From positions 1 through 64,000 of the forward strand of contig JAIXOI010000028.1 of NCBI GenBank assembly GCA_027486795.1: a stretch of DNA of 64,000 bases. The letters are read 5' to 3'. The notes under the pieces were generated by a model. The model saw nothing but the letters and a program-made list of their open reading frames with translations. It made no database searches and was not told where the DNA came from. Source of the DNA: Sphingobacteriales bacterium. Lineage in GTDB: Bacteria > Bacteroidota > Bacteroidia > Chitinophagales > CAIOSU01. Position numbers and translations under genes: made by a program. Below are positions 1-64,000 of this stretch, in pieces; the first letter of the stretch is position 1; every line of letters begins with the position of its first letter.

Positions 1-383
1 ACGGCCGCACCTATCTTTACAAATGCGTACACCAAGCATGGTACACCAAACAAAAATCCCGATCACCTAAGGCAATCGGGACTCTATTTAATCCGTCAAC
101 TTATTCTAGGACGTTACAGGATAATCACTACGTATATATTTTGCAAAGCGATGTAGATGGGACCTTTTATAAAGGTTACACTACTGATTATTTGCGACGA
201 TTGGAGCACCATAATCTTGGTCTTAGTAGGTATACTTCAAATAAGTTGCCGTGGCAGCTTGTATATGTAGAGGTTGCCGAGAATAAAAGGGAGGCCTTGA
301 TTCGCGAAAAGAAATTGAAACGGTGCAACAGCGAATACCTCAGGTGGTTAATTGACCAACCTTCCAACTTGCTAAAAGGTTAG
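1..383 (+). CDS. GIY-YIG nuclease-like protein, frame open to the left edge (partial or fused)
   Basis: From position 3 to the stop at 381-383 one reading frame is open. The GIY-YIG domain starts at about position 129, with YVYIL as the GIY half, YKGYT as the YIG half, the arginine in LRRLEHH and the catalytic-type glutamate in ALIREKKLK. Such 80-95 aa proteins are common stand-alone GIY-YIG (UPF0213-type) nucleases of unknown role. They normally start with ATG just before the YVYIL strand. Here no ATG or GTG lies in frame between the edge and that point. The first possible start, TTG at 141, would remove the GIY strand. The preceding frame (GRTYLYKCVHQAWYTK and onward) looks coding and vaguely resembles the N-terminal segment of some DDE transposases. 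The gene is therefore either cut by the edge or a fusion/pseudogene. The domain call is firm; the start is unknown. Confidence 0.7.
   Translation, partial: GRTYLYKCVHQAWYTKQKSRSPKAIGTLFNPSTYSRTLQDNHYVYILQSDVDGTFYKGYTTDYLRRLEHHNLGLSRYTSNKLPWQLVYVEVAENKREALIREKKLKRCNSEYLRWLIDQPSNLLKG
57..81 (-). terminator. Hairpin inside the open frame, terminator-like on the minus strand
   Basis: A perfect 7-bp inverted repeat (TCCCGAT at 57-63, ATCGGGA at 75-81) has five A residues on its left side. Read on the minus strand it is therefore a short hairpin followed by a T run. It lies within the open frame of the GIY-YIG gene, so it may be chance or a relic of an older boundary. Confidence 0.3.
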
Positions 384-399
384 AATACGTGCCTGTCAT

Positions 400-414
400 C
401 TCGCCTCAGGCGAG
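400..414. repeat. CTCGCC-palindrome, copy 1 of 4
   Basis: CTCGCCTCAGGCGAG is a 7+1+7 palindrome. The identical word occurs at 57335-57349, and the variant with TTG in the centre occurs at 57364-57378 and 58501-58515. It is a dispersed short palindrome of unknown role, seen here only between genes. Confidence 0.6.
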
Positions 415-462
415 ACGGGTTCGAACGGCGAAGCCCTCGTGAAACAGTCCCGTCCGGACCGC
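414..462 (+). other. tRNA 3'-end-like sequence with an enlarged T-loop
   Basis: GACGGG (414-419) pairs with CCCGTC (449-454). The first arm is followed by TTCGAA, as in a tRNA T-arm, and the second is followed by CGGACCGC, like the end of an acceptor stem. The loop is about 29 nt instead of 7, as if some 22 nt had been inserted. No D-arm or anticodon arm could be found upstream, so this is not a functional tRNA. It may be a decayed tRNA end or attachment-site scar next to the GIY-YIG gene. Confidence 0.3.
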
Positions 463-497
463 AAAAAGCCTTCCCATTCATTTCGGGAAGGCTTTTT
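463..497. terminator. Strong bidirectional intrinsic terminator
   Basis: A perfect 13-bp inverted repeat (AAAAAGCCTTCCC at 463-475, GGGAAGGCTTTTT at 485-497) has a 9-nt loop. Its own A and T runs make it a terminator on both strands. It ends transcription from the GIY-YIG gene and from the minus-strand gene that stops at 560. Confidence 0.9.
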
Positions 498-559
498 CGT
501 TTTAATGGCTATTGGTGGCCTAAAGCGTTAAAAGTAGTAAAAGCTAATCAATCCTTGTT

Positions 560-2350
560 TTAGCTCAAGCCTTTCCGCTGTTCCTCAGCATCGCTAATGA
601 AAGCCTCAACTATTTGCGAAACTTGACGTGGGTTTATCATGAAATAGAGGTGTTCCCTAAAAGGTTGTTTTTCGCCTAGGTTCGTTACATCCCTTATCTC
701 CGTATAGCCATCATCATAAATGCGCTTAACAAAATTGGCGACTACATCCTTATCGCTTTTTAGTATTAATATGGGAATATTTAGCTGCTGCATATTGTGC
801 AAGCCCTTCTGTTTATCAAAGGCTTTTGACTCTAACAATGCAGAGTAAATCTGGATGACGAATATCTTTGCAGGAATTTTATTCAATGCCTGAATAATTG
901 GTATGCGGTCGAGGTGCGGAAGCGCACCCATGCCACTCATTAGGGTGGTAACCCGGTGGCGCACCTCCTTCCATAATTGCTCCCTAGCTCCTGATTCTGC
1001 TTTTATTAAGCGTTCGGTAAGATTAATAGAACGGTCGCGAACATTATGTTTGGTATCAAAAGGAATGACTTGGCGCATGGCTAAAAATAAGGCTTTCTCA
1101 AGAGGCTGTGAGAGCATTGATACCGATGGAATCAATACATTATCCATAAAGCCCAAAATGGCCCATTTAGTCTCTTCACCAAAAAATGGGTTTGAGCCAA
1201 TTCGCCCACGCAAGTACTTCTTAAAACCTGGGTATTCGTCAATATTCCGGTCCATCATCAAAAAATAAATGTTGGCCATGGAGTGGTCAAACAAATATAC
1301 ATCGTGCCCCAAATCGCCGAAAAACGTAATTACGGCATCAATGTTTCGGGCCACATGTTTAGAGTACTCTTTAGTTGGCAAATCGTTTGGCACCGAGCCA
1401 TAGTGCATAGCTGCGGCCATATATCGCGTGCTTGATATGGCAGTAAGCAACCCATCGAAGGTATTAAGCCCTAAAAAGCCATGCACCATTAATATAACTG
1501 GCACTTTTTTGGCTGCTTGGTCATTAAAGGTTTTAGCCAAATCAACCCTAATAGTCGTTTCTCCGTATGGTGTGTCGCGCTTCACTTCTATTTGTGGCCA
1601 AGTAAGCGCCTTATCGTCAATAAACACGGTCATGCGTTCTTCCACATTATCCATGTAACGCAAAAAACTGGGGCTTTCATTAGACTTACCCCACTGATAA
1701 TACAGCCAAGCTAGCGGGCGACGTTTATCGGCTTTGGTAGCCAAAAAAACCGTGCGACGGGTTTTGAGTAAAAAGCTGGGTGTAACGGTTGCCTCTTCTT
1801 CCTTACCATCCTTAACAAGTACCACAATATCATCCGATTCGAAGGCTGTTGATTTGCGCGAAAGCCCAGCCACCCTGCCAGTGGTATCTGATGCTAAGAA
1901 AGCATAGTCAAGCCCTTGTTTACCTTGCTCTTGTAAGTAGGCTCCTACCGTAGTGTTAAGCTCTTGCGTAAACACCGCCATGTTGTCGCGGTTCATGGTG
2001 CTACCCAAAATCTGTGAGCGATTGATATAGCCTTTCCGGAAAAGGTACTTCAAAAACATACCTGCATCGGTTACGCCTATCAGGTCGCGCTGCCTTTTTA
2101 GAGGCGAGTTTACAAAGGTGTAATAGATTAATTCTGGATGCTGTATTTTGCTGTACCTGTCTATTATATACTGATAGGCGCCTGCTGGCGATATGCCATG
2201 TGATAGGCCAACAAAAAACTGCAAGCCTTTTGCAGTTATTCTATTTGCATGTTCGATAAAATCTTTGCCTACCGCCTCGTCAAATTCTGTTTTCGTTTTA
2301 AAATATCGAGCCTCGGGCGCCTGATATACTTCTAGTTCTTGCTCCACCAT
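560..2350 (-). CDS. NagB-like domain fused to an alpha/beta-hydrolase
   Basis: This 596-aa protein has no signal peptide. Residues about 15-220 follow the glucosamine-6-phosphate isomerase/6-phosphogluconolactonase pattern: VGLSHGISPAGAY at 47-59 matches the family phosphate-binding loop, and ASDTTGRVAGLS at 153-164 matches the 'GxGxDGHxAF' region, with the catalytic Asp/His lost. Residues about 283-590 look like an alpha/beta-hydrolase: oxyanion VHG at 289-291, a nucleophile elbow HSMAN around Ser357 in place of GxSxG, a late SDKD acid and an EH near the C-terminus. The N-half has probably lost isomerase activity and may bind a sugar phosphate; the C-half may still be a serine hydrolase. The gene is monocistronic, with a terminator just downstream. 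The substrate is unknown. Each fold is likely; the fusion itself is seen directly. Confidence 0.6.
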   Translation of the reverse strand: MVEQELEVYQAPEARYFKTKTEFDEAVGKDFIEHANRITAKGLQFFVGLSHGISPAGAYQYIIDRYSKIQHPELIYYTFVNSPLKRQRDLIGVTDAGMFLKYLFRKGYINRSQILGSTMNRDNMAVFTQELNTTVGAYLQEQGKQGLDYAFLASDTTGRVAGLSRKSTAFESDDIVVLVKDGKEEEATVTPSFLLKTRRTVFLATKADKRRPLAWLYYQWGKSNESPSFLRYMDNVEERMTVFIDDKALTWPQIEVKRDTPYGETTIRVDLAKTFNDQAAKKVPVILMVHGFLGLNTFDGLLTAISSTRYMAAAMHYGSVPNDLPTKEYSKHVARNIDAVITFFGDLGHDVYLFDHSMANIYFLMMDRNIDEYPGFKKYLRGRIGSNPFFGEETKWAILGFMDNVLIPSVSMLSQPLEKALFLAMRQVIPFDTKHNVRDRSINLTERLIKAESGAREQLWKEVRHRVTTLMSGMGALPHLDRIPIIQALNKIPAKIFVIQIYSALLESKAFDKQKGLHNMQQLNIPILILKSDKDVVANFVKRIYDDGYTEIRDVTNLGEKQPFREHLYFMINPRQVSQIVEAFISDAEEQRKGLS

Positions 2351-2623
2351 TCTATATTTTGCATTGGATTATGTCACAAATCTAGGTTTTATAAAGCACC
2401 TGTTAAACTAGTTTTCAAAGGTTATTGAAAAAAATGTCATTTAGATGATTCAAGTTTTGCAGAATTCCTGTTTAAAAGACCGCAAAGTATAGGTACTTGA
2501 CCAACATTTTTCGGCATCCTGATTTTAATCATAGTCTGGTAGCAAATAGAGAAATAAATTTGCAAGATTCCTTTAGTGTTCTCTGCAGGGCGCTATTGGA
2601 GGGTACCCTTGAAAAACTGTCAT

Positions 2624-3040
2624 GTGAAAATTATTATTAAAAACAATAAGACGATTGCTGAGTTGCAGGGAGAGTTTAATAAAGCTTTCCCGTACTTGAA
2701 GATTGAGTTTTACAGCGCTCCGTATGAGGCAAAAAAACTCCAACCCCAGTCAAAGCTAATCAGGCATGACCAAACCTTGCAATTTTGCCGCAAGGGTGGT
2801 GCCGAAGGTGCGTTGCAGCTAAAACCCAATGAAAGTGTTGCTATATTTGAAAAAGAACTTTGGGACCAATTCAGTTTATCGGTGCAAGTTTTTCGTAAGT
2901 CAGGAAGTTTATGGATTGAAACCAGTTTGACTGATTCTTGGACCTTGATGCAGCAAAACCTAGAGGGTGAGCAGATGACCAGCGCTATGCTCGATGATGC
3001 GGCAGGTATTGATTTCAGCGACCGCGATCAGGTGGATTAA
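2624..3040 (+). CDS. Conserved hypothetical protein of Bacteroidota, 138 aa
   Basis: The start is placed at GTG 2624 because the fold-like sequence begins there (VKIIIKNNKTIAELQGEFN); the GTG at 2576 would add 16 unrelated residues. A TTGGAGGG stretch lies about 20 nt upstream. The protein is small, soluble and alpha/beta, with the segment LSVQVFRKSGSLWIET near residues 95-110. I recognise it as a conserved Bacteroidota protein of unknown function but cannot name a domain. It ends in a 4-bp convergent overlap with the next minus-strand gene, with no terminator between them. Confidence 0.7.
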   Translation: MKIIIKNNKTIAELQGEFNKAFPYLKIEFYSAPYEAKKLQPQSKLIRHDQTLQFCRKGGAEGALQLKPNESVAIFEKELWDQFSLSVQVFRKSGSLWIETSLTDSWTLMQQNLEGEQMTSAMLDDAAGIDFSDRDQVD

Positions 3041-3846
3041 TAGAGCACCTTTACATTAAAGCCCAAATCAAACCCCTTCAGTTTTTCCCAATTGCCTTGG
3101 CTAGTAGTGCGCGAGTATATGGAACCTAAAAAAGCAGCCGAGAACCACAATGACCGCTCATTGCAGGGTTTTATATATTCAAGGCCTATGGCAAAATCTT
3201 CATCAATAAGCAGTTCGTAGGGCTTCAAATCTACGGTTATTTGCCCGCTGGTAATTTTGGTGGCAATAATCAAATTCTCGCTGAGCAATGATTGGTCGGG
3301 CAGGTCGTTCTTTAGGCTGTAAACGTTTATCCTAAATAGCAGGCTGTCGCAATTGTTGCTGGCAATATTAAAGGTGAATTCTTGCAGGTAAAATGGTCGT
3401 TTGCCCACGTTTATTTTTACACAAATTTCGTTGCCTAAATCGTTTGATGTAAAACCCCCAGTAAAAAAGGGGCTGGTAGTAGTGCTACCCACCACTTTGG
3501 GGCGCAGCTTATCGCTGTTTATTTCTACCTGTTTTATCTGGTTGTTTGCCTTATTCAGCTTTATGGTACTATCGTTTATATGGTCTAGCAAATAATCAAC
3601 AGTCCAGCTTTTGCTGTCGTAGCCAATCATCGAAACTTTAACACTGTCGTTGGCATATTGATATTCTAATGTAATGCGAAATCTACCGGCATCATCGGTA
3701 ACGGTGCCAATGTTCTGGCCCACAATACCTACGTTTACAAAAGGTAATGGTTCGTTGGTGGTAGCATCCACAACTCTGGCTTGATATACCGCCTGCCCCA
3801 TGCATAAATGGCTAACCAACAATAAAACCAATGTAAAGTACTTCAT
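3037..3846 (-). CDS. Secreted CarboxypepD-reg-like domain protein
   Basis: The 269-aa protein has a signal peptide (MKYFTLVLLLVSHLCMGQ). Residues about 20-95 then form a carboxypeptidase D regulatory-like beta sandwich (ARVVDATTNEPLPFVNVG, then GTVTDDAGRFRI), the module that opens TonB-dependent receptors and many Bacteroidota surface proteins. The remaining 170 residues are beta-rich and carry no recognised motif. At 269 aa it is far too short to be a receptor barrel, so it is likely a stand-alone periplasmic or outer-surface protein. The role is unknown. Confidence 0.7.
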   Translation of the reverse strand: MKYFTLVLLLVSHLCMGQAVYQARVVDATTNEPLPFVNVGIVGQNIGTVTDDAGRFRITLEYQYANDSVKVSMIGYDSKSWTVDYLLDHINDSTIKLNKANNQIKQVEINSDKLRPKVVGSTTTSPFFTGGFTSNDLGNEICVKINVGKRPFYLQEFTFNIASNNCDSLLFRINVYSLKNDLPDQSLLSENLIIATKITSGQITVDLKPYELLIDEDFAIGLEYIKPCNERSLWFSAAFLGSIYSRTTSQGNWEKLKGFDLGFNVKVLY

Positions 3847-3942
3847 GCTTAGTGTTGAAAGTTATTATGGCTAAATAACGGAAGTTAAATGATTTTAGTC
3901 TTTGCTGGCTTAGGATAAAAAAGTGCTTAAACTGCTTCTCAG

Positions 3943-4329
3943 TTAACTGGCAACCAATTGTTGGTGCAGTCTTTCGAGCATTTCGGCGGCATTGTCGCAC
4001 ATGCCTGGGTGCACTTTTGATGATTGTACTACCGTGCTTCGGGTTGCGGTTAGCCACCTGAAACGCTCTGCAATGGGTAGCTTGCCAATAGCGCCGCTAT
4101 TAGGGCCACTTTCGCTTATGTTTTTATAAGCGTTCAAGAACGTACATACCTCCGCAATATCTAATTTAGGCGCAAAAGTGCTTAGCCTTTGTTCATCCAC
4201 CTCTATTGTCGATTTCAGAAACTTCTGCTTCGCACAATATAGCACAATGCCCACGTTGATAAACTCTTCGCGCTCTACTTGGGGTACCACGCGGATTACG
4301 GCGTACTCAAACAAGTCTTTCCCTAGCAT
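3943..4329 (-). CDS. DUF3037 family protein
   Basis: This 128-aa protein matches the DUF3037 pattern: an N-terminal strand FEYAVIRVVPQVEREEFINVGIV followed by LYCAKQKFLKSTI and a C-terminal helix. DUF3037 genes are known to sit next to HipA-like kinase genes, as here: its start lies 23 bp inside the end of the kinase gene, implying translational coupling. Biochemical function is unknown; by position it could be a partner or substrate of the kinase. Confidence 0.75.
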   Translation of the reverse strand: MLGKDLFEYAVIRVVPQVEREEFINVGIVLYCAKQKFLKSTIEVDEQRLSTFAPKLDIAEVCTFLNAYKNISESGPNSGAIGKLPIAERFRWLTATRSTVVQSSKVHPGMCDNAAEMLERLHQQLVAS

Positions 4330-5101
4330 CTTGAGCTTCTTTTACAAAAGTGAGGGAATGGGCAACGCGCATTTGCAAAAAGGCAGCATATGCGGCCTTA
4401 TGTTCTTCTGCTGATGCAAATGGTGCATCGGCAGAAAGCCATTCATCGGGCACCAACGATACGATGGCATTTATCCGTTCTGGTGTTAGGATGGCGCTAA
4501 ATGCCTTATTCACACCATCAAGTTCGGTTGCAAACGGCAGCATTACGTGGTCTTTGATATAACTGAACGGGGCCGTGGCTTTCGCTTCCCAGTTATTCCA
4601 CGAATGGTGGAAGTATAGTGCCGCACCGTGGTCAATGAGCCACAGCTCTTTGTTCCACCAAAGCATGTTGGTGTTGCGGCAAGTGCGATCCACGTTTACT
4701 AGTAAACTATCGAGCCACAATATTTGCGAAGCCAACGTGGCATCTAATTGCGTTACGGTGGAGTCGAAGGTAATAGAGCCAGAGAGATAGTGCAGCGCTA
4801 AGTTTAGCCCAACACTTGCTTTTAGCAGGTCTTGTATTTCTTCGTCAGGTTCGGTGCGGCCAAAAGCCTCGTCGAGGGTAGCGAATACTATTTCGGGTAC
4901 TTTAAACCCCAATACCCTGGCTATTTCGCCACCAATAAGCTCTGCTATTAAAGCCTTGCTACCTTGCCCTGCACCCCTAAATTTGAGTGCATACAAAAAG
5001 TTATCATCTGCTTCGGTAATGGCGGGCATTGAGCCACCTTCGCGCAGCGGGGTAACATATCTGGTTACTTGTACCGTCCGTATTTCGGGCCTAAAATCCA
5101 T
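4307..5101 (-). CDS. HipA-like kinase (DUF3037-associated)
   Basis: This 264-aa protein is a compact HipA-like kinase. Lys40 in LYALKFRGAGQG fits the nucleotide-binding lysine. The catalytic loop is NVDRTCRNTNML (Asp138, Asn143) and the metal-binding motif is LIDHGAALYFHH (Asp157). It is shorter than HipA (about 440 aa) and lacks the N-terminal subdomain. No HipB-like DNA-binding gene precedes it; the partner is the overlapping DUF3037 gene. This two-gene arrangement differs from the classical hipBA toxin-antitoxin, so toxicity cannot be assumed. The substrate is unknown. Confidence 0.75.
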   Translation of the reverse strand: MDFRPEIRTVQVTRYVTPLREGGSMPAITEADDNFLYALKFRGAGQGSKALIAELIGGEIARVLGFKVPEIVFATLDEAFGRTEPDEEIQDLLKASVGLNLALHYLSGSITFDSTVTQLDATLASQILWLDSLLVNVDRTCRNTNMLWWNKELWLIDHGAALYFHHSWNNWEAKATAPFSYIKDHVMLPFATELDGVNKAFSAILTPERINAIVSLVPDEWLSADAPFASAEEHKAAYAAFLQMRVAHSLTFVKEAQDARERLV

Positions 5102-5178
5102 ATACGCACCAAAATAATCAGTTTTTACTGACTAAAAGGTAATTGAGAAAAGAAAACTCTTGGAATTAATGGCTATAT

Positions 5179-5661
5179 CTATTGCTTTGGGATGATAGGT
5201 ACCCAAATCTCCTCTTCCGATTCAAGGTCATTGTGTTTGTAATTGCTGCCCATAATGACAAAATGGGGGCGGTCATCGAGTATATAGTTAGATGCCGGTA
5301 GCCAATTAGTAAAAATGAATTGGAATGTTTTTGGGCCATCAATAGCACGCCCTTTATGTATAAAAACAGCATACAAGCCACTTGGGATGGTAATGGCCTC
5401 CATTGATGCAGGAACGCTATCGTGATGGTCAACCTCAACAGCGGCCCATTTCTCAAATTCTGAGCGCGGATTAAAAGCTTTGAAATAGGAAGGCGACATT
5501 ATCTGCACCGAGTACAATTCATTGCTGACGTTATTTAATATTTCAGAACGAAGGGGCATAAAGTTGCTCCAAAGTTCGAATGTTTTATCGGCTAACAAGT
5601 TTGTCCTTATACGTTGGCCAACCAATTTTTTGGAGGGGATGGTTTGTATGGTCGGTTGCAT
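5179..5661 (-). CDS. GyrI-like/AraC effector-binding domain protein
   Basis: This 160-aa protein consists only of the GyrI-like small-molecule-binding fold: an N-terminal strand pair, a central region WAAVEVDHHDSVPASMEAIT and the C-terminal motif with FIFTNWLPASNY, DDRPHFVIMG and the acidic EEEIWVPI strand. No helix-turn-helix is present, so it is a stand-alone binding protein rather than a regulator. It could sequester a ligand or toxin, as SbmC/GyrI proteins do. It is separately transcribed; no terminator is visible on either side. Confidence 0.75.
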   Translation of the reverse strand: MQPTIQTIPSKKLVGQRIRTNLLADKTFELWSNFMPLRSEILNNVSNELYSVQIMSPSYFKAFNPRSEFEKWAAVEVDHHDSVPASMEAITIPSGLYAVFIHKGRAIDGPKTFQFIFTNWLPASNYILDDRPHFVIMGSNYKHNDLESEEEIWVPIIPKQ

Positions 5662-5787
5662 AATGGAGAGATAAAGCTAAATATAGAGAAAAAGGTATAG
5701 TTGACGATTTATAACAATTTCTACGTGTAAAAGTTATAAATGGTTGTGTTAAATTACTATTTTCTCGCAAAAAATAAGTTTTTACAC

Positions 5788-6099
5788 CTAATTGCTACCT
5801 ACTGTTTTGTAGTAATACTCAATTGAGTCGATGCTATCGTCAATCACATTTTTAAGCAGGGTATCTTTTTTTCTTTCGGTTTTTTGCCAATTATATTTAC
5901 TAAGTGCTTCTATTTGCGCATCAATTTCTTTCTTCAGGATGTTATTGTCCACATCTTCAAACTCCATCCAGATGAGCATTTTAGCTTCATTAAGCAGCGT
6001 TTCAACTTGCTCTTTGGTAATATTGCCCACCGCTAGTTCTGTGGCTATAGAAAGCAGGATTTGTTTGGGGGATTGGTTGTGGCGGGAGGGTTTTTGCAT
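5788..6099 (-). CDS. Hypothetical helical protein downstream of the broken toxin
   Basis: The ATG at 6099 gives 103 aa; an upstream TTG at 6102 would add one residue. The protein is highly charged and helical (segments about 15-45 and 50-85), with no signal or membrane segment and no recognised domain. It starts 9 bp after the end of the ParE-type pseudogene, so it belongs to the same transcription unit: antitoxin, toxin, this gene. It could be a third component or an unrelated gene. Confidence 0.55.
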   Translation of the reverse strand: MQKPSRHNQSPKQILLSIATELAVGNITKEQVETLLNEAKMLIWMEFEDVDNNILKKEIDAQIEALSKYNWQKTERKKDTLLKNVIDDSIDSIEYYYKTVGSN

Positions 6100-6108
6100 C
6101 AATTGGAG

Positions 6109-6405
6109 CTATAGGTTCCTTTTAATTTTTTCAGGGTTTTGTCTTGTATCAAACACATCAATTACATAAATGTATGATGGCTCAACCCGGTACATGATTT
6201 TGTAATTGTCTACAATAAGTGATCGCTACTCGTGAATATCAAACTCCTCAGGAACACCAATGTCAGGGAGGATTGAGAGCTTTTTGGTAGCCCTTAAAAG
6301 TTTGTTTTTTAGATTGTTGGCTACCCTAACACTTGCTACTTCTTTGTAATAATCTACTATTTCTCTTAGATAAAACTTCGCTGGCAAGGTCCATATAATT
6401 CTCAT
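6109..6405 (-). pseudogene. ParE/RelE-type toxin, inactivated by frameshift and nonsense mutation
   Basis: ATG 6405 lies 2 bp after the antitoxin stop and opens MRIIWTLPAKFYLREIVDYY, a typical ParE/RelE start. After NNLKNKLLK the frame shifts at the A/T run around 6294-6299 (apparent loss of one base). The other frame then continues with TKKLSILPDIGVPEEFDIHE. A TAG at 6226-6228 stands where the family has Trp or similar. The frame continues RSLIVDNYKIMYRV and ends VIDVFDTRQNPEKIKRNL with a stop at 6109. The whole length is otherwise preserved. The toxin is therefore dead by two independent lesions while its antitoxin is intact, unless one is a sequencing error. Confidence 0.8.
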
Positions 6406-6407
6406 CC

Positions 6408-6647
6408 TTACCAGTTTTCGGCTTCTCTTTCTAAATCTTCTTGCGAAATAACTCGACCTGTTTTTATGGCAGCTTCAGATGCATTTATTCGGTCCTGAAG
6501 TTCTTTATTCGACATAGGTTTTATTTGCTGTTCGTAAGCAGCAATTCGACTAGAACGAAGTAATTGTTCAACTTTCTCCAATATCGAAGCATCATTTAAT
6601 CTTGAAATATCTTCAATCAGGTTTAGTTTGAGGGTCTGTATGTCCAT
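6408..6647 (-). CDS. Antitoxin of the ParE-type locus
   Basis: This 79-aa protein is mostly helical. Residues 1-31 (MDIQTLKLNLIEDISRLND, then a KVEQLLR helix) match the antitoxin at 49672 at 23 of 31 positions; the rest is unrelated. Residues 45-79 (SNKELQDRINASEAAIKTG, then ISQEDLEREAENW) resemble the toxin-binding tail of antitoxins in ParE/RelE pairs. The stop is 2 bp before the toxin ATG. The head probably dimerises or binds the promoter and the tail holds the toxin. It stays intact although the cognate toxin is broken, so it might still neutralise related toxins or simply be decaying. Confidence 0.75.
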   Translation of the reverse strand: MDIQTLKLNLIEDISRLNDASILEKVEQLLRSSRIAAYEQQIKPMSNKELQDRINASEAAIKTGRVISQEDLEREAENW

Positions 6648-6659
6648 AGCTTTAATATT

Positions 6660-6691
6660 AAACTAATTTAACGATAAATAATGAAAAGTGG
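6660..6691 (-). promoter_or_regulatory. Promoter/operator block shared with the second TA locus
   Basis: Read on the minus strand, this stretch contains CACTTTTCATTATTTATCG then TTAAATTAGTTT, about 13 nt before the antitoxin ATG. Positions 49625-49658 upstream of the other antitoxin have the same order (CACTTTCAAAATATTTATCG, then TTAACTTAGATTT). The last part fits a -7 element (TAGTTTAA here, TAGATTTG there). The conserved block is a candidate operator for autoregulation. Confidence 0.55.
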
Positions 6692-6732
6692 TTTCCGCCA
6701 AGGAATAATTATTATCAGATAAATCAATTAAT

Positions 6733-7929
6733 TTATGCATTATCCAACTCATCCACCGCCAACCAAGCCATAAGGCCTATGCCGGTCTGCAGGGCATTTT
6801 CATCGATATTGAAGTTGGGGGTATGTACCGATGATTTGTATTGCCCATCAGGGCTGGAAGTACCTAAGCGGTAAAAGCAAGCGGGTAATAGTTGGGTATA
6901 CCAAGAGAAGTCTTCGGCGGTCATGCGAACGTCCAACTCAATAACGTTCTCTGCGCCCAAAAACGCTTTAGCAGCGGCCATGGCACGGCCTGTTAACACA
7001 GGGTCGTTGGTAAGGAAAGGGTAGCCTTTTTCTATCCTGAAATCGACACTGCCGCCCATGCTTTGGGCTATACCCTCGGCTTGCTGAACCATTAACTGGT
7101 GCGCACGGTTACGCCATTCTTCGTTCAAGGTACGGAAGGTACCTTCAAGGTACACTTCGTTGGGTATAATGTTGGTGGCACCGTTGGCTATCACTTTGCC
7201 AAACGACAAAACTGTTGGTATGCGCGGGTCGGCATTGCGGCTAACTATTTGCTGCAAGGCCACTATCATGTGCGCCGAAATGAGCACCGGGTCGATATTG
7301 CAGTGGGGTAGGGCGCCGTGGCCACCTTTGCCTTTTACGGTTACATATATCTCGTCGCATGAGGCCATGTACATGCCTGGGCGGAAACCTACCTTACCAG
7401 CAGGCAGGTCGGGGTATACATGTTGCCCATAAATAGCACTGGGCTTTGGGTTCTCCAACACACCTTCGGCTATCATTACCGAAGCCCCGCCTGGCAACTT
7501 CTCTTCCGATGGTTGAAAAATGAACTTAACGGTCCCTTCAAACGAATCTTTCAATTGGCTCAAGATATAAGCTGTACCCAACACTGATGCCGTATGTACA
7601 TCGTGGCCGCAAGCATGCATGATGCCTTCGTTTACAGACTTGTAGTCAATCTCGTTGGTTTCCTGTATCGGTAGCGCGTCCATATCGGCGCGCAAGGCAA
7701 TTATCTTTTTGTTGGGGTTTCTGCCTTCTAGTAGGGCTACTACGCCAGTTTTGGCTACTCCTTTCTGGTAAGGTATGCCCCATTTATCCAAATACTCGCA
7801 TACCTTGGCTGCGGTGCGGTGCTCATCAAATGATAACTCGGGGTGGGCATGCAAATCGCGACGGATGGCAACTACCTCCGGATAGGCTTGTGCGGCCAAT
7901 TCTTTTATCCGGTGCAGTAGGGTGTCCAT
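6733..7929 (-). CDS. M20 family amidohydrolase/peptidase (N-acyl amino acid hydrolase type)
   Basis: The 398-aa length and motifs fit the M20D amidohydrolases that cut N-acyl amino acids or hippurate. ADMDALPI at 81-88 and the metal-binding CGHDVH at 107-112 (Cys107, His109) are present. PSEEKLPGG at 140-148 holds the catalytic and metal glutamates (142-143). A YGQHVYPDLPAG histidine and the late VHTPNFNID histidine complete the site. A bacterial exopeptidase dimerisation domain lies between them. It is cytoplasmic, with no signal. Its start overlaps the stop of the SPOR gene by one base, so it ends the secA-deoC-SPOR operon. The natural substrate cannot be told from sequence. Confidence 0.85.
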   Translation of the reverse strand: MDTLLHRIKELAAQAYPEVVAIRRDLHAHPELSFDEHRTAAKVCEYLDKWGIPYQKGVAKTGVVALLEGRNPNKKIIALRADMDALPIQETNEIDYKSVNEGIMHACGHDVHTASVLGTAYILSQLKDSFEGTVKFIFQPSEEKLPGGASVMIAEGVLENPKPSAIYGQHVYPDLPAGKVGFRPGMYMASCDEIYVTVKGKGGHGALPHCNIDPVLISAHMIVALQQIVSRNADPRIPTVLSFGKVIANGATNIIPNEVYLEGTFRTLNEEWRNRAHQLMVQQAEGIAQSMGGSVDFRIEKGYPFLTNDPVLTGRAMAAAKAFLGAENVIELDVRMTAEDFSWYTQLLPACFYRLGTSSPDGQYKSSVHTPNFNIDENALQTGIGLMAWLAVDELDNA

Positions 7930-8345
7930 TACAATTCGTTTAATTTTAGTTCGTCAGGGGTAATAAATGAACCAGGAAAGTGTTTCTCAATTTCTATCCA
8001 AACCTTATAAGCCTCAAGCTTAGTGCGATAGTTGCCTACGCGTAGTTTAAAGTTAGGCTGCTGGTATATTACAAAGGTTTTAACGTCCGGGAAAACGGTA
8101 TAAAACTGGCTTTTAATCTTGTTGATTTCGGCTCGGTTGCCCGCGGCGGTTATCTGCACCCTGAAACCTTTAATCACGTATTCTTTTTCGGCTTGTTCAT
8201 CGCTGGCTTTTAAAAGCGAATCAATGGAACTATCGTCAAGTACTATTTCAATCTTGCCAGGGTTTGAACCATTATCTTGTTTAGGCTGTGCAAAAAGGCA
8301 AGCCAAAGGCAAGGTTACCATCATGATTAGTAATAATGGTTTCAT
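7929..8345 (-). CDS. Secreted SPOR-domain protein
   Basis: The 138-aa protein has a signal peptide (MKPLLLIMMVTLPLACLFA). A short linker follows, and then a SPOR-like fold at about residues 58-130 (GFRVQITAAGNRAEINKIK, then KLRVGNYRTKLEAYKVWIEI). SPOR domains bind glycan strands that lack stem peptides and so mark division sites or remodelled peptidoglycan. The ATG overlaps the deoC stop by 4 bp and its stop overlaps the peptidase start by 1 bp. Such small SPOR proteins are common and mostly uncharacterised in Bacteroidota. Confidence 0.8.
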   Translation of the reverse strand: MKPLLLIMMVTLPLACLFAQPKQDNGSNPGKIEIVLDDSSIDSLLKASDEQAEKEYVIKGFRVQITAAGNRAEINKIKSQFYTVFPDVKTFVIYQQPNFKLRVGNYRTKLEAYKVWIEIEKHFPGSFITPDELKLNEL

Positions 8346-9013
8346 GCTTCCATCAATTTTACACCTGCCGAGGTTCCGAGTCGGTCAGCACCTGCTTTTA
8401 CTAGCTCAAGTGCAAACTCACGATCTCTGATACCGCCAGAGGCTTTTATCTTAATTTTTTCGGGTAAATGCTCGCGCATGAGCTTTACGTGTTCTACTTG
8501 GGCACCAGTGCCATTAAAGCCGGTAGATGTTTTAACAAAATCGGCACCAGCCTCGGCACACAGTTCGCAAGCTTTTATAATCTCTTCGTCGGTAAGTGAG
8601 CCCGACTCAATGATTATTTTTACCAGCTTGGTGTTCATGCGGGCTATAGTGGTTATGCTGTCAATTTCGTTTTTGATATAGTTGTATTCTTTGTTGCGAA
8701 ACGCGGCAATGTTCATAACCATATCAATCTCGTCTGCACCTTTCTCAACGGCTTTTTTAGCTTCTTCAACCTTATTGGAAGTAAGCCCATAACCCATCGG
8801 GAACCCGATAACCGTAATTACTTTTACCGATGATTTATCCAATAACTTTTGAGCTTGCTCTACATAATAGGGTGGAACGCACACACCAAAAAATTTGTGC
8901 GTTACAGCCTCTTCACATAGTATCTTCACATCTTCGTTAGTAGCGTCCTGTTTAAGCAGGGTATGCTCTATGAGCTTATTTAAACCCTGATCCGGACTAC
9001 TGCTCTTTGCCAT
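8342..9013 (-). CDS. deoC: Deoxyribose-phosphate aldolase
   Basis: Splits 2-deoxy-D-ribose 5-phosphate into glyceraldehyde 3-phosphate and acetaldehyde in deoxynucleoside catabolism. The 223 aa from ATG 9013 have normal length for the family; an upstream start at 9067 would lie wholly in secA and add an unlikely N-terminus. The Schiff-base lysine is in FVKTSTGF, the second lysine in IKASGGIRD, and the catalytic aspartate in DEIDMVMN. The gene starts 17 bp inside the end of secA, so it is translationally coupled, although no functional link is obvious. Confidence 0.95.
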   Translation of the reverse strand: MAKSSSPDQGLNKLIEHTLLKQDATNEDVKILCEEAVTHKFFGVCVPPYYVEQAQKLLDKSSVKVITVIGFPMGYGLTSNKVEEAKKAVEKGADEIDMVMNIAAFRNKEYNYIKNEIDSITTIARMNTKLVKIIIESGSLTDEEIIKACELCAEAGADFVKTSTGFNGTGAQVEHVKLMREHLPEKIKIKASGGIRDREFALELVKAGADRLGTSAGVKLMEA

Positions 9014-12000
9014 GGCACTGTTTGTATTTTTTACCGCTACCGCAAGGGCAGAGGTCGTTCCTTCCAATTTTGTCTTCTACACGCACCGGTTCTAACTTTC
9101 GTTCGGGCTGCTGTGCATCTTGCTCTTGTTGGCCGGCATTTGGGTTCACTATGCTGTTATTCTCATCACGCCCAGCTTTCAATCGGCTCAAATCGGTTTT
9201 TTCCTCTTGTGCCGTGCGCACTTCCTGTTGTTGAACAGGCAATCCGCCTTTACACAGGAAAGATACTACATCGCGGTTGAAATTAGCAACTAGAGTTTTA
9301 AACAACTCAAATGCTTCGAGCTTGTAAACCAACAATGGGTCTTTTTGTTCGTAAACTGCTCCGTTTACCGCTTGCTTCAAGTCGTCCATTTCGCGCAAGT
9401 GGTTCTTCCAAGCCTCATCTATCAAGCCCAATACCACCGATTTCTCGAAAGCGGTAATTACCTCACGGCCTTGTGTTTCTATGCCTTTCTCGATAGGAAC
9501 AATAACGCGCAGTTCTTTCAACCCATCGGTAAATGGGAACAATACATTGGTGTAAGTACCACCTTGTACCTTATGCAGCAAAGGCAGTGCCGCTTGCGCC
9601 AAATGCTCACCTTTGCGCTTGTAAGCGGCCCACGCTTGGTCGTATAATGTGGTCGTAACGGTGGCAATTGGGCTGTTGGTAAATTCTTTCTCTGTGATAG
9701 TTGGGTTTACCGATAGGAACCTGATAGCGTCCAATTTAAACCCTTCATAATCACCACTGTTGCGGAAACTGGTTACCAAATCTTCGCACATGTCGTAAAA
9801 CATGTTGCTTACATCTACTGCCAAGCGCTCGCCAAACAATGCATTGCGGCGGCGTTTGTAAACAACCTCCCGTTGGGCATTCATTACATCATCATACTCC
9901 AATAGGCGCTTGCGCATGCCGAAGTTGTTTTCCTCTACCTTCTGTTGTGCGCGTTCAATTGATTTGGTAATCATGGAGTGCTGGATTACCTCTTCCTCTT
10001 TGTAACCCAACTTATCCATTATGCCAGCTATACGGTCAGAACCGAAACGGCGCATCAAATCATCTTCTAAGGCTACAAAGAACAATGTTGAACCCGGATC
10101 GCCCTGACGACCAGAACGGCCGCGCAACTGGCGGTCAACGCGACGGCTATCGTGGCGCTCGGTGCCTACAATGGCCAAACCGCCGGCTTCTTTTACGCCG
10201 GGTCCTAGTTTTATATCGGTACCCCTACCAGCCATGTTAGTGGCTATAGTAATGGTGCCTGCACGCCCAGCTTCTGCTACTATATCCGCTTCTTTCTGGT
10301 GCTGTTTCGCGTTCAATACGTTGTGCGGTATGTTCCGCTGGCGCAACATACGGCCCATTAGCTCTGATACTTCAACGTTGGTAGTACCCACTAGCACCGG
10401 TCGGCCTTTTTCGCGAAGTTCGGCCACGTGGTCGATGATGGCATTGTACTTGGCACGTTTGGTTTTGTATACCACATCTTGTTGGTCATCGCGAACGATA
10501 GGCCTGTTGGTTGGTATGGTTACTACATCCAATTTGTATATTTCCCAGAACTCGCCCGCTTCAGTTTCGGCAGTACCTGTCATACCAGCCAATTTGTGGT
10601 ACATACGGAAATAGTTCTGCAGCGTAACGGTAGCGTAGGTTTGTGTGGCAGCTTCCACCTTCACGTTTTCCTTCGCTTCTATAGCTTGGTGCAACCCATC
10701 GCTATAGCGGCGGCCATCCATAATACGGCCTGTGTTTTCGTCTACAATTTTCACCTTCGCATCCATCACCACGTATTCAATGTCGCGCTCAAATAGGGTA
10801 TAGGCTTTCAATAACTGTTGAACAATGTGCAAGCGCTCGGCTTTTATGCCAAAGTCCTGCATCAACACGTCTTTTCTTGCTACCTTTTGTTCTTCGCTAA
10901 GCGAACCGTCTTTTTCAATCTCTGCTACTTCGGCACCAACATCGGGCATTACAAAGAACGTTTTGTCTTCGCCAGCACCGGTTATGAGGTCAATACCACT
11001 TTCGGTAAGTTCTACGCTGTTCTGTTTTTCTTCAATTACAAAGAACAGCTCATCATCTACCAGCGGCATCCTTTTGTTATTCTCCGACATGTAGTGGTTC
11101 TCGGCTTTCTGCATGATAACCTTAATGCCTGGCTCGCTCAAGTATTTAATAAGCGGCTTGTAACGTGGCAAACCACGGTGCGCGCGCAAAAGCGACAAGC
11201 CACCAGTTTTTTCGTCCGTTTTTCCTGATTCTATTTCTTTCTTAGCTTGATTTAGGAAATTGTTCACTGCCTTTTTCTGCGCCTCAACCAAACGCTCAAT
11301 GCGTGGTTTTAGCACCATGTATTCTTGTATATCGTTCTTGGGTACCGGGCCTGAGATGATAAGGGGCGTACGCGCATCATCTACCAATACACTATCCACC
11401 TCATCCACCATAGCGTAGTGGTGCTTGCGCTGCACTAGCTCTTCGGGGCTGCGGGTCATGTTGTCGCGCAGGTAGTCAAAACCAAATTCGTTGTTAGTAC
11501 CGTATGTTACATCTGCATTATAGGCATTGCGGCGTTCTTCGCTGTTGGGTTCGTATTTATCAATACAATCAACGGTAAGACCCAAGAAATTTAGCAACGG
11601 TGCCATCCACTCACTATCCCTGCGGGCTAGGTAGTCGTTCACGGTTACAATATGCACCCCTTGCTTGGTAAGGCCATTAAGGTAAGCCGGTAGGGTTGCT
11701 ACCAAGGTTTTACCTTCGCCTGTTGCCATTTCGGCAATGCGGCCACGGTGCAATACTGCACCGCCAATTAGCTGCACGTCATAGTGAACCATGTCCCAGG
11801 TTACCCGGTTGCCGGCAGCTAGCCAATTGTTTTGGTAAGTTACTTTCTCGCCACTGATGCTAATGTGGTCAGGGCCAACAGCTAGGTCGCGGTCCAATTG
11901 GGTAGCAGTAGCGGTTAGGTCTTTGTTTTCTGTAAAACGCCTAGCAGTTTCTTTTACTACCGCAAATGCCTCGGGCATAATCTCCAACAATACCTCTTCC

Positions 12001-12308
12001 AGTTTCTTATCGCGGTCTTTAATCAATTCATCCACTTGCTTAAAGATGACTTCTTTGGCATCAGGGTCCATGGCGCCGTCTTTGGCTTGGTTCCTTAGGT
12101 CAGCCACTTGCCCGTCAATATCTTTCAGGTATTCGGCAATGCGGTTTTGAAACTCTACGGTTTTGCTGCGCAAAGCATCATTGCTCAACGATTGTAAGGT
12201 TGGGTATATTGCTCTAATCTTCTCCACATAGGGCATCACTTCTTTGATGTCTTTGTCAGATTTCGTTCCGAAGAGCTTGTTAATAGTCTTATTGATAAAG
12301 TCCAGCAT
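8997..12308 (-). CDS. secA: Preprotein translocase ATPase SecA
   Basis: Drives Sec-dependent export of unfolded proteins through SecYEG. Walker A is GEGKT at 197-201 and the DEAD-type box is MVDEVDSVLVDD. The preprotein cross-linking domain, the second nucleotide fold (ATNMAGRGTDIKLG; QLRGRSGRQGDPG) and the C-terminal scaffold are all present. The C-terminal SEC-C zinc motif is CPCGSGKKYKQCH. At 1103 aa it is longer than E. coli SecA (901 aa), as usual in Bacteroidota. It is the first gene of an overlapping run with deoC, the SPOR gene and the M20 peptidase. A -7 type promoter element lies about 38 bp upstream. Confidence 0.98.
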   Translation of the reverse strand: MLDFINKTINKLFGTKSDKDIKEVMPYVEKIRAIYPTLQSLSNDALRSKTVEFQNRIAEYLKDIDGQVADLRNQAKDGAMDPDAKEVIFKQVDELIKDRDKKLEEVLLEIMPEAFAVVKETARRFTENKDLTATATQLDRDLAVGPDHISISGEKVTYQNNWLAAGNRVTWDMVHYDVQLIGGAVLHRGRIAEMATGEGKTLVATLPAYLNGLTKQGVHIVTVNDYLARRDSEWMAPLLNFLGLTVDCIDKYEPNSEERRNAYNADVTYGTNNEFGFDYLRDNMTRSPEELVQRKHHYAMVDEVDSVLVDDARTPLIISGPVPKNDIQEYMVLKPRIERLVEAQKKAVNNFLNQAKKEIESGKTDEKTGGLSLLRAHRGLPRYKPLIKYLSEPGIKVIMQKAENHYMSENNKRMPLVDDELFFVIEEKQNSVELTESGIDLITGAGEDKTFFVMPDVGAEVAEIEKDGSLSEEQKVARKDVLMQDFGIKAERLHIVQQLLKAYTLFERDIEYVVMDAKVKIVDENTGRIMDGRRYSDGLHQAIEAKENVKVEAATQTYATVTLQNYFRMYHKLAGMTGTAETEAGEFWEIYKLDVVTIPTNRPIVRDDQQDVVYKTKRAKYNAIIDHVAELREKGRPVLVGTTNVEVSELMGRMLRQRNIPHNVLNAKQHQKEADIVAEAGRAGTITIATNMAGRGTDIKLGPGVKEAGGLAIVGTERHDSRRVDRQLRGRSGRQGDPGSTLFFVALEDDLMRRFGSDRIAGIMDKLGYKEEEVIQHSMITKSIERAQQKVEENNFGMRKRLLEYDDVMNAQREVVYKRRRNALFGERLAVDVSNMFYDMCEDLVTSFRNSGDYEGFKLDAIRFLSVNPTITEKEFTNSPIATVTTTLYDQAWAAYKRKGEHLAQAALPLLHKVQGGTYTNVLFPFTDGLKELRVIVPIEKGIETQGREVITAFEKSVVLGLIDEAWKNHLREMDDLKQAVNGAVYEQKDPLLVYKLEAFELFKTLVANFNRDVVSFLCKGGLPVQQQEVRTAQEEKTDLSRLKAGRDENNSIVNPNAGQQEQDAQQPERKLEPVRVEDKIGRNDLCPCGSGKKYKQCHGKEQ

Positions 12309-12345
12309 TCTTGAAGGGTAATTTTAGTTGTAACAACCGATACAG

Positions 12346-12353
12346 CAAAAATA
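12346..12353 (-). promoter_or_regulatory. Bacteroidota -7 element upstream of secA
   Basis: The minus strand reads TATTTTTG, a perfect TAnnTTTG, about 38 nt before the secA ATG. A clear -33 TTTG at the usual spacing is not seen. The call rests on position and match. Confidence 0.5.
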
Positions 12354-12418
12354 ATACTAATTCTGCAGCCTACTTGCCAATACCTACGGAAATTCGGGAC
12401 TATTTTGGCTCAAAGGCT

Positions 12419-12426
12419 TATATTTG
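12419..12426 (+). promoter_or_regulatory. Bacteroidota -7 element upstream of purD
   Basis: TATATTTG, a perfect TAnnTTTG, lies 29 nt before the purD ATG in the divergent region shared with secA. The -33 element is not evident. Confidence 0.55.
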
Positions 12427-12455
12427 CTCATTCTGTTCACGTAAATTAATTGTTT

Positions 12456-13730
12456 ATGAATATTCTCTTGCTCGGTAGTGGTGGTCGCGAACACGCATTG
12501 GCTTGGAAACTAAGCCGTAGCCCACTTTGCAAGAATTTATGGATAGCGCCAGGAAACGGTGGTACCCGAAACAATGGCACAAATGTAAACATTTCGGCCA
12601 CCGATTTTGACGCTTTGGCAGCCTTTGCCTTAGAGAAGACCATTGATATGGTGGTGGTGGGCCCCGAAGACCCGCTGGTTTTGGGAGTGGTTGATTACTT
12701 CAAAGCTGCGCCCAGCCTGCAACACATACCTGTTATTGGCCCCGATAAATTAGGTGCACAGTTGGAGGGTAGCAAGGCATTTGCGAAGCAGTTTATGATG
12801 AAATATAACGTGCCTACCGCGGGTTATATGGAGTTTGATTCGACGAATGTTAATGACGGATTGGCATACATCAATAGCCTTACACCACCTATAGTATTGA
12901 AGGCTGACGGATTGGCAGCAGGTAAGGGTGTTTTAATCATTCAAGACAAGGAAGAGGCCAAGGCCGCACTGAAAGATATGATACTGGAATCGCGATTTGG
13001 CGATGCAAGTAAGAAGGTGGTAATAGAGGAGTTTTTGGATGGAATCGAGTTTTCGGTTTTTGTGCTAACCGATGGCACAAGCTACAAAATACTGCCGCCA
13101 GCAAAAGATTATAAGCGGGTAGGAGAGGGCGATACTGGATTGAACACCGGTGGAATGGGCGCCATAAGCCCAGTGCCTTTCGTTACTGAAGAATTGATGC
13201 GTGTAGTAGAGGAAACCGTTGTAAAGCCTACCATAGCCGGTATTAAGGCCGAAGGCATGGACTACAAAGGCTTTGTGTACATTGGTTTGATAAAAGTAGG
13301 CGACGAGCCTAAGGTGATTGAGTACAATTGCCGCCTTGGCGACCCTGAAACCGAAGTCGTTATTCCGCTGTTGGAAACTGATTTGGTTAAGCTGTTCCGC
13401 GCCGTGGCGGGTGGCTATTTGGGCGAAGAGGAGCTGGAGTTTAAAGATGAACACTGCGCTACCATTATGCTTGTATCGGGCGGCTACCCTGGCGAGTATG
13501 AAAAGGGCCAACACATAACTGGAGCTTACGAAATTGAGGATAGCCTTATTTTCCATGCAGGAACCAAGGAGCATGATAGCATGCTTTATACTAATGGTGG
13601 CCGTGTTATTGCTGTTACTTCATTCGGGAAAACCTTGAAAGCAGCTCTGGAAACATCGCTAAAAAATGCACACCGCATCCATTTTGACGGTAAAAACTAC
13701 CGCAAGGATATTGGCTACGAGTTTTTGTAA
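12456..13730 (+). CDS. purD: Phosphoribosylamine--glycine ligase (GARS)
   Basis: Second step of de novo purine synthesis: ATP-dependent joining of glycine to 5-phosphoribosylamine. The start is ATG 12456 (MNILLLGSGGREHALAWKL), the standard family N-terminus, rather than TTG 12450. The N-domain has GPEDPLVLG. The ATP-grasp core has KADGLAAGKGV, IEEFLDG, the GEGDTGLNTGGMGAISP loop and YNCRLGDPE with metal-binding residues. The 424-aa length is normal. It is transcribed alone, divergent from secA and convergent with the sugar cluster, with no other pur gene in the window. Confidence 0.97.
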   Translation: MNILLLGSGGREHALAWKLSRSPLCKNLWIAPGNGGTRNNGTNVNISATDFDALAAFALEKTIDMVVVGPEDPLVLGVVDYFKAAPSLQHIPVIGPDKLGAQLEGSKAFAKQFMMKYNVPTAGYMEFDSTNVNDGLAYINSLTPPIVLKADGLAAGKGVLIIQDKEEAKAALKDMILESRFGDASKKVVIEEFLDGIEFSVFVLTDGTSYKILPPAKDYKRVGEGDTGLNTGGMGAISPVPFVTEELMRVVEETVVKPTIAGIKAEGMDYKGFVYIGLIKVGDEPKVIEYNCRLGDPETEVVIPLLETDLVKLFRAVAGGYLGEEELEFKDEHCATIMLVSGGYPGEYEKGQHITGAYEIEDSLIFHAGTKEHDSMLYTNGGRVIAVTSFGKTLKAALETSLKNAHRIHFDGKNYRKDIGYEFL

Positions 13731-13764
13731 TAGTAGCTGGCAATATAATATGGGTATTAGTATT

Positions 13765-14754
13765 TTACTTTGCCATTGCTTGGTAAGACTCTACAGTTTT
13801 TGCTAAACCTTGATGGAAGGTATACTCTGGGTTATAGCCCATCAGTTTTTGTGCCTTACCAATATTTGCCAATGCATTACGCACGTCGCCGGGGCGCGTT
13901 TCGCGGTTAATGGCGGCTTGTTGCTTGCCTGTAAGTTCTTGCAAGTAGGTATACATCTGGTTCAACGAGAAATTCTCGCCCACTGCAATGTTATATACTT
14001 CGTTTACGGCTTCTTTCGGGGCAAACAAGGCTTTGATGTTGGCTTGCACGGCATTAGCTACGAAAGTGAAGTCCCGGGTTTGACCACCATCACCGTCAAT
14101 ATACACGGGTTCTTCGTTCAACAACGCTGCAATAAACTTAGGTATAACGGCAGCATAGGCGCCATTAGGGTTCTGCCTTGGGCCGAAGATGTTGAAATAT
14201 CGCAACCCGATAATCTCTAAGCCATAGCAACGGTGAAACACCTGCGCAAATAGCTCGTTGGTGTATTTGGTAACGGCGTAAGGCGATAATTGTTTGCCAA
14301 TGCGCTCTTCTACTTTCGGTGAATCTTCAATATCGCCATATACAGACGATGAAGAGGCGTAAACCAAACGTTTTACACCTGAATCTTTAGCGGCAATAAG
14401 CATATTTACAAAGCCAGTAACGTTGGCTGCTGTAGTCAATTCAGGGTGCGCCAATGAGCGTGGCACTGAGCCCAAAGCTGCTTGGTGTAGCACAAAGTCA
14501 ACGCCTTTGCAAGCATTGTGGCAAGTTGCTAAATCAGTAATGTCGCCATTAATGAAGTTTACTTTGCCAACACTCGATAGATAGTCGATGTTATGTTGGT
14601 AACCCGTTGCCAAGTTGTCCAATACCCTTACCTCGCCAGCACCTTGGCGCAGCAAATATTCGGTAATATGCGACCCGATAAATCCAGCACCGCCGGTTAC
14701 CAAAAAGGTGTATCCGCTAATATCTTCGTTGCCGTGGTAGCTCTTTTCGTACAT
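13765..14754 (-). CDS. UDP-GlcNAc/UDP-GlcNAcA C4-epimerase (TviC/WbpP type)
   Basis: An extended SDR of 329 aa with NAD loop TGGAGFIGSH. The blocks VLHQAALGSVPRSL, ASSSSVYGD, YAVTKYTNE and RYFNIFGPRQNPNGAYAAVI closely follow the TviC/WbpP group, which epimerises N-acetylated UDP-hexosamines or their uronic acids at C4. This differs from GalE. It is the last gene of the cluster, 2 bp after rmlB. With the TviB-like dehydrogenase at 15839 it could give UDP-GalNAcA from UDP-GlcNAc, the Vi-antigen route. Specificity is inferred from motif likeness only. Confidence 0.8.
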   Translation of the reverse strand: MYEKSYHGNEDISGYTFLVTGGAGFIGSHITEYLLRQGAGEVRVLDNLATGYQHNIDYLSSVGKVNFINGDITDLATCHNACKGVDFVLHQAALGSVPRSLAHPELTTAANVTGFVNMLIAAKDSGVKRLVYASSSSVYGDIEDSPKVEERIGKQLSPYAVTKYTNELFAQVFHRCYGLEIIGLRYFNIFGPRQNPNGAYAAVIPKFIAALLNEEPVYIDGDGGQTRDFTFVANAVQANIKALFAPKEAVNEVYNIAVGENFSLNQMYTYLQELTGKQQAAINRETRPGDVRNALANIGKAQKLMGYNPEYTFHQGLAKTVESYQAMAK

Positions 14755-14756
14755 GC

Positions 14757-15821
14757 TTATCGTTGTGCGTATTGTGTCTCGTAATATGCTTTGTAATTGC
14801 CGCTGGTTACGTTATTCAACCAAGTTTCATTGGCTAAGTACCAATCAACAGTCTTTTCCAATCCTTCCTCAAACTGCAACGATGGTTCCCAGCCCAATTC
14901 TTCTTTCAATTTGGTCGAATCGATGGCGTAGCGCAAATCGTGCCCTGGTCGGTCTTTTACGTAAGTAATCAACTTCTCCGAAGAGCCAGGTTCGCGGTTC
15001 AGTTTGGTATCCATTACTTTGCAAAGGACCTTAATCAAGTCGATGTTCTGCCACTCATTAAAGCCACCAATGTTGTAGGTTGAGCCATTTTTTCCAGCAT
15101 GGAAAATCACGTCAATAGCCCTGGCGTGGTCGTTTACCCACAACCAATCGCGGGTATATTTGCCATCGCCATATACTGGCAAAGGCTTGTTGTTGGTAAT
15201 GTTGTGGATGAACAACGGTATCAACTTCTCCGGAAACTGATGCGAGCCATAGTTGTTAGAGCAGTTGCTGATAACCACAGGCAAGCCATAAGTATCATGG
15301 TAAGCCCTTACAAAGTGGTCGCTACTGGCTTTTGATGCAGAATATGGTGAGTGAGGGTCGTAGCTGGTTTCTTCGGTAAAGAAGCCAGTTTCGCCCAACG
15401 AACCGTATACCTCATCCGTTGATACATGATAAAAACGGTGACCGTTCCAGTTGCCACTCCAGTATGCTTTGGCAGCATTCATAAGCACCACGGTACCTAC
15501 CACGTTGGTCATGATAAACTCCATTGGGTTAAGGATAGAGCGGTCTACATGGCTTTCGGCAGCTAGGTGAATTACATCAGTAATGTCGTGGTCACGGAAC
15601 AGTTCAAGGATAAACTCGGCATCCGTAATGTCTCCTTTTACAAAGGTATAATTCGGTGCATCCTCAAGGTCCTTGAGATTTTCTAGGTTACCAGCATACG
15701 TTAACTTATCCAAGTTAATAACGTGGTAATCATGGTATTTATGTACTAGCAGGCGAATAACGTGCGAGCCAATGAAGCCCGCACCGCCAGTTACCAAAAT
15801 ATGTTTTGAGAAATCGCTCAT
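14757..15821 (-). CDS. rfbB: dTDP-glucose 4,6-dehydratase
   Basis: Converts dTDP-glucose to dTDP-4-keto-6-deoxyglucose, the entry to rhamnose and other deoxysugars. 354 aa; NAD loop TGGAGFIGSH; HLAAESHVDRSI; the HVSTDEVYG active-site segment; YSASKASSDHFVRAY; SNCSNNYGSHQFPEKLIP; VNDHARAIDVI. All are hallmarks of RmlB. Partners rmlA, rmlC and rmlD are not in the window and must lie elsewhere if rhamnose is made. It sits between two genes of the uronic-acid pathway, 2 bp from the epimerase and 17 bp from the dehydrogenase. Confidence 0.93.
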   Translation of the reverse strand: MSDFSKHILVTGGAGFIGSHVIRLLVHKYHDYHVINLDKLTYAGNLENLKDLEDAPNYTFVKGDITDAEFILELFRDHDITDVIHLAAESHVDRSILNPMEFIMTNVVGTVVLMNAAKAYWSGNWNGHRFYHVSTDEVYGSLGETGFFTEETSYDPHSPYSASKASSDHFVRAYHDTYGLPVVISNCSNNYGSHQFPEKLIPLFIHNITNNKPLPVYGDGKYTRDWLWVNDHARAIDVIFHAGKNGSTYNIGGFNEWQNIDLIKVLCKVMDTKLNREPGSSEKLITYVKDRPGHDLRYAIDSTKLKEELGWEPSLQFEEGLEKTVDWYLANETWLNNVTSGNYKAYYETQYAQR

Positions 15822-15838
15822 GGGTGGTTAAGCAGTTT

Positions 15839-17131
15839 TTACAGCGACCAATAGGTCAGGTCATTTATTTTTCCACGGAACACGCCTTTAAGGTCGGCAA
15901 CTAAGCCCTTACCATCTTTAAGCATGCCTTTAAAATCATTTTCGGTGTAAGCTAGGTATGGTTTGTGGTTTACGGCTACCACTATGGCATCATAATCGTT
16001 GCCAATGGAATCCACCAATTCAAAACCATACTCGTGTTTCACTTCTTCGCTTTCAGCATAAGCATCGGCAACGTCAACATGAATAGAGTACGACTTCAGT
16101 TCATTAATAACGTCAACCACCTTTGAGTTGCGTATGTCGCTTACGTTTTCTTTGAACGTAGCGCCCAATACTAGCACTTTGCAGTCTTGTACCGATTTGC
16201 CCGCTTTAATCAAGCGTTGCACTACGTTTTTGGCTACCCATTCGCCCATGCTATCGTTGATGTGGCGACCGCTCAAAATAACTTCGGGCGTGTAACCAAC
16301 CGATAGGGCTTTGTGGGTAAGGTAGTATGGGTCGACACCGATACAGTGCCCACCTACCAAACCCGGACGGAATGGCAAGAAATTCCACTTGGTGCCAGCT
16401 GCTTCTAATACATCGTAGGTATTGATGCCCATTTTCTCGAAAATCTTCGATAGCTCGTTCATCAATGCGATGTTCAAATCGCGTTGGGTGTTTTCTATTA
16501 TTTTGGCTGCTTCAGCCACTTTTATAGTTGAGGCACGGTGTACACCAGCCTTGACTACTATTTCGTAAACTTTAGCAATCACATCCAACGATTCGGCATC
16601 GCAACCAGAAACTACCTTGGTTATTTTGGTAAGGGTATGTTCTTTATCACCTGGGTTAATGCGCTCTGGTGAGTAGCCAACTTTAAAATCGGTAACGAAT
16701 TTAAGGCCTGTATTTTTCTCTAGAATAGGAATACAATCTTCCTCGGTACAACCTGGATAAACCGTTGATTCATAGACTACATAGTCGCCTTGCTTCAATA
16801 CCTTTGATAAGGTTTCAGTGGCCTTTACCAATGGCGTTAAATCAGGAACCCGGTGGTCGTCAACAGGGGTCGGAACTGCCACAATAAAGAAGGTAACTTC
16901 CTTTAAATCGTCAACATTGGCCGTAAACTGAATGTCGCAGCCTACAAAGTCCGCCGACTCCAATTCATTGCTTGGGTCAATGCCGTTTTTCATCATCTCC
17001 ACACGCTTGGCGTTGATGTCGAAACCGATAACGGATAATTTGCGGGCAAACTCCAACGCTATGGGCAAACCTACATAGCCTAGGCCAATAACGGCAAGTT
17101 TGGTTTTCTTATCGAGTAGTTCCTGATACAT
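15839..17131 (-). CDS. UDP-N-acetylhexosamine C6-dehydrogenase (TviB/WbpA type)
   Basis: NAD-dependent four-electron oxidation of a UDP-N-acetylhexosamine at C6 to the uronic acid. 430 aa. The Rossmann loop is VIGLGYVGLPIA, the proline-rich substrate loop is VPTPVDDHRVPDL, and VYESTVYPGCTEEDC and YSPERINPGDKEH follow. KVIENTQRDLNIALMNEL (here with AAKI) and the catalytic cysteine in GGHCIGVDPYYL are present. The sequence tracks TviB/VipA, which makes UDP-GlcNAcA. Its start overlaps the stop of the acetyltransferase gene by one base. Activity class is firm; the exact sugar is inferred. Confidence 0.88.
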   Translation of the reverse strand: MYQELLDKKTKLAVIGLGYVGLPIALEFARKLSVIGFDINAKRVEMMKNGIDPSNELESADFVGCDIQFTANVDDLKEVTFFIVAVPTPVDDHRVPDLTPLVKATETLSKVLKQGDYVVYESTVYPGCTEEDCIPILEKNTGLKFVTDFKVGYSPERINPGDKEHTLTKITKVVSGCDAESLDVIAKVYEIVVKAGVHRASTIKVAEAAKIIENTQRDLNIALMNELSKIFEKMGINTYDVLEAAGTKWNFLPFRPGLVGGHCIGVDPYYLTHKALSVGYTPEVILSGRHINDSMGEWVAKNVVQRLIKAGKSVQDCKVLVLGATFKENVSDIRNSKVVDVINELKSYSIHVDVADAYAESEEVKHEYGFELVDSIGNDYDAIVVAVNHKPYLAYTENDFKGMLKDGKGLVADLKGVFRGKINDLTYWSL

Positions 17132-17703
17132 TAGGCAATCCTTTGTACTTGTTCGTTAGTAATGGTATAGCACTGTCCACTTTCGGGGCAAACAGCCTCT
17201 TGTTGTTCGTTAAACTGCAGCCGGTGGCCATATTCGCTTACCCATCCGGCTTGCTTGGCCGGGTTGCCTATCATTAGGGCAAAGGGTTTAACATTTTTGG
17301 TCACTACTGCTCCGGCCCCAATCATGGCGTAAGCGCCAATCTCATGCCCGCAAACTATGGTGGCATTGGCGCCTATGCTGGCTCCCTTGCGCACTACAGT
17401 CTCTGTATATTGCCCTTTCCTTACTATTGCACTTCTTGGTATCAGTATATTGGTAAACACCATTGAAGGGCCTAAAAACACATCATCTTCGCATACTACC
17501 CCTTCATATACCGATACGTTGTTCTGTATCTTCACATTGTTGCCTAGCGTTACCCCGTTGGCCACAAATACATTTTGACCCAAATTACATCCTTCACCCA
17601 ACACCGCACCCGCCGAAACATGGCAAAAGTGCCAAACCTTGGTGCCTTCCCCAAGTTGGGCACCTTCGTCTATTACTGCTGTTGGATGAACAAATATGGC
17701 CAA
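17131..17703 (-). CDS. WbpD-like UDP-sugar N-acetyltransferase
   Basis: The 190-aa protein is a left-handed beta-helix with hexapeptide repeats ([59 protein letters not shown]). The catalytic-type histidine is in [11 protein letters not shown]. The order [18 protein letters not shown] and the C-terminal WVSEYGHRL match WbpD. WbpD acetylates the 3-amino group of UDP-GlcNAc3NA in diacetamido-uronic acid synthesis. It is coupled to the downstream dehydrogenase by a 1-bp overlap. Confidence 0.85.
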
Positions 17704-17723
17704 ATGCTTGTGTTTTGTGTTTT

Positions 17724-17778
17724 ACCACCCCCAACCCCTCCTTGGCCTGCCCTCAATGCCAAATAAGGAGGGTAGCTC
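17724..17778. repeat. REP-like imperfect palindrome, copy A
   Basis: ACCACCCCCAACCCCTCCTT at one end and AAGGAGGGTAGCTC at the other bracket a short centre. The same ends occur at 48978-49036 and, inverted, at 49136-49195. It forms a GC-rich hairpin and fills most of the 154-bp gap in the sugar cluster; the rest of that gap holds a CGTAC-type microrepeat (about 17826-17855). It may attenuate transcription between the two halves of the operon. Confidence 0.65.
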
Positions 17779-17857
17779 AAAGGCTAGTGGTAGGTGTAAT
17801 ATTTCAATCAATCCTTTTCCTTTCAATCGTACTTCGTAAATCGTACCTCGTACCTTC

Positions 17858-18799
17858 TTACAACACGCTTTTAAAATAATCCAACGTAATCTTCAATCCT
17901 TCTTCGCGCGAGACCTTAGGTTCCCAGCCAAGTATGGTTTTGGCCTTAGTAATGTCGGGTTGGCGTTGTTTAGGGTCGTCGGTAGGCAATGGGTGGTAAA
18001 CCACTTTTTGGTCCGTTCCGGTTAGCTTTATTATCTCGTCAGCAAATTGCTTAATAGTTATCTCTACTGGGTTGCCAATGTTCACTGGTAAGTGGTAGTC
18101 GCTCCAAAGCAAGCGGTAAATACCCTCTACCAAATCGCTTACATAGCAGAAAGAGCGCGTTTGTGAACCATCGCCAAATACGGTAATGTCGTTGCCCGAT
18201 AGCGCTTGGCTTACAAATGCAGGTAATGCACGACCATCATCTAGCCTCATACGTGGGCCATAGGTGTTGAAAATACGCACAATGCGGGTCTCAACGCCAT
18301 GGAAGGTATGGTAAGCCATAGTTATGGCTTCCTGGAAACGCTTGGCTTCATCGTACACACCACGCGGACCAACAGGGTTTACATTGCCCCAATATTCTTC
18401 AGTTTGTGGGTGCACCAATGGGTCGCCATATACTTCCGATGTAGAAGCAATCAACATGCGCGCGCCTTTAGCCTTAGCCAACCCCAAGCAATTGTGCGTA
18501 CCCAATGAACCCACTTTAAGGGTTTGGATAGGCATTTTAAGGTAATCAATAGGGCTAGCTGGCGAAGCAAAGTGTAAAATATAGTCCAACTCGCCCGGTA
18601 TGTGGATGAACTTGGTTATATCGTGGTGGTAAAACTCGAAATTAGGCAACGGAAACAGGTGCTCAATATTGCGGATGTTACCTGTAAGCAGGTTGTCCAT
18701 AGCTATTACATGGTACCCTTCTTTTATGGCCCTATCACTCAAGTGCGAACCCAAAAAGCCGGCTGCACCGGTAATCAATATGCGTTTTTGTTTGCTCAT
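17858..18799 (-). CDS. UDP-glucuronate decarboxylase (UDP-xylose synthase)
   Basis: NAD-bound decarboxylation of UDP-glucuronate to UDP-xylose. 313 aa; [61 protein letters not shown] with the catalytic Tyr/Lys pair; [28 protein letters not shown]. These blocks are diagnostic of the UXS family. Its start overlaps the stop of the UDP-glucose dehydrogenase gene by 4 bp, so substrate and product enzymes are translationally coupled. It is followed by the 154-bp REP-containing gap. Confidence 0.92.
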
Positions 18800-20112
18800 T
18801 TGGTTATAGTTGTGCGGCCAATGCTATTGTAGTAAAAACCAAGTTCTTTAATATCCTTTGGCTCGTAAAGGTTACGGCCATCAAAAATTACCTTGTCCTT
18901 TAGCAATGAGCCGATTTTATCGAAATCTGGGTTGCGAAACTCACTCCATTCGGTAATAATAAGTAAGGCGTCTGAATTGGGCAGGGCTTCGTATTGGTTG
19001 TCGGCGTAGCTAATGGTATCGCCAAATTCTTTCTTCACATTAGGCATAGCCTCTGGGTCGAAAGCGGTAATGGTTGCACCAGCAGCCAACAATTCTTTGA
19101 TGATGTATAAAGCAGGAGCTTCGCGAATGTCGTCTGTATCAGGTTTAAAAGCAAGACCCCAAACGGCAAAGTGTTTGCCAGCTAGGTTGTTGTTATAATA
19201 AGCTTTGATTTTGGTAACCAACACAGTCTTTTGCGCCTCATTTACTTCCATCACCGATTTTAGGATCTGAAACTCGTATTTGTTTTCGCCAGCCGTTTTG
19301 GCCAATGCCTGAACGTCTTTAGGAAAACAGCTACCGCCATAACCTACACCCGGGAATAAGAAACGTTTGCCGATGCGGTTATCGGAGCCCATACCCAAAC
19401 GAACATTATCAACATTGGCACCAACCAATTCGCAAAGGTTGGCTATTTCGTTCATGAAGGTAATACGTGCAGCAAGGTATGAGTTGGCCGCATATTTGGT
19501 CATTTCTGCCGAGCGCTCGTCCATATAAATAACCGGGTTGCCCTGGCGCACAAATGGCTCATACAACTTGCCCATCATTTGGCGGGCTTTGTCGCTGCTG
19601 GTGCCAATTACCACACGGTCGGGCTTCATAAAGTCTTCTACTGCCTTGCCTTCGCGCAAAAACTCAGGATTCGATACTACATCAAACAAACTAGCGTCTG
19701 CATTTTGCAACAGGGCAGCATATACTTTCTCGGCGGTGCCAACTGGTACCGTACTTTTATCAACTATTACTTTGTATTTGTTAAGCATTGGGCCAATTTG
19801 CTTGGCTACACCTAAAATGTACGACAGGTCGGCAGAGCCATCTTCTCCTGGGGGAGTTGGTAAGGCTAAAAACACAATATCTGTTTCTTTTATAGCATAC
19901 TCAAGGTTGGTTGTAAAGGTTAGTCGGCCTTCTTTAAAGTTACGGTCAAACAACACATCCAAGCCTGGTTCGTAAATAGGAATTTTACCGCTTTTAAGCA
20001 TTTCTACCTTACCAGCGTTATTATCCACGCAAATAACCGTGTTTCCTGTTTCGGCAAAACAAATGCCCGAAACCAATCCAACATAACCGGTACCGATAAC
20101 TGATACTTTCAT
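18796..20112 (-). CDS. ugd: UDP-glucose 6-dehydrogenase
   Basis: Oxidises UDP-glucose to UDP-glucuronate with 2 NAD. 438 aa; Rossmann loop [64 protein letters not shown]; catalytic cysteine in [27 protein letters not shown]. It sits 2 bp after the aminotransferase stop and feeds the next gene, UDP-xylose synthase. Confidence 0.95.
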
Positions 20113-20114
20113 CT

Positions 20115-21236
20115 TTACTTTTTATAGAATTTAGTCACTTCCGCAATAATCTTCTCAAACTGCTCGTCGTCCATTTCAGTATGCATGGGCAAGGATAACA
20201 CTTCTTTGCTCAACCGCTCGCTTATTGGCAAGCCACCAACCGGGTGTCGTGCATCTAAGTATGGTTTTTGCACGTGCAAAGGTACAGGATAATATACCAT
20301 AGTTGGAATTTCCTGTGCATTAAGGAATTGTTGCAAAGCATCCCTTTCAGGGGTGCATAAGGTATATTGGTGGAAAACATGTTTGCTGTGCGCTGCACGG
20401 GCCGGCAGCACCAAGCCAGAAATGCCCGATAAAGCTATGTCGTATGCATTTGCCAATTTTATACGTGACTCTAAATACTCGTTCAAATGGTTCAACTTAA
20501 TATCGAGCAGCACGGCTTGAAGGCTATCCAAACGAGAGTTTACACCCACTGTTTCATAATAGTAGCGCTTATCTGAGCCATGATTACAAATGCGGTGTAT
20601 GCGCTGGTGAAACTCGTCGTTGTTGGTATTAATGGCGCCGCCGTCGCCAAAGGCTCCTAAGTTTTTGCTTGGGTAAAAAGATAGGCAACCAATATCGCCA
20701 ATGGTTCCCGTTTTTTGCTCAACCCCATCTACCATGCAAGTAGCGCCAATGGCTTGGGCATTGTCTTCAATCACAAACAAGCAATGCTGGCGTGCTATAT
20801 CCATTATGGCTTGCATGTTGCAGGCCCTGCCAAACAAATGCACCGGTATTATGCAGCGAGTTTTTTCGGTAATGGCACCCTCAATTAGCGTAGGGTTTAT
20901 ATTGAAACTGTCGGCTTCAACGTCAACAAACACAGGCACCAAGCCCAATAGTCTTATTACTTCGGCAGTGGCAACAAACGTAAATGGGGTAGTTATTACT
21001 TCATCACCAGGCTGCAAATTAAGCGCCATTAAGGCAATTTGCAAGGCATCGGTGCCGTTTCCGCAAGCAACTACATGTTTGCAATCAAGGAAATTGGCTA
21101 AGTTTTGCTGAAATGATTTAACTGCTGGCCCGTTGATAAATGCACCCGAACGGATTACATCGGCAAAGGCTGCTTCTACCTCGCTTTGTATCCTTGCATA
21201 CTGTGGTTGCAAGTCAACCATTTGAATGGGGCGCAT
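20115..21236 (-). CDS. DegT/DnrJ/EryC1-family nucleotide-sugar aminotransferase (WbpE-like)
   Basis: A PLP enzyme of 373 aa that aminates a keto-sugar nucleotide with glutamate. ACGNGTDALQIALMAL is the cofactor-phosphate loop, VIEDNAQAIGAT holds the PLP-binding aspartate, and FYPSKNLGAFGDGGAI holds the Schiff-base lysine. The opening MVDLQPQYARIQSEVEAAF is typical of WbpE relatives. With the WbpD-like acetyltransferase it would place an acetamido group at C3, but the WbpB-type 3-oxidase needed before it is absent here. It is the first gene of the operon, with a promoter element just upstream. Confidence 0.88.
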   Translation of the reverse strand: MRPIQMVDLQPQYARIQSEVEAAFADVIRSGAFINGPAVKSFQQNLANFLDCKHVVACGNGTDALQIALMALNLQPGDEVITTPFTFVATAEVIRLLGLVPVFVDVEADSFNINPTLIEGAITEKTRCIIPVHLFGRACNMQAIMDIARQHCLFVIEDNAQAIGATCMVDGVEQKTGTIGDIGCLSFYPSKNLGAFGDGGAINTNNDEFHQRIHRICNHGSDKRYYYETVGVNSRLDSLQAVLLDIKLNHLNEYLESRIKLANAYDIALSGISGLVLPARAAHSKHVFHQYTLCTPERDALQQFLNAQEIPTMVYYPVPLHVQKPYLDARHPVGGLPISERLSKEVLSLPMHTEMDDEQFEKIIAEVTKFYKK

Positions 21237-21264
21237 CCGGGCGTGGGTGTGTTTGTTACGGCAG

Positions 21265-21272
21265 CAAATATA
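21265..21272 (-). promoter_or_regulatory. -7 element for the nucleotide-sugar operon
   Basis: The minus strand reads TATATTTG, a perfect TAnnTTTG, 28 nt before the aminotransferase ATG. No other promoter candidate is visible in this 90-bp divergent region. It is the likely single promoter of the seven-gene cluster. Confidence 0.55.
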
Positions 21273-21315
21273 GAGATAAAAACAGGAGCGGTAAGGCTCG
21301 TGAAGTAAAAAAACG

Positions 21316-21323
21316 TAATTTTG
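21316..21323 (+). promoter_or_regulatory. -7 element for the envelope protein-waaA pair
   Basis: TAATTTTG (TAnnTTTG) ends 3 nt before ATG 21327 and 9 nt before ATG 21333. If real, it implies a near-leaderless transcript and favours the later ATG. Confidence 0.4.
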
Positions 21324-21326
21324 GGT

Positions 21327-22094
21327 ATGGCCATGAAAAGTATTGTTAAAATCTTGGTACTAGCACTTTTTTTAGGTCCTTTTGCTGGCCTTAAAGCACA
21401 ATCGCTTTTAAAGGATTCGGTAATGGGCGTTTGGATGATTAGTGCCCACTACAGTTACCAGTTGCCCTTTGGTGATATGGCTGAGCGTTTTGGTGGTAAC
21501 TCAGCACTGGGCGGAATGTTGGGTTTTAAGAACGGCAAAAACTGGATGTACGGCGTTGAGGGTAGCTATCTGTTTGGTAATAATGTAAAAGACCTAGGGC
21601 AGCTCGAAAACATTTCTTTGGGCAGCAATGTGCTCATCCGCACCGATGGGCGCATAGAGTCGGTTTTTTTGGCCGAAAGGGGTTTTACTATACAAGGTTT
21701 TTTGGGTAAAATGATAGCGTTTAAAAAACCGAACGTAAACTCGGGCATAGTGCTGAAGTTGGGTGTAGGTGCTTTGCGCCACAAAATAAGGCTCATTGGC
21801 GATAAAGAGTACATACCCCAAATAACTGGCGGCTACGAGAAAGGTTACGATAGGCTTACCAGTGGTATACTATTGGCCCCTTTTATTGGCTACCAGTTTA
21901 TGTCTACTAGCCGATTGCTTAACTTTTATGGCGGCATTGAGTTTAATTTAGCCTTCACTAAAGGCCGTCGTGCCTGGAACTTTGATCAAAATGCGCCGGC
22001 CGACGCGCGCCGAACCGATATGCTTGTTGGTTTTAAAGGAGGCTGGATAATAACGAAGTATGTGGCATACACTGAAAAATACTACTATTACTAA
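21327..22094 (+). CDS. Predicted outer-membrane/envelope protein upstream of waaA
   Basis: About 255 aa with a signal peptide (MKSIVKILVLALFLGPF, cleavage near GLKAQ). The rest is rich in alternating aromatic and glycine residues with beta-strand periodicity, including FGGNSALGGMLGFKNGKNW, and ends in aromatics (YTEKYYYY). This fits a small outer-membrane beta-barrel. The start may be ATG 21327 or 21333. Its stop shares bases with the waaA ATG (TAATG), so the two are coupled, suggesting an envelope role. No family name is recognised. Confidence 0.75.
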   Translation: MAMKSIVKILVLALFLGPFAGLKAQSLLKDSVMGVWMISAHYSYQLPFGDMAERFGGNSALGGMLGFKNGKNWMYGVEGSYLFGNNVKDLGQLENISLGSNVLIRTDGRIESVFLAERGFTIQGFLGKMIAFKKPNVNSGIVLKLGVGALRHKIRLIGDKEYIPQITGGYEKGYDRLTSGILLAPFIGYQFMSTSRLLNFYGGIEFNLAFTKGRRAWNFDQNAPADARRTDMLVGFKGGWIITKYVAYTEKYYYY

Positions 22095-23329
22095 TGGGCC
22101 TATCGAGCCTGTTATATAACATTGGGGTAGGTGCTTATCACCTAGGCATCAAAATTGCAGCACCGTTTAATGCCAAGGCCCAACTTTGGGTTAAGGGTCG
22201 AAAAGATTGGCAAGATAACTTACGGGCTGCACTTACAGGCAAACCTTTGGTTTGGGTGCACTGTGCGTCGCTGGGCGAGTATGAACAAGGTAAACCTGTT
22301 ATAGAGGCCATAGAGCGTCAATTCCTCGAAAAGCAGATATTGGTGAGCTTTTATTCACCTTCAGGTTATGAGGTGGTAAAAAACAGAGAGCCTAACCGCA
22401 CGATAATATACTTACCTGCTGATAGTGCCGATAACGCCAAGCGCTTTTTACAATTAGCCAATCCAACCTTAGCTATTTTTATTAAGTACGAGTTTTGGTA
22501 CCACTATTTGCAACAACTAAAGCACCACAAGGTGCCGACTTTACTAGTTTCCGGAATTTTTAGGCCCAGCCAGCCCTTTTTTAAGCAGTGGGGTGGGTTG
22601 CATCGCGAAATGCTGACTTGCTTTTCGCATTTCTTTGTTCAAGACCTGGCCAGTAGCCAGTTGCTGAGCGGCCTAGGATTTAGGAACATTACCATAAGCG
22701 GCGATACTCGATTTGATAGGGTAGTGGCCATACAATCTTCGCCCAAAAAATTGCCAATAATCGAGCAATTTAAGGCTGACTATCCCATATTTATTGCTGG
22801 TAGCACTTGGCCTGCAGACGAACGAATTGTTTTGCAATACTTAGATGCATTGTTAACCAACGGCTGGAAAGTAATAATTGCCCCACACGAATTGAACCAG
22901 GACCACATCAAGCAACTTCTAAAGGCATTGGGAGATAAGGCCACCACTTACAGTTCAGCCGAACAGGGCAAAACAGTGCTGGTGGTTGATAATGTAGGTT
23001 TGTTGGCCAACATGTATCAATATGCCGAGCTAGTGTATATAGGCGGTGGATTTGGCAAAGGGATTCATAACATACTAGAAGCTGCTGCCAATGGGTTGCC
23101 AGTGTTGTTTGGCCCAAATTATCAAAAGTTTACCGAGGCTAGAGAGTTGATAGCGCTGGGTGCGGCATTCAGTGTTGGGTCGTACAACGATTTGGCATTG
23201 AGTGGAGGAATAATGTATGCTGACGAAGATGCTTATGCCAAAGCTGCTCAGGCTGCCCATCAATATGTTAAGAGTAAACAAGGCGCTACAACCAAAGTGA
23301 TGCAATGGATATTGCAAATAGGGCTTTAG
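22094..23329 (+). CDS. waaA: 3-deoxy-D-manno-octulosonic-acid transferase
   Basis: Transfers Kdo from CMP-Kdo to lipid A precursors at the inner membrane. 411 aa with an N-terminal hydrophobic segment. The acceptor-binding motif HCASLGEYEQGKPVIEA carries the catalytic-type glutamate. YEFWYHYL, SGIFRPSQPFFKQW, GDTRFDRV, AGSTWPADE, IAPHELN and the CMP-Kdo loop GGGFGKGIHNILEAAANGLPV are all present and in family order. It overlaps the upstream envelope gene by one base. Confidence 0.95.
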   Translation: MGLSSLLYNIGVGAYHLGIKIAAPFNAKAQLWVKGRKDWQDNLRAALTGKPLVWVHCASLGEYEQGKPVIEAIERQFLEKQILVSFYSPSGYEVVKNREPNRTIIYLPADSADNAKRFLQLANPTLAIFIKYEFWYHYLQQLKHHKVPTLLVSGIFRPSQPFFKQWGGLHREMLTCFSHFFVQDLASSQLLSGLGFRNITISGDTRFDRVVAIQSSPKKLPIIEQFKADYPIFIAGSTWPADERIVLQYLDALLTNGWKVIIAPHELNQDHIKQLLKALGDKATTYSSAEQGKTVLVVDNVGLLANMYQYAELVYIGGGFGKGIHNILEAAANGLPVLFGPNYQKFTEARELIALGAAFSVGSYNDLALSGGIMYADEDAYAKAAQAAHQYVKSKQGATTKVMQWILQIGL

Positions 23330-23380
23330 CGTTCACTTTTTCTCAAAAAAGCACTAAGTTAGCCACCTACAACTCCACAA

Positions 23381-23476
23381 ATACCTAAGACTAAGCTTGC
23401 ATTGCACTGGAAAATATTGATAGGCATGGCCTTGGGCGCTCTATTGGGCGTGCTAACCAACAGAACTCAACTATGA
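23381..23476 (+). pseudogene. Remnant: first 30 codons of a dicarboxylate/amino acid:cation symporter
   Basis: In the gap before the SDR gene, one frame reads PKTKLALHWKILIGMALGAL and then LGVLTN before diverging and stopping at 23474-23476. LHWKILIGMALG is the signature opening of the SDF (DAACS, GltP/DctA) symporters. The codon before PKTK is ATA where ATG is expected. Nothing more of the roughly 400-codon gene remains; the SDR ATG (23473) overlaps its end. This is a deletion scar with a dead start codon. Confidence 0.7.
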
Positions 23477-24195
23477 CGAACCACTATTACATAACAGGTA
23501 CCAGTAGCGGTATAGGTAAGGCATTGGCCGAAGAGTTATTGGCTGGCCCCAACAATGTGGTACATGGCATGGCGCGGCACGAAACCATAGTGCACGAACG
23601 CTACCGCCATACTACAGTTGATTTAGCTCAGCAAGAAGCTGTTTTGAGTTTTAGCTATGAGCAACACCCTGCTGATACCAAGCGTATAGTATTAGTAAAC
23701 AATGCCGGCACGCTAGGTGATATGGGCTACCTAGGCGAAATGAACGACGAGGACGTTGCTGCATCTTTAAACGTTAACTTGGTAGCACCCGTTATGCTGA
23801 TCAATAAGTTTTTGCACCAATTTGCCAATCATCCTGCCGAAAAGGTAATCATTAACATTACCTCGGGCGCAGCAACTGCGGCCTACGATGGGTGGAGTGT
23901 TTATTGTACTTCCAAAGCAGGCATTGATATGCTTACCCGGGTAGCACATGCAGAGCGCAAGCAACGCAATGATGCCCGAACCCATATTTTGGCTGTGGCG
24001 CCAGGCGTGGTTGATACCGCCATGCAAACGAAAATTAGGGGCACTGCTCAGGATAAATTCAGCCGGGTAGAGAAGTTTCACGACCTAAAGAACAACAACC
24101 AACTGTATAAACCAGTTGATGTTGCAAAGCAATTGGCTCGTATTATAGCCAACCCCGATACCGCAACCGATATAGTAAGCCGAATTAGCCTTTAA
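23473..24195 (+). CDS. SDR family oxidoreductase (sepiapterin-reductase-like)
   Basis: Classical short-chain dehydrogenase, 240 aa. The cofactor loop is TGTSSGIG at 8-15, NNAG is at 76-79, and the catalytic Ser131, Tyr144 and Lys148 lie in the SGAATAAYDGWSVYCTSK region. APGVVDTAM follows. The arrangement is nearest to sepiapterin-reductase/benzil-reductase-like SDRs, which usually use NADPH. The substrate is unknown. It starts inside the symporter remnant, so its own promoter may have been acquired or lost in that deletion. It is convergent with the next gene (4-bp overlap). Confidence 0.85.
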   Translation: MTNHYYITGTSSGIGKALAEELLAGPNNVVHGMARHETIVHERYRHTTVDLAQQEAVLSFSYEQHPADTKRIVLVNNAGTLGDMGYLGEMNDEDVAASLNVNLVAPVMLINKFLHQFANHPAEKVIINITSGAATAAYDGWSVYCTSKAGIDMLTRVAHAERKQRNDARTHILAVAPGVVDTAMQTKIRGTAQDKFSRVEKFHDLKNNNQLYKPVDVAKQLARIIANPDTATDIVSRISL

Positions 24196-24863
24196 AAGGC
24201 TAGTATGCCTATTCCGATATTAAACCGGAGTAGCGTGCTGGCTAGGTTCACCTCTTGGTTAGGACCACTTAAATAGCCGCTTTTCGATACCATCGAAATA
24301 ACAGGCAGTTGAACATCAAAACCTACATTCAACGGCACATACTTGGCAATGATAAACTCCTTACCAATACCAACGCCAATAATTGGCTGAACCATGGAGT
24401 ATTTAATTGGTTCGTTAATAGGGTAGTCATTGGTCAAGAATTTTTTATCTATTGCAACCTGTGAGTATGCTACCGATAAAGTATATCTCCAATAAAAGCC
24501 CAGTGGGGCAAGTGTATTTTTTCGTTTGTATTTGCGGTAGCTGAAACCAACTTGATGGCGGGTATATCGGCCAGAAATACCTGCTTGTTCATTACCATAA
24601 TCGTTAAAGGGTGTTACGTCTACGCCACAATATTCGTATAACAAACCAATGGTTCTGTTTTTCTTGATTACATAATCGTATTCAAGGCGGTGGCTAAGGT
24701 AAAACAAGCCCAGTGCATTGGTTTGAGTGCGGTAATTATTGCCGTACATAGAAATTGCTGGAGTGTAGCTAAACTGGTGCTTTTTGCCCATGTAGCCTGG
24801 CACTTGAGCCATTGCAGTAGCACCAAATGCCAGTATTGCAATAAGTGTGATAAGATATCTCAT
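24192..24863 (-). CDS. Predicted outer-membrane beta-barrel protein
   Basis: 223 aa with a signal peptide (MRYLITLIAILAFGATAMAQ). The mature part shows strand-like alternation with many Tyr/Gly residues (GLFYLSHRLEYDYVI; HQVGFSYRKYKRKN) and ends RFNIGIGILAF, a C-terminal aromatic as in outer-membrane barrels. No specific family is recognised. It lies 4 bp after the M48 protease gene, so the two are probably co-transcribed. Confidence 0.75.
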   Translation of the reverse strand: MRYLITLIAILAFGATAMAQVPGYMGKKHQFSYTPAISMYGNNYRTQTNALGLFYLSHRLEYDYVIKKNRTIGLLYEYCGVDVTPFNDYGNEQAGISGRYTRHQVGFSYRKYKRKNTLAPLGFYWRYTLSVAYSQVAIDKKFLTNDYPINEPIKYSMVQPIIGVGIGKEFIIAKYVPLNVGFDVQLPVISMVSKSGYLSGPNQEVNLASTLLRFNIGIGILAF

Positions 24864-24867
24864 GGCT

Positions 24868-27582
24868 CTAGCGCTTATATTTTAATTGTTTGAAGGTGTA
24901 ATAGGTCTGACTGTTCAAAAAGTCGTTCCGTTCTAGTTGATTTTGGGATACGACATCAGATAGTACCATTTCATTGCTGATAATATCATACACTATGTAA
25001 TAGTATATTTGAAATTTTCCACCCCTTATTATTGATGGAAGCATAAACGGAAGGGTAGGCCAAAGGCCAATGGCCATTGCTATTTTGTAGCCGCGGCTGT
25101 AGTCAGGTTCAATTACGCTTAAGTTACCGGTCCACATAAAATATCGGGTACCATATTTTTTTGCCAACGCCTCGCGCTCTGATAGCTCAATGGTTGTAAT
25201 CGGCACCGTAGCGCCAAGTTCTATCCGTTCGTCAAGCCATTCGTTTAGGAAAGCAATATCATTAAAGGTTCCAACTTCTTTGTTTAGCAGCTCTTTGTTA
25301 TCTATTACCTGATATTGGATGCCGCTGGCAGCAGCACTCTTTTTCAATATTGTGCTAAACCGGGTTTGGTTCTTTTCAGATGTCAGGTAGGTTTGCTTAT
25401 CCGGGTTTTTTACATTTATCTTGCTATATCTCGGGTTTACAATCACTACCTTTTTTATATCCATTGCATAACCCCTCTTGTTGTTAAGCTCTTCTTCCCT
25501 TTCTTTTTTCTTTCTTTCGCTTTTGGTTACAATGTGGTCTTCATCAGCTTTGGCCAGCTTAAAATATTTTTCGGCTTGCTTCATGAATGCTGGGTTATCT
25601 GCAAAATCGACAAACGCGTATTTATGAAACCCTGCGTCCAAAGGTTTTTCAAAATCGTGGATGTATGGCACTTCTTCCACTACAGCCGAATCGGTTGCTA
25701 TCGAATCTACGGTCACTCTGTTGGCTCCATTATTCGATGTATCGTTGCGCGCATCGGTCAATGCCTTTTTTGCCGACCCTTGGCGCCAAGAACCATCATC
25801 GTCTGAGTCGGCGCTTGCTGTGTTATCTGTTTCGGTATACACAAATGTACCATCTCGTTTCACGCCAACTATATCATACTTTTCTCTGTTTTTGAGCATG
25901 TACTTTTCATAGCCAGTCATTTTTATCTTCAGCTTTTTAGCTTCGGCTACAGTGGTTACATAAAAGGTATCTTCAGGCTCTTCAGTTTCATCTGTGACAG
26001 CACCAGCCGTGTTTGTGCTATCCTCATTAGTTGACACCAAACTAGGTTTGTTATTATTCGCTTTATCGGCAATAACATTCAACGACCGTGAGCGAATAGC
26101 CAATCTGCTTGAATCTAGCGTTACAGTATCAACTGAGATATTAGCCAATCCTTTGTACTTATCCGGATTTTTAGCCTTATCGTAAACTAAAGCAATAGAG
26201 TCAATTTCGGTTTGGCTGCGGGCGGTAAGGGAGAAGAACTTAGGATCGACCTCCATTTTGTAAAACAACAAGTGCATCAAGCTATCAGACAAGGTTTCTA
26301 TTTCTTTATCATTGGGGTTGTCTTGTTTCAGTTTCCAAGCATAGCGGGTAGCTACCGAAGCCATATATTCCTTATCGGTGGCCAATGATAAGTTGAAATG
26401 ATAACAGCGCTGCACATTGCCTTGCACGTCATCGTTTATGTAGTCTTCCCATTCACTAACATAAATACCATCAAAGTATATGTATGCCTTTGCAGCGAGC
26501 GCTTTCAGGGTTACCTTTTGCAGATATGCATTATTAGGATATTTTTTGAGCAATGCTTGTGCCTCGTATATGGCCATATCGTAGCGCTGGCGCGTAAGGT
26601 GCAACCTACATACTTCAAATTGCGAAAACTCAAGTACACTGTTAAACTCTGCTTCCGATACTAGATTTAATTTTTTGCCCTCATTGCTAAGGCTATCCAC
26701 CTTGCTCAATATGTGCGCTTTGCGCTGCTGTAAACTAGGGTGGGTGCTGGTAGTATCATCGTCTTCTTGCGGCTTAACGGTCGCAATTTTTTCGCGCCAA
26801 AACTCCTCAGGGAAAGAAAATGTTGGGCTTTCGAGCCATTTATAATCAAAACTGTAATCAATAAATGGAGTGTGCGAATAGGATAATGAGGTAAAGGAGG
26901 CATCAATGGCATCAATACTGTATCCGGCTTTCAAATAGCGCTGCAAGCCTCTTTCATCGGCTTCAGTCTCCAGCTCTCTTGAGTAGTGGTTTACGTTGGC
27001 CAATTTATCATCAAGCGACAGGCCTTTATACACGTTTTTATCCCTCTCAATGGTTTGCACCTTCAGGTACTTGTTCAAGGCGTGTTTTTCCTCTACGTGG
27101 GTTATTTCGTGTGCCAAAACAAAAGCCAATTCGGCCTCGCTTTTAACGCGAGCTAGCAACCCAATATTTACCACTATAATACCCTGGTTGGTAGCAAAGG
27201 CATTCATTACGGTACTTTTCATAGTATAAACCCTTACTTGGCTGCGCAAAGTGGGTTCATCCTTTAAAAGCAAGTCGACAATTTTGTTTAAGTATGCAGT
27301 AATGGGGTCGTTGAAACTCACCATGCCGCTCAACAATAGTTTGTCAATTTCAAAGTTGGTCGACAGATAAAAGCTTTCGATGCTTTTACGATTTTTTTTT
27401 GTTTCCGATTTGTCAATGGTACTCTTTTCTATCTCATATTTCTTTGAGGATTTGATAATCATATCCTTCGGGATTTCTCCCGTAGACTGAAGTGTTTTGT
27501 AATTATCTGGCTTGGGTTGGGCTATTAAACCAATAACACCCACTAACAGCATTAGCTGCAGCAATAAGGCCCTTTTTAGCAT
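24868..27582 (-). CDS. Large M48-family zinc metalloprotease
   Basis: 904 aa with a signal peptide (MLKRALLLQLMLLVGVIGLIA). Residues about 80-300 form the M48 peptidase: HEITH with zinc-binding His158 and His162 and catalytic Glu159, then ETEADERG at 205-212 with the third ligand. The remaining 600 residues carry helical, repeat-like stretches around 310-420, a charged disordered middle (about 500-640) and a C-terminal alpha/beta part. Secreted BepA/LoiP-like M48 proteases act in outer-membrane protein quality control, but this C-terminal extension is not part of those. It is probably periplasmic and expressed with the barrel protein downstream. Confidence 0.85.
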   Translation of the reverse strand: MLKRALLLQLMLLVGVIGLIAQPKPDNYKTLQSTGEIPKDMIIKSSKKYEIEKSTIDKSETKKNRKSIESFYLSTNFEIDKLLLSGMVSFNDPITAYLNKIVDLLLKDEPTLRSQVRVYTMKSTVMNAFATNQGIIVVNIGLLARVKSEAELAFVLAHEITHVEEKHALNKYLKVQTIERDKNVYKGLSLDDKLANVNHYSRELETEADERGLQRYLKAGYSIDAIDASFTSLSYSHTPFIDYSFDYKWLESPTFSFPEEFWREKIATVKPQEDDDTTSTHPSLQQRKAHILSKVDSLSNEGKKLNLVSEAEFNSVLEFSQFEVCRLHLTRQRYDMAIYEAQALLKKYPNNAYLQKVTLKALAAKAYIYFDGIYVSEWEDYINDDVQGNVQRCYHFNLSLATDKEYMASVATRYAWKLKQDNPNDKEIETLSDSLMHLLFYKMEVDPKFFSLTARSQTEIDSIALVYDKAKNPDKYKGLANISVDTVTLDSSRLAIRSRSLNVIADKANNNKPSLVSTNEDSTNTAGAVTDETEEPEDTFYVTTVAEAKKLKIKMTGYEKYMLKNREKYDIVGVKRDGTFVYTETDNTASADSDDDGSWRQGSAKKALTDARNDTSNNGANRVTVDSIATDSAVVEEVPYIHDFEKPLDAGFHKYAFVDFADNPAFMKQAEKYFKLAKADEDHIVTKSERKKKEREEELNNKRGYAMDIKKVVIVNPRYSKINVKNPDKQTYLTSEKNQTRFSTILKKSAAASGIQYQVIDNKELLNKEVGTFNDIAFLNEWLDERIELGATVPITTIELSEREALAKKYGTRYFMWTGNLSVIEPDYSRGYKIAMAIGLWPTLPFMLPSIIRGGKFQIYYYIVYDIISNEMVLSDVVSQNQLERNDFLNSQTYYTFKQLKYKR

Positions 27583-27768
27583 GGAGAGTACTTTAGAATA
27601 ACTTTAGTGTAAACGAAGTTAAATAATTGTGTTTAGCGAAGCAATAAATGGCATGATAAAGCAAACATTTCCCTAAAATTGTTTAGGTAACTGGCCTACA
27701 AGGAGGTACTTGGATTTTCCAGAATACGCAACTAATAAATTGTAAAAAAAGCCAGATACCCGAAGATG

Positions 27769-29856
27769 CTACTTGCTGGTTGGGTATGCTATTCGCACAT
27801 GGTACATGCTATTCAGCATCTTTTTAATCACCTTTTTTACTTGGTTTATTTCTTTAAAAGTAATATCGGCGTTTACAAACTGGTTTTGATCAATCTTGTT
27901 GTTTATCAAGCGCTCTACCAACTGTTCAATATCGTTGTTGGTGGGGTTTTTAAGGCTGCGGCTGGCTGCCTCGCAACTGTCGGCCATCATCAGTATAGCA
28001 GTTTCTTTACTATATGGTAGCGGACCAGGATAGCGGAAATGTTCTTCCTTGTTCTCCTGTTCTGGATAGTTTTTGATATAGTTCTGCCAGAAATATTCAA
28101 CCCTAGTGGTTCCATGGTGTGTACGGATAAAATCGACTAGAATATCTGGTAGATTTTCCTTTTTTGCATATTCCACCCCTTTTTTTACGTGGCTAATAAT
28201 TATCTGAGCGCTTTCCTCGTAAGGTAAGTCGTCATGTGGGTTAATGTCGGCATGCTGGTTTTCAATAAAGTATTCGGGGTGGTCCATTTTACCAATGTCG
28301 TGGTATAGCGCACCTACTTTTACTAGCATGGCATTAGCACCAATTTCATTAGCAGCCGCTTCGGCAATATTGGCCACCGACAGGGAGTGGTTGAATGTTC
28401 CGGGAGCCTTTAAGGAAAGCTGCTTCAGCAATGGTTTATTAATGTCAGATAGCTCAAGCAAAGTTATTTCTGATACAAAACCGAATATTTTTTCAAACAC
28501 TGGTATCAACGGGTATGCCATAAGCGTAAGCAGCACATTGAGCCCTAGCATACTTACGCTGCTAAGTTCTATTTCTTCGATGCTACCATTTTGAATTAAC
28601 GAGGTGGCTAAATAAGAAAGCAGATATATTATGAGAATATAGGCATTGCTAGTGAAAAACTGTGACCAATAATAAGCCCTTATGGTAGTGAATATTGCTA
28701 TCATACCGGCCATAAACTGCATAAATGTGTACTCAATGCCCAGCGGCACAATAAAGCCACACAATAGCACCAAGCAAGCGTGTGCGTACATGGCAACACG
28801 CGACCCAAAAAACGTGCGCAGTATAATAGGTACTGTGCAAAAAGGGATGGCATAGAGTATGTTCAATTGGGTTTTCACGAGTGTACTAACCAAGGCTACC
28901 ATAAGAAGCATTAGAAGTAGCGTAAACATTAGTTTTTGATTGCTTTTGAATACTTCGGGTGCAAACGACCTCATAGAAATCATAAACACCGATAGCACAA
29001 TAAGCGTGAGCAGAAAGTTGCCCAACGTAATCATGGTGCGCTTGTCTTGGGTAAGTGTTCGTGTCGATTCGGCTTGTTTTAAACTTACCAGAACTTGATA
29101 GTTATCCTGGGTAACTATTTCGCCTTCCGAAATGATTTTTTCACCTTCTACCACACCTCCTTGGTTTAGCGATATAGTCTCCAATGCGTTTTGCAACAAC
29201 CGATTGGTGGTAGTTTCATCAAAGGTTATGTTATACTTCAGTGCTTCTTGTAGCATGGGTAAGAGCACTTCGGCATATTTTGTTTTCGATGTGGTAATTT
29301 CCTCCTGTATCTCGGCAAAGGCTGTTTGCAGGGTATAGAATTGGTCAACCCGTTTTCGTTCGGCTTGGGCTGGTTCGTAGAGCACAAAAATGTCGGTTAT
29401 GCCTTTTTCATGGTGCTCCTTGGTAGTATTAATTACACCCTTATCATATACTTTGTTAATAATGCTAATGCCTAATGATAGTGTTTTGGCCGAGTCTTTT
29501 ATCTGTTCGAGTTTGGGAATATCCAGTTCCCGTTGGTTTTTCAACCGAGTTGCCAAGGCAATAGTAAAAGCTTTTTTTGCATCGTTTTCAACAATGCTAT
29601 CTAAACGATAATAGGGTACAAAGTTATCTTGAATGTTAGTCCGCTCGGTATCCAATAATTCATTCGATTTCAGGATGCCAAAATCGAAAGGAGCAATGAG
29701 GGTTTCATATTTCCAAGGCCGGCCAATTTCGAATGAATAACGGAACTTGCCATAGCGCGGAAACATGGCGGTCATGCCCACCGCTACGAGTATTACGAAG
29801 AGATATTTAATAATCTCTTGGTGCCTGTTGACTAAAAATGTGAAAAAATGCTTCAA
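27769..29856 (-). CDS. 7TM-HD (PgpH-like) membrane phosphodiesterase
   Basis: 695 aa. One N-terminal membrane helix (18-32) leads to an extracytoplasmic 7TMR-HDED domain (about 40-275), then seven hydrophobic segments (about 275-455), and then a cytosolic HD domain: FNHSLSVANIAEAAA (His490), YHDIGK (His519-Asp520) and a later RTHHGT. This is the PgpH layout, whose characterised members hydrolyse the second messenger c-di-AMP. No c-di-AMP cyclase gene is in the window. The activity is inferred from family architecture. Confidence 0.88.
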   Translation of the reverse strand: MKHFFTFLVNRHQEIIKYLFVILVAVGMTAMFPRYGKFRYSFEIGRPWKYETLIAPFDFGILKSNELLDTERTNIQDNFVPYYRLDSIVENDAKKAFTIALATRLKNQRELDIPKLEQIKDSAKTLSLGISIINKVYDKGVINTTKEHHEKGITDIFVLYEPAQAERKRVDQFYTLQTAFAEIQEEITTSKTKYAEVLLPMLQEALKYNITFDETTTNRLLQNALETISLNQGGVVEGEKIISEGEIVTQDNYQVLVSLKQAESTRTLTQDKRTMITLGNFLLTLIVLSVFMISMRSFAPEVFKSNQKLMFTLLLMLLMVALVSTLVKTQLNILYAIPFCTVPIILRTFFGSRVAMYAHACLVLLCGFIVPLGIEYTFMQFMAGMIAIFTTIRAYYWSQFFTSNAYILIIYLLSYLATSLIQNGSIEEIELSSVSMLGLNVLLTLMAYPLIPVFEKIFGFVSEITLLELSDINKPLLKQLSLKAPGTFNHSLSVANIAEAAANEIGANAMLVKVGALYHDIGKMDHPEYFIENQHADINPHDDLPYEESAQIIISHVKKGVEYAKKENLPDILVDFIRTHHGTTRVEYFWQNYIKNYPEQENKEEHFRYPGPLPYSKETAILMMADSCEAASRSLKNPTNNDIEQLVERLINNKIDQNQFVNADITFKEINQVKKVIKKMLNSMYHVRIAYPTSK

Positions 29857-30070
29857 TTATCAGATATTTGTCGTGCCGTTGAGGCCTAAAGTTAGTTAAT
29901 TGATTGATTAGTTGATTGGTTGCTGGTTGATTAATCCTATGCGTTATTTATAAGTGGTTGATAGATTAGTTTGTTGTAAAACCAATGCATTCAAAAACTT
30001 TGAACCATTTTATCGCCAAACCAATTTACCAGTAACGAGTTAACCAATAACGAGTAACAAATAACAAAAC

Positions 30071-31246
30071 ATGAAAGAAGTATATATCGTTTCCGTGGCC
30101 CGCACACCAGTTGGTGCATTTAATGGCTCACTTTCTGCTTTAACCGCTATTGAGTTGGGTGCTATTGCTATTAAAGCTGCAGTTTCGCGTGCTGGTATTG
30201 CCCCTGATCAAGTGCAAGACGTTTATATGGGCAACGTTGTTAGTGCCAATTTGGGCCAAGCGCCAGCTAAGCAAGCGGCACTATTGGCTGGCTTATCTAC
30301 TGAAACACCTTGCACAACTGTAAACAAAGTTTGTGCCTCAGGCATGAAAGCTATTATGATTGCTGCACAAACCATCATGCTGGGCGATAACGACATAGTT
30401 GTAGCTGGCGGCATGGAAAGCATGAGTAACATACCCTACTATATACCAAATGCCCGTGGCGGATACCGCTATGGCAATGGCGAGTTGTTAGATGGTATCG
30501 TTCGCGATGCCCTGCAAGACCCTTACCAAAAATACATGATGGGTAATGCTGCCGAGGTATGTGCTAACCGCTATGGCATCAGCCGCGAAGCGCAAGATGA
30601 GTATGCAACCGAATCTTACCGTCGTGCTAATCAAGCGTATGCAGAAAATGCATTTGCCAACGAGTTGGTAGCAGTGCCTGTGCCACAACGCAAGGGTGAC
30701 CCAATTTTGGTTGATAAAGACGAGGAGTACAGCAAGGATGTTTCAAAACTATCGAGCCTGAAACCTGCCTTTACCAAAGATGGCACTGTAACGGCTGCTA
30801 ACGCATCAAAAATTAACGACGGTGCAGCTGCTGTGGTATTGATGAGCAAAGAGAAGGCGGAAGCGCTAGGGGTGAAACCACTGGCTCGCATTGTAAGCTT
30901 TGCCGATGCAAGCCAAGAGCCGGAGCAATTTACTACCACGCCATCGAAAGCAATACCTAAAGCCATTACCAAAGCTGGATTAACCCAAGGCGACATTGAC
31001 TATTATGAAATTAACGAGGCCTTCTCGGTAGTTTGTATCGCCAACAACCAATTGATGAATTTAGACCCTGAAAGGGTAAATGTTTACGGCGGTGCTGTAT
31101 CTTTGGGTCACCCAGTGGGTGTATCGGGTGCGCGCATAGTGGCTACTCTTATATCGGTGCTAACCAACAAAGGCGGCAAATACGGCGTAGCTGGTATTTG
31201 CAACGGCGGCGGCGGAGCCAGTGCTATTGTTATTGAGAAATTGTAA
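30071..31246 (+). CDS. Acetyl-CoA C-acetyltransferase (thiolase)
   Basis: 391 aa, the normal length. The acyl-enzyme cysteine Cys88 is in NKVCASGMKA, with EINEAFSVV, GHPVGVSGAR and the second cysteine in ICNGGGGASA. This is the biosynthetic/short-chain (AtoB/PhaA-like) branch that condenses or cleaves acetoacetyl-CoA. It is monocistronic, preceded by a 200-bp region with GATTGGTTGATT-type microrepeats and followed by a plus-strand terminator at 31300. A second, fatty-acid-type thiolase is encoded at 36738. Confidence 0.93.
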   Translation: MKEVYIVSVARTPVGAFNGSLSALTAIELGAIAIKAAVSRAGIAPDQVQDVYMGNVVSANLGQAPAKQAALLAGLSTETPCTTVNKVCASGMKAIMIAAQTIMLGDNDIVVAGGMESMSNIPYYIPNARGGYRYGNGELLDGIVRDALQDPYQKYMMGNAAEVCANRYGISREAQDEYATESYRRANQAYAENAFANELVAVPVPQRKGDPILVDKDEEYSKDVSKLSSLKPAFTKDGTVTAANASKINDGAAAVVLMSKEKAEALGVKPLARIVSFADASQEPEQFTTTPSKAIPKAITKAGLTQGDIDYYEINEAFSVVCIANNQLMNLDPERVNVYGGAVSLGHPVGVSGARIVATLISVLTNKGGKYGVAGICNGGGGASAIVIEKL

Positions 31247-31299
31247 GTAATTGCCAAGAAGGCTACCAAGCCTATAAAGATTAATGCCATTACTGAGTG

Positions 31300-31333
31300 A
31301 AAGTCCCTTCCTGGCTTCCGGGGTGGGACTTTT
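31300..31333 (+). terminator. Intrinsic terminator after the thiolase
   Basis: AAAGTCCC (31300-31307) pairs with GGGACTTT (31325-31332), followed by more T residues and TACTTT. It lies 53 bp after the thiolase stop. Confidence 0.6.
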
Positions 31334-31361
31334 ACTTTGTGGGTGGTTTGATTTACAGATT

Positions 31362-31487
31362 TTACGCCCCAAGGGGGGCATTATGTTAATAGCATCGGGC
31401 ACCGCCCGATGTACGTATGGTTTTTCCAGAAACGCAATTTGTAATAGGGCGATGCCCTATTCTAGTAGTATTAGACCCCGTTGGGGT
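31362..31487. repeat. Row of small hairpins (dispersed repeat, longer copy)
   Basis: CGCCCCAAGGGGGGCAT is followed by three perfect hairpins: CATCGGGC/GCCCGATG at 31393-31411, ATAGGGC/GCCCTAT at 31444-31460 and ACCCC/GGGGT at 31475-31487. Part of the same string (CGCCCCAAAGGGGCAT, GCACCGCCCGA) recurs at about 33203-33250. It occupies the 332-bp gap between the thiolase and ndk; no gene is seen there. Confidence 0.55.
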
Positions 31488-31516
31488 AAATTTATATAAA
31501 ACCCTTAACCCACAAC

Positions 31517-31550
31517 AAAAAAAGGCCCAAAGCGCTAGCTTCGGGCCTTT
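31517..31550 (-). terminator. Intrinsic terminator of ndk
   Basis: On the minus strand AAAGGCCCGAAGC folds onto GCTTTGGGCCTTT and is followed by TTTTG. It lies about 30 bp after the ndk stop. Confidence 0.85.
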
Positions 31551-31578
31551 CTAATATCTCACTGAAAGAAATCCTAAA

Positions 31579-31998
31579 TTAAGGACGCTCCAATTGACTG
31601 AAGAAGAAGTTGCCTTCGATGGCAGCATTTTCGTCAGAATCAGAACCGTGAACCGCATTAGCTTCAATGCTTTTAGCAAACAAGTTACGGATAGTGCCCG
31701 CTTCAGCTTTAGCTGGGTCGGTAGCACCGATAAGTTTACGGAAATCTTCCATCGCGTTATCTTTCTCCAAAATAGCAGCTACGATAGGACCAGAAGACAT
31801 AAAGTCAACCAACTCGCCATAAAAGCCACGCTCTTTGTGTACTTCGTAAAATTTACCAGCCGACTCTTTGGTCAATTGGGTGTATTTAAGGGCAACGATG
31901 CGGAAACCAGCTTCGTTGATTTTTGCCAAAATTGGGCCGATGTAGTTGTTAGCAACCGCATCAGGTTTAATCATGGTAAAGGTGTATTTTCCAGCCAT
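31579..31998 (-). CDS. ndk: Nucleoside diphosphate kinase
   Basis: Balances nucleoside triphosphate pools by ping-pong phosphotransfer. 139 aa from ATG 31998 ([15 protein letters not shown]), the family start; the upstream ATG at 32040 would add 14 unrelated residues and lies upstream of the promoter element. The phospho-histidine is in [28 protein letters not shown] is conserved. A terminator follows and a -7 element precedes. Confidence 0.97.
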
Positions 31999-32027
31999 AA
32001 CAGTATGAAATGTTTTATATTGAGCCG

Positions 32028-32035
32028 CAAAAATA
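32028..32035 (-). promoter_or_regulatory. -7 element for ndk
   Basis: The minus strand reads TATTTTTG, a perfect TAnnTTTG, 30 nt before ATG 31998. A second match, TATGTTTG, lies further upstream. Confidence 0.5.
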
Positions 32036-32110
32036 GCCATTCCGCAAACATAAACTACAATGCAGGGGCAAAAGTTTTGCCGCGTAACGAAAATTTAGCA
32101 GTTTCGCCCT

Positions 32111-33127
32111 ATGCCGTTAATGTCCCACTTAGAAGAGCTGAAGGAGTTTTTATCGCAACCCCGTCGTATTGTTATTACCTCGCACACTAACCCCGACGGC
32201 GACGCCATGGGTTCTTCGTTGGCGTTGTATAACTACTTGCTGCCCCTTGGCCATAAAGTAAGCGTAATAGTACCCAGCAATTACCCCGATTTTCTGAAAT
32301 GGATGCCGGGCGACCAAAAGGTTTACATCTATCCGTACCAAGTAACCGAATCGCAGCGATTGATAGGGGAGGCGGAATTGATTTTTTGCCTAGATTATAA
32401 TGCCCTTAGCCGTATTGGCGATGTAGGTACCCATGTGGCAGCCAACCCTTGCCCGAAGGTGTTAATTGATCACCATTTGTTTCCAGAAGATTTTGCCCGC
32501 TATGTGCTACACTTGGTGGAGGCCAGCAGCACTGCCGAGTTGGTGTATGAGTTTTTGGAGCAACTAGGCGCTGCCGATAAAGTAACCACTGATATTGCTA
32601 CCTGCTTGTATGTTGGCATCCTTACCGATACAGGCGGATTTCAATACCCAAACACCAGTGCACGGGTGCACCGCATAGTGGCGCACTTAATGGATGCGGG
32701 CATTGACCACAACAAGATTTATCGCGATGTATTCAATAGTTTCAACGAAATGCGCCTGCGCTTGTTTGGCTACAGCATTACCGAAAAACTGAAAATATAC
32801 CCAGATTACAAGGCTGCCATGATAAGCCTAAATAAAGAAGAGCTGCAGCGTTTTCAGGTGCGCTCCGGCGATACTGAAGGCATTGTAAACTACCCATTGA
32901 AAATACAAGGAATCAACTTTGCCGCATTTATTGTTGACCGCACCGAGGCCATTAAGCTATCGTTTAGGTCGGTTGGGCAGTTTGATGTAAACCAGTTTAG
33001 CCGCAAATACTTTAACGGCGGCGGACATATAAATGCCGCTGGCGGTATCAGTAAAGATACCCTTGAGCAAACCATCGCTAAATTTGAGCAGGTATTGCCT
33101 GAGTTTAAGGATCAGTTGCATTACTAG
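32111..33127 (+). CDS. DHH/DHHA1 phosphoesterase (NrnA-like)
   Basis: 338 aa. The DHH domain shows SHTNPDGDAMGSSLAL, LDYNALSR and the DHH triad in VLIDHHLFP, with a further metal aspartate in GILTDTGGFQ. The DHHA1 domain ends with YFNGGGHINAAGG. This is the NrnA (oligoribonuclease and pAp phosphatase) layout, which degrades RNA dinucleotides and 3'-phosphoadenosine 5'-phosphate. ATG 32111 and ATG 32120 are both possible starts. It is divergent from ndk. Confidence 0.9.
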   Translation: MPLMSHLEELKEFLSQPRRIVITSHTNPDGDAMGSSLALYNYLLPLGHKVSVIVPSNYPDFLKWMPGDQKVYIYPYQVTESQRLIGEAELIFCLDYNALSRIGDVGTHVAANPCPKVLIDHHLFPEDFARYVLHLVEASSTAELVYEFLEQLGAADKVTTDIATCLYVGILTDTGGFQYPNTSARVHRIVAHLMDAGIDHNKIYRDVFNSFNEMRLRLFGYSITEKLKIYPDYKAAMISLNKEELQRFQVRSGDTEGIVNYPLKIQGINFAAFIVDRTEAIKLSFRSVGQFDVNQFSRKYFNGGGHINAAGGISKDTLEQTIAKFEQVLPEFKDQLHY

Positions 33128-33147
33128 GCTCAAGACGCAAGAGGCAA

Positions 33148-33167
33148 CCTGCCTGCCGGCAGGCAGG
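33148..33167. repeat. Perfect 20-bp GC-rich palindrome
   Basis: CCTGCCTGCCGGCAGGCAGG is fully self-complementary and lies 20 bp after the DHH gene. It is flanked by stuttering CAAGACGCAAGAG/GACACAAGACACAAGAC sequence. This kind of palindrome recurs between genes in many Bacteroidota. It could act as a terminator-like hairpin, but no T run follows. Confidence 0.7.
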
Positions 33168-33202
33168 GACACAAGACACAAGACAAAAAATCAGAATACT
33201 GG

Positions 33203-33250
33203 CGCCCCAAAGGGGCATAAGCACCGCCCGACGGCCGTCATGCGTTTCCT
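33203..33250. repeat. Second, decayed copy of the hairpin repeat
   Basis: GCGCCCCAAAGGGGCATAAG followed by CACCGCCCGACGGCCGTCAT parallels the string at 31366-31420, with the intermediate hairpin altered. Both copies sit between convergent genes. Confidence 0.45.
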
Positions 33251-33282
33251 GAACCACAATCATCCTCGCTAAAATGCCAACA

Positions 33283-33310
33283 ACAAAAACGGCCACCCTA
33301 GGGCAGCCGT
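33283..33310 (-). terminator. Intrinsic terminator of the cyclophilin gene
   Basis: On the minus strand ACGGCTGCCC, a TA turn and GGGTGGCCGT form a 10-bp stem with one wobble region, followed by TTTTGTTG. It lies 33 bp after the stop. Confidence 0.75.
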
Positions 33311-33342
33311 CTCTATTTCATCTAGTCACTAGTCACTAATCA

Positions 33343-33957
33343 CTACTTCTTCAATTCTTCAAACGTCTTAGCCGCATCAAACTTCTTGGCATCTTTACCT
33401 ACACGAATGATGGTAAGGGTTTCTATTTTGTCGCCGTTGCCTATGGCGTTTACTACGTCCATGCCTTCAATTACATGACCAAACACGGTGTGTTTGCCAT
33501 CCAACCATGGGGTTGCTACGTGTGTAATAAAGAACTGGCTACCATTGGTGCCTTTACCGGCATTAGCCATCGAAAGGATACCTGGGCCTGTGTGCTTCAA
33601 GGTATCTACAATCTCATCCTTGAATTTATAACCAGGTCCGCCCATGCCGCTGCCTAGTGGGTCGCCACCTTGAATCATAAAGTTTGGTATCACGCGGTGA
33701 AAAATCAATCCATCGTAAAACGGGGTGCCCAAAGGCTTTGCATCATTCTTAATGTCACCTTCGGCAAGGCCAACAAAGTTTGCCACCGTAAGCGGGGTAG
33801 CTTCAAACTCCAACTTCAATAAAATAATGCCTTTGTTGGTTTTCATTTCGGCATATAGGCCATCTTCCATGTCTTTGTATTTGTTTTTTTGAGCAGTTGC
33901 CGAAAGGCTAATCAATACTACCAGCATCAAGCTGAGTAGGCGCATACTGTTTTTCAT
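33343..33957 (-). CDS. Secreted cyclophilin-type peptidyl-prolyl isomerase
   Basis: 204 aa from ATG 33957. A signal peptide ([19 protein letters not shown]) makes it periplasmic. Cyclophilin core: [19 protein letters not shown] with the catalytic arginine, [17 protein letters not shown], and the [19 protein letters not shown] ligand pocket. It catalyses cis-trans isomerisation of prolyl bonds in exported proteins. An upstream TTG/ATG frame to 33996 is unlikely because it would overrun the preceding gene's stop. It lies 32 bp after the next upstream gene and may be co-transcribed with it. Confidence 0.93.
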
Positions 33958-33989
33958 GTTTATAGTTTGTTTAACGAAGGCAAATATAA

Positions 33990-34673
33990 TCACCAAGTTC
34001 CAATTGGAGCGAATGGATTACCAACTCCACTACCAAATCCGGTGCCAAAGTTGTTATTTCCAAAGCCAGTGTTGGTTCGGTAAGGATTATTGGGCATATT
34101 ACCTCTGCTAATCTGCACTTGCGCGCCAATGGAGGCCTTGTCGTTTATTTTGTACCAAAAGCCACCGCTTACGCCGTAGTTGTTTAGGTTATAGGTTTGT
34201 GGGTTAAGGCCAGGCACGTTGAGTGAAGCCGTGTTGGCAAATAAGCTACCGGTTAGGGTCAGTTTTTCGTTTACGGCATATTCGCCACCTACAAACATGC
34301 TGGTTTGCATGCGTGGGCGCATCAACATAATACTGCTGCCGCTTTCGGGGTTGTTGTAGGTGATTGGGTTGTTTAGGCTATTGTATTGCAGCGCAACGCC
34401 GCCAAACACCGTAAACTTATCCGTTACTTGAAACGAAAGGGTAGGAGCGATAAAATGCCCCATCGATGCACCTTGGTTACTGCCAAAACTAACACTACTG
34501 CCCATACTCACCCCGAAATGCATGCGGTCTTTTATAGGCTTTTTGGCCAAGCCATCGGGCATAGTAATGGTATCGCTATCGGTGTAGCCTTTACTTTGCG
34601 CTTGGGTTGTAGCCAAGCCACCTACCAAAAACAATAAGAGTAAAAGGTTTCTCATAAAGCTGGTGTTCCGCAT
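33990..34673 (-). CDS. Predicted outer-membrane protein
   Basis: About 227 aa from ATG 34673 (a second ATG at 34655 also fits). The signal peptide is [20 protein letters not shown]. The mature part has porin-like strands: [54 protein letters not shown]. It ends in an Asn/Gly/Phe-rich tail ([19 protein letters not shown]). It probably forms a small barrel. No family is recognised. It precedes the cyclophilin gene in the same direction. Confidence 0.75.
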
Positions 34674-34919
34674 TGTTATCAAAGATAACGAATTTCGGAA
34701 TTGTTTGTTGTGGGTGGGTTGTGAAGAGATGTTAAAGTGGGGGGAGGCTGCCAGAAGACTTTAGTTTTGGTGAGATAACACCCAGTAAGTGACTGAAACG
34801 CACCAAGGTCCATTCGCAAGTTTAGTATTTTACCTCCACCAGCTTATTAACACAAAGATAAAGCCCCTTAAAATGTGGTTTGGCAAGGAGCGAGTATATT
34901 TAGCTTCAAATCCAAATCT

Positions 34920-36536
34920 GTGAAACACATCTTTGTTATACTTTGGGTACTTTGTAGTGCATGGGCAGTTGCCCAAACTACTATTGACATTCGCGATTTG
35001 GGTGCCATAGGTGATGGAAATTTTGTTAACACCTCCATTATTCAACAGGCTATTGACAGTGTTTCGGCATTGGGTGGCGGCACCGTTTTAATAACCAACG
35101 GCACTTACAAAAGCAGCACCGTAGTTTTTAAAAGTAAGGTTACCTTGCGAATTACCACTGGCGACACTTTGTTGGCGGTAAGTAACAATAGCGACTACCC
35201 TGAAATACCCTATAATGCTCGTTCATGGAGCGACACCTACACCCAGCGCAGCCTTATTTTTGCAGAAGATGCGGATAGTATACGCATAACAGGTGGTGGT
35301 ATAATTTCGGGCAACGGACTGAATGTGGCTTACCTACAAGTTTCAAAGAACTTTCGCCCTTTTGGGGTGCGCATGCACCATTGCACCAACGTTACCATCG
35401 ATAGCATTCAATTGATATCGGCACCGCAATGGATGGTGCACCTAATGGATTGCGAAGGGGTATATATGCACCACATTAACATCTACAACCACGGACTTGG
35501 TAGCAACGATGGAATTAATGTTGATGCTTGCCGTAATGTACTTATTGAGGATTGTGTAATAGATAGCAATGATGACCCGATTGTTGTAAAATCTCATAGC
35601 GAAAAGGTTTGTAGTAATGTACTGGTGCGCCGCTGCGAGGTAGCTACCTTCGAAAGGGGTATAAAAGTCGGTAACGAAAGCTTGGGACCATTTATCAATA
35701 TCCGGTTTGAGGATATCTTGATTCGCAAATCTGGCTTTTTTATTTCTTTACCGGCTCAAACAGCCATTTATCTATCCATTGCCGATGGTGGCTCTGCCGA
35801 TTCTATTTTCTTTGAGCGCATAACCGTTACTACCGCTTACGATACACCCATATTTGTTAGGTTGTGCAACCGCGGACTTAAATACGACAGCCAAGCCCCA
35901 CCGCCGCCAGTTAACTACCTGCGAAATGTTTGGTTGAAAGATATTACGGCCATTGCAGCTAGCAATATACCTTCTTCTATTACCGGTATACCTGGGTTTC
36001 CGGTTGAAAATATTTATCTGGATAACATTACTATACAAGCACCTGGCAACGGCCCAGTGGGAAACACTACCCAGCCAGAGCTGGAAACCCTGCGCCCCGA
36101 AAACGACATATGGGGCAACACCCTGCCTGCCTATGGGCTATACGTGCGCCATGTTGAAGGATTGGTGCTAGATAGCTTTTGTGTAAACTTAGATGCTGCC
36201 GACCCAAGGCCGATGCTGTATTTTGAAGATACGTTGAATGTAACAGGTGGTGAGTGTATGCGCCTTACATCGGCAGTGAAAGAGGCACCTATCAATGCAG
36301 CACTAAAGGTATACCCCAACCCAGCCGCCACCACGTTGCAAGTAGTGGGGCTGCCTGTAAACGAATTGCTGCACATCACTGTTACCGACCAATTAGGCCG
36401 TATTTTCATGCAGCATTGGTTTACGCACCCATCCAATCAAGCGCAAATTAACATTGCTGAACTACCTGCTGGTATATACTATTTGCAAGTGCAAGGAGCT
36501 CAAACCCTTTACGGCGCTAGGTTTGTTAGGGAGTAA
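34920..36536 (+). CDS. Secreted GH28 glycoside hydrolase (polygalacturonase-like) with T9SS tail
   Basis: 538 aa from GTG 34920; the signal peptide is VKHIFVILWVLCSAWAVAQ. A parallel beta-helix follows, opening with DIRDLGAIGDG, the usual GH28 start. The catalytic region is NDGINVDACRNVLIEDC, then SNDDPIVVKS (Asp-Asp) and RGIKVGNES (the RxK motif). The histidine motif reads SHSE instead of the usual GHG, so the substrate may differ from plain homogalacturonan. The last 80 residues (VYPNPAATTLQV to FVRE) are a T9SS type A sorting domain for export to the cell surface. It is monocistronic and the only recognised polysaccharide-degrading enzyme in the window. Confidence 0.88.
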   Translation: MKHIFVILWVLCSAWAVAQTTIDIRDLGAIGDGNFVNTSIIQQAIDSVSALGGGTVLITNGTYKSSTVVFKSKVTLRITTGDTLLAVSNNSDYPEIPYNARSWSDTYTQRSLIFAEDADSIRITGGGIISGNGLNVAYLQVSKNFRPFGVRMHHCTNVTIDSIQLISAPQWMVHLMDCEGVYMHHINIYNHGLGSNDGINVDACRNVLIEDCVIDSNDDPIVVKSHSEKVCSNVLVRRCEVATFERGIKVGNESLGPFINIRFEDILIRKSGFFISLPAQTAIYLSIADGGSADSIFFERITVTTAYDTPIFVRLCNRGLKYDSQAPPPPVNYLRNVWLKDITAIAASNIPSSITGIPGFPVENIYLDNITIQAPGNGPVGNTTQPELETLRPENDIWGNTLPAYGLYVRHVEGLVLDSFCVNLDAADPRPMLYFEDTLNVTGGECMRLTSAVKEAPINAALKVYPNPAATTLQVVGLPVNELLHITVTDQLGRIFMQHWFTHPSNQAQINIAELPAGIYYLQVQGAQTLYGARFVRE

Positions 36537-36737
36537 GTGTTTCGGTTATAATAAATTGCTTTCAATTCCAAGATTTGTTTAACTCCAACAAACCTATCTC
36601 ACCTTTCCGCACCATTGGCGAGACAAGGGGACAATTCGGGAAAGAACTCAATCACCACATTAGCACATCAGCACATTGTTACATCAAGCCAAATTTATTA
36701 ACTTGGCGCATCTAATTTTAAGAACACGATAATTCAC

Positions 36738-38024
36738 ATGGCGCTCAGCAAAAACATCGTTTACGTGGATGGGGTGCGTACCCCGTTTCTGCGCAGCAAT
36801 ACGGACTATAACGATTTAATGTCTTACCAGCTCGGCAGCTTTGCCATCAAGGGTTTGATGGACAAAACCGGCCTAGACCCTAACAAGGTGGACCGCGTGA
36901 TTATGGGTACCACCATAAGCAACGTAAAAACCGGAAACGTGGCCCGTGAAGCGGCGCTATCGGCCGGTCTGCCCAATAAGGTGGCTTGCCATACCGTTAC
37001 CCAGGCCTGCGTAAGTGCCAACCAAGCCATTACCAGTGGTGTGGAGCAAATTTTGGCCGGTCAGGCCGAAGTGATCATTGCTGGCGGCACCGATTGCATT
37101 AGCGATGCGCCCATCCTGTTCAATAAGCCAATGCGCAAAAAGCTGATGGCTGCCCAAAAGCTTAAGGGCATTGGTGAATATTTGAAATTCGCTTCCACCC
37201 TTGGCTTTAAAGATTTTGTACCCGAGGCACCTGCCGTAGCCGAATATACAACTGGCCGCACCATGGGTATGGATTGTGAGCTATTGGCTGCCCGCTATGG
37301 CGTTACCCGCGAAGAACAGGATGAGTTTGCGGTGCGTAGCCACCAAATGGCCCACCAGGCCCATGAAAATGGCTTGTTGAAAGAAGAATTGCTTTCAGTG
37401 AGTTTCCCACCGAAGTTTAACGTAGTAGACCGCGATAACGGGGTGCGCGGCGATACCAAATATGATAAGATTAGCAAGCTAAAACCTGCTTTCAGTAAGC
37501 CACATGGCACTATTACCGCTGCCAATGCGTCGTTCCTTACCGACGGCGCTACGGCATCGTTGATAATGAGCGAGAATAAAGCCAAAGAGCTTGGCTTGAA
37601 GCCGAAAGCCTACATACGCGAGTATGCTTACAGCGCTGGCGATTTGGACGAAGAACTATTGCTGGGTCCAACTTATGCGGTAAGCATGGTATTGGCTAAA
37701 GCTGGATTGACGCTAGAGGATATGGATGTAATTGAGTTTCACGAGGCGTTTGCAGGTCAAATATTGGCAAACGTAAAGTGCTTGGCTAGCGATGAGTTTG
37801 CGCAAAAGAAACTAGGCAGAGACAAGGCCGTTGGCAAAATCAATATGGATAAGTTCAATAAGTGGGGCGGTTCATTGGCTATTGGTCACCCGTTTGGTGC
37901 TACAGGCTCACGCATGCTGGCCTACACCGCCAACCGTTTGATTAAAGAAGGGGGCCGCTATGGCTTGTTTGCCGCTTGCGCCGCCGGTGCGCACGGGCAT
38001 GCTATGATAATTGAGAGATATTGA
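36738..38024 (+). CDS. Acetyl-CoA C-acyltransferase, fatty-acid oxidation type (FadI-like)
   Basis: 428 aa. The acyl-enzyme cysteine is in VTQACVSANQAI, followed by GTDCISDAPI, EFHEAFAGQ, IGHPFGATGSRM and the second cysteine in AACAAGAHGHAMI. The length and the insertion around residues 130-165 fit the trifunctional-protein beta-subunit/FadI branch rather than AtoB. The next gene encodes the hydratase-dehydrogenase partner 118 bp downstream, so together they form the beta-oxidation complex that shortens acyl-CoA. The gap carries microrepeats but no terminator. Confidence 0.92.
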   Translation: MALSKNIVYVDGVRTPFLRSNTDYNDLMSYQLGSFAIKGLMDKTGLDPNKVDRVIMGTTISNVKTGNVAREAALSAGLPNKVACHTVTQACVSANQAITSGVEQILAGQAEVIIAGGTDCISDAPILFNKPMRKKLMAAQKLKGIGEYLKFASTLGFKDFVPEAPAVAEYTTGRTMGMDCELLAARYGVTREEQDEFAVRSHQMAHQAHENGLLKEELLSVSFPPKFNVVDRDNGVRGDTKYDKISKLKPAFSKPHGTITAANASFLTDGATASLIMSENKAKELGLKPKAYIREYAYSAGDLDEELLLGPTYAVSMVLAKAGLTLEDMDVIEFHEAFAGQILANVKCLASDEFAQKKLGRDKAVGKINMDKFNKWGGSLAIGHPFGATGSRMLAYTANRLIKEGGRYGLFAACAAGAHGHAMIIERY

Positions 38025-38142
38025 TTCCAAATTCAAAATTGAAGATTCAAAATTTAAAATTGTTTTTACGTACTCAATCGTACCTCGTACTTCGTAATTC
38101 GTACTTGATACTTGATACTCACTACTTGATACTAACAAAACC

Positions 38143-40278
38143 ATGCAAAGAGCAGACTTTGTAACCATAGAAAAGACCCAGGAAGGCGTAGCCGTAGTTT
38201 GGCTGGACCAAAAAGGGGAGAAGATTAATAAAATATCGCCCGACGTTATCACCCTGTTCGATGGCGTGTTTTCGGAGCTGGATAAGGACCCTTCGGTAAA
38301 GGCCATTGTGCTCATCAGCAAAAAGAAAGATTTTATTGCTGGGGCCGATATCGAGGCCTTTAAAAAGGTAACCAAGCCCGGTGATTTTGAGCCCATTACC
38401 CGCAAGGGCCATGAGATATTGGGCCAAATAGAAAACTCTAAAAAGCCTGTGGTTGCTGCCATACAGGGTTCGTGTTTAGGTGCGGGTCTAGAGATAGCTA
38501 TGGCCTGTACCGCCCGTATTGCTGCCGACGACCGTAGCACTAAAATGGCTTTGCCAGAAGTAATGCTGGGCCTATTGCCTGGCGGCGGTGGCACCCAGCG
38601 TTTGCCACGTTTGGTGGGCATCCAAAAGGCATTGGATATGATGCTTACAGGCAAAAACATTTTTGCCGTGCCTGCTAAAAAGATGGGCTTGGTGGATAGG
38701 CTTATTTACAAAGAAGCTTTATTGAAAGCTGCTAAGGAGTTTGCCTTGGAGTTGGTAGCGAAGCCGTTGGTGCGCAACCGCAAAGAAACCTTGTTGAACA
38801 AGATATTGGAAGGCCCGTTGAAGTTTGTCATTTTCAACCAAGCACGTAAAATGGTGCAAGGTATGACCAAAGGCAATTACCCAGCGCCGTTCAAAATTAT
38901 CGATTGTGTGCAGATTGGCATGAGCAGCGGTATGAAAGCGGGCTTAAATGCCGAAGCCAAGAAGTTTGAAGAGCTTATATTGACCAACGAGAGCCGCCAA
39001 CTAATCAATGTGTTCTTCGCCATGACGGATAAGAAGAAGAACCCTATGAAGGATTTGGTGAAGCCTGTTGATACCATTGCCATGCTCGGTGCGGGCTTTA
39101 TGGGCGCTGGCATTACCGAAGTGAGCATAAACAACGGTTACGATGTTATTTTAAAAGACATCAAACAAGAAACCCTATCCTCTGCTAAGAAGACTATTTG
39201 GAGCAGTTTTGATAAGAAACTGAAACGCAAAGTAATGCGCCAAGTGGAAGCAGAAAGCATCATGAGCCACATTACCCCACAACTAGATTATAACAACTTC
39301 AAGAATGTGGATGTGGTTATTGAGGCGGTATTTGAGGATTTGAACTTGAAGAAACGCATCATTCAAGAGGTGGAGAAAGAAATCCGCCCCGATGCTATTT
39401 TTGCAAGTAATACTTCTGCTTTACCGATAGGTTGGATAGCCGCGGCAAGCAGCAGGCCAGAGAACGTTATTGGTATGCACTATTTTTCGCCAGTGCCGAA
39501 AATGCCCTTATTGGAGATTGTGGTTACGCCGCACACTGCCGATTGGGTGACCGCTACGTGCCTAGAAATAGGTATTAAGCAAGGCAAAACCTGTGTGGTG
39601 GTGCAAGACGGCCCAGGCTTCTATACCACCCGTATTTTGACTCCGTTCTTTAACGAAGGGTTGTTGATGTTGAGCGAAGGGGGCGATGCTAACCAGATAG
39701 ACAATGAGATGCGTAAGTTCGGTTTCCCGGTGGGCCCGGTTACGTTATTGGACGAGGTAGGTATCGATGTTGGCGCGCACGTTATGAGTGGCGAGCTAGT
39801 TGAAGAGTTCTTGAAACGCGACGGTGCCGTAACGGGCGGCACGCCGATTAAGGAGATGTTCAAGGCTGGTTTCCACGGTCGTAAGAACAAGAAAGGTTTC
39901 TACCTATACGACGATAAAGGCAAGAAGATAAAAGGCAAAGTAAACCCCGAAGCCTACAACTACTTTGGTGGCGCCAACCGCAAACAGCTGGATGCGCAAA
40001 CCATTCAGCACCGTTGTGCCTTCGCATTTATAAACGAAGCGGCTTTGTGTTTGCAAGAGGGCATTATTGCCAATCCGTTGGATGGCGATGTGGGTGCTAT
40101 ATTTGGTTTGGGCTTCCCACCGTTCCGTGGTGGTCCGTTCCGCTATATGGATACCATTGGCTTGAAAAAAACCATTGAAATAATGGAAGGTCTTGCTGCC
40201 AAAACCAGCAACCGTTTCAAACCAGCCCAAATCATTTACGATATGGAGAAACGGGGTGAGAAGTTTTACAAAGATTAA
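38143..40278 (+). CDS. Bifunctional enoyl-CoA hydratase/3-hydroxyacyl-CoA dehydrogenase (FadJ-like)
   Basis: 711 aa. Residues about 5-190 are the hydratase: FIAGADIEAF oxyanion strand, GSCLGAGLEIAMAC, and EVMLGLLPGGGGTQRLPRL with a catalytic-type Glu. Residues about 310-490 are the NAD domain (MLGAGFMGAGI), with SNTSALPIG and GMHYFSPVPKMPLLEIV. The C-terminal dehydrogenase domains have DGPGFYTTRIL. It performs hydration and oxidation in fatty-acid beta-oxidation and works with the thiolase encoded just upstream. Confidence 0.95.
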   Translation: MQRADFVTIEKTQEGVAVVWLDQKGEKINKISPDVITLFDGVFSELDKDPSVKAIVLISKKKDFIAGADIEAFKKVTKPGDFEPITRKGHEILGQIENSKKPVVAAIQGSCLGAGLEIAMACTARIAADDRSTKMALPEVMLGLLPGGGGTQRLPRLVGIQKALDMMLTGKNIFAVPAKKMGLVDRLIYKEALLKAAKEFALELVAKPLVRNRKETLLNKILEGPLKFVIFNQARKMVQGMTKGNYPAPFKIIDCVQIGMSSGMKAGLNAEAKKFEELILTNESRQLINVFFAMTDKKKNPMKDLVKPVDTIAMLGAGFMGAGITEVSINNGYDVILKDIKQETLSSAKKTIWSSFDKKLKRKVMRQVEAESIMSHITPQLDYNNFKNVDVVIEAVFEDLNLKKRIIQEVEKEIRPDAIFASNTSALPIGWIAAASSRPENVIGMHYFSPVPKMPLLEIVVTPHTADWVTATCLEIGIKQGKTCVVVQDGPGFYTTRILTPFFNEGLLMLSEGGDANQIDNEMRKFGFPVGPVTLLDEVGIDVGAHVMSGELVEEFLKRDGAVTGGTPIKEMFKAGFHGRKNKKGFYLYDDKGKKIKGKVNPEAYNYFGGANRKQLDAQTIQHRCAFAFINEAALCLQEGIIANPLDGDVGAIFGLGFPPFRGGPFRYMDTIGLKKTIEIMEGLAAKTSNRFKPAQIIYDMEKRGEKFYKD

Positions 40279-40326
40279 TAAGAGATAACCGATTACATTT
40301 TTATAACCTGTACAATAGTGAGTAAA

Positions 40327-40875
40327 ATGACAACAAGGGCTTTAATGCTGATGATTATGGTAGCTTTTGCAATGCCCAGTTGGGCGCAAGAAACACCAAG
40401 CAAACTGGAAAAGAAAACATTGTTTGGCGGCAATATAGAGATCATGGCGCCATCCAATTTTGAGCTACTGGATTCTTCCGTTATCGAATACAAATACCCA
40501 AGTGCCAATAAGCCCAAGGTAGTGTTTAGTAACGTTGAAATGAGCATTAACCTTGCCTTTTCGGTTAAAGAAAATGCAAGCAAAAGCAAGATTAACATAT
40601 CGTTGTTTACCGATATTATGGCTACCACTTTGAAGGATGCGCTACCTGGCTCAAAAGTACTCGACCAAGGGGTGGTAAGGCAAAATGGTGGAGATTTCGG
40701 CTATGTTGAAATAAGAACAAAGGCACTCGATACCCAAATCTATAACCTCATGTACTTTGTTATTACTGAGGAGGAGTTGATTATTGTTAGTTTCAATTGC
40801 CCGATGAAGCTGCTAAAAGAATGGAAGCCTGTGGCAAAAGATATTATGGCTTCGTTGGTAGTAAAAGGAGCTTAA
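40327..40875 (+). CDS. Hypothetical secreted protein
   Basis: 182 aa from ATG 40327 (the GTG at 40318 is less likely). The signal peptide is MTTRALMLMIMVAFAMPSWA. The mature part is alpha/beta with the segment GDFGYVEIRTKALDTQIYNL and an end LKEWKPVAKDIMASLVVK, similar in style to periplasmic lipid- or stress-related small proteins, but no domain is recognised. It follows the beta-oxidation genes by 48 bp and could be co-transcribed. It ends in a 4-bp convergent overlap with the phosphorylase gene. Confidence 0.7.
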   Translation: MTTRALMLMIMVAFAMPSWAQETPSKLEKKTLFGGNIEIMAPSNFELLDSSVIEYKYPSANKPKVVFSNVEMSINLAFSVKENASKSKINISLFTDIMATTLKDALPGSKVLDQGVVRQNGGDFGYVEIRTKALDTQIYNLMYFVITEEELIIVSFNCPMKLLKEWKPVAKDIMASLVVKGA

Positions 40876-41738
40876 GCCAGTTTTTCCAGCACCTGTTTAA
40901 TCAGTTTCTCCAAAGCTACTTCGTGGTGGGCGCTAAACTCACCTGTAGCGCGGTTGGCCACAATTAGGCTAGCCGAAAGGCAATGGTGACCCAACAGAGC
41001 GCCCATGCCATAAATGCCGCTTGTTTCCATCTCAAAGTTGGTGGCTTTGCGGCCATTGTGCCTAAACGATGATAGCTTATCGGTGAAGTGTTCTATGGCA
41101 GGCTGCAACCGCAGAATTCGCCCTTGAGGGCCATAAAAGCCTGTACAGGTTACGGTGATGCCTTTTACAAACTCATTGCCAAATAAGTTCAATAGGCTAG
41201 GGGAGCCGTTATAAGAGTATGGCATGCAAAGGTTATCCAACCCTAGGTGGCTAGTAAGGCTCACTAGCAATGGCGACAAGTGCTGAACGTCGCGATGGTA
41301 AAAAGGCATTAACCCGTCTAACCCAATGGCCTCCTCGGTAAGCACCACGCTGTCTACTCCCAATTCGGGTTGCAAACCGCCGCTAGTGCCTATGCGTATG
41401 ATATTTAGGCTGGTCAGTTCGTCCTTTACCTCGCGCCTTTTCAAATCAATGTTAACCAAAGCATCCAGCTCGTTAAATACGATGTCGATATTGTCGGTTC
41501 CAATACCCGTTGATATCACCGAAATACGCTTACCGCCAAGGTAGCCACTGTGGGTTACAAATTCGCGCTTAGCAGTCTTAAAATCAATGCTGTCAAAGTG
41601 TTTGCTCACTTCGCCCACCCGGGCAGGGTCGCCCACGGTAATGATGGTATCGCCTATGTTTTCGGGGTGCAGATTGAGGTGGTAAACACTTCCGTCATTA
41701 TTAAGCACTAATTCGCTTGCAGCTATTGGTTTAGGCAT
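40872..41738 (-). CDS. Uridine phosphorylase-family nucleoside phosphorylase
   Basis: 288 aa from ATG 41738; the TTG at 41762 adds residues unlike the family. The phosphate and nucleoside sites show VGDPARVGEVSKHFD, STGIGTDNIDIVFNEL, IRIGTSGGLQ and NFEMETSGIYGMGALLGH with the ribose-binding Glu. It cleaves uridine (or a related nucleoside) with phosphate in pyrimidine salvage. With deoC at 8342 the window has two steps of nucleoside catabolism, though in separate operons. Confidence 0.88.
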   Translation of the reverse strand: MPKPIAASELVLNNDGSVYHLNLHPENIGDTIITVGDPARVGEVSKHFDSIDFKTAKREFVTHSGYLGGKRISVISTGIGTDNIDIVFNELDALVNIDLKRREVKDELTSLNIIRIGTSGGLQPELGVDSVVLTEEAIGLDGLMPFYHRDVQHLSPLLVSLTSHLGLDNLCMPYSYNGSPSLLNLFGNEFVKGITVTCTGFYGPQGRILRLQPAIEHFTDKLSSFRHNGRKATNFEMETSGIYGMGALLGHHCLSASLIVANRATGEFSAHHEVALEKLIKQVLEKLA

Positions 41739-41748
41739 ACTTCTATTG

Positions 41749-41756
41749 TAATTTTG
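41749..41756 (+). promoter_or_regulatory. -7 element for the universal stress protein gene
   Basis: TAATTTTG, a perfect TAnnTTTG, lies 23 nt before ATG 41780 in a 41-bp divergent gap. Confidence 0.5.
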
Positions 41757-41779
41757 CAGCAAAGTAATAAAACTATCCG

Positions 41780-42646
41780 ATGGCGCTGAAATTTAATTTA
41801 AAGAAGATCCTTGTTCCAACCGATTTTTCTGAACACTCTTTAGGTGCCCTACATTATGCCGCAGCCATGGCCAAGCATTCTGATGCCGAAATAGTTTTGT
41901 TGCACGTTATGGAAAGCTATGCTGAGAATGTGGCGCTTAATCATGCCATAAACCTAACCGACACCATCAAAAAGGCAGTAAACGATAAGCTAATGCAGAT
42001 TAAGACCGAGAACATGGACTTATGGGGCATTAAAGTAGGTGTAAGGCTCGAAAATGGTAAGATTTACAAAGTGATAACTGATGTACTGGCAGAGGAGGGA
42101 ATTGACCTAGTAGTGATGGGAACCCACGGTAGCTCGGGCATCAATACTCTAGAGAAGTACATTCTGGGTAGCAATGCTTACCGCATTATCAGGGTTGCAG
42201 AGTGCCCGGTAATTACGGTTCGCGAATCGAAGGCCGAAGCTAAGTTTAAAACCATAGTATTGCCACTGGATACTACTAAAGAAACCAAAGACAAAGTAGC
42301 CTCAGTTATAAAAATTGCCAAAGTATTCGGAGCCACCGTGCATGTAATATCTGTATCAACGCGCTGGGACGAGTGGCGCATTGGTGGCGATAAAATGAAG
42401 GCGCAATTGGAGGAGGTTTCAGCAGAAATGGAGAAGGCAGGGATTACAGTAGTTTCAAAAGTTATCCGCAAAGAAGATATAACCGCCAGTGTGCTTGATT
42501 ATGCCAAAGAAGTTAATGCCGATTTGCTGGTGATAATGACCAGTGCCGAAAGTAAGCTTGCCGAGTTCACAGTTGGCAGCAGTGCCCGCACCATCATATC
42601 CGAAAGCAACATTCCCGTACTGAGCATTAGGCCGGGGTACAAATAA
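41780..42646 (+). CDS. Universal stress protein, tandem USP domains
   Basis: 288 aa made of two USP folds (about 5-150 and 155-285). The first has the start KKILVPTDFSEHSLGALHYA and the nucleotide motif MGTHGSSGINTLEKYILGSNAYRII. The second keeps KTIVLPLDTTKETKD but its motif reads MTSAESKLAEFTVGSSARTII and has lost the GxxG loop, so only the first domain is likely to bind ATP. Cytoplasmic. Monocistronic, with its own promoter element. Confidence 0.9.
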   Translation: MALKFNLKKILVPTDFSEHSLGALHYAAAMAKHSDAEIVLLHVMESYAENVALNHAINLTDTIKKAVNDKLMQIKTENMDLWGIKVGVRLENGKIYKVITDVLAEEGIDLVVMGTHGSSGINTLEKYILGSNAYRIIRVAECPVITVRESKAEAKFKTIVLPLDTTKETKDKVASVIKIAKVFGATVHVISVSTRWDEWRIGGDKMKAQLEEVSAEMEKAGITVVSKVIRKEDITASVLDYAKEVNADLLVIMTSAESKLAEFTVGSSARTIISESNIPVLSIRPGYK

Positions 42647-42731
42647 TTTGAAAATGCGGCAATTTGAAAATTTGAAAATGTAAAACGTTATGCCATTTTC
42701 AAATTAGCACATTTTCAAATTTCCAAATTAA

Positions 42732-43256
42732 TTAGAGTTTCCTTCCCTTAGCCGTGCGTTGTTCTTTATCCAACTGGTGCAGTTTCTTTAGGTCAAGGGT
42801 AATGAAAGCTTTACCGCTTTCTGGCGTACAGAAGTAGGTTTTGCCTTCGTAGTTCACCTTTCCTATATTGTTTTGCCAGTCGCTGGCTAATAAGTAATAT
42901 CGGCCACCTTTACTTTTGTTTGGACCGAACATCAAAAATTGGTCGTCGCCATCTTCAAAACTAATACCTATCCGGTTATCAGCAGTGTTTACCAATACAC
43001 CTGGCGTGCCTCTTTTTATAATAATTTCTTCCACGCGCTCCCCATTTATGATACGAACCTTTCCATTCTGTATGGTGCTGCTTTCGTTGCCTAACTTGCG
43101 TTGTATTACAATATCGCTACTTAGGTAAAACTGCACTTGTTTCAGTTCTTTTTCAGTCCAATTGTTTTCAACCTTATCTTGCTCGGTAAGGGGGTGATAT
43201 GTGGCACACGAAGCCAAAAACAAAAGGGCTGGGAGCAGGAGTAAATATGTTTTCAT
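42732..43256 (-). CDS. Hypothetical lipoprotein
   Basis: 174 aa from ATG 43256. The lipobox is LLFLASC, so the mature protein starts at that cysteine and is membrane-anchored. The body is beta-rich (QFYLSSDIVIQRKLGN; RIINGERVEEIIIKRGTPG; YEGKTYFCTPESGKAFITLD). It resembles a conserved Bacteroidota lipoprotein family without known function. A longer frame to 43394 would overlap the divergent membrane-protein gene and is rejected. The 85-bp gap on its left is a TTTGAAAATTTG-type microrepeat. Confidence 0.75.
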   Translation of the reverse strand: MKTYLLLLPALLFLASCATYHPLTEQDKVENNWTEKELKQVQFYLSSDIVIQRKLGNESSTIQNGKVRIINGERVEEIIIKRGTPGVLVNTADNRIGISFEDGDDQFLMFGPNKSKGGRYYLLASDWQNNIGKVNYEGKTYFCTPESGKAFITLDLKKLHQLDKEQRTAKGRKL

Positions 43257-43377
43257 AACGGATGTTGTTTGTGTTTGCATAGCAACAAGCAAAGAGTTTG
43301 CCAATTTTTTTGAAAGCTTTAAAATAGTAAAATCGCGCTTCAAATTAGTATATTTATTTTGAGCTAAACCAATTGTT

Positions 43378-43749
43378 ATGATAGTTGAGTACATTCAGCC
43401 GATACTTTACCTAACCGGAGCCGTTACGGCCACTATGATGCTTCAGTTCCTTTTTCCAAGGCAGCAAGCCAAACTACTGAAGTTTGACATACCTACGCCC
43501 GAAAGTAGGTTTTACTTTGCCCATTGGGGGTTGTTGGTGTTTAGTTTCGGGGCATTGTTGGTTTTGGCGGCCGATAATGAAGCACTAAGGTATCCAGTAA
43601 TTGCTTTGGCAGCTATCGAAAAGGCAGCCCTGGTGGGTTGGGTTTTAGCTGAACGCAAGCAGTCGTTTGCGAAGTCACTGTTCCCTGCCGTTGCATTTGA
43701 TACGGTATGTGTGGTGTTTTACACTTGGTATTTGATAGTGGCCTATTAA
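43378..43749 (+). CDS. Small integral membrane protein, 123 aa
   Basis: Four hydrophobic segments (about 5-24, 48-64, 72-88, 103-121), with no signal-peptide cleavage site. It resembles small 4-TM membrane proteins of unknown role. Monocistronic, divergent from the lipoprotein gene and convergent with the next gene across a hairpin. Confidence 0.65.
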   Translation: MIVEYIQPILYLTGAVTATMMLQFLFPRQQAKLLKFDIPTPESRFYFAHWGLLVFSFGALLVLAADNEALRYPVIALAAIEKAALVGWVLAERKQSFAKSLFPAVAFDTVCVVFYTWYLIVAY

Positions 43750-43757
43750 CAACATAA

Positions 43758-43779
43758 AGAGGCACATTACTGTGCCTCT
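43758..43779. terminator. Hairpin between convergent membrane-protein genes
   Basis: AGAGGCACA and TGTGCCTCT form a perfect 9-bp stem with a TTAC loop. It lacks a clean T run on either side, but its place between two convergent genes fits a bidirectional terminator. Confidence 0.6.
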
Positions 43780-43805
43780 CTATATCATTTCAATTATTAA
43801 ATTTC

Positions 43806-44402
43806 TTATTTGCGGACCCTAACGCGCACCAGCGAGTATTCAGGTAAGCGGCTTTTCAGCAGTTCAAACCCACCAAACAATACACCAGTAAAGAAAAGAT
43901 CACCGAGTGCGGTAGGGCCGAAAAATGGAATAGCCATAACATAAGTGGTTATAAAGCTCGTTGGTTCTGTGCCATATAGGCCGCTAGCATATACGCCAAA
44001 ATTGGTAACGATAAAGAACAGCACCGAGGCGCTAAATGAAGCAGCTACTAAAGAAATAGGCTTTACACGGTTCTTAAGTAACATGCCAATGCCAGAAATG
44101 GCTATCATACTACCGTATACAAAAAACATAGTGTTGTGCAATCCGCTATACTCGCGCAAGTTCAATTGGTACAAGCCTTCCAACAATAAATCGCTGAACA
44201 TCATAGCTACCAAAGGCAACAAAAGGGCCAATTTACGGTCGGTTAGGTAAGCACCGCCAAATAATGCCATAGCGGCTATTGGTGCAAAATTTGGTGGATG
44301 AGGCAATGCACGGGTAATGCCAGCTACCAACAAAAACACCAAAACGGCCCAAGCATTAGGTTTGTTCAACACCGAATTATTATTCATTTTCTCTGAAATC
44401 AT
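43806..44402 (-). CDS. DUF6580-like integral membrane protein
   Basis: 198 aa with five or six hydrophobic segments. The region LPHPPNFAPIAAMALFGGAY and the later FGVYASGLYGTEPTSFITTY, followed by FFGPTALGDLFFTGVLFGGF, match the DUF6580 pattern, which resembles ECF-transporter substrate-binding (S) components. ATG 44387 is an alternative start. No ECF ATPase is nearby. A vitamin- or cofactor-uptake role is only a guess. Confidence 0.7.
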   Translation of the reverse strand: MISEKMNNNSVLNKPNAWAVLVFLLVAGITRALPHPPNFAPIAAMALFGGAYLTDRKLALLLPLVAMMFSDLLLEGLYQLNLREYSGLHNTMFFVYGSMIAISGIGMLLKNRVKPISLVAASFSASVLFFIVTNFGVYASGLYGTEPTSFITTYVMAIPFFGPTALGDLFFTGVLFGGFELLKSRLPEYSLVRVRVRK

Positions 44403-44737
44403 CTCAACTCTGGTTAGGTAACCTTACAAAAGTAATAAACGAACTACTAACAAGCTAAAAAATAATCAAACACCGAATGTGTATAACCAAAAGTAAGGCA
44501 TTTAAGTTGTTAAACGTAGAGAAGAAAATCCTCACCATTTTGAGCATTAAAGAATAATTAATGCTTGGGTACTTCACCGCACCTATTGCATTTGCGCTTT
44601 ACGTTGCTTACTTTAGAGACTGATTTGGAAACCAGCTATTTACCTGTCAACTTTTTTGTTAACCTCGGAACAATTGTGCACAATAATGCGTAATACAAAA
44701 CGTATTATACATAGAACTACATAAGTAGCTGGATATC
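44403..44737. other. 335-bp divergent intergenic region
   Basis: AT-rich sequence without a gene. The only structure seen is at its right end: a perfect 12-bp palindrome ATTGTGCACAAT (44673-44684) and an inverted repeat TAATAC/GTATTA (44691-44707), both within 70 bp of the downstream ATG. Confidence 0.5.
44673..44707. promoter_or_regulatory. Two operator-like palindromes
   Basis: ATTGTGCACAAT (44673-44684) is fully self-complementary. TAATAC (44691-44696) and GTATTA (44702-44707) are spaced by 5 bp. Their position 30-65 bp before ATG 44738 suggests a regulator-binding region. The regulator is unknown. Confidence 0.4.
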
Positions 44738-45193
44738 ATGGTGGAGCGGATACTGAATTATGGGGCTGTTTATTTAGGCAGTATGTTTAAGTTTATCTTT
44801 GGGCCCCTTGCTGGCGCAAAGAATCTTACGGTGTGGGAAACCGCTTTGTTTACCTTCCTAGGGATGATGACCATGGTCTTCTTATTATCGTTGATGAAAG
44901 ATGAGTTTCGGCGCAAGCTCATTTGGCGCTTTAAACGCGATAAGCGCCTGTTTACCAGAAAGAACAGGCAAATGGTGCACATGTGGAGTAAGTATGGTTT
45001 GGGTGGCGTAGCATTCTTTACCCCTCTGTTTTTAATGCCTATCGGTGGCTCAATAATTGCTCTCTCTTTTGGGTCAAAGCGCAGCCAGATTTTGAAATAC
45101 ATGGCCGTTAGCGCCTTTTTCTGGAGTATCGTAACCTCTTTTGCTGTGCATCAGTTTTACGATGTAGTTACCCACTTTATTGGGGCTAATTAG
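44738..45193 (+). CDS. Small membrane protein, Sm_multidrug_ex-like
   Basis: 151 aa with hydrophobic segments at about 30-52, 88-108 and 122-142. The segment YGLGGVAFFTPLFLMPIGG followed by SIIALSFGSKRSQILKYM resembles the 'putative small multidrug export' (PF06695-type) and DedA-like re-entrant proline region. A strongly basic cytosolic loop (RRKLIWRFKRDKRLFTRKNR) lies in between. Transport function is not established for the family. It may be controlled by the palindromes upstream. Confidence 0.6.
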   Translation: MVERILNYGAVYLGSMFKFIFGPLAGAKNLTVWETALFTFLGMMTMVFLLSLMKDEFRRKLIWRFKRDKRLFTRKNRQMVHMWSKYGLGGVAFFTPLFLMPIGGSIIALSFGSKRSQILKYMAVSAFFWSIVTSFAVHQFYDVVTHFIGAN

Positions 45194-45205
45194 CTTTTTA
45201 CCAAC

Positions 45206-45535
45206 TTACCACTCTTCAAAGCCAACTTTAAAGCTAAACTGATCGCCTAGGGTGCTGGTAAGTATGTCTTTTACTTCTTTGGCCAATGGAACATCATTCT
45301 CTTTGGCAGCTTTCAACATACTCTCATCAGGCTTGTGGTAAGCAGTTAATTTTATCAAGTACTGGGTATCATCGGTTTGCAGGGTTTCCAAGGTCAGATT
45401 AAACGGCTCGCCGTTCAAATCTTCAAACTCATCCATATCCAGTATGCCCAGCACTTTCTTGAACAAAGCGTTGTCTTGCTCTGATATGCTTCCTTTTTTC
45501 TTCGTAATAGTTAATAGCGCTCCAGAATAACTCAT
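45206..45535 (-). CDS. Hypothetical cytoplasmic protein, 109 aa
   Basis: The start at ATG 45535 (MSYSGALLTITKKKGSISE) is preferred over 45604, which adds 23 unrelated residues. The protein is acidic and alpha/beta, with no signal or membrane segment and no recognised domain. It sits between the membrane-protein gene and the gcvP terminator and is transcribed alone. Confidence 0.6.
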   Translation of the reverse strand: MSYSGALLTITKKKGSISEQDNALFKKVLGILDMDEFEDLNGEPFNLTLETLQTDDTQYLIKLTAYHKPDESMLKAAKENDVPLAKEVKDILTSTLGDQFSFKVGFEEW

Positions 45536-45646
45536 CGCTGCGGGTTTGTTTAATAGCAATTTAGCGAAAAGGTGTGAGAAATGCGAGTTTTTTGGCTTCC
45601 CCAAATCAATATTTCACTAGCCCTAAATGCAGCTAACTAAAACAAG

Positions 45647-45672
45647 AAAAGGCGCCCCAAAGAGCGCCTTTT
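45647..45672. terminator. Intrinsic terminator of gcvP (bidirectional form)
   Basis: AAAAGGCGC (45647-45655) pairs with GCGCCTTTT (45664-45672) around an 8-nt loop. The flanking A and T runs serve both strands; the gcvP stop lies about 60 bp away. Confidence 0.85.
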
Positions 45673-45733
45673 CATATTCATTCATGCATTGTCATTACTC
45701 ACTCGTACATCGTAAATCGTAGTTCGTAAATCA

Positions 45734-48667
<2,934 letters not shown>

Positions 48668-48697
48668 TGGAGGAAGGATTTTGCTGCGTTATGAGTG

Positions 48698-48705
48698 CAA
48701 ATTTA
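48698..48705 (-). promoter_or_regulatory. -7 element for gcvP
   Basis: The minus strand reads TAAATTTG, a perfect TAnnTTTG, about 31 nt before the gcvP ATG. Confidence 0.5.
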
Positions 48706-48977
48706 CCACATAAACAGCAAATTGTAGGATTTGGTTTGCACTTGTGTGGATAACCATTGTTGAGGTACGATTTTCGATTGACGAGGTACGATTTTAAATA
48801 GCATTTTTGGTGCAAGGTACGAGGTAAGAAGTACGATGTGATTGGATTTCCGATTTATAAAAGTGCTCCTTGCTTCGGGTAGGGTAGTGGTGATTATTGT
48901 CAACTCCCTCGCCGTTGTTCCGCTTTTGGGTTTTGTCGTCCACGAAGTGAGGTTTGGTGATGGTTGTGTTGTGACAG

Positions 48978-49036
48978 ACCACCCCCAACCCCTCCTTTCG
49001 CACGCGCTTAGGGCCATTCGAAGGAGGGGAGCTACC
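48978..49036 (+). repeat. REP-like palindrome, copy B
   Basis: ACCACCCCCAACCCCTCCTT ... CGAAGGAGGGGAGCTACC, with CCCCTCCTTTCG pairing with CGAAGGAGGGG. Same ends as copy A at 17724 and facing copy C at 49136. Confidence 0.7.
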
Positions 49037-49135
49037 AGCATTATGCGCTTATTGGGGCTGAATATAAATTATTTTTTTTATAATTGTTTGAAGAATTTTA
49101 AGAACCCGATACAGTTAGTTAAAGCTGTGCTCGTG

Positions 49136-49195
49136 ACAGCTCCCCTCCTTCGCCGAGCCTGCGCAGCGCTGGCAAAAGGAGGGGTTGGGGGTGGT
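49136..49195 (-). repeat. REP-like palindrome, copy C (inverted)
   Basis: ACAGCTCCCCTCCTTCG ... AAAAGGAGGGGTTGGGGGTGGT is the reverse-complement arrangement of copy B. B and C therefore form a long inverted repeat around a 99-bp AT-rich centre. Confidence 0.7.
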
Positions 49196-49651
49196 TGCCC
49201 CCATGAACCGGTGAAGCTGAATAAATCATAGTTTTATCGTCCACGAAGTGAGGTTTGGCGAGGGTTGCAATAGGATGTACGAAGTACAATGTACAAAGTA
49301 CAAAGTACAATGTGTATTAGTGGCTATGGACTATCGACTATGGACCCTCGTTTTAAACGAGACAAGCAATCGACTAAGCAGTTTTGTCGTCCACGAAGTG
49401 AGTATTGGCGAGGGTTTGGGCCTGTGATGGTCTAAAGATGTAACTACTTGATTGTGTGCAGGTTGTGTGATTTTATTTTGCAATAATCTGATTTACAACT
49501 GATTGTGTTTGTGAATATTTAACATGCACTGACCAGTAATGCAGTGCACCCCAAATACCGCTGATTATTGGCATTGCGTTTAATAGTTGAGATGATGATA
49601 TACTGATTATATACCCTCCTGAAATCACTTTCAAAATATTTATCGTTAACT

Positions 49652-49659
49652 TAGATTTG
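49652..49659 (+). promoter_or_regulatory. -7 element of the PIN toxin-antitoxin operon
   Basis: TAGATTTG, a perfect TAnnTTTG, lies at the end of the block 49625-49658 shared with the other TA locus. It is only 12 nt before ATG 49672, so the transcript leader is very short. Confidence 0.6.
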
Positions 49660-49671
49660 AAGAAAATGGCT

Positions 49672-49905
49672 ATGGATATACAAACTCGAAAACTTCATTT
49701 GATTGAAGATATTTCAAAATTGAACGACCCAGTTATCATAGCTAAGGTGGAAGAACTGCTGCGTGCTAATAGCAGCGCAGCAAGTGAGACCGTTGCAAAA
49801 CCGAATGATTTAAGCAGCATCAAGGGCTTACTTTCTGCGGAGGAAGCGGAGCAATACCATCGTAATATAAAGCAAACGCGCAACGAATGGGAAGAAGGTA
49901 CTTAA
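49672..49905 (+). CDS. Antitoxin of the PIN-domain toxin locus
   Basis: 77 aa from ATG 49672, chosen because its first residues (MDIQTRKLHLIEDISKLND) align with the other antitoxin at 6408; ATG 49666 adds two residues. Residues 1-31 are the shared head. The tail (LSSIKGLLSAEEAEQYHRNI, then KQTRNEWEEGT) is unlike the ParE-type antitoxin tail and resembles the toxin-wrapping tails of VapB-like proteins. Its last 19 bp overlap the toxin gene, so synthesis is coupled. Confidence 0.8.
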   Translation: MDIQTRKLHLIEDISKLNDPVIIAKVEELLRANSSAASETVAKPNDLSSIKGLLSAEEAEQYHRNIKQTRNEWEEGT

Positions 49906-50288
49906 TTGATAGCAATGTGATTATTGATTATGCTGCCAATAAGCTACCAGATAAAGCATTGGCTTTTGTAGAGCAGTTGTTTCAAAAGGATTTTTTGATT
50001 TCCGTGGTAGTTAAAATCGAAGTGCTGGGCTACAATGATTTACCAGAGAAACAGTCGGCACTAGAAGCATTCTTAAATACTTCCATCTCATTTCCGCTGG
50101 ATGATACGGTTGCGGCAACAGCTATTCAGCTTCGTAAGGAAAAGAAGCTGAAACTAGGCGATGCCATTATTGCTGCAACAGCCCTAACTCACAACCTTAC
50201 CTTGGTAACCAGAAACACCAGTGATTTTAGCAGCCTTACTACTTTGCAGGTTTTTAATCCTTGGGAGATTGACAGGGCTTTAAAATGA
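49887..50288 (+). CDS. PIN-domain ribonuclease toxin (VapC-like)
   Basis: 133 aa. The four PIN acidic positions are present: Asp8 in LIDSNVIIDY, Glu45 in KIEVLGY, Asp92 in LGDAIIAATAL and Asp113 in TRNTSDF. Length and order fit VapC toxins, which cut tRNA or rRNA. The toxin looks intact, unlike the ParE-type toxin at 6109. Its operon starts from the shared promoter block at 49625. No terminator is evident downstream. Confidence 0.9.
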   Translation: MGRRYLIDSNVIIDYAANKLPDKALAFVEQLFQKDFLISVVVKIEVLGYNDLPEKQSALEAFLNTSISFPLDDTVAATAIQLRKEKKLKLGDAIIAATALTHNLTLVTRNTSDFSSLTTLQVFNPWEIDRALK

Positions 50289-50517
50289 CCACTTCAATTT
50301 AGTGCTCTTGGCGCTACCCTAATGGATAGGAGTTTTGCAGTGGTCTGACGGCTACTTTTGGAATGGGGTAGGGCAGTGGCGGTGCGCTTTGGGGTATTCG
50401 TCAGACCACTTGTTGCGGGGCTGACGCCAAGAGGGTAATATGTTACTTTTAAACAAAACGCAACACAACATGGTTTATAAAAAAATAAATGCTCAACAGC
50501 AACTAAAACCAAGATAA

Positions 50518-52587
50518 ATGATGAAAACACTGAAACTACTTTTAGTATTTACCATCGTATTAATGTACTATAACGCTGTTGCCCAAATCCCAACTTGCTC
50601 CCCAACGGGTAATATTTTGATTTTTTCAAATTATGATGGAGGAGAACTTAATATTAACATTGACCAGAATATTCCAAACTTAAAAATTGGTGTTTGCACC
50701 TATGAACCAGTTCGCATAACCATAAGCGGTCCTTTTGCCAGTAATGTTGTGCAAGTATTGTATGCTGGATTCAATTCTGTGCAAAATAACAACAACTGCA
50801 ATATCGGAAATTTTCCTACATCCATTACGGGGGTGCCATTATCCAATCAATCAATACTAACAGCGCCGCCTATAACATTAAACAATCCTAATGGCTACAA
50901 TTTTGGGATTATTTGCGGGTATAGTTGTGATGTGAATTCAAATCAAGGAGGTTGTAATACCATTGACCAAATTGAAGACTATTTTATAACACAACTAGGT
51001 GGTACCTTGTATTCTTTGAATGCACAATATTGTTGTTGGTTGGGCTCAGACCAATATCAAGTTTCTCAATTAGCTGGCAGTTGTTGCAATACTAGTAGTA
51101 GCACTACAACCTTAACATCTGCTATTGGCACTGATAATCAAAGTGTTTGCATCAACAATGCTATTGCAAGCATCACATATTCATACAACAATTTCGCGCC
51201 CACAATATCAGGGCTTCCCAATGGAGTAAACTCTACTATTAACAACGGTATAGTAACAATTAATGGAACGCCAACAATAGCGGGTACATTCAATTATAAT
51301 CTATCAATACCTGGCAATTGTGGTGGTGTACAAACTACTACCGGAACTATTATTGTAAATGATTTATCAGGAGCAACCATTGTGGCAAGCGCTTGCAATA
51401 GCTATACCGCTCCGTGGGGAAATGTGTACACGCAAAGCGGAACCTATACCGATACACTTTCCGCCCTAAACGGCTGCGACAGTATCGTCACCCTTAACCT
51501 TACTATTACTGGCGCAATCATAACTCCGCCCATTACCACAAGCGCATGCAGCCCCTATACCGCCCCGTGGGGAAGGGTGTACACGCAAAGCGGAACCTAT
51601 ACTGATACGCTTTCCGCCCTAAACGGCTGCGACAGTATCGTTAGCCTTAACCTTACTATTACTGGGGCAATCATAACTCCGCCCATTACCACAAGCGCTT
51701 GTAGCACCTATACTGCTCCGTGGGGAACTATTTACACGCAAAGCGGAACCTACACTGATACGCTTACGAGCGTGAATGGCTGCGACAGTATCGTTAGCGT
51801 GAACCTTACTATTACTGGTTTGCCAACAGTAACGGCAAGTTCTCTGGCAGCATCCTGTGGATTGCCAGACGGCACTGCAACTGCTTCTGCTACAGGAGGT
51901 GCTGGCAATTACAGCTATAGTTGGTCAAATGGCGTTACAGGCAACTCGGTAACTGGCCTTTCATCGGGCACCTACGTAGTTACTGCCACCGACCAGAATG
52001 GCTGTTTCTCCTCCATTCAAGTAACCGTTTTAAGCAATCCTCCAGCTGCGCTCTCAATCACTGCAAATGACTCATGCCTTGAAAATAACATCCCGTTTTC
52101 AATCTTAACAGGAGCAACCATATCAAGCGTAACTTGGAATTTTGGCGACACAGCAAGCGGAGCAAATAATACCTCGGCTAGTTTACAGCCGACACACTTG
52201 TTTTCGAGCACAGGAAGTTACAATGTAACCGCCAATATTCTGGCCACCTGCGGTAGTTTTGAAATAAACTATCCCCTGCAAATAGTGCGGTGTGACAGTG
52301 TTATCAACGATTGTGCATTATACGTTCCCAATGCATTTACTCCAAACGATGATGGAATAAATGATAAGTTTTATCCAATAACAAGTTGCGCATTGCAACA
52401 GTACGAATTGTTGATTTTTGATAGGTGGGGCGAGATAATTTTCAAAACATCAAACCAGTTAGACAAATGGGATGGAAAAGCTAAAAGTGATGAGTGTCCC
52501 GATGGTGTCTATGTTTATTTGATATCGTATAAACTCCCTTCACAACCTATAAAAAGTGTTTACGGTACCATTGCACTTTTAAGGTAA
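50518..52587 (+). CDS. Large secreted T9SS protein with tandem, SprB-like and PKD modules
   Basis: 689 aa; the signal peptide is MKTLKLLLVFTIVLMYYNAVAQ. A Cys-rich N-region (about 30-215) has no recognised family. Three 51-aa repeats at about 291-435 follow (SACNSYTAPWGNVYTQSGTY type, then NGCDSIV). Next come a SprB-like repeat (VTASSLAASCGLPDGTATAS, about 437-508), a PKD-type domain (SSVTWNFGDTASG, about 515-595) and a C-terminal gliding-motility-type sorting domain (YVPNAFTPNDDGINDKFYP to IALLR). Such proteins are exported by T9SS and act at the cell surface, often in adhesion or gliding. Monocistronic. Confidence 0.88.
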   Translation: MMKTLKLLLVFTIVLMYYNAVAQIPTCSPTGNILIFSNYDGGELNINIDQNIPNLKIGVCTYEPVRITISGPFASNVVQVLYAGFNSVQNNNNCNIGNFPTSITGVPLSNQSILTAPPITLNNPNGYNFGIICGYSCDVNSNQGGCNTIDQIEDYFITQLGGTLYSLNAQYCCWLGSDQYQVSQLAGSCCNTSSSTTTLTSAIGTDNQSVCINNAIASITYSYNNFAPTISGLPNGVNSTINNGIVTINGTPTIAGTFNYNLSIPGNCGGVQTTTGTIIVNDLSGATIVASACNSYTAPWGNVYTQSGTYTDTLSALNGCDSIVTLNLTITGAIITPPITTSACSPYTAPWGRVYTQSGTYTDTLSALNGCDSIVSLNLTITGAIITPPITTSACSTYTAPWGTIYTQSGTYTDTLTSVNGCDSIVSVNLTITGLPTVTASSLAASCGLPDGTATASATGGAGNYSYSWSNGVTGNSVTGLSSGTYVVTATDQNGCFSSIQVTVLSNPPAALSITANDSCLENNIPFSILTGATISSVTWNFGDTASGANNTSASLQPTHLFSSTGSYNVTANILATCGSFEINYPLQIVRCDSVINDCALYVPNAFTPNDDGINDKFYPITSCALQQYELLIFDRWGEIIFKTSNQLDKWDGKAKSDECPDGVYVYLISYKLPSQPIKSVYGTIALLR
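51388..51822 (+). repeat. In-gene tandem repeat, 153-bp period, about 2.8 copies
   Basis: Units begin at 51388, 51541 and 51694 and are nearly identical over long stretches (TACACGCAAAGCGGAACCTA in each). The high DNA identity suggests recent duplication or ongoing homogenisation, so copy number may vary between strains. Confidence 0.85.
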
Positions 52588-52921
52588 AGTACCCACCTTA
52601 TCTGGCGCAAGTATCTACTTGTGCCTAGCTATGCCGCCAGTATCCACTGGCGTTTTAACAGTAGCATACAAACAAAAATATACAAACAATTGCTAAGTGC
52701 TTTCTATGAGTCAGTGTACCGACAAAAAAGGTATTCTGGATGCGGTTGTTGTGGCATGGGTATTTGAGCTATAGCTATACGCAAGCAAATGCTTGCTTTA
52801 TGCTATGGCACAAGTAAATACTTGCGCCAGATATGGGGGTATTTGCGCTGCAGTTGTATGCAAGCAAATGTTTGCTTCATGCTATGGCATCGCTTTTAAA
52901 ACGGGACGCCAGATAGGCGGA
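52588..52921. repeat. Palindrome-rich 334-bp intergenic region left of the putative nuclease gene
   Basis: No gene. It holds hairpins with AAGTA or AAGC arms: GGCGCAAGTA/TACTTGTGCC near 52603-52624, CGCCAGT/ACTGGCG near 52635-52652, GCAAGC/GCTTGC at 52781-52796 and GGCACAAGTA/TACTTGCGCC near 52807-52828, plus the direct repeat 52744-52796. The last hairpin-like string (TTTTAAAACGGGACGCCAGATAGG) abuts the stop codon of the next gene. Confidence 0.7.
52744..52796 (+). repeat. Left direct repeat flanking the 771-aa gene
   Basis: This 53-bp segment (starting GGTTGTTGTGGCATGGGTAT and ending CGCAAGCAAATGCTTGC) matches 55352-55404 in the same orientation over its whole length, with roughly four of five bases identical. 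Both copies are followed by a TTTAAAACGGGA-CGCCAGATAGG/AGCCAGACAGG string. Confidence 0.75.
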
Positions 52922-55237
52922 TTATCCTTGATTCTTATGTTTTAATACCAAATTGTCCACATTAACAAAAAACTCTGGGCTTATCTCGCGTCTGGTCGAT
53001 TTAGTCAATTTTTTTAATTCATTTTCTATTTCATCAAGCAAATAATCGACGTCATAATCATTAATTAGAGCAAACAAGTCTTCTATGTTTAGCTTGTCGT
53101 TAAAAGTATAGTGGTGATGTAATTGAATAACAATTTGCTCTACCGGCAAACCATCCGAATCAATTCCTTCAGCCACTTTAACTTGACTTAAATCAAAATA
53201 ATATTGTTCTTTAAAATCTTTATATTTGTTAATAAATTTTATTCCCGATTCAGTCTTTAAATCTGTCAACTTGACAATTATATCAATAATACCTTGAGTT
53301 TTACCTTTCAGATTAAAACCATCATCAAGAACAGCTAATATATCCTTTGTTATGAGACCGGGATTAATTTTAAGATCTAGCAATAGTAGATGGTTGAGTA
53401 ATTTGGAGGGCGAAAACAGATGCCAAAGTTTATCAACTCTCTTTCTTTTTTCATAATAAGTTTTTCTCGCACCATAAAAAGCTAGGTCCCAAGTGGAGAA
53501 AATCACTTCATCGTAAGAATTGTTTTTGCTAAACAAAAATGTCAGAACATTTGCATCATTAACTATTGACGCCTCTGCTCTAGATCTTTTCCTTACTGTT
53601 AATGCGGCCTTTATGGAATCAATGGCGGTTTCTTTATCTTCTCCAAAGGTGTTTTCTACTTCAATACCTAAACTTTGTAATCTTTCCCTTACAATGTTAC
53701 TGGCGAAGGTGAAAAACTTTGAATCTGTTGTATCATCCTCTCCTAATTGAAACATCTCGAACAGAAAATCTCCTAGATCATTTATTCCTTCCTCTAATAA
53801 GTCCTCCATTTTTAGAAAGAGAAAGAAATTGATAAACACATTATTTGTAGTGCCCAAGCTACCAATTAGCCCCATTCTTTCATAGGGAATTAAATAAAGA
53901 GCTTCCTTTAAATGAAAACAGATTTCTCCAATATATCCATTGCTGATCTTGATGTGAAAGTTTTTCTTTCTATCTGAATATTTCATTAAATCTTTAACTA
54001 TTGAATAGTAAAGATTATTGTAACCTCTTATTTTATACAGATTTAACAATCCATATATACCTATTTGAGCATCTACAAATACTACTCGCTCTTTTTGATT
54101 AAGATACTGCTGTAATAGTTCTGGATTTGTAAATCTAGCTAAAGCATTGCATGCACTGGTTCTGGAAAAAAAATCATTTTTTTCACACAGGGTTAAAAGA
54201 TCTTTTAAAAGAATGGACGTATTTGTTGTATCACTCGTTAACTTTTCAAGTTCCACCTTTAGTTTTTCATAATCCTTATCACTAGTTTCTAGCTTTATCT
54301 CATCTTCGGTTATCTCTTGAATGCCTATAGTAAGAGCCTTTTCAAAAGTTTGATATAGTAATTCGAAAATCTTTCCCTGTTTATCCTCTACACCATGAAC
54401 CTTCAAAATTTCTAACAATTCTTTTTCAAACAGCTGTTCTTGTAACTGAAATTTTGACTTAACATTATTAATCCGATCAGTTTCTCCTTCAGAAAGTTTT
54501 ACCTCAGTTTTTAGAATACTTGTATATTCAACTTTTCCTTCCGTTTCAAGCCCTTGCAACACTCGACTCATAAAAGGCTGATTATAGGATGTACCCATAA
54601 TTCCATTGCACTTTTCCGTTAATGCTACAATTAGCATTTTATCGTGATTAAAAAGGGTGTGAACTACAATACTATTTAGTAATTGCTGCTTAATCTCAGT
54701 AGCATCATCACTAAATGAGATTAAATCAAAATACATTCTTGTGTATTCATTCTTAAATAAATTAACTTGCTTTTCTTCTAGTTTCAGTATTGTTCGTATT
54801 AAGTTTGTTAAAATGGGGCTTTCAAGAGATTGGGCCATAAGACGCCTTCCATCATAGATCTCTACAGATATGTTATAGTCTAAAATTGCCTTTAATTTAA
54901 GCTCCTCCTGCTTTTCAGCTGAAATAGTATGGGAACAGAAAAAAAACAATTTATTTTGAAAGCCATATTTTAATACGTTTTCTTGAGCTTTCCTTGCATC
55001 CTCAAGTACTTTTTCATCCAATTTTTTTTCTTGAGTTGTTATTTGTATTGGAAGCTTTAAACCTCTGTTGCCGATATAGAAACGTAAGTCATTACCTCCG
55101 TCATTAGTACCATCTATGGGTACGATGTCGTTTATTTTAAAGCACTCTTTAATATAGGCGACTACTAATTCTTGCATTTGCCCTATAGTAAAGCCTTTAA
55201 ACCATTTCACATGGTTGTCTAAATAATCCTTTTCCAA
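52922..55237 (-). CDS. Putative dual-nuclease protein: Mrr-like PD-(D/E)XK plus PIN-like domain
   Basis: 771 aa, cytoplasmic, visibly AT-richer than its neighbours. Residues about 20-135 look like a restriction-endonuclease fold: GTNDGGNDLRFYI (Asp50 as the metal acid) followed by KLPIQITTQ at 61-69 (the QxT variant of ExK). Residues about 185-250 fit a winged helix (FMSRVLQGLETEGKVEYTS). Residues about 384-620 fit a PIN-like domain: VVFVDAQIGIYGLLNL with Asp389, EASIVNDANVLTFLF with Glu555/Asp561, and VIFSTWDLAFYGAR with Asp584. It is a lone gene between direct repeats, as expected of an acquired defence factor. The fold calls come from motif reading only; the function is inferred, and no named family is recognised. 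Confidence 0.55.
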   Translation of the reverse strand: MEKDYLDNHVKWFKGFTIGQMQELVVAYIKECFKINDIVPIDGTNDGGNDLRFYIGNRGLKLPIQITTQEKKLDEKVLEDARKAQENVLKYGFQNKLFFFCSHTISAEKQEELKLKAILDYNISVEIYDGRRLMAQSLESPILTNLIRTILKLEEKQVNLFKNEYTRMYFDLISFSDDATEIKQQLLNSIVVHTLFNHDKMLIVALTEKCNGIMGTSYNQPFMSRVLQGLETEGKVEYTSILKTEVKLSEGETDRINNVKSKFQLQEQLFEKELLEILKVHGVEDKQGKIFELLYQTFEKALTIGIQEITEDEIKLETSDKDYEKLKVELEKLTSDTTNTSILLKDLLTLCEKNDFFSRTSACNALARFTNPELLQQYLNQKERVVFVDAQIGIYGLLNLYKIRGYNNLYYSIVKDLMKYSDRKKNFHIKISNGYIGEICFHLKEALYLIPYERMGLIGSLGTTNNVFINFFLFLKMEDLLEEGINDLGDFLFEMFQLGEDDTTDSKFFTFASNIVRERLQSLGIEVENTFGEDKETAIDSIKAALTVRKRSRAEASIVNDANVLTFLFSKNNSYDEVIFSTWDLAFYGARKTYYEKRKRVDKLWHLFSPSKLLNHLLLLDLKINPGLITKDILAVLDDGFNLKGKTQGIIDIIVKLTDLKTESGIKFINKYKDFKEQYYFDLSQVKVAEGIDSDGLPVEQIVIQLHHHYTFNDKLNIEDLFALINDYDVDYLLDEIENELKKLTKSTRREISPEFFVNVDNLVLKHKNQG

Positions 55238-55559
55238 AGCAATTTTTTTCCTAAGCTAACGAAATGTTTAGACATCTAATGGAGGCACTTAAATTTCCTT
55301 CTCAAATTAACACATGATAACCCTCAATTTAATAATGCGTATGTTTTATGAGGCTGTTGTAGCAGTTGTTTTTGAGCTGTAGATAAACGCAGGCAAATGC
55401 TTGCCCATGGCTAAGCTTCCCGTTTAAAACGGGAAGCCAGACAGGTAATGGTAGGCTGAAATAGCGAATGGCAACGCCAAATATAGGCCTTGCCCAGCAG
55501 GGTGGCCAACGTATTTGAAATTAAAAAACAAATACTATTTTTGTGGTAAATTAGTAGTT
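55238..55559. other. 322-bp intergenic region right of the putative nuclease gene
   Basis: No gene. It contains the upstream region of the minus-strand nuclease gene, the right direct repeat (55352-55404) and a perfect hairpin TTCCCGTTT/AAACGGGAA (about 55417-55434), whose relative lies at the left flank. The rest appears featureless. Confidence 0.65.
55352..55404 (+). repeat. Right direct repeat flanking the 771-aa gene
   Basis: A 53-bp partner of 52744-52796 in the same orientation (GGCTGTTGTAGCAGTTGTTT ... CGCAGGCAAATGCTTGC). Together they bracket the nuclease-like gene and its promoter region. Confidence 0.75.
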
Positions 55560-57011
55560 ATGAAACAACTATACACGGTATTGTTTATTGCCTTATCGGT
55601 TGGGAATATGCTAGCGCAGCAGTCCACCGAAACCAATGTGCTCAACTCTAGATTGATTGCTACCAATACCGAAAGGTGGACTTCCGGAAGCTGGGCTGAG
55701 CAGGACTCTACTCACTATACGTACTCGGGTACCCGGGGCGGCGAGTATGTGAACAGTCAATTGTTTGCCGATTATGATTTGGGCCAAAGTTGGTATTGGC
55801 AAGGCGGCACGCCCACCAATGCTAACCTTTATGAAAGAACCTACGACGCCAACAACCGTTTGATACAGACCGTAATTAAATTCTGGAACAACGCGGCTTG
55901 GACCAATAACACCAGAGAGACAACTACCTACGGGCCTTATGGCTTAACGGACTTTCTTTCGGAAGAGTGGGACGGCAGCGCGTGGGTAGGCTCTTACCGG
56001 ATTAATTATATTTTTGATGCTGCTGGCAATGAAATAACTGGGCAACGTGACATTTGGAATGGCACTGTTTGGGTAGGTAGCACGAAAGTTTTTTCAACAT
56101 ACAATGCCAACAACGAACTGCTTACCCGCACTACGCAGAATTATCAATCGAGCACTTGGAGAAACCAATACCGCTACTTTTATACGCTGGATGCAGCGGG
56201 CAATATTTTGAGTTATACTTACGAAACCTGGAACACGGGCACCAGTGCTTGGGAGCCATCGAACAGGAGGCAATATACTTACAATGCCGCGGGCAAGGAA
56301 CTGACAATGGTACTGCAACAATACAACAATGGTAATTGGGAAGATGATGACCGCGAAACGAGAACCTATAACGGGCAAGGATACTTGACGCGCAAACTTA
56401 TTGAAACATACGCAAGCGGCACTTGGCAAAACACACAACGAACCGACTACACGCCGAACAGTGTAGGTTTAGATACGGAAAAATTGGTGTATTCATGGGC
56501 TAACGGAATATGGAACGAAACCTCTCGCGACAGGAGCACCTATGATGCAGCCGGCAATAAATTAACTTTTGTAACCAGTACCTACGTTTCTGGTGCTTGG
56601 AACGACCAGTATAGCGCAGTTTATACCTACAACGCTTTCAACCAATGGGTAACTTTTTTGTACCAAGAAAATTTCGGTAGCGGGTTAGAAAACAACATCC
56701 GCGCTTTTTATTACTACGAAACGTACGAAGATGGTACATCGGGCATTACAACACTGCCTACGTTGTCGTCGGTGGTGTTGCCAAACCCGTTTACCATAAA
56801 TGTAGCTATACAATTGCAGGTAACCGAGGCGGGCAACCATACTTTTGAGGTGTATAACATGGCTGGTCAGCGCGTGCACACTGAGAGCCGCCACCTTACA
56901 CCTGGCCCACAAACCATCGTTTGGGATGGGCAGCAAGTGCCACAAGGCGTGTACTTTTATAAAATACACGCCCAAAGCGGCCTAGCCAGCGGTAAGTTGG
57001 TAAAGCAATAA
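55560..57011 (+). CDS. Secreted repeat protein with T9SS type A sorting domain
   Basis: 483 aa from ATG 55560; the signal peptide is MKQLYTVLFIALSVGNMLAQ. Residues about 30-390 consist of about 12 degenerate units of roughly 25-30 aa built around a W, a Y-T-Y-strand and a D/N-AAGN turn (YTYNAAGKELTMVLQQYNNG; STYDAAGNKLTFVTSTYVSG), similar in style to YD/RHS-like repeats but lacking an RHS core. The last 80 residues (VVLPNPFTINVAIQL to GKLVKQ) are a T9SS sorting domain. It is probably a surface or secreted binding protein. A terminator follows. Confidence 0.82.
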   Translation: MKQLYTVLFIALSVGNMLAQQSTETNVLNSRLIATNTERWTSGSWAEQDSTHYTYSGTRGGEYVNSQLFADYDLGQSWYWQGGTPTNANLYERTYDANNRLIQTVIKFWNNAAWTNNTRETTTYGPYGLTDFLSEEWDGSAWVGSYRINYIFDAAGNEITGQRDIWNGTVWVGSTKVFSTYNANNELLTRTTQNYQSSTWRNQYRYFYTLDAAGNILSYTYETWNTGTSAWEPSNRRQYTYNAAGKELTMVLQQYNNGNWEDDDRETRTYNGQGYLTRKLIETYASGTWQNTQRTDYTPNSVGLDTEKLVYSWANGIWNETSRDRSTYDAAGNKLTFVTSTYVSGAWNDQYSAVYTYNAFNQWVTFLYQENFGSGLENNIRAFYYYETYEDGTSGITTLPTLSSVVLPNPFTINVAIQLQVTEAGNHTFEVYNMAGQRVHTESRHLTPGPQTIVWDGQQVPQGVYFYKIHAQSGLASGKLVKQ

Positions 57012-57034
57012 ACACACCCTACACATAATATCCC

Positions 57035-57071
57035 AAAGCCGTTGCCAACAATCATTGGCAACGGCTTTTTT
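57035..57071 (+). terminator. Strong intrinsic terminator
   Basis: AAAGCCGTTGCCAA pairs with TTGGCAACGGCTTT around a 6-nt loop, followed by TTTT. It lies 23 bp after the T9SS gene stop. Confidence 0.92.
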
Positions 57072-57540
57072 GTTGGCCAAAGGGCTACCGCCAAATATAG
57101 TTTAGTAGTGGGAGATGTGAGAGTATAAAAATTTAATCAATTGAAATACAATAGATAGTAGCAGTAGTATAAAATTATTTTAACTTCTACTTGCGAAGAA
57201 TAAAACACAGCTGTAAATTAGTGATTAGTTGATTGGTTGATTAGTTGATTGGTCCATGGTCCATGGTCCATAGTCCATGGTCCATAGTCCATAGTCCATG
57301 GTCCATAGTCCATAGTCCATGGTTGATAGCTTGCCTCGCCTCAGGCGAGGGTTGATAGCTTGCCTCGCCTTGGGCGAGGGTTGATCTGTCATTTCCTATC
57401 TGTCATCTCTCATTTCTCATCTGTCATCTGTTATTTCTCATTTACTATCTCTTATTTCTCCTTTCCCATTTATTGTTTTCCATTTTCAAATTTCCAAATT
57501 ACCTAATTTCCAAATTTCCAAATTCTCAAATTATCTCGCT
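57072..57540. repeat. 470-bp block of microrepeats
   Basis: No gene. After about 150 bp of AT-rich sequence come, in order: GATTGGTTGATTAG stutters (57222-57252), TCCATAGTCCATGG stutters (57253-57324), two TTGATAGCTTGCCTCGCC units with the CTCGCC-palindrome (57335-57378), TCATCTCTCATT stutters (57387-57470) and TTTCCAAATT stutters (57480-57535) ending at the next ATG. Unit lengths are 7-14 bp and irregular, so this is neither a simple satellite nor a CRISPR. Confidence 0.85.
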
Positions 57541-58425
57541 ATGCCCCGCCCACCCAAAATTAATCGGGAGATATTGCAAATCTTCCGCAATCTGGTTAAA
57601 GAAGAAAACCTATTGTTGGCCTGTACCGACGAAGACATGGTGATGATGCTCAACGAAGAGTTATTTGTTGAGCACCGGATAAGCTACCGCACGTTTCAGC
57701 GCTACAAAAGCCGTGCCTTGCGGCAAATGCCCATACCCGATGCCGACCCACTGTATATCGATTTGTTTACTATCCTGCGCACGGGATATGTGCGGCTGCG
57801 CCAGCAATTGCTCGGTGCGGTTATAAAAGACAATATTGGCTGCAAACGATACATGTGGATATTAGAGCGGAAATTTAAGGAATGGAACATACGCTGGGTA
57901 GCACCCGAATTGGAGCTCGCCGAAAACCCTGAGGAAGCCATAGTAGAGGATACCGATAATTACCCAACCTTAACGGGCACTTACTACGACCTGAACATGG
58001 ATGTGCGCCCTAAAGACATTGCGCCTGTTGATAATGCCATTTTTCAGGGTTATGTAATACCCAACCCCGACTACCAGGGCGAAGAAAACGATACTACGCG
58101 TGCCATAAAGGCTATGTGCGAGTTTATGGAGGAGAATAAACTACCCGAAGGAGAGCATCTTAAGCTGTTGGCGCAGCGTGGTGCCGAAACGGACAAGCGT
58201 TTGGCCGCAAAACGGCAGCAAGAGGCCGAGCTGGCTGCACAAGAGGCCAAGTTGCCCCCAGCCAGTCCACACCCGATGCGCACCAAGGAGCAAAGAATGT
58301 TGAGTAACCCGCGGAGGGGGCTGTTTACGAAAATTAAAACAAGTGCAGGCCAGTTGTACGAAGAAACACCAGAGAGTATGACCTACGAGCCTTTTGCCAC
58401 CGACGGAACGCTGGCAAAGTGGTAA
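57541..58425 (+). CDS. Hypothetical protein with HTH-like N-terminus, 294 aa
   Basis: Basic N-terminus (MPRPPKINREILQIFRNLV) and the pattern DEDMVMMLNEELFVEHRIS followed by YRTFQRYKSRAL, resembling a helix-turn-helix of the kind seen in small terminase subunits or transposon regulators. A second helical region (about 80-125) follows, then an acidic middle and an Ala/Glu/Gln-rich coil (about 215-240). No phage gene is nearby. The coding style is GC-richer than the surrounding microrepeats, and the frame is clean over 885 bp, so it is a real gene. Function unknown. Confidence 0.65.
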   Translation: MPRPPKINREILQIFRNLVKEENLLLACTDEDMVMMLNEELFVEHRISYRTFQRYKSRALRQMPIPDADPLYIDLFTILRTGYVRLRQQLLGAVIKDNIGCKRYMWILERKFKEWNIRWVAPELELAENPEEAIVEDTDNYPTLTGTYYDLNMDVRPKDIAPVDNAIFQGYVIPNPDYQGEENDTTRAIKAMCEFMEENKLPEGEHLKLLAQRGAETDKRLAAKRQQEAELAAQEAKLPPASPHPMRTKEQRMLSNPRRGLFTKIKTSAGQLYEETPESMTYEPFATDGTLAKW

Positions 58426-58641
58426 TTGGTTATTGGTTAATTGGTTATTGGTTGATTGGTTGATTAGTTATTCGTTATTGGTTATTTGTTTATTGCTTGC
58501 CTCGCCTTGGGCGAGGATTGATTCGTCATCTGTCATCTCTCATTTCTCATCTCTCATCTCTCATTTCTCATTTCTCATCTGTCATCTGTCATTTCTCATC
58601 TCTCATCTCTCATCTGTCATTTCTCATCTGTCATTTCTCAT
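58426..58641. repeat. Second block of microrepeats
   Basis: TTGGTTATTGGTTGATTGG stutters (58424-58495), one CTCGCC-palindrome copy (58501-58515) and TCATCTCTCATTTC stutters (58526-58640). This is the same order of families as the block at 57222-57470, on the other side of the 294-aa gene. Confidence 0.85.
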
Positions 58642-60432
58642 TTAAACGATTCCCATGTTTTTCATCAAGAGGCTGGCGTTGAAGTTTTGGGTAATGCCGT
58701 TGTGAAGTTTATAGTCGAAGTGCATTTGGTTGCCGTCAATCACAATCTCGAAGCATTGGTTGCGCACATGGCCCGGGTGGCGTGCTTCCAGTTCGCCCAG
58801 TTCCAAATCGTGGGTGGCCACCATACCTGATGCGCCAAGGGCCAATAGGCGCTCAATGAGTGCTTCTGAGCCCAGGTGTTGGTCGGTGCTGTTGGTGCCT
58901 TTTAGTATTTCATCCAATAGGATTAAGTACTTCTTGCCCGCCTCCAAATCCTTTACAATGCTTTGAAGACGTTTCAATTCGGCAAAGAAATATGATTCGT
59001 GCTTTTGCAGCGAGTCGGTGGTGCGCATGCTGGTGTACATTTCCATGGGCACAAAACGGAAGTTTTGGGCGCAAACCGGTGCACCAGCACAGGCCAAGGC
59101 CATATTGATGCCCACTGCCCTAAGGAAGGTGCTTTTGCCCGCCATATTGGCTCCAGTTATGAGTATAATGTATCCCGAAGTGGGGATGCTTAAGTTGTTG
59201 GTAATTCGCTCGTTATCATTCAACAACGGATGTCCAAGTTCAATGGCTTCTAATTGAAAATCATTGGTTTCGGGCGTTGGGAAGGCGAAGTTGGGTTTGT
59301 TGTAGTGCAGGTTGGCTAGGCTCAGCAAGGCATCGAACTCGCCAGCAACTTCAAACCATTGTGCTAGGGCAGAGCGGTGCTGTTTTTTCCAACGTTCTAG
59401 CCGCAGGGCATTTTGCAAATCCCATTGTGCGAGACCATTGGTAATTATATAGCCCGGTAAGTTTCGGCGGCTCTCGAGGCTATCGGTAATACGCGACAGC
59501 GAACGGAAGTAGGCACTTGCCGGCTCTTTACCTGTTACTATGCGTTGTTGTAATTGCTGCAGCAGCGCTGATTTGAACTGGTGCTGCTCAATAATGCTCA
59601 GTAAGCGGGCATATTTTTTAAGCAAATCGTGGCGGCCGCTTACTTGATCCATTACTTGGCTCACTTTCTTGAAATAGGCACCGGCATAAGCCAGCATCCC
59701 GAAGAAAATAGCTGCAGTAATTTCCGCCGAAAGCACTCCCACCGAGGTGGCCACGATGCTGCCAACCACGGCCAATGGGCCCAAAATGGTCAACACCCTT
59801 ACATCAATCCGTTTCAAAAACCATTCGGGCTCTTGCAGCCAAGTATTGAGTTGTTGTCGTGCATTGCTTTTTTCGGGGCTCATCATGCCATAAGCCTGAA
59901 AGTCTTGCCTTACATCTAGCAGTGGGGCAAGCTCCTTGATGGCTTCTTGGCGTTGCAATATATCTTGCCTATCAATGGTTGGGTTGGTTAGCCAATCGGC
60001 CAAGGTTTCGCTGCCTTGCGGGCACACGGTGCGGTTTAGCCACTGAAACAGCGAGCCGTCGCCAAACAAGTCCAAATCGAGGGCATAGGGGTGGGCGGGG
60101 TTTAAAAATTCTTTGCCTGTTGCAAAACCTTCAAACTGCCCATTAAGTGCCCTGGTTTCCAGCGTATTAATGGTTGCCAGTTGTTGGTTGTAGCTAAATT
60201 GCTCATCGGCTTTGCCTTGTAGTTTCATGAGCCACAAAAAAGGCACAATAGCAATAAACACTATGCCAAAAATGGCCGCCGCACCACCCGACCAAAAATA
60301 CCACAACATGAAAGCTGCCAATAAAAACAATGCCAAGCGCGCCATTGCCAACGAATTGCTTTTATTTTTTTGTGCTTCGGCAAGTTTTGTAAACTCTCTG
60401 GTGCGTTGCAGGTATGTTTCGTCAATGTTCAT
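58642..60432 (-). CDS. MutS-family ATPase (short MutS-like, no mismatch domain)
   Basis: 596 aa from ATG 60432. Two membrane-like hydrophobic stretches near the N-terminus (about 30-70) and another pair (about 210-250) are followed by MutS core helices. The C-terminal ABC-type ATPase has Walker [17 protein letters not shown], the signature region with [20 protein letters not shown], Walker [16 protein letters not shown] and the H-loop VATHDLEL. Domains I and II of true MutS (mismatch recognition) are missing and there is no Smr tail. It belongs to the MutS-like group found in Bacteroidota, possibly membrane-associated. A role in mismatch repair is doubtful. Confidence 0.88.
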
Positions 60433-60436
60433 GACG

Positions 60437-60444
60437 CAAAAATA
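60437..60444 (-). promoter_or_regulatory. -7 element just upstream of the MutS-like gene
   Basis: The minus strand reads TATTTTTG, a perfect TAnnTTTG, ending only 4 nt before ATG 60432. If used, the mRNA would be nearly leaderless or would start at a later codon. Chance occurrence is possible. Confidence 0.35.
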
Positions 60445-60537
60445 TGCAAATACCCTGCACCAATTATATATTTTCAAAAATGGAATGTTTTCAATGATTT
60501 GTGCGTTCTGCTAGGTGGTTCGTAATAGAAGCTAGGT

Positions 60538-61704
60538 ATGATTTGGAATATGTGTTGCCGCTTAGGCATGGTTTGGCTTATTTTGTTTTTAGCATCAACT
60601 AGTTTATTTGCCCAACACGCTACCGATACGGTAGCAAAACCGCTGAAACCCAAAATGCTTTTTAGGCGCAATTTGGATGGTATACCCCGGTATTTTTATC
60701 ATGGCAGCGAGTATGGCAGCGAGGCATTGTACAACCCCGTTACGCTGGTATTGAACATGGGGTATGACATTACCCAACTGAAAAGCGCGGGTGGTGGCGT
60801 TTTTAATTTTCCTTTTCCGCGCTCGGCTAAAAACACTTTTGTTAATCTGGTTAGGCCCGATAAGGCCATAAGGGATATTGGCGCTGGCAAATGGATAAGT
60901 TCTGAGCTAGTACCTGGCAACTTTACCCGAAAGGGTTCTCAATGGCTGCCCAATTATACGCTACACCTTTTTGGCAGCGGAATGACCTACACCAACATAT
61001 CGGAGTGGTATGATGCACACGGGGTGCGCAGGCCGCGGCTTATGGGGCTTATAACCGTGGTTACAGGCCAATTGCTGAACGAGATAATTGAAAACGAAGG
61101 TTGGGTAGGTACCAACACCGACCCTATTGCCGATTTTTATATTTTCAATATTGCTAGCATTCTGTTGTTTACATCGCCCAAAGTGAACCATTTTTTTAGC
61201 CACACACTCCATATGGCCGATTGGTCGCTAATGCCAACTTTTACATTGCCATACGGCAACATTCAAAACAATGGGCAGTACTTTTCTTTGAAATATAGCA
61301 TGCCTTTTTATAAACCACTTAAGTTGTTTATGCGCATGGGCATGAGTACGCAATTGGGTTTATCATATCAGCTCAACAGGGAGTATTGCTTATCAGTTGG
61401 GGCAGGAGTTCGTAGTTACGAATTGCAGTTTTTGGATAGTGCTGCCAGACAAGTTACCGTATCAACGGTGCCTACGGTGGGTATTTTCTTGGATAAAAAC
61501 AATACCGTTCTGGCGCAGTTAATTTGGTCGCAGAGCGAAGATAATTTCTTTAACGCCAGTGTTTACCCAGGGGTGTTGCATATTGGCAAATTTACGCCAG
61601 GTTTGTGGGCCATCATTGGCAGGCATGGTTATGCAACATTTGGCATTACCAGCAAATACACCTTCGGCATAGGCATTGGTGGAGAGGTAAATGGGCCTTT
61701 CTAG
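60538..61704 (+). CDS. Predicted envelope protein, 388 aa
   Basis: The signal peptide is MVWLILFLASTSLFAQ (start ATG 60538; ATG 60550 and 60568 are alternatives). The mature part begins with NLDGIPRYFYHGSEYGSEAL, followed by a conserved-looking centre (LHLFGSGMTYTNISEWYDAH) with a hydrophobic stretch around 150-215. Beta-strand alternation and a final aromatic (GEVNGPF) suggest an outer-membrane barrel, possibly DUF3943-like. Function unknown. It ends in a 4-bp convergent overlap with the PspC gene. Confidence 0.7.
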   Translation: MIWNMCCRLGMVWLILFLASTSLFAQHATDTVAKPLKPKMLFRRNLDGIPRYFYHGSEYGSEALYNPVTLVLNMGYDITQLKSAGGGVFNFPFPRSAKNTFVNLVRPDKAIRDIGAGKWISSELVPGNFTRKGSQWLPNYTLHLFGSGMTYTNISEWYDAHGVRRPRLMGLITVVTGQLLNEIIENEGWVGTNTDPIADFYIFNIASILLFTSPKVNHFFSHTLHMADWSLMPTFTLPYGNIQNNGQYFSLKYSMPFYKPLKLFMRMGMSTQLGLSYQLNREYCLSVGAGVRSYELQFLDSAARQVTVSTVPTVGIFLDKNNTVLAQLIWSQSEDNFFNASVYPGVLHIGKFTPGLWAIIGRHGYATFGITSKYTFGIGIGGEVNGPF

Positions 61705-61865
61705 GGCTTTACCAATGCCAATATTAGGTATATTAATACTGGAGAACCGAGGCCCAATATGGCAGCTGCAACAAAAATAATGCGCAGCATGGTTACGTCT
61801 ATTTCGAACTTTTGGCTCAGCCAAGCGCAAACGCCAAGAATTTTTTTATCGGGGTATGTAGTCAT
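61701..61865 (-). CDS. Mini PspC-domain membrane protein (1)
   Basis: 54 aa from ATG 61865 (MTTYPDKKILGVCAWLSQKF). It shows the PspC hallmark, KxxxGVCAWLSQKFEID followed by a long hydrophobic helix (MLRIIFVAAAILGLGSPVLI) and YLILAL. PspC proteins respond to membrane stress. Most are longer; this is the bare domain. It lies 11 bp after a second such gene, so the two are a tandem pair. Confidence 0.82.
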   Translation of the reverse strand: MTTYPDKKILGVCAWLSQKFEIDVTMLRIIFVAAAILGLGSPVLIYLILALVKP

Positions 61866-61876
61866 GATATATCGGT

Positions 61877-62095
61877 TTATAAATCCCAAACTTGGCTACG
61901 CTGCCCTTTTACATAATCTTTCAAGTTGAGAATAAAAGCTATGGTTAAATAAATAACAACCGGCGAGCCTACTGTAAATAAAGTACTGTAAATAAAATAC
62001 AGGCGAATTTTGCCAGAAGGCATCCGAAGCACATAGCCTAAGTAGCTACATACGCCAAAGAATTTAGTTTCTACAAAAGATCTTACAGTTAGCAT
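61877..62095 (-). CDS. Mini PspC-like membrane protein (2)
   Basis: 72 aa from ATG 62095 (MLTVRSFVETKFFGVCSYLG). The order FFGVCSYLGYVLRMPSGKIR, then LYFIYSTLFTVGSPVVIYL, parallels the neighbour's GVCAWLSQKFEID and GSPVLIYL, so both are diverged copies. A charged tail follows (NLKDYVKGQRSQ). It lies 10 bp after the DUF2851 gene in one operon: DUF2851, PspC-2, PspC-1. Confidence 0.75.
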   Translation of the reverse strand: MLTVRSFVETKFFGVCSYLGYVLRMPSGKIRLYFIYSTLFTVGSPVVIYLTIAFILNLKDYVKGQRSQVWDL

Positions 62096-62105
62096 AGGCT
62101 CTAAG

Positions 62106-63395
62106 TTATAAATTAGTTTCCACAAACCCTACAACAGGTTTGCGCAGCAGGCTATTACCTATGCTACAACTTAGGCATTTTTTGTGGTCGCAATGTTCGT
62201 TTTTCAATTGCAGCAATGCTTGGCTTTCATAGGCATTGTCTGCTTTTCGGCCCAATCTGGCCCAATTTTTTATTATCTCGTTTTGCTCGGCTTTTATGTG
62301 TTCAAGCCAGTTTAGCGCGCGGTCTTGTAGGTGTTCATCGCCTTTGTGGCGCGCATAGGCAAACAGAATAGGGGCAATAGTATTGATGACCAATAAGTGC
62401 AAGGTTTCGGTACCTAATTCTTTTATCTTGGGTGCACTTTCTTTGCCAAATGTATAATGGGTGTTCCAGTACTCCGATGTACCTACCTTAAACAGCTCCT
62501 CTACTTCTTTTAAATTGCTGGTTTCCAATACCTTGCTAAACAAATGCACGCTGCGGTGCAGCAACATAGCAAACTGTGCCAGCCGAACCGTAGGAAAGGA
62601 AGGAGGCCGCAGGCGCATAAATTTCCAACTATGGCCTTGGGTAGGCCTAAGCTGGTACTTATGTTGTTGGTACCTATACTCGCGTTGCAGGCTGGCCATG
62701 TATTCGTCTTTGGGCTCATCGTTTAGCATGCCTGCTTGCCCAAACAAAAGGGCCTCTATACATTTCAGGTCGTGTTTTTGTTTGGCCACAATGTTTAGTG
62801 GCAGCGAGCAAGCCATTAACTCAAATGGCTCACGGTTTACTTTTAGCCCAAACCCCCGAGCGGTAAGTTGGTACATCGTTTCCTCCCAGCTACCTATGTT
62901 TCGCTTAAGCAGCGCATCAATGGCAAGTGTTTTTTGCTCCAATCTTTCTATTACCATCCGTTCTTTGCAGAGCGTAAAAGTCATTTCATCTACATCGGCC
63001 AGCATTTTCTCGCACGGTATCCATTGTTTGTTGTTCAACAAATAGTGGTAGCGGCTAAGCAAGCTCTCTTGCACCAAACCTTTCAGCGCAAGGGTAGGGG
63101 CGCCAGTTACGCCATCTTTGTCGTGCTCGTATACCACATGTAGTATAATATTGCCAAAGCTAGGGTCGTATTGGTGCTTGTGGTGCAGCCAATCGCTGCT
63201 TTTTTGGTGTATTTCTACATTACCCGCCCAAAGCGTATCGGCAATGCGAATGCGGGCATTGGTAAAATCTGGCCCCGCATCGTGATTGCGTTGTCCGGGG
63301 TTTATTACTTCAATAGTTTCGCCTTCCTCGCTACGGAGGTGGTTGTTGGCAAACAAGCGGTGCTGCCATATATAGTAAAGTAGCTCTTCGTTCAC
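62106..63395 (-). CDS. DUF2851 family protein
   Basis: 429 aa. Diagnostic start MNEELLYYIWQHRLFANNHL, then INPGQRNHDAGPDFTNARIR and NVEIHQKSSDWLHHKHQYDP. The Asp/Glu and His residues there, with IILHVVYEHD, resemble a nuclease-like metal site, but the family has no proven activity. A C-terminal cluster of cysteines (HCDHKKCLSCSIG) may bind metal. First gene of the operon with the two PspC genes. Widely conserved in Bacteroidota. Confidence 0.85.
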   Translation of the reverse strand: MNEELLYYIWQHRLFANNHLRSEEGETIEVINPGQRNHDAGPDFTNARIRIADTLWAGNVEIHQKSSDWLHHKHQYDPSFGNIILHVVYEHDKDGVTGAPTLALKGLVQESLLSRYHYLLNNKQWIPCEKMLADVDEMTFTLCKERMVIERLEQKTLAIDALLKRNIGSWEETMYQLTARGFGLKVNREPFELMACSLPLNIVAKQKHDLKCIEALLFGQAGMLNDEPKDEYMASLQREYRYQQHKYQLRPTQGHSWKFMRLRPPSFPTVRLAQFAMLLHRSVHLFSKVLETSNLKEVEELFKVGTSEYWNTHYTFGKESAPKIKELGTETLHLLVINTIAPILFAYARHKGDEHLQDRALNWLEHIKAEQNEIIKNWARLGRKADNAYESQALLQLKNEHCDHKKCLSCSIGNSLLRKPVVGFVETNL

Positions 63396-63426
63396 TGTAT
63401 AAAGATAGCAAAGAAGTTTTGTTGTG

Positions 63427-64000
63427 CTATTTAATGATATTTAATCGGTAAGCCATTAATACCAACGCACTGAATGATTTTACAGGAACTTTAGCCAAAA
63501 TATTCCGTCGGTGCACATCTACTGTTCGTTTGCTAATGTTCAACTTGTCGCCAATTTCTTTGTTTACCAAGCCGTCGGCTATTGCTTGAATTATTTCAAT
63601 TTCTCGTTTGGTAAGCGTTCCAAAATGGACGGCAAAATCAGATATGGTATCTGGTTCCAGATAAGAAGCATTTATCAATGGGAATATCTCGGCATCGATG
63701 TATATTTTTCCACTTAACACCTCTAAAATACCATTTTTGATACTAGATAGACTCGATGATTTTAACATCAGGCCCCTAACATCGTATGATAACAGCCTTG
63801 AGATGATTTGTGGATTATCGAGCGAAGTGAGGAAAACAATCGGACTATTTATATGGTGCTGCTTGAGCTTAAAAAACATGCTTTCGCCATTTACGAGCGG
63901 CAAAAAGTAATCCAATATAATAAGCTCGTATTGGTTGGCCTTTATTAGCTCCAAGAATTCATCCTCGCTTCTGGCTTCATCTACCGCATATCCGGTTTCG
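63427..64000 (-). CDS. LuxR-type response regulator (N-terminus beyond the right edge)
   Basis: The frame is open to the edge, so the visible part lacks the first 40 or so residues. The receiver domain is seen from TGYAVDEARSEDEFLEL; the phospho-accepting Asp is in YELIILDYFLPLVNGES, the switch residue in VFLTSLDNP, and the conserved Lys in RGLMLKSSS. The C-terminal HTH-LuxR domain is LTKREIEIIQAIADGLVNKE, then IGDKLNISKRTVDVHRRNIL. It belongs to the NarL/FixJ type, activated by a histidine kinase not in the window. Confidence 0.92.
   Translation of the reverse strand, partial: ETGYAVDEARSEDEFLELIKANQYELIILDYFLPLVNGESMFFKLKQHHINSPIVFLTSLDNPQIISRLLSYDVRGLMLKSSSLSSIKNGILEVLSGKIYIDAEIFPLINASYLEPDTISDFAVHFGTLTKREIEIIQAIADGLVNKEIGDKLNISKRTVDVHRRNILAKVPVKSFSALVLMAYRLNIIK

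What the first reader, a model, noticed from the sequence alone, without database searches (positions are those of the whole stretch)
52922..55237. Candidate undescribed single-gene defence factor with two nuclease-like domains
Seen: a lone 771-codon, AT-rich gene. Its N-terminal GGND...QITTQ resembles the PD-(D/E)XK core of Mrr-like nucleases. A wHTH-like segment lies at 185-250. A later region has the four-part PIN signature (VVFVDA, Glu555/Asp561, STWD584). Known: single defence proteins often fuse a nuclease to sensing modules. Inferred: one domain may sense or act on DNA and the other on RNA. I do not recognise this combination as a described system.
Basis: partly seen in the sequence, partly recalled or inferred. 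Interest (0 to 1): 0.85.

Follow-up and report, generated by a model that had tools for sequence, protein, structure and literature searches.

The report
Lone mobile two-nuclease defence candidate
A rare, mobile bacterial gene encodes one protein that joins a restriction-enzyme-like domain, a DNA-binding-like domain and a toxin-type RNA-cutting-like domain; where its relatives sit suggests that it protects cells against phages, but this has not been tested here.

Summary
The gene is real: a lone, AT-rich 771-codon ORF (TTG start) at 52922-55237, minus strand. No Pfam, PADLOC, NCBIfam or PHROGs model fits it. Relatives, 16-25% identical to it in alignment A5, occur in Bacteroidota, Alpha-, Beta- and Gammaproteobacteria and a Clostridia MAG.

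Two AlphaFold models led by different members suggest three domains: an Mrr/MspJI-like PD-(D/E)XK fold (1-157), a winged helix (about 160-283) and a VapC-like PIN fold (384-611) with about 97 extra residues. In 21 of 21 sequences checked, D50, Q65, K76 and the PIN acids D389, E438, D561, D584 are invariant.

Relatives sit at the P2 gpA-gpQ defence hotspot, in or beside Rac-like and filamentous prophages, on a conjugative plasmid, behind a Tni-type transposition set, beside Septu and beside a SIR2_2 gene.

Best reading: a mobile single-gene anti-phage protein whose DNA-facing N-terminal half controls a PIN RNase effector. Folds are predicted and defence is inferred from context; no activity is shown. 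Overlap with recently screened E. coli systems (DefensePredictor) could not be excluded.

The parts
52922..55237 (-). 771-codon gene, TTG start, stands alone
54767..55237 (-). residues 1-157: Mrr/MspJI-like PD-(D/E)XK fold; invariant G43 D46 G48 D50 Q65 K76; position 67 is T or S in place of the usual Lys
54389..54760 (-). residues 160-283: winged helix-turn-helix followed by a long helix (MarR/PadR-like)
   Evidence: fewer and weaker rows
54089..54388 (-). residues 284-383: mostly helical connector, no fold assigned
   Evidence: secondary structure
53405..54088 (-). residues 384-611: VapC-like PIN fold, acids D389 E438 D561 D584 invariant in 21 of 21
53573..53893 (-). residues 449-555: stretch that holds most of the roughly 97 residues in excess of a VapC (exact borders not determined), with invariant N466
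52925..53404 (-). residues 612-771: C-terminal, mostly helical region, shorter in the Serratia/Pseudomonas/Qipengyuania rows
52731..52917 (.). two imperfect REP-like repeat units downstream of the gene
55339..55445 (.). REP-like repeat upstream of the gene, in direct orientation to the downstream ones

Best explanation
The gene encodes a single-protein, horizontally moving anti-phage factor, probably of the abortive-infection type. The N-terminal Mrr/MspJI-like domain and the winged helix bind a feature of invading nucleic acid (inferred); the Mrr-like domain may also cut DNA with a lysine moved from beta-strand 3 to the next helix (K76) (inferred). Binding releases the VapC-like PIN domain, which cleaves RNA and stops growth or phage production (inferred). 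Since no antitoxin gene is next to it, the toxin-like PIN domain must be held inactive in cis until infection (inferred). Shown here: invariant positions at the predicted active sites, purifying selection among close relatives, patchy distribution, and location of relatives on mobile elements and in defence loci. Predicted here: the three folds.
For: Three-domain prediction in two models led by proteins 16% identical. D50/Q65/K76 and D389/E438/D561/D584 invariant in 17 of 17 aligned sequences, the window's included, and in 4 of 4 further relatives not used to define them. One relative (L027) passes Pfam's Mrr_cat cut-off, 21.3 against 21 bits. An E. coli and two IMG/VR copies lie between gpA and the portal gene of P2-like prophages, the site that Rousset et al. 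2022 report as a hotspot of anti-phage systems (PMC9122126 section 10). A relative lies 0.5 kb upstream of Septu ptuAB; one lies 1 kb from a SIR2_2 gene on a Rhizobium plasmid; one shares the P2 hotspot with PADLOC candidate PDC-S49. Others are on a conjugative plasmid, directly behind a TniB/TniQ/Mu-type transposase set, and in or beside two filamentous prophages. Rare in E. coli: 4 of 5426 genomes by blastn, which would miss distant relatives. The window locus is missing from a congener with 93% identical flanks. dN/dS is 0.05-0.13 in five close pairs.
Against: No activity or phage data. The PIN and PD-(D/E)XK assignments rest mainly on fold matches: sequence profiles found no PIN or nuclease in the PDB, and no Pfam PIN hit appeared among 17 members at E up to 1. 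The best PDB profile hits were CARD domains of RIPK2 (E 0.037, profile positions 211-279, the winged-helix region), which I take as chance. Foldseek itself gave no E-value below 0.001. Model confidence is moderate (pLDDT 76 and 75, pTM 0.56 and 0.54), lowest around residues 41-60 of the first domain. The Z yardstick printed is 7 to 8 for models without a clear match but 14 for mostly helical ones. The two alignments overlap, so the models are not independent. The usual catalytic lysine is absent in all 21 sequences, so the first domain may not cut. Two of the collections are made of mobile DNA; of 13 distinct loci from the others, 3 are clearly in or beside mobile elements. Several relatives (Serratia, Qipengyuania, G076, G272) sit among ordinary chromosomal genes.
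Confidence: 0.66

Rival explanations
1. A type IV-like restriction enzyme: the N-terminal nuclease plus winged helix reads modified phage DNA, as DpnI-type PD-(D/E)XK-wH enzymes do, and cuts it; the PIN domain is secondary.
For: Same domain order, PD-(D/E)XK then wH, as DpnI-type enzymes (PMC11037411 abstract; PMC3874153 passages). Best fold matches of the first domain are the modification-dependent enzymes AspBHI and MspJI. D50, Q65, K76 are invariant.
Against: The lysine of (D/E/Q)xK is Ser/Thr in 21 of 21. The PIN acids are equally invariant, so PIN is not an ornament. A Gm6ATC reader would be harmful in E. coli hosts, which are usually Dam+ (recalled).
Confidence: 0.14
2. A stability or addiction toxin of plasmids and prophages: a self-controlled VapC-like toxin that kills cells losing the element, with phage defence incidental.
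For: VapC-like PIN fold; carriage by plasmids and prophages.
Against: No antitoxin-sized partner beside the window gene (no ORF over 50 codons in the gaps); many copies are chromosomal; the gpA-gpQ hotspot and neighbours such as Septu and SIR2_2 fit defence better.
Confidence: 0.09
3. A regulatory or RNA-processing protein serving the mobile element (repressor or RNA maturation) with no defence role.
For: wHTH of repressor type; some copies lie among ordinary genes with no defence gene recognised nearby.
Against: The same protein family is found on unrelated elements (P2-like and Rac-like prophages, filamentous prophages, an IncFII plasmid, a Tni-type set, chromosomes), which share no common biology for it to regulate.
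Confidence: 0.06
4. The folds are wrongly assigned and the protein is something else.
For: Moderate model confidence; weak Foldseek E-values; no sequence-profile link to PIN structures; RIPK2 CARD as the best profile hit of the middle region (E 0.037).
Against: Two models with different leading sequences give the same folds, and the invariant residues fall where PIN and PD-(D/E)XK active sites belong (placement of the sites recalled).
Confidence: 0.05

Closest known systems
MspJI/AspBHI and Mrr_cat-type PD-(D/E)XK nucleases
   Same: Fold of the N-terminal domain; Asp and Gln of the D...QxK motif
   Different: QxT/S in place of QxK in 21 of 21; invariant Lys on the next helix instead; no SRA-like domain seen; a PIN domain is added
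DpnI-type PD-(D/E)XK-wH modification-dependent enzymes
   Same: Nuclease fold followed by a winged helix
   Different: Much longer because of the connector, PIN domain and C-terminal region; modification dependence unknown
VapC toxins (PIN RNases)
   Same: PIN fold over the whole VapC length and the four acids
   Different: About 97 extra residues, fused to two other domains, no adjacent antitoxin-sized gene
DefensePredictor DS-3 (PMC13092281, passages read)
   Same: One-protein E. coli anti-phage system with a split PIN domain and no antitoxin, thought to be auto-inhibited
   Different: [quoted passage not shown] ours lies wholly after residue 383 behind an Mrr-like domain. Sequences could not be compared
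Lamassu LmuA
   Same: Weak PADLOC match, 2 of 17 members, best E 6e-5; matched region not shown by that call
   Different: The gene stands alone, whereas Lamassu is a multi-gene system with an SMC-like partner (recalled)
CoCoNuTs (coiled-coil nuclease tandems, PMC11090510)
   Same: Tandem nucleases in a defence system, predicted to target RNA (title and start of abstract in a search listing only)
   Different: A branch of McrBC systems; no NTPase family matched the window protein

Membership tests
PIN domain / VapC-like RNase | PIN fold | tested here: met
   by prediction: VapC chains aligned over 131-132 residues, Z 8.5-9.3; VapC-type chains Z 8.8-10.3
PIN domain / VapC-like RNase | four conserved acidic residues | tested here: met
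   D389, E438, D561, D584 in 17 of 17 plus 4 of 4
PIN domain / VapC-like RNase | sequence-profile match to Pfam PIN | tested here: not met
   no PIN family among the 22 families matched by the 17 members at E up to 1
VapBC toxin-antitoxin | adjacent antitoxin gene | tested here: not met
   window: no ORF over 50 codons in either gap; in other loci only ORFs of 80 codons or more, or annotated genes, were looked at
Mrr_cat PD-(D/E)XK nuclease | fold | tested here: met
   by prediction: AspBHI Z 11.7, MspJI Z 10.4 and 9.2, EcoT38I 8.9, LlaBIII 8.8
Mrr_cat PD-(D/E)XK nuclease | Pfam PF04471 above its cut-off | tested here: inconclusive
   5 of 17 members match at E up to 1; L027 is above the cut-off, L026 is below it, the other three were not shown in detail; the window protein has no match
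Mrr_cat PD-(D/E)XK nuclease | D...(D/E/Q)xK with lysine | tested here: not met
   D50 and Q65 invariant, but position 67 is T or S in 21 of 21; K76 on the next helix is invariant
DpnI-like modification-dependent enzyme | PD-(D/E)XK followed by wH | tested here: met
   by prediction; domain order in both models, winged helix weaker in the second
DpnI-like modification-dependent enzyme | modification-dependent cleavage | not testable with these tools
   needs protein
Known defence systems in PADLOC-DB 2.0.0 | full-length model match | tested here: not met
   0 for the window protein at E up to 10; 4 families with weak matches among 17 members at E up to 1, best LmuA 6e-5
DefensePredictor DS-3 | PIN split between N- and C-terminus in one protein | tested here: inconclusive
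   paper text only; PIN here is 384-611; DS-3 sequence not available
Single-gene anti-phage system | mobile, patchily distributed, near other defence genes in some genomes | tested here: met
Single-gene anti-phage system | protection against phage | not testable with these tools
   needs bench work

The most novel reading that the evidence does not exclude
A one-polypeptide switch in which an Mrr-type restriction fold with a relocated catalytic lysine, plus a winged helix, senses or nicks invading DNA and thereby unleashes a built-in VapC-type RNase: a toxin that carries its own DNA sensor in place of an antitoxin, shared across at least three phyla by prophages, plasmids, transposons and chromosomes.
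Probability: 0.35. Interest if true: 0.8.

Novelty: new variant of a known kind. Interest (0 to 1): 0.62.

Why it matters
If true, it adds a widespread one-gene defence protein that links a DNA-side restriction fold to an RNA-side toxin fold, and it shows how a VapC-like toxin can be kept safe without an antitoxin. E. coli relatives, one of them at a known hotspot, make it directly testable in a laboratory strain.

Tried and rejected
Family libraries: Pfam, PADLOC, NCBIfam and PHROGs gave nothing usable for the window protein (best were SerK_C at E 0.045 and phrog_6732 at E 0.42). The hits other than Mrr_cat (DUF7832, ANC1 domain, OrgC and others) and the Cmr5 hit of one member were judged chance. 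Sequence searches of the PDB found no nuclease in the right place: a VapC at E 1.1 over residues 117-214, RIPK2 CARD at E 0.037 over profile positions 211-279, nothing for the first domain, unrelated proteins for the PIN region. hhalign between the PIN alignment and the VapC-like neighbour at 49887-50288 found nothing, so PIN rests on fold and motif. The structural search of viral models gave no hit under E 0.001.

An m6A-GATC reader like DpnI was rated unlikely because E. coli hosts are usually Dam+ (recalled). The VapBC-like pair at 49657-50288 was considered as part of the unit and rejected: it lies beyond the convergent gene 50518-52587. No homologue is in the phage collection (0 of 50,697 records with each of three queries).

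Papers: the accession search found 0 papers. Term searches for PIN plus Mrr/REase/wHTH fusions listed no paper whose title, abstract start or shown passages describe this combination; passages only were seen of PMC3710099 (12 of 21 places), PMC7159879 and PMC10924106. Lysine migration in PD-(D/E)XK enzymes is recalled; a search for it found nothing. A search on filamentous prophages and defence genes gave nothing used.

Bias: L015-L020, L052 and L053 come from a viral collection, and L005, L055, L056 from a plasmid collection; they cannot show enrichment on mobile elements.

Full report
What is there. The window holds a lone ORF of 771 codons at 52922-55237 on the minus strand, with a TTG start and an in-frame stop directly upstream. 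Its G+C is 31.8% against 44.1% for the window. Its neighbours are secreted-protein genes on the other strand: a CHU_C/PKD protein (50518-52587) and a Por_Secre_tail protein (55515-57011). The gaps on either side hold no ORF over 50 codons. The gene is single-copy in its 3.9 Mb genome.

It is an accessory gene. A congener (G1276, L045) matches the window at about 93% identity up to 48987, in short pieces up to 50419, and again from 56891 onward, but at this locus lacks the stretch 50420-56890 that holds the gene. There it has about 0.7 kb with a 124-codon ORF. In a sample of the window's class 4 of 295 genomes carry the family, the window's own included. In its phylum 5 of 395 do, one of them only a C-terminal remnant beside a transposase gene.

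Relatives. Searches gave 20 distinct loci after merging identical or near-identical copies: the window, three genomes of its class (G076, G194, G272), Thermobacterium salinum (Flavobacteriaceae), a Clostridia MAG, a gammaproteobacterial MAG, Serratia proteamaculans, Pseudomonas proteolytica, a second genome of that Pseudomonas genus (G1305), Pseudoteredinibacter isoporae, Qipengyuania sphaerica (Alphaproteobacteria), E. coli (two types), Raoultella, Chromobacterium and Rhizobium plasmids, and three further IMG/VR contigs. The E. coli collection has carriers in 4 of 5426 genomes: one of one type and three of the other; blastn would miss more distant ones. In the order of the Serratia genome 1 of 247 genomes, in the Pseudomonas genus 2 of 249 and in the class of the Clostridia MAG 1 of 245 had a match, the seed genome counted each time. 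No phage record matched (0 of 50,697 with each of three queries). In the 17-row alignment A5 the window protein is 16-25% identical to the others, and 113 of 136 pairs are under 30% identical.

Anatomy. Thirteen columns of A5 are invariant: G43, D46, G48, D50, Q65, K76, K83, D389, E438, N466, D561, D584, P610. Four relatives outside A5 (L051, L053, L055, L056) keep all of them except K83, which three of the four lack. Position 67, where Mrr-type enzymes carry the lysine of QxK (motif as given in PMC3874153, passages), is T or S in all 21. Two AlphaFold models, one led by the window protein (16 rows, pLDDT 76.4, pTM 0.56) and one by the Serratia relative (14 rows, 75.0, 0.54), match the same folds; their alignments overlap, so they are not independent. 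The yardstick printed with those calls is a typical best Z of 7-8 for models without a clear match, but 14 for mostly helical ones, so the alpha/beta first and third domains, each dominated by one family of hits, weigh more than the winged helix. Foldseek alone gave no hit under E 0.001. Secondary structure puts D50 on the second strand, Q65-T67 on the third, K76 and K83 on the next helix, D389 just after the first PIN strand, E438 in the helix after the second, D561 in a later helix and D584 just after the following strand, as the two folds require (recalled for PIN and PD-(D/E)XK); residues 44-49 are below pLDDT 50. One relative passes Pfam Mrr_cat (21.3 against 21 bits). Two members weakly match PADLOC LmuA, best E 6e-5. 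Against this, the best PDB profile hit of the family was the CARD domain of RIPK2 over the winged-helix region (E 0.037), and no sequence profile reached a PIN protein.

Function from context. (a) P2 hotspot: in E. [quoted passage not shown], with the portal in L016 and L020 recognised by eye). Rousset et al. 2022 describe that gap as a hotspot of anti-phage systems, with 1,650 arrangements in 18,150 loci (PMC9122126, section 10 read). In L020 the hotspot also holds a match to PADLOC candidate PDC-S49. (b) Rac-like prophage (my label from recE, recT, racC, intR) in E. coli NWU_3 and NWU_4, with two annotated genes between it and a LA2681-type HEPN gene; one IMG/VR copy (L019) is broken. (c) In or beside filamentous prophages with Zot genes in L026 and L053; borders not determined. 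(d) An IncFII conjugative plasmid, a Chromobacterium plasmid copy directly behind genes annotated as Mu-type transposase, TniB, TniQ and recombinase, and a Rhizobium megaplasmid copy 1 kb from the record's only SIR2_2 match. (e) In G194 it lies 0.5 kb upstream of Septu ptuA and ptuB (best PADLOC scores 390.6 and 148.5 bits). Five close pairs have dN/dS of 0.05-0.13, one of them near saturation at silent sites; two more pairs were saturated. Against this, of the 13 distinct loci that came from collections not chosen for mobile DNA (11 from whole-genome collections, the window not counted, and two E. coli types), 3 are clearly in or beside mobile elements (two E. coli types, L026), one is beside Septu, two Pseudomonas copies are within 8 kb of phage-tail genes, and the others show nothing telling in the stretches read.

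Mechanism. The four PIN acids are complete and invariant, whereas the Mrr-like site is altered in a consistent way. I therefore take PIN as the effector and the N-terminal half as the sensor or a second nuclease using K76. No antitoxin-sized gene adjoins the window gene, so control must lie within the protein. The long helix after the winged helix resembles that of dimeric PadR/LmrR regulators, which suggests a dimer (inference). Everything beyond predicted fold, conservation and context is inference.

Known or new. PADLOC-DB (2023) has no model for it. DefensePredictor (2026; passages, outline, figure legends and part of its references read) reports 42 new E. [quoted passage not shown] DS-3's description differs from this architecture, but sequences could not be compared, and other systems of that study could be relatives. 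Rousset et al. clustered the proteins of the P2 hotspot, so the E. coli gene may be in their tables without a tested function. Hence 'new variant of a known kind', with the domain combination not found in the libraries and papers searched. On re-checking, I corrected the identity between the two model leaders, the Z ranges and the wording on independence, and lowered the rivals' odds slightly so that all sum to one; the main odds stand.

Noticed in passing
window 52731-52917 and 55339-55445; genome contig C38 5371-8205: Imperfect direct repeats with a palindromic core CAAGCAAATGCTTGC flank the gene; the only other copies found in the genome at E up to 0.001 are on C38 around an ORF (L050 5806-6354) that resembles a REP-associated tyrosine transposase (by eye, recalled). 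The gene may have moved with or into REP-like elements.
   Followed up: partly
window 49657-49905 and 49887-50288: VapBC-like pair: a Pfam PIN toxin (52 bits) behind a short upstream ORF without a Pfam match, 2.6 kb from the target gene; no match to it in the aligned congener stretch L045.
   Followed up: partly
window 49313-49346 and 57252-57330: Inverted repeats built of GTCCATAG/GTCCATGG-like units lie 7.9 kb apart at the two ends of the variable stretch.
   Followed up: no
window 51377-51835: Three tandem 153-bp repeats inside the CHU_C secreted-protein gene.
   Followed up: no
L056 8941-10686 (Rhizobium plasmid): SIR2_2 gene beside the homologue; the only SIR2_2 match in the 1.07 Mb record.
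   Followed up: partly
L046 14299-18555: 1418-aa protein beside Septu and the homologue in G194 with no Pfam or PADLOC match at E up to 0.001; possible further defence gene.
   Followed up: no
L049 9196-10178: C-terminal remnant of the family beside a DDE_5 transposase gene in G373.
   Followed up: partly
L055 11459-16782 (Chromobacterium plasmid): Phage tail sheath, tail and baseplate genes follow the homologue and the Tni-type set on this plasmid.
   Followed up: no
window 57541-58425 and L050 4216-5274: Similar-looking proteins of unknown function lie near the repeats at both genome places (by eye only).
   Followed up: no
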